A stretch of 10,190 nucleotides of DNA, taken from the NCBI GenBank assembly GCA_900764415.1, contig CAAFOA010000388.1, forward strand, positions 1-10,190, in the 5' to 3' direction. Origin of the DNA: an uncultured Collinsella sp. (GTDB taxonomy: Bacteria; Actinomycetota; Coriobacteriia; Coriobacteriales; Coriobacteriaceae). Of the stretch, positions 1 to 10,190 are shown in pieces. Numbering within the stretch: the first letter of the stretch is position 1; every line of letters starts with the position of its first letter. A program made the position numbers and the translations under genes. A model generated the notes under the pieces. That model saw only the letters and a program-made list of their open reading frames with translations. It ran no database searches and was not told the DNA's origin.

Positions 1-1189
1 CCTTGAACGGATGCTTGCCGTCCTTCGCCACCTGGCCGTCGCCCACGAGGGCATCGGTGTTGCCCGTGTTCCACGGCGCACTCTGGAGCCATGTGTTCAC
101 GGTCGTGTCGAACGCCTTGGCGACGTCCATGAGCAGCGCCACGTTGCCGTCCGCGAGCGTCTCCTTGCCGCCGACAACGGCACCGTCGAACACGTCGTAT
201 GCGGCCGCGGCGCCTCGGTCTGGGCACGTGGTACCCGTGTCGGTGCCGTACATCATCGACGCACCCACGGGAATCTTCGCCGCCTGCTCGGCGGTGACGA
301 CCACGCGCGTGACGCCCGTCTCGGCGAGCGCCGGGTGGACCTGGATGTTGAAGTCCGTGCAGCCCGGGAAGTCCACCTGGGAGGACTTGCAGAGCGTCTT
401 GGTCAACTGGTGGAAGTTGATATACCACTGGTCGTAGACGCTCATGCCCGAGTAGCCCGTGGTCGCGGTCTTGCAAAGGTCGACGAGCGAGTCGTGCGAC
501 GTCGTGCGGTTGGCGACCTTCGCGCCCGAGACGGAGCGCGGGCGCCCTTCAGCGTCGATGCTCATGGGGTATGTCGGCGTCAGCATGTACGGTCGCAGCG
601 TGCCGTCCGGCAGCAACGCCTTGGGGTTCGGCTGCGAGCCGCTGAATCGGCTGTCAGACCACGAGACGAGCAGGTTGCCGTTCGTCAGCACCTCGACCGC
701 CTGCCAAACAACCGGCGCGATCTCGTAGACGTTGTTGCCGTGTCCGTTGTCCACGCGCGAGAAGCCGTAGTCGACGCCGTCGATGGCCTCGACCCACGGC
801 ACGCCGTCGGCGTCGGCACCGGCGTTGGCGGACACGTGGAACCACGGGCCGCCCTCGGTGTCGAACGGGTCGACAGCCGCGCTCGTCGCCGTCGCAGGCA
901 CGAACTCGGTGGAGGCCACACGCTTCGCAGCGGCGCTCATCGGCTGGATGTCTGTCGGACTGCCCGCCGGGATGAGGAACGTGTACACCAACCCCGTCTT
1001 GTGCTTGTCCACCATCGCGGCGACGCTCTCGTTGGAGTAGCGGCCCGTCGAGGCGTCGCGCTCGAGCGACTTCTGGTCGCCCAGATTCTTTACCGCGCCG
1101 ACAAGCGCCCACACCGCCTCGTCCGATGCCAGCGGGTCCGCGTACTCGAACCCCTCGGTTGCCTGCTCGGTTGCCTGCGTATCGGCCAT
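1..1189 (-). CDS. Putative tail/receptor-type structural protein, 3' end missing
   Basis: The ATG is at 1189, directly after the TAA of the upstream gene at 1190-1192, with AAAGGTAGGT about 8 nt before it. The frame stays open to the window edge, giving 396 residues with no stop, so the C-terminus is missing. The N-terminal third is Ala/Asp/Glu-rich. A middle block around residues 133-275 includes VYEIAPVVWQAV, LLPDGTLRPYML, SVSGAKV and a TGYSG...DQWY...CKSSQ segment. From memory, this block resembles uncharacterised tail-fibre or receptor-type proteins of Firmicutes and actinobacterial gut phages. The segment ending in xSSQ or xNSQ also recalls C-type-lectin-fold phage tip proteins; that link is weak. 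The tail-fibre-like neighbour upstream supports a virion role at the tail or baseplate. The exact function is not established from the sequence. Being the last visible gene of the late operon, it probably shares the transcript that starts near terS. Confidence 0.75.
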   Translation of the reverse strand, partial: MADTQATEQATEGFEYADPLASDEAVWALVGAVKNLGDQKSLERDASTGRYSNESVAAMVDKHKTGLVYTFLIPAGSPTDIQPMSAAAKRVASTEFVPATATSAAVDPFDTEGGPWFHVSANAGADADGVPWVEAIDGVDYGFSRVDNGHGNNVYEIAPVVWQAVEVLTNGNLLVSWSDSRFSGSQPNPKALLPDGTLRPYMLTPTYPMSIDAEGRPRSVSGAKVANRTTSHDSLVDLCKTATTGYSGMSVYDQWYINFHQLTKTLCKSSQVDFPGCTDFNIQVHPALAETGVTRVVVTAEQAAKIPVGASMMYGTDTGTTCPDRGAAAAYDVFDGAVVGGKETLADGNVALLMDVAKAFDTTVNTWLQSAPWNTGNTDALVGDGQVAKDGKHPFK

Positions 1190-2092
1190 TTAGGCACCTA
1201 CCTTTCGCATCTGGCAAATCTTGCCGTTTACCTTCTTGAGTCCCAGCGCCGTCACGGCAGCCGCCGAGTCGATAATCGACTGGTAGTTCAGGGCTGCCGT
1301 CTTGGCGTCCTTGAGCGCCGCCCGTGCGTCGGCGAGGGCCTTGGTCGAATCCTGCTCGCGCTTCTGCTCGGCAGTCTTGCGTTTGGCCTCATCCTCCTTG
1401 CGCTCCGTCTCGTTCTGCCCGCGCTCGGTCTCTTTCTCCTTGCGCACGGCCTCGGCGTCGGCGCGGCCCTTCTCCGCCGTTTCGACAGAAGCCTTGAGCT
1501 GTTTGAACTCGTTGTTGACCCTGTTCACGCCAGCCGCCGCGTCCGTCGCGGGCTTCTTGAGCTCCGCGATCTGCTCGGCGGTGAGGTCGCTGTATCTCAG
1601 CGCGTCGCCCTTCGGCACGCCGACGACCAGCACGTTGCCCTCCATCGCCGCCGTTGCCTCCGAGCCCGAGGCAAGAGTCGTGGCGCGTGCCCCCTTGACC
1701 TCGGCGGCGACAGCCTTATCGCGTGCGGCCTCCGCCGCCTTCTGCGCGGCCTTGGCCTCGTCTCGCGCCGTCTCCGCGTCCTTGATGGTGCACTGGTCGC
1801 TCGGCTCGTAGATATACTCGGCGGGCTTGGCTCGCCTCTTTACGTCCCAGAGTGCCTCGATGCGCGTGCGCCCGCCGTATGCCTCGTCCGTGATGTAGGC
1901 CCATGCGTACACGCGCCCAGCCGCCTGGAGCAGCTCGTCGGGAATCTTCGCCTTGCTGTCGGCCACCGCAACCGTGTAGCACGTCCCCGTGGTCGACTTA
2001 GCGAAATGCACCTGCTCACAGCCGACAACCTCGACCTCGCGCCCGGTGTCCCACTGCCACAGCTCGCCGTCAAGCACCTGCAATGCCGCCAT
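1190..2092 (-). CDS. Tail-fibre/baseplate-like coiled-coil protein
   Basis: This is a 300-residue protein with ATG at 2092, sharing one base with the portal stop (TGATG). A GTG one codon upstream (2095) is also possible, and GAGGAAGG lies ahead of both. Residues 1-100 form a compact domain (LDGELWQWDTGREV, VHF, PDELLQAAGRVYAWAY, DVKRRAKPAEYIY). It resembles the N-terminal attachment domain of Firmicutes phage fibre or baseplate proteins, which typically ends in KxRxKPxDYxYT. Residues 101-135 and 195-270 are Ala/Glu/Lys/Arg-rich heptad-like coiled coils. Between them lies a GVPKGD...LTAEQIAELKKP stretch of the kind often seen in trimeric tail fibres. The expected role is a trimeric structural fibre on the virion. 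No enzymatic motif is seen. Its position directly after the portal is unusual for a tail protein, so a head-neck decoration fibre is an alternative. Confidence 0.75.
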   Translation of the reverse strand: MAALQVLDGELWQWDTGREVEVVGCEQVHFAKSTTGTCYTVAVADSKAKIPDELLQAAGRVYAWAYITDEAYGGRTRIEALWDVKRRAKPAEYIYEPSDQCTIKDAETARDEAKAAQKAAEAARDKAVAAEVKGARATTLASGSEATAAMEGNVLVVGVPKGDALRYSDLTAEQIAELKKPATDAAAGVNRVNNEFKQLKASVETAEKGRADAEAVRKEKETERGQNETERKEDEAKRKTAEQKREQDSTKALADARAALKDAKTAALNYQSIIDSAAAVTALGLKKVNGKICQMRKVGA

Positions 2093-3516
2093 CACTCATC
2101 ACCTTCCTCGTCCTCGTCGCCCTCCTGGGCACCCTTCGCGTTCGCCGCCAGGGCGGGCGGCAGCGCTGCCATGCGCTCCTCCTGCTCCCGCTGCTTGCGC
2201 TCCAAAATCTTCGCCCTCTCGTCGGGCGTGATGTTCGGCAGCTTTCGCAGGATCGTCTCCTCGTCCAGCCACTCGGCCTCCAGGCACACGGTCTCGACCT
2301 GCTCCTTGGTGTTGCTGATGCGAGTGCGCGTGAACACGGGCGTGTCCTCGATGCCCTGGAGGGCGAGGATGTCCATGATACCCTCGCGGATGTGGCGCTC
2401 GAACTCGGCGGCCTCCTCGTCCATCGGCTGGTATGCCGCGTCGATATGGTCGTTGGTCGCCCCCGCCGCGATGGTGTGGACGTCCAGCGCGCCGAAGTCC
2501 TCGTAGATGTCGGCCTTGATCTGCGCCAGCGTCTCCTTGCGGCCCTCGACGGGCACCTCCTGCGTGTACGGCGTCGCGGACTGCCCCTGCTCGGCGTCGA
2601 CCTCGGCCACGTGCGTCAGCTTGAGCTTCGCCCTCCACAGGTCGAGGTCCCTGTCGTCCATGCCGCCGGCTCCGTTGATGAGCCAGTAGATCTGCGCGCA
2701 GTCGCGCGTGTCGTTCACCAGTCCGCTCTTGATCAGGTCGTAAGCGTCGATGCTCTCGCGCATGCCGACAAGCGTGCTCTGGTGCGCGTCGCTGCCCCAG
2801 ACCGCCACGATTGGCAGACGGGAGTAGTTCTCCGCATCGACGGCCAGCTTCATCCCGTCCGCCGGTATCTCCTGATACGTGACCTTGTAGGCGCGCTTGG
2901 CCTCGGCCACCTCGAAGTCGAAGCCGCTGCCGCCCGACACCATCTCCGTGTAGCCGTCCTGCTCGTAGAGGGTCGCATGCCACGGGTGGTCGGAGTCGAG
3001 CCGCCAGAACCTCACGCCGGCGTATAGCGCCCCCGAGTACTCGTCCCACACCGGACAGAACTCATCGGCGGTGAACACGTCGATGTGGTCGAGGTTCCAG
3101 AACGGGAATGACACACCGTGGATGAGCGCCTTGAGCCCCATCTCCATGACGTCGTCGTCGAAGCGGTCGCCAAGCCCCTCCTTGGTCGTGTCCTTGCCGC
3201 CCGCCGAGACGTCCACGAAGCTCACGCCCTTACCGAGCGAGTACGTGCAGCGCTGGACGTTCAGGCGCTTGAACAGGTTACTCGCCAGCCTCAGCTTCGA
3301 GGCCGTGAAGTCCTCGGCCTCGGCACCGGAGCACGAGTAGATCTTCTGCACGAAACGGTTGATCGTGACGTTGTGCTGGCGGTAGTACTCGTTCGCGGTG
3401 ACGGCGTTGCGGTACATCTCGCTCGACATGTGCCGCTCGATGGCATCGGCCGCGAACGCCGTCGCCGACGCCGCCGCCTTGAGGTCGCCATCGGTCACCA
3501 AAGGCCCCTTAGACAA
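2092..3516 (-). CDS. Phage portal protein, SPP1 gp6 type
   Basis: The 474-residue product should form the dodecameric ring at one capsid vertex through which DNA is packaged and ejected, docking with terminase and head-tail connectors. I chose TTG at 3516 as start: GGGAGGT sits 6 nt upstream, whereas the longer frame would begin at another TTG (3534) inside the large terminase gene without a ribosome site. The large terminase stop (3521-3523) lies within this ribosome-binding region. Family hallmarks of Phage_prot_Gp6 portals are visible: ITRFVQ-like NRFVQKIYS near residue 55, HGVSFPFWN near 134-141, and the best conserved block LVGMRESIDAYDLIKSG...IYWLINGAGGMDD at about 248-288, followed by the DIYEDFGALD segment. 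The C-terminus is strongly acidic (EGDEDEEGDE). Length is typical for the family. No frameshift is seen. Confidence 0.93.
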   Translation of the reverse strand: MSKGPLVTDGDLKAAASATAFAADAIERHMSSEMYRNAVTANEYYRQHNVTINRFVQKIYSCSGAEAEDFTASKLRLASNLFKRLNVQRCTYSLGKGVSFVDVSAGGKDTTKEGLGDRFDDDVMEMGLKALIHGVSFPFWNLDHIDVFTADEFCPVWDEYSGALYAGVRFWRLDSDHPWHATLYEQDGYTEMVSGGSGFDFEVAEAKRAYKVTYQEIPADGMKLAVDAENYSRLPIVAVWGSDAHQSTLVGMRESIDAYDLIKSGLVNDTRDCAQIYWLINGAGGMDDRDLDLWRAKLKLTHVAEVDAEQGQSATPYTQEVPVEGRKETLAQIKADIYEDFGALDVHTIAAGATNDHIDAAYQPMDEEAAEFERHIREGIMDILALQGIEDTPVFTRTRISNTKEQVETVCLEAEWLDEETILRKLPNITPDERAKILERKQREQEERMAALPPALAANAKGAQEGDEDEEGDE

Positions 3517-3530
3517 GCCGTTACCTCCCT
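3517..3530 (-). promoter_or_regulatory. Ribosome-binding site deciding the portal TTG start
   Basis: On the minus strand GGAGGGAGGT is followed by AACGGC and then TTG (3516). The core overlaps the TAA stop of the large terminase gene (3521-3523). Because this is the best Shine-Dalgarno match in the area and no ATG is correctly placed, it fixes TTG-3516 as the portal start. Confidence 0.7.
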
Positions 3531-4717
3531 CCAAAGAATGGGTTTACCTGCTCTTTCGCAGGCTTGTACATGCGCATGGTCGCCACCCCGTAACGGAGTG
3601 CGTCGCAGCTGTGGTCCTCGACCTTGACGGGCTTGTCGCCGTCGGCCTTGGCGTCCCAGCAGTAGCCGCCGAGCTCGCCTATCAGCCCCGCGCAGGCGTC
3701 GGAGATGCGCACCGTGCCGTTGCCCAGGCACACCCCCGTCTCTCGTATGCCGTCCGCGACGTCGTTGCGCCCTTTCTTGGTCTTGAACCCGGCCTGCCGC
3801 ATCGCGGCGATGAAGCTCGTGGCGCTCGGGTCGATGATGAACGTGGGCGGCCTGCCCAGCCCGCGCACGAAGTCGGCCATGTCGGCCACGTAGTCGGCGT
3901 CCGTCTTCTGGTGCCCCGTGTCGCGGCCCGAGTAGCGGTACTCGTCCACCGCGTGCCACACCTTGCCGTCAAACGCCCACAGCAGCGCCGCGAAGGCGTT
4001 CTGCGTGCCGTAGTCGCAAGACACCGCGTACTTGGCGGCGCCGCCCGTATACCGGCTCTCGAGGGCGCCCTCCCACTCGGGGTAGACCAGGCCCTCGGCC
4101 AACGTCCACTTGCCCAAGATGTAGCGGTCGTAGTACACGCCGCTGCCGTAGTCCTTGATGAGGGCTTCGATGACATCCGGTGCCAGCGCGCCGTCCCAGA
4201 TCGTGTAGTCCTGCCTGTAGATGTCGCTGTCGCCGTCGAGGAACCGCTTGAACCAGTGGTTGGGGCTGTCGGGGTTGCAGGTGCCGTCGAAGCGGCTGTG
4301 CTCGCAGCGCAGGCGGCTCTTGAGCATCTGGAACACGTCTTCGCTCCACGTGGCGACCTCGTCGCCGTAGACCCACTCGAACGTGGCGCCCTGAATCTTG
4401 GATACGCTTGTCTTCTTATCCGCCCCGAGGCAGTAGACCTTGCGCCCGAATATCTGGGCCGTGTTGTCCCGCCCGATCTGGCTGACGACGTCTTCGCTGT
4501 AGAGCGAGCGCATCGGCTCGAGGATGTTGCGCTCGAGCGTCGAGCGGGTGTTCCCGATCATCACCGCCAGCCCCTCGCCCCTCATGGCGAGAAGCCTCTG
4601 CGGTATGGTCACGGCTATGTCGACGTAGCTCTTGCCCGAGCCCGTCGCCCCGCACTTCACGTTGTAGCGGTGCGTGCAGTTGGCGAGGTACTCGCGCTGC
4701 ATCCTCGTGAGCGGCAT
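3521..4717 (-). CDS. Terminase large subunit (packaging ATPase/nuclease)
   Basis: The 398-residue motor docks on the portal, drives DNA into the prohead by ATP hydrolysis and cuts the concatemer. An adenine-binding Q motif is likely at Gln7 (TRMQREYL). Walker A is GATGSGKS at residues 23-30, and Walker B is FEWVYGDE with Asp119 and Glu120. The RNase H-like nuclease domain shows acidic residues in the expected order: Asp235 (SCDYG), Asp296 (FIIDPSA), and Asp368/Asp372 (EDHSCDALRYG). The length and motif layout fit the PBSX/Terminase_3 and Terminase_6 type. ATG at 4717 begins three bases after the small terminase stop (TAG at 4721-4723). GGGGA lies about 10 nt upstream, so translation is probably coupled. 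All catalytic residues look intact. Confidence 0.95.
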   Translation of the reverse strand: MPLTRMQREYLANCTHRYNVKCGATGSGKSYVDIAVTIPQRLLAMRGEGLAVMIGNTRSTLERNILEPMRSLYSEDVVSQIGRDNTAQIFGRKVYCLGADKKTSVSKIQGATFEWVYGDEVATWSEDVFQMLKSRLRCEHSRFDGTCNPDSPNHWFKRFLDGDSDIYRQDYTIWDGALAPDVIEALIKDYGSGVYYDRYILGKWTLAEGLVYPEWEGALESRYTGGAAKYAVSCDYGTQNAFAALLWAFDGKVWHAVDEYRYSGRDTGHQKTDADYVADMADFVRGLGRPPTFIIDPSATSFIAAMRQAGFKTKKGRNDVADGIRETGVCLGNGTVRISDACAGLIGELGGYCWDAKADGDKPVKVEDHSCDALRYGVATMRMYKPAKEQVNPFFGGR

Positions 4718-4720
4718 CGG

Positions 4721-5146
4721 CTACTCGTCCCCGCCGATTGAGGACGGCACGGACAGCACGAGCTCCTTGGCGGCCTTGAGCACCGCCGTGTCGGTGGTGT
4801 CCATGATGCGCTGCGCCTTGGCGTACTCCTGCGGGTACTTGCGCTCCAAAAGCCACGCCGCCGCCTGCCAGCTGTCGCCGCTCGCGTCCATGATGCGGCC
4901 CACGAGCGTCGCCTTGCGCTCGACCTCGGCCTTTTTTAGAACGTGACACAGTTGACGCTGATTGTCTGTTCTGGGGTGGTTGATCCAGCGGCTGTATGTC
5001 TCACGTGCGACCCCGAGATACGCGGCGATGTCCCTGTCGGTCATTCCGGCACGGCACAGGCGGACGGCATCCTCGATGCCCTCCTTGGTCAGTTTTTCAC
5101 GCCCTTTTCCCGCCACAAAATCACATTTCCGCTGGTAGATAGCCAT
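4721..5146 (-). CDS. Terminase small subunit
   Basis: This 141-residue DNA-recognition subunit should bind the packaging (cos or pac) site and hand DNA to the large terminase encoded just downstream. Residues 22-56 form a helix-turn-helix (GIEDAVRLCRAGMTDRDIAAYLGVARETYSRWI), the usual fold of small terminases. The C-terminal half is helical with KKAEVERKATLVGRI and WQAAAWLLERKYPQEY, a pattern common in Firmicutes-type TerS, where WLLERR-like motifs precede the portal-facing tail. I chose ATG at 5146. A GTG at 5206 would extend the protein by 20 residues, but it lacks a ribosome site and would place most of a 52-bp dyad inside the gene. The site for 5146 is poor: AAAGGTGGG lies about 17 nt away, so the start is moderately certain. 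Confidence 0.88.
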   Translation of the reverse strand: MAIYQRKCDFVAGKGREKLTKEGIEDAVRLCRAGMTDRDIAAYLGVARETYSRWINHPRTDNQRQLCHVLKKAEVERKATLVGRIMDASGDSWQAAAWLLERKYPQEYAKAQRIMDTTDTAVLKAAKELVLSVPSSIGGDE

Positions 5147-5167
5147 ATGGAAACGCGAACGTTCCCA

Positions 5168-5219
5168 CCTTTTTACGCACGTGGACAAGCGCGTGCGTTT
5201 GCCCACGAGCGTAAAAAGG
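5168..5219. repeat. 52-bp near-perfect dyad upstream of terS
   Basis: The whole segment is symmetric about 5193.5. The outer arms are 17 nt each (5168-5184 and 5203-5219), with core CCTTTTTACGC against GCGTAAAAAGG and one mismatch (5179/5208). The inner arms are 7 nt each (5186-5192 and 5195-5201), with one G-T pair, separated by a single mismatch (5185/5202). It lies in the non-coding gap between the upstream operon's terminator and the small terminase start. On the minus strand the final arm is followed by TGGGAACG, not a T tract, so it is not a standard terminator. A terminase recognition site (cos or pac) or the operator of the late operon would fit the place; both are inference. Confidence 0.75.
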
Positions 5220-5227
5220 GGGTAACG

Positions 5228-5261
5228 TTTAAAGAAAAGGCCCCGGTTTCCCGGGGCCTTT
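5228..5261 (-). terminator. Intrinsic terminator after the early/middle operon
   Basis: An 11-bp perfect stem (5236-5246 with 5251-5261, arms AAAGGCCCCGG and its complement) has a 4-nt GAAA loop on the minus strand and is followed there by TTTTCTTTAAACG. This fits rho-independent termination of the leftward transcript about 50 nt after the stop at 5311. On the plus strand the stem is followed only by TTT and then CGGC, so it is weak in that direction. It separates the upstream operon from the packaging genes. Confidence 0.85.
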
Positions 5262-5310
5262 CGGCTACTCGACCTTGGTCGATTTGATTCTGATTACCTC
5301 GGCCAGCCTC

Positions 5311-5739
5311 TCAAACGTCTCCGTCCAGCTTCTGCCGTCTGTGCGCGGCCTGTCGTATGCGGTTGCTCTCAGCCTCTTCCTCGAGCCGCCTCTTCCGCTC
5401 CGCCAGATAGCACCCCTTGCACAGTCTCCACTTCTTCGCCTGCGCCGAAGTGTCGAACACGGGCCGCGCGTCGCACGCGATGCACAGGCCGTCCGTTCCG
5501 GTCGAGAAGCGCCCGTATCGCTGCCGCGCGTGCCTCACGGCGCTCGGCGTCACCCTGAGGTCCGCCGCGATCTCCGCCGCCGTCCGCTCCGGGTGCGCCT
5601 GCATCCGCCTTATCATCTCGTCCGTCCAAAGGACGTAAGAGGAGCGCCCCTTGCGGAGCGCCCACTCGTCCCTCAACGGATGTGCTGACTTTGTGGATGG
5701 GCCTTTTGGCCCATCTCCTACAGGTGGCCTACACGCCAT
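5311..5739 (-). CDS. Helix-turn-helix plus zinc-ribbon DNA-binding protein
   Basis: This is a 142-residue basic protein. I chose ATG at 5739 over ATG at 5745 because AGGGGG ends about 7 nt before 5739 but abuts 5745. Residues 38-75 (WTDEMIRRMQAHPERTAAEIAADLRVTPSAVRHARQRY) look like a SANT/homeodomain-like helix-turn-helix. Residues 86-110 hold a treble CxxC pair (C86-x2-C89 and C107-x2-C110) typical of a zinc ribbon. The C-terminus is a charged Arg/Glu helix. This is likely a sequence-specific DNA-binding regulator or packaging accessory factor. It is the last gene before the terminator and lies just upstream of the terminase genes, where phages often place a late regulator. No HNH nuclease residues are seen. 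Function beyond DNA binding is inference. Confidence 0.75.
   Translation of the reverse strand: MACRPPVGDGPKGPSTKSAHPLRDEWALRKGRSSYVLWTDEMIRRMQAHPERTAAEIAADLRVTPSAVRHARQRYGRFSTGTDGLCIACDARPVFDTSAQAKKWRLCKGCYLAERKRRLEEEAESNRIRQAAHRRQKLDGDV
5696..5715. repeat. 8-bp hairpin inside the start of the HTH gene
   Basis: GATGGGCC, loop TTTT, GGCCCATC forms a perfect 8-bp stem located 24-43 nt after the start codon at 5739. It codes for part of GDGPKGPS. It could slow initiation or early elongation, but there is no T tract and it may be coincidental in GC-rich DNA. Confidence 0.4.
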
Positions 5740-5799
5740 TCGCATACCCCCTAAAGCTCGCCCGCCACGGCAGAACCTTATCAGGCGCCGGGGACCAAC

Positions 5800-6186
5800 T
5801 CACCGACGACGCTCGATCTTCTCCCCGCACTTCGGGCAGTGAACCGGCTCATAGGCCAGCATGCCTCCGAAGCCGATGTACTCCCAGAGCTGCCCGCTCC
5901 AATCGCAGCTTGAGCAGTGGAAGTAGCCGTCGGCCATCTGCTTGCCAGGGATGAACGGATCCTGCTTGTGCTTGACAAGGTCATGGCACATCGGGCGGTC
6001 GATTAAGTCGGCAAGAGCTCCCCAGTAATTCGCGTCACAGCTATCCAGTTGGCACAAAACCCATTTATCGCCGAACAATCTCACGCTGAGCGCCTTGCAC
6101 TTATCACAGCTTTCGAATCCCTCGCAACAGCTGCGCAGGCGCAATTCTTTGGCTACCTCGCGGCGCTCCTCATCACTAATCCTCAT
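5800..6186 (-). CDS. Zinc-ribbon protein, coriobacterial phage type
   Basis: A 128-residue protein begins at ATG 6186, with GAGG about 7 nt upstream. A TTG at 6198 is less likely. The start overlaps the end of the upstream gene by 11 nt. The N-terminus (MRISDEERREVAKELR) is of a kind I recall as recurring in small proteins of Coriobacteriia prophages, usually followed by Cys-rich segments. Here C20, C21, C27 and C30 form a first Cys cluster. A C-terminal ribbon is clear: C91-x2-C94 and C117-x2-C120 (FHCSSCDW ... VHCPKCGEK). This probably binds zinc. No enzymatic residues are recognised and the function is unknown. A 60-nt gap separates it from the next gene. Confidence 0.75.
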   Translation of the reverse strand: MRISDEERREVAKELRLRSCCEGFESCDKCKALSVRLFGDKWVLCQLDSCDANYWGALADLIDRPMCHDLVKHKQDPFIPGKQMADGYFHCSSCDWSGQLWEYIGFGGMLAYEPVHCPKCGEKIERRR

Positions 6187-6502
6187 ACAGAACCTCAAGC
6201 CCGTACGCTACGGCGGCATCATGTTCGATGCGGCATCCGCGTGCGTTCTCCCAGCCTTTGCAGAAGTAGGCCGCATGGCACAGGCTCATGTTCTCGAGCG
6301 ACTTGGCGAGGTAGCACAGCGGGACCTGCACCACGCCGCGGTCCTCCATGGCCTCGTCGCTGTACCACTCGTCGGTGAACAGGGTGTTTACGAACTCGTA
6401 GCCCATCTCGCGCAGCTTGGCGTGCGCCTTATCCCTCGTCTCCGCGATTTCCTCGTCTGTCTTACCAGCCATAGGCTGCGAAATCATCGCTCGCTTATTC
6501 AC
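6176..6502 (-). CDS. DUF4406 / nucleoside 2-deoxyribosyltransferase-like protein
   Basis: This is a 108-residue protein. GTG at 6502 is preferred, with GAGGATGGG 5-10 nt upstream; ATG at 6487 is the alternative but has no ribosome site. The N-terminal strand and loop MISQPMAGKTDEEI (residues 6-19) and the C-terminal GW...ARGC..EHDAAVAYG block (residues 83-101) match the DUF4406 family, Rossmann-like relatives of nucleoside 2-deoxyribosyltransferases. Glu93 sits where the family usually has its conserved Glu. In phages such proteins are proposed to act in nucleotide salvage or modification; the substrate is unknown. Upstream, 24 nt separate it from the preceding zinc-ribbon gene. Downstream it overlaps the next gene by 11 nt. 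Confidence 0.82.
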   Translation of the reverse strand: MNKRAMISQPMAGKTDEEIAETRDKAHAKLREMGYEFVNTLFTDEWYSDEAMEDRGVVQVPLCYLAKSLENMSLCHAAYFCKGWENARGCRIEHDAAVAYGLEVLYED

Positions 6503-6526
6503 TTGTACCCATCCTCAAATTGGTAA

Positions 6527-6721
6527 TCATTCGTCCATCTTCTCCAGCTTGCGCCCGCAGAACGGGCAGAAGTTAATCGGGATGCTCCAAGTTCCGTAGT
6601 TGTCATGAGGGTGGTCGACTGTGATCGTCGGGTATCCGTCGAGCGTCCAACGAATGAGAATTGCGTCCGGACCGCCCTCGGCGGCATCGAGGCCGTCGTA
6701 GCCCCTGCAGTAGTCGCACAT
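6527..6721 (-). CDS. Small zinc-ribbon protein (64 aa)
   Basis: ATG at 6721 shares its A with the TGA of the upstream gene (TGATG), which argues for coupled translation; a TTG one codon earlier is not needed. C2-x2-C5 at the very N-terminus and C52-x2-C55 near the C-terminus (MCDYC ... FCPFCGRKL) form one zinc ribbon wrapped around a central beta-rich segment (ILIRWTLDGYPTITV). The fold recalls the small phage restriction-alleviation-like (Lar) and other two-knuckle proteins, where a CPxCG knuckle pairs with a second one, but I cannot assign it. The function is unknown. Confidence 0.75.
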   Translation of the reverse strand: MCDYCRGYDGLDAAEGGPDAILIRWTLDGYPTITVDHPHDNYGTWSIPINFCPFCGRKLEKMDE

Positions 6722-7119
6722 CAATCCTCACCCCTCAGCTTGCGGATGCGATCTGCGATGTCGCGCATGACAACCCTTTCGCAGGTTTCGCCTTTGTCGG
6801 CGATGCACGATGAGCAGTCGCACGCACTCTTGCCAAAATAGGCGCAGGCTTCGTAATTCAGCGCGTCCGCACCTCTGCCTAAGTCCTCCTCCAACTTCTC
6901 CCAGCTATCGGGCGTGGTGGAGTAAAGCTCGTTCGGTCGCATCGAGACACAGCAGAGATTCTCTATTTTTCCGGTAAGGCACGAGAGGGACACATTGGCG
7001 ATACGGCGATAGTTGACCAGCCTGACACCGACCGCCCTGTACTCGGTTCCGCGTCCGTCGTAATACGCGCCGCCCAGCTCGATCTCCTCGCCGTCGGCGG
7101 TCTTGATGTCGATATTCAT
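6721..7119 (-). CDS. Cys-rich conserved phage protein (132 aa)
   Basis: ATG at 7119 overlaps the previous stop by four bases (ATGA), with GAGGAG about 8 nt upstream. A longer frame to 7203 only reads a shadow of the upstream gene and is rejected. The N-terminal half is beta-rich (MNIDIKTADGEEIELGGAYYD...YRAVGVRLVNYRRI). A DSWEKLEEDL linker follows, and then a C-terminal Cys cluster ACAYFGKSACDCSSC...ETC (C92, C100, C102, C105, C113). DSWEKLEEDL plus ACAYFG is a combination I associate with uncharacterised prophage proteins of Eggerthellaceae and related coriobacteria. Metal binding is likely and the role is unknown. It was probably produced together with the genes on both sides. Confidence 0.75.
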   Translation of the reverse strand: MNIDIKTADGEEIELGGAYYDGRGTEYRAVGVRLVNYRRIANVSLSCLTGKIENLCCVSMRPNELYSTTPDSWEKLEEDLGRGADALNYEACAYFGKSACDCSSCIADKGETCERVVMRDIADRIRKLRGED

Positions 7120-7721
7120 AACCCAAACTCCTCGTAGTCGCGGCACTCGCCGCACTCGTCCTCGCAGTACAGCAGGTTCCCCGTGAGCCACGCCGCGGCC
7201 CACTTCGCCAGGCGCCAGAACCCTTCCTTGCGGTCAGGCGCCTCCGCGTCGTAGGCGCGCTCGAACTCGAGGTGGCAGTAGCCGTAGTCGACGTGGATGT
7301 CGCTGCCGCAGAAGTGCCTGCAGTTCCCGCACATCCTAGGCTCGCAGGCCCCACCGAAGCTGCGCTCGATGGCGGCGTCGGTCACCCCCATCGGGTAGCC
7401 GCCGACCCTCGAGTCACTCATCGCAGTCCGCCCCCCTACGCTCTCGTCGAGCAGGTCGATGGCATCCCCGACGGTCGCCTCGATGCTCGTCAGCTGGCGG
7501 CGCAGGTTTTGCACGAGGTTCGCGTCGGCGACCTCCGCCCTTCCCGCCTCGTAGGCGCGCTCGATCATGTCGGTCACCGCGACCTGCATCGCCGTGTCGT
7601 TGTAGCCGCGCCTGACGCGGTACTTCCCCAGATAGGCGTGCGCCCTGTCCTGCGGCCTGCACTCGCGGTCGAAATGGAACACCTCGACCGCGTCCGCCTT
7701 GATCTGCTCCAAAGTCTCCAT
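7116..7721 (-). CDS. Two-part Cys-rich protein of unknown function
   Basis: A 201-residue protein starts at ATG 7721, sharing a base with the previous stop (TGATG), with GGGGAG about 9 nt upstream. Residues 1-95 are helical and Cys-poor (METLEQIKADAVEVF, ERAYEAGRAEV, LVQNLRRQL). Residues 122-195 are Cys-rich: C126, C131-x2-C134, C138, C149, then C186, C190-x2-C193 (MCGNCRHFCG ... YCEDECGEC), consistent with a zinc knuckle split by a WRLAKWAAAWL helix. An internal ATG at 7421 (MSDSRVGGYPMG) follows a G-rich run and would yield only the Cys-rich half, so this may be a fusion of two proteins or carry an internal start. Function is not recognised. Confidence 0.72.
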   Translation of the reverse strand: METLEQIKADAVEVFHFDRECRPQDRAHAYLGKYRVRRGYNDTAMQVAVTDMIERAYEAGRAEVADANLVQNLRRQLTSIEATVGDAIDLLDESVGGRTAMSDSRVGGYPMGVTDAAIERSFGGACEPRMCGNCRHFCGSDIHVDYGYCHLEFERAYDAEAPDRKEGFWRLAKWAAAWLTGNLLYCEDECGECRDYEEFGL

Positions 7722-7954
7722 CAGATTCGTCTCCCCTCAGCCAGCGCTGCGCGCATGGCGTTGACCTCTCGGCCCGACTCGCTCCTCGTTCCGAGGTACA
7801 CGTCCACGGGCCGCTTGCTCTCGTTCCTGTGCGCCACGTTCTCGCACCAGCCGCAGCAGTACCGCTGGCGGGCGCCCCTCGCGCGGAACCGCCTGCCGCA
7901 CTGACGGCACACGAGCACGTTGCCCCCTCGCATGTCCCACGACTCAGCCCTCAT
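7721..7954 (-). CDS. Small zinc-ribbon protein (77 aa)
   Basis: ATG at 7954 has an excellent GGGAGG six bases upstream; ATG at 7933 is the weaker alternative. C16-x2-C19 and C33/C34-x2-C37 (VCRQCGRRF...RQRYCCGWC) form a compact zinc finger, similar to the CxxC...YCSxxC fingers that often sit at one end of phage HNH nucleases or regulators. No nuclease residues accompany it here. The remaining residues are a basic C-terminal helix. It overlaps the upstream gene by 11 nt and abuts the next by TGATG. Nucleic-acid binding is likely; a specific role is unknown. Confidence 0.75.
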   Translation of the reverse strand: MRAESWDMRGGNVLVCRQCGRRFRARGARQRYCCGWCENVAHRNESKRPVDVYLGTRSESGREVNAMRAALAEGRRI

Positions 7955-8186
7955 GGCGCGCCTCCCAGTAGTTGCACCTCGCGAGCCCCTGCGTGGCGTG
8001 CACGAAGTCGGGGCAGCGCATGCACGTGTACCGCTTGCGGCCCTCGCCGGACGCCGCCATGACCGCCTCGCTCGCGGCGCAGAACCCGCACGTCTCGCAG
8101 CGGGCGCTGCGCGGCCCCTCGTCGTAGATGCTCGCGGACCCCTTCGGTCTGCCCATGTTCTCGCTCCTCTCGTCGTCCATGCTCAT
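7944..8186 (-). CDS. Small zinc-ribbon protein (80 aa)
   Basis: The real start is ATG 8186, overlapping the upstream stop by four bases (ATGA at 8183-8186), with AGGAGGG about 4-6 nt before it. The longer open frame to 8588 reads an antisense-like Arg/Pro-rich shadow of the initiator gene. ATG 8180 is a second choice with poorer spacing. The N-terminus has MGRPKGSAS, an AT-hook-like basic patch at about residues 11-19. Cys pairs at C30-x2-C33 (with C36) and C55-x2-C58 suggest a zinc ribbon, followed by FVHATQGLARCNYWEAR. It is a probable nucleic-acid-binding protein of unknown role. Confidence 0.72.
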   Translation of the reverse strand: MSMDDERSENMGRPKGSASIYDEGPRSARCETCGFCAASEAVMAASGEGRKRYTCMRCPDFVHATQGLARCNYWEARHEG

Positions 8187-9073
8187 GACGCCCTCCTCTC
8201 GCACGCGGCCCTCGCGTCCAGCAGGCGCCGCGCGTCCTGGTACGCCTTGAGCGCCACCGGGTCGGCGGTCGTCCCCCTCGGGGCCTTCACCTTTACCGGG
8301 TCGATGCCCGGGTGTTCCTCGCGCCACCTGCGCTCGAGCTCCGCCCTCGTCTGCTCGGGCGTCCTCGTCGGCTTGAACGTGGCGGCCTGGATTTCGGCAT
8401 CGGTCGGCTTGCCGCGGGCGTGGGCCTCGGCGTCGAGGCGCTTCTGGTTGCCGTTCCACAGCATCGCCGCGGCCTTGAGCGAGGCCACGGGCATCCCGTT
8501 CGAGCGGATCCAGCCCTGCGACTCGTAGTGCGCCCAGAACTTGTCGGGGTCGCCGCTGATGCAGTTGGCGGCGAAATACGCTCGGCACTCGTCGAGGGTC
8601 GGCGGGACGAAGCCGTCTGCGTCGCCGCCGCGCGTACCATCAACACAAGCTAGGCTAGGTAAAGCTAGGCTAGGACAGGTTAGGTTAGGGTTTTCGCTTT
8701 CGGAAACCTCGGTTTCTGGTTCTGAAAACCTAGGTTTCCCGTTTTCAAAACCTGGGTTTTCGCTTTCGGAAACCTCGGTTTCTGGTTTTTGCTCGGGCTC
8801 GGGTTCGGGCTCCGGCTCGGCCTTGGCCTTGCGGGGCCTGCCGCCCTTCTTGGCCTGCTCTCGCTTGTTCTTGGAGTTGTCGATGGCGTTCTTGAGCCCC
8901 TTGAAGGCCCTCTTGACGCTCTTTGGCAGCTCGATCTCGACCCCGTGGAGGCCGTACATGAGCACCGCGTCCGCGAGCATCATGCGCTCCCTCATGTCCT
9001 CGGGGTCGTTCGGGTCGTAATCGTCGTAAAGCTCGGCTATCGAGCTGGCGAAAACCGTGAAGTCGTTGGCCAT
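8183..9073 (-). CDS. Phage replication initiator-like protein (DUF6291 N-terminus)
   Basis: This 296-residue protein probably recognises the phage origin and recruits host helicase, the role of lambda O and replisome organisers. I chose ATG at 9073 (TGATG with the preceding gene, GGGGGTGG upstream) over TTG 9088. Residues 1-82 fit DUF6291: an acidic start, LADAVLMYGLHGVEIELP, then IDNSKNKREQAKKGGRPRK, ending in a basic AT-hook-like GGRPRK. Residues 83-150 are a Glu/Pro/Ser linker (EPEPEPEPE, then EPETEVSESENP twice). Residues 155-212 (TLDECRAYF...DPDKFWAHYESQGWIRSNGMPVASLKAAAMLWN) match the C-terminal domain common in DnaD-like phage initiators. The rest is charged helix. The linker DNA carries the iteron-like repeats described separately. 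No helicase or loader gene is seen in the window. DNA binding by the N-terminus is inferred. Confidence 0.8.
   Translation of the reverse strand: MANDFTVFASSIAELYDDYDPNDPEDMRERMMLADAVLMYGLHGVEIELPKSVKRAFKGLKNAIDNSKNKREQAKKGGRPRKAKAEPEPEPEPEQKPETEVSESENPGFENGKPRFSEPETEVSESENPNLTCPSLALPSLACVDGTRGGDADGFVPPTLDECRAYFAANCISGDPDKFWAHYESQGWIRSNGMPVASLKAAAMLWNGNQKRLDAEAHARGKPTDAEIQAATFKPTRTPEQTRAELERRWREEHPGIDPVKVKAPRGTTADPVALKAYQDARRLLDARAACERRAS
8647..8689. repeat. Three 15-bp tandem repeats next to the iterons
   Basis: AAGCTAGGCTAGG occurs at 8647-8659 and 8662-8674, and a degenerate copy AGGTTAGGTTAGG is at 8677-8689, all 15 bp apart. Unlike the neighbouring 22-bp repeats, these stay in frame and encode NLTCP, SLALP, SLAC. 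Together with the adjoining array the stretch 8641-8760 is 46% GC by my count (55 of 120), compared with 62% for 8521-8580. It may be a second protein-binding array or the unwinding region of an origin. Confidence 0.75.
8689..8790. repeat. Array of four 22-bp iterons, putative replication origin
   Basis: Four contiguous 22-bp units at 8689-8710, 8711-8732, 8733-8754 and 8755-8776 each begin GGTTT and end AAACCTN. A fifth partial unit starts at 8777. Units 1 and 4 are identical. Each unit boundary makes a palindrome AAACCTNGGTTT, with centres at 8709.5, 8731.5, 8753.5 and 8775.5. The array lies in the linker region of the initiator-like gene. Because 22 is not divisible by three, the period seen in the protein is 66 bp (22 residues), so DNA-level constraint is likely. 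By analogy with lambda O, this is a candidate origin bound by the encoded protein. Confidence 0.85.
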
Positions 9074-9183
9074 CAGAACCACCCCCAAAGGATTGAAGAG
9101 AAGAATAGGAACCCGGCGGCGAAGGAGGCGGCGAACAGGGCCGCCTCCCAGTGGTCGCGGATGATGTCGTGTACGTGCCTCAT
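9073..9183 (-). CDS. 36-residue single-pass membrane peptide
   Basis: ATG at 9183 shares a base with the stop of the single-stranded DNA-binding gene (TGATG), and its own TGA is joined the same way to the initiator start at 9073. These junctions, and the lack of any other gene here, support it as real despite its size. The sequence has a charged N-terminus (MRHVHDIIRDHWE) and then about 22 hydrophobic residues with AALFAASFAAGFLFFSSILW, one membrane helix. GAGG lies 13 nt upstream, so translation probably depends on termination of the upstream gene. The role is unknown; small membrane peptides of this kind occur in phage early regions. Confidence 0.65.
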   Translation of the reverse strand: MRHVHDIIRDHWEAALFAASFAAGFLFFSSILWGWF

Positions 9184-9659
9184 CAGAACGGCACGTCCTC
9201 GTCGTAGAACTCGGACTGCGGGGCCGCGGCGTAGGCCTGCTGGGCGCTCCACTGCGGCGCGGCCTGCGCCTGTGGCTGCATGGGCACCGTGTTCGCGAGG
9301 CTCTGCTGCGGCTGGGCCTGCGTCTGCCCCTCGCGGCGCACCATGACCTCGATCTCGTCGACGATAACCTCGAGCTTCGAGCGCTTCTGGCCGTCGCGCT
9401 CCCAAGAGCTGTAGCGCAGCTTGCCCTCGATCGCGACCTTCATCCCCTTGGCGAGGAAACGGCCAACGGCCTCGGCGCGGTTGCCGAACATGGTGCAGTC
9501 GACGAAGTTGGGATAGTCCTCCCACTCGCCCGTCTGCGCGTTGCGGCGGCGGTCGTTTACCGCCACGCCAAAGGACAGGACCTGCGTGCCGCCGGCGGTG
9601 GCGCGAAGCTCGGGGTCGCGGGTGAGGTTGCCGCTGATGTTCACTCGGTTGATGCTCAC
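9183..9659 (-). CDS. ssb: Single-stranded DNA-binding protein
   Basis: The 158-residue protein coats single-stranded DNA at the phage replication fork and recruits partners through its C-terminal tip. GTG at 9659 is the start: AGGAGG sits 7 nt upstream and GTGA overlaps the stop of the preceding gene. The longer frame to 9764 is a shadow of that gene. Residues 1-110 form the OB fold with recognisable segments: INRVNISGNLTRDPELRATAGG, FGVAVNDR, FVDCTMFGNRAEAVGRFLAKGMKVAIEGKL and a final strand near IVDEIEVMV. Residues 112-150 are a Gln/Ala/Pro-rich linker. The tip YDEDVPF matches the conserved acidic D(D/E)xPF motif. It sits in a replication cluster, as is usual in phages. Confidence 0.95.
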   Translation of the reverse strand: MSINRVNISGNLTRDPELRATAGGTQVLSFGVAVNDRRRNAQTGEWEDYPNFVDCTMFGNRAEAVGRFLAKGMKVAIEGKLRYSSWERDGQKRSKLEVIVDEIEVMVRREGQTQAQPQQSLANTVPMQPQAQAAPQWSAQQAYAAAPQSEFYDEDVPF

Positions 9660-9997
9660 TGCCCGTCCTCCTTTGTGGTCATGCAGCCCTTGATGGCATC
9701 GACGAGGCGCGGCCCCTGCATGTAGCCCAGGCCGCTCACGCGGCGGCCGTCGCGGATATGGCACACCTCGACGATCTTCTGCGCCGTGACCGGGCCGATG
9801 CCCGGGAATGAGCGGGCGAACTCCTCGACCTTGAGCCTCTGCGCGATGGGCGCCTCGATGGCGACCTCGGGCGGGATGTTGCCCGCCTTGCAGGCGGCCT
9901 TGAACGCGGCGCGCTCGCGGCGCGTGTGGACGGCCTTCGCCATCGCCTCCTTGCGCTGCTCAGGCGTTCGGAGCGGCGGTAGGTTTTTCTCCTCCAT
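9656..9997 (-). CDS. Actinobacterial integration host factor (mIHF)-like protein
   Basis: The 113-residue protein probably bends or organises DNA, like mycobacterial mIHF (Rv1388 C-terminal domain), which is unrelated to the HU/IHF-alpha/beta fold. The family's layout is seen in order: LPPLRTPEQRKEAMAKAVHTRRERAAFK (residues 6-33, matching LPPLT-EQRAAALEKA--ARRARAELK), a short linker, then LKVEEFARSFPGIGPVTAQKIVEV (about 55-78, corresponding to MKVSALLEALPKVGKVKAQEIM) and the helix-hairpin DNA-contact block RRVSGLGYMQGPRLVDAI. ATG 9997 follows the upstream stop by three bases, with AGAGGA about 9 nt away. Next comes the single-stranded DNA-binding gene, then the initiator, so a role in origin architecture or in integration is plausible. 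Alignment is by eye from memory of the family. Confidence 0.8.
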   Translation of the reverse strand: MEEKNLPPLRTPEQRKEAMAKAVHTRRERAAFKAACKAGNIPPEVAIEAPIAQRLKVEEFARSFPGIGPVTAQKIVEVCHIRDGRRVSGLGYMQGPRLVDAIKGCMTTKEDGQ

Positions 9998-10000
9998 GTC

Positions 10001-10190
10001 CTACATCCTCTCGACGTATCCGTGAATGCCGTTGTCGACCATGACGGCCCTCACGCGGCGCAACTCGTCCGCCGTGGCGCACTCGATGACCACGCGGTAG
10101 CCCCTCTGCGGTGCTGAGGCCGCATCCTCGGCCACATCCGGCTCGGGGCGCGACGGGACCACCCGCACACACCTCGGCACGCCCAAGGGC
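10001..10190 (-). CDS. Small protein of unknown function, start uncertain, possibly partial
   Basis: The frame ends with TAG at 10001-10003 and stays open to the window edge, so the beginning may lie outside. Possible starts inside are TTG 10186 and, with a GAGG nearby, a GTG near 10160. The clear part is the C-terminal RGYRVVIECATADELRRVRAVMVDNGIHGYVERM, an alpha/beta arrangement reminiscent of small ferredoxin-like folds, with no catalytic residues recognised. It is probably co-transcribed with the mIHF-like gene that begins three bases later. No family is assigned. Confidence 0.55.
   Translation of the reverse strand, partial: PLGVPRCVRVVPSRPEPDVAEDAASAPQRGYRVVIECATADELRRVRAVMVDNGIHGYVERM

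Follow-up and report, generated by a model that had tools for sequence, protein, structure and literature searches.

A palindrome array in the linker DNA of a DUF6291-like phage gene is a probable replication origin

We analyzed a 10,190-base stretch of DNA (referred to throughout as the window) and found that a DUF6291-like gene in it carries four 22-bp units, each with one palindrome, inside the DNA that codes for a linker between two protein domains. This array is a DNA element: periodic elements built on an AAACC half-site recur in the linkers of diverse relatives of the gene, are independent of the reading frame, and, in the records searched, occur almost nowhere but in the linker; the relatives scanned have replication genes as neighbors. 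We conclude that the array is probably a theta-type phage replication origin, or the initiator-binding part of one, embedded in its own initiator gene. In the mechanism that we propose, the N-terminal domain (DUF6291-like, with a basic GGRPRK tail) would bind AAACC half-sites; because the palindromes are two helical turns apart, bound dimers would share one face of the DNA, where they would stack and strain it. An AT-rich tract with a 5-bp period next to the array would then melt. Recruitment of the replicative helicase would fall to the C-terminal part of the protein, acting together with SSB and a helicase loader. What is new here is that the family had no assigned function and that the same half-site occurs in two topologies.

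Results

The gene, its protein and its phage setting

The gene encodes a 296-residue protein when read from the ATG matching position 9073, the start used by most aligned relatives (alignment A1); the listed open reading frame begins at a TTG at 9088 and has 301 residues. The gene, its two domains and its upstream neighbor are as follows.

8183..9073, minus strand: DUF6291-like gene, putative initiator (ORF call, PF19808 and PHROG_15768 matches)
8825..9073, minus strand: N-terminal three-helix domain with the basic GGRPRK tail at its end, the proposed origin-binding domain (AlphaFold model)
8183..8620, minus strand: C-terminal helical part, the proposed helicase or loader contact (full model; function suggested by position and relatives)
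9183..9764, minus strand: ORF coding for an SSB domain at aa 38-140, the next gene upstream of the initiator gene (PF00436, PHROG_44)

The window protein matched DUF6291 (PF19808) with an E-value of 3.7e-5 and 24.2 bits, the Pfam gathering cut-off being 27.2, and it matched PHROG_15768 at E 4.6e-16. Five of the six relatives scanned against DUF6291 scored from 29.0 (L040, whose N-domain is 45% identical to that of the window protein) to 77.9 (L027), and the sixth, L009, scored 26.0. At E 1e-3, the Pfam scan of the window protein returned DUF6291 alone, with no lambda O, RepA_N, DnaD or DnaB_2 family, and the NCBIfam scan returned no match; we therefore liken the protein to known initiators by its mode of working and do not class it as a member of their families. 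The AlphaFold model of the N-domain has three helices (mean pLDDT 85.3, pTM 0.70), and residues A36, Y40, F57, D65, G74, G77 and G78 are nearly invariant among 46 sequences. Searches with this domain in Foldseek and VIA-align gave no trustworthy structural match and so lend its candidate DNA-binding role no structural support; its GGRPRK tail has what we take to be a resemblance to an AT-hook. In the full model (whole-protein pTM 0.29), helices lie within residues 165-300, where pLDDT is mostly ~80-90.

The SSB assignment of the upstream ORF is strong (PF00436, E 8.8e-29; PHROG_44, E 6.5e-48), and domain and PHROG scans placed terminase and portal genes farther along, which identifies the window as phage or prophage DNA. 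In the window proteins that they covered, these scans identified neither a helicase nor a loader. A relative of the initiator gene is present in the genome record of Collinsella aerofaciens strain MCC370. Upstream of the SSB domain, a small phage ORF (9656-9997) that overlaps the listed SSB ORF encodes an S13-like H2TH domain (PF22525, E 9.6e-10).

Relatives of the gene point to its being an initiator. Ten neighboring proteins, hand-picked from 22 loci, comprised four DnaB-like helicases, three DnaC-like loaders, two SSBs (one of them weak) and one protein of an unknown family with a weak helicase-loader match. Among these hand-picked neighbors, a DnaB-like helicase or DnaC-like loader gene directly followed the initiator-family gene in 7 relatives. 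The L027 protein matches, over residues 62-211, a PHROG named replisome organizer, and in L131 a DUF6291 N-domain and a repeat-bearing linker are joined to a C-terminal DnaB_2/DnaD domain.

A 22-bp array read in three frames

The array and its palindromes occupy the following positions.

8688..8790, minus strand: linker array made up of four 22-bp units, one palindrome per unit (TRF, repeat copies, motif search)
8704..8715, no strand: palindrome AAACCTCGGTTT, exact AAACC-NN-GGTTT
8726..8737, no strand: palindrome AAACCTAGGTTT, perfect, exact AAACC-NN-GGTTT
8748..8759, no strand: palindrome AAACCTGGGTTT, exact AAACC-NN-GGTTT
8770..8781, no strand: palindrome AAACCTCGGTTT (second occurrence), exact AAACC-NN-GGTTT

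An earlier sequence-only reading of the window had described 22-bp units with palindromes, each unit translated in a different frame from its neighbors. Both parts held on closer analysis. TRF reported positions 8689-8789 with a period of 22 and 4.6 copies; the four 34-nt repeat copies start at 8688, 8710, 8732 and 8754, so that the spacing is exactly 22, 22 and 22, and all four palindromes are free of mismatches. The units are not identical: repeat copies 1 and 4 are 100% alike over 34 nt, and copies 2 and 3 are 71% and 68% identical to copy 1. Outside the four array sites, AAACC-NN-GGTTT was absent from the 10,190 bases even with one mismatch allowed. Because 22 is not a multiple of 3, neighboring units fall into different frames and the protein motif returns only every 66 bp, as the translation confirms (KPETEVSESENP ... 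EPETEVSESENP).

Identity at lag 22 in the window linker was 0.64, compared to 0.554 when codons were permuted within the linker (p=0.0016) and 0.433 under the codon usage of the gene (0/20,000 as high). The number of boxes was above gene-usage resampling (p=0.004) and not above within-linker codon permutation (p=0.48), and the codon choice of this linker is itself uniform (AAA, GAA, GTT, TTT). No other 100 bp of the window is as rich in AT as the array, which lies within an otherwise GC-rich gene. The array is bordered on its N-terminal side by a 6-bp repeat (8791-8820, coding EPEPEPEP) that is absent from relatives such as L002.

A family-wide 11-bp period in linker DNA

An HMM of the N-domain, built from 12 relatives, gave 171 hits in 128 distinct ORFs among 248 sequences (247 loci and the window). 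Linkers with an N-domain score of at least 40, at least 30 codons past the domain and no N numbered 102, and merging those that shared 8-mers yielded 65 clusters, in which the window is represented by L001. As a null, synonymous codons were permuted inside each linker, with the protein and the codon set fixed. Part of the sample had been fetched with linker patterns (ENPGFENG, NVNVN[ED]N, EPEVSESE, QTKPNQTK and one array DNA pattern, which accounts for L030-L035; L031 and L035 entered the linker test and L034 the box count only). None of these patterns demands an 11-bp period, and they bias the sample toward palindromic, 5-bp and 6-bp linkers.

Among lags not divisible by 3, the best one was significant at p<=0.05 in 69 of the 102 linkers against permutation and in 77 of the 102 against gene usage, and palindromes with 5-bp arms, summed over the same linkers, numbered 214 versus 118 (permutation) and 98 (gene usage). 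Across the 65 clusters, the strongest period outside the codon rhythm was 11 bp (lag 11, z 17.4; 22, z 17.1; 33, z 7.8; 44, z 5.7; 55, z 3.8). Lags 5, 10, 15 and 20 were also raised (z 5.7-7.2), as were lags 6, 12, 18 and 24 (z 6.3-7.9; NVNVN-like tracts) and lag 23 (z 4.8), and no enrichment was seen at lags 16, 17 or 21. Outside the linker, these genes showed no signal at lags 11 and 22: the 65 N-domains gave z 1.5 and 1.2, respectively, and the 48 C-terminal parts z 0.9 and 1.0. Control windows taken from other genes at these loci (400 of 782) gave z -0.2 at lag 11 and 2.6 at lag 22. Runs at lag 11 or 22 occurred in 47/65 linkers, versus 45/400 control windows; the remaining 18 linkers had none at either lag. 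By clade, lag-11 runs occurred in 0/15 and lag-22 runs in 7/15 clusters (z 8.7) of the window's clade, and lag-11 runs in 37/50 (z 16.2) of the other.

AAACC/GGTTT was the top enriched 5-mer, with at least 2 copies in 53/65 linkers. Of 202 pairs of successive half-sites on the same strand, 81 were spaced by 11, 22 or 33 bp, compared to a null of 30.7 +- 4.0 (46 at 11 bp, null 12.3; 22 at 22 bp, null 10.5; 13 at 33 bp, null 8.0). Pairs 23-24 bp apart were likewise raised (29, null 10.1), while the off-phase spacings of 16, 17, 27 and 28 bp were found 10 times (null 14.5). Every reading frame was used, with 29% of spacings divisible by 3 (null 36 +- 4%).

These results bear on whether the repeats could be a by-product of selection on the linker protein as an acidic or polar disordered spacer. 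The linkers are indeed polar and repetitive across relatives, and that of the window is predicted to be disordered (residues 82-157, pLDDT <50 in the full model). However, most of the lag-11 and lag-22 signal disappears in permutations that keep both the protein and the codon set, and only 29% of the half-site spacings are divisible by 3. The codon-permutation tests already largely refute this explanation, to which we assign a negligible probability. The proposal that the repeat belongs to the DNA and not to the protein is thus supported, since half-site spacing and lags both exceed the permutations, and the suggestion of helical phasing is strengthened by a family-wide 11-bp period. Comparison of homologous linker DNA, which the same reading had put forward as a check, gave a concordant result: the 11/22-bp spacing and AAACC are kept across differing linker proteins, and the protein motif is not.

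Slippage in an unconstrained disordered linker, producing a minisatellite whose DNA periodicity has no function, is a further explanation to weigh. Copy number does vary in close relatives, mostly by 22 aa, or 66 bp (274, 296 and 318 aa), and the identity of units 1 and 4 over 34 nt is what a recent duplication would leave. Slippage alone, however, gives no preference for 11, 22 or 33 bp over 16, 17, 27 or 28 bp; it fails to explain the AAACC core in differing linkers or the near-absence of such repeats from other genes, and the 22-bp period persists between units that are only ~70% alike. We consider a minisatellite improbable.

Two layouts of one half-site

The two layouts were placed on a tree of the N-domains. 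In the window's clade (15 clusters), 7 linkers are palindromic, 1 combines both layouts and 7 have neither label; among the 50 clusters outside it, 21 are direct-only, 5 are palindromic, 3 combine both layouts and 21 have neither label. All 21 clusters with 11-bp direct AAACC pairs and no palindrome lie outside the window's clade, and under the strict label both the AAACC palindrome and the 11-bp AAACC pair are missing from 28/65 linkers.

The location of the palindromic boxes was determined in 14 phage records chosen for palindromic-looking linkers. The pattern AAACCN{1,4}GGTTT matched 22 sites in 11 of these records (3 records had no box), and a reversed control pattern matched 0 sites in the same 14. 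All sites but one (21/22) fell in the linker, the lone exception being the single site of G407 (L094).

Palindromes could also act as hairpins in RNA or single-stranded DNA, in attenuation or primosome assembly. The 8640-8800 transcript does fold more stably than shuffled sequences (-44.9 versus -33.2 kcal/mol, z -2.96, 0/200 as low), as would be expected of any inverted-repeat array. Hairpins do not account for the 21 of 65 clusters whose direct AAACC pairs occur without a palindrome, and an Rfam scan of the window returned nothing at gathering score. A hairpin function therefore seems very improbable to us.

An adjoining 5-bp-period tract

Next to the array lies a second repeat.

8643..8690, minus strand: 5-bp-period tract, downstream of the array in the direction of the gene, the proposed unwinding region (TRF)

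On the coding strand the tract reads CCTAA CCTAA CCTGT CCTAG CCTAG, and TRF reported it in two rows (8647-8675 and 8649-8689). Together with the array it forms the most AT-rich 150 bp of the window (150-mers starting at 8640-8642, AT 0.54 versus 0.35 overall). In the window's clade, 10/15 linker clusters had lag-5 runs (z 7.0) and 10/15 had lag-10 runs (z 7.7). The tract may be a strand-opening element, in which role it would presumably be loosely comparable to DnaA-trios. Several relatives of the window's clade have an equivalent tract of other letters (CCAAT CCAAA CCAGA ...) in the same place.

Discussion

Comparison with known in-gene origins

Initiator genes that contain their own binding sites are known from several systems. 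The iterons of lambda O, which lie mid-gene, are called inverted repeats in a review (PMC5043065), and the gene is described with an AT-rich tract adjoining its iterons, a layout like that of the window; two extra iterons in Stx phages make the O protein 13 residues longer (PMC7466680). The lambda iterons are annotated at 39034, 39054, 39078 and 39101, a spacing of 20-24 bp. As a positive control, the codon-permutation test on lambda O gave lags 44, 20 and 23 as the top excesses (p 0.003 each, 1/300), which fit the annotated iterons; lag 24 was not significant (p 0.24). The parallel with lambda drawn in the sequence-only reading therefore stands, as the annotated iterons lie inside gene O and the same test recovers them. 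The systems also differ: the lambda core is TCCCTC..GAGGGA and that of the window AAACC..GGTTT, domain-model scans found no lambda-O-type family for the window protein, many relatives of the window carry 11-bp direct half-sites, and the window's clade adds the 5-bp-period tract. In Nitratiruptor phage NrS-3, gp41 (annotated as hypothetical) gave lag 23 (35 bases versus 2.5, 0/300).

In pSK41, the N-terminal domain of Rep is reported to bind four Rep boxes central in the rep gene, and the stretch of protein encoded by the origin is the linker between the N- and C-domains (PMC5703833), which is also where the window array lies. RepA_N proteins have a winged HTH according to the same text (PMC5703833), whereas the window domain is predicted to be a plain three-helix fold; the Pfam scan gave no RepA_N match for the window protein, and RepA_N is a plasmid family, unlike the phage gene studied here. 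The SPP1 initiator gp38 is described as recognizing direct repeats located in the gene that encodes it, accompanied by an AT-rich unwinding element, and as acting with the helicase loader gp39 and the helicase gp40 (PMC6316719); we liken gp38/oriL to the window by layout only. For repABC plasmids, oriV is reported to lie inside repC, where silent changes abolish replication, although the part reported to matter is an A+T-rich stretch and the initiator family is another one (PMC3155836). DnaD/DnaB_2 replisome organizers are connected to the family through L131, the window protein itself having no DnaD or DnaB_2 match. Helical phasing is described for plasmid iterons (PMC5043065).

These comparisons also bear on a reading in which the initiator-binding repeats serve autoregulation, incompatibility or copy-number control by handcuffing, the true origin lying elsewhere in the phage. 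All of the evidence for a binding-site architecture fits this reading equally well. Against it, the boxes are near-confined to the linker in the 14 phage records, the AT-rich tract adjoins them, and the in-gene arrays of this kind that have been studied, in lambda O, SPP1 gp38 and pSK41 Rep, serve as origins. We regard a purely regulatory array as unlikely, and an origin, or its initiator-binding part, as the probable function.

What the array implies for DUF6291

No paper naming DUF6291 was found in the open-licence papers searched, and no report of this array was found in the open-licence literature by titles and the openings of abstracts. Our analysis gives this Pfam family of unknown function, which occurs in phages and prophages from several groups of bacteria, a concrete candidate function, namely origin binding with AAACC as the half-site, and it narrows the likely origin to ~150 bp. 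Within one gene family the half-site recurs every one or two helical turns, and the coding frame accommodates it. A broader reading, which we hold only tentatively and would put at somewhat below even, is that DUF6291 represents a widespread, hitherto unassigned class of domains that bind phage origins and have their own origin in the DNA of the linker. Such a class would use one AAACC half-site in two topologies, as direct repeats at each helical turn in one large clade and as palindromes spaced two turns apart in the clade of the window, which would add the 5-bp tract as a strand opener. Initiator and origin would then move and evolve as one self-contained cassette. Because the codon-permutation lag test needs sequence alone and recovers the lambda iterons, it could serve to screen other phage initiators for in-gene origins.

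Variation among close relatives

A protein search returned 207 relatives at E <= 0.001, and the counts that follow rest on the 120 matches listed. The lengths 274, 296 and 318 aa differ by steps of 22 aa, or 66 bp, which is three units, and some lengths break this step (for example, 289 aa). An NPNL-type junction was present in 113 of the 120 listed matches; among these 113, copies of the VSESEN-type motif numbered one in 59, two in 40, three in 13 and none in 1. With one motif copy in 59 of the 113, a four-box array is not required, although the one-copy count may be inflated, as short-read assembly could collapse 66-bp repeats. The four-unit array reported from the first reading is thus present in the window, but its unit number is not conserved among the listed close relatives.

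The Collinsella loci L002 and L005 have a different linker protein (KPVSDKPETQVSESENLGFSNG) and keep 22-bp phased AAACC/GGTTT with altered inner bases, and L006 and L021 contain GAAAC..GTTTC elements. Conservation of synonymous codons was higher in the linker than in the rest of the gene in 6/7 of the closest pairs and lower in several distant pairs.

Several minor observations concern the organization of the family. In alignment A1, the proteins P0073, P0081, P0105 and P0120 combine types of N-domain, linker and C-domain differently, as if recombined around the linker. Two plus-strand ORFs, at 905 in L009 and at 2473 in L146, encode a DUF6291-like N-domain followed by what by eye is an HNH-like nuclease, with no linker or C-domain; the one in L009 sits just upstream of an initiator-type copy. 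In contig 15 of genome G014 (L016/L037), two equal-scoring DUF6291-like matches lie ~1.3 kb apart, apparently a duplicated gene.
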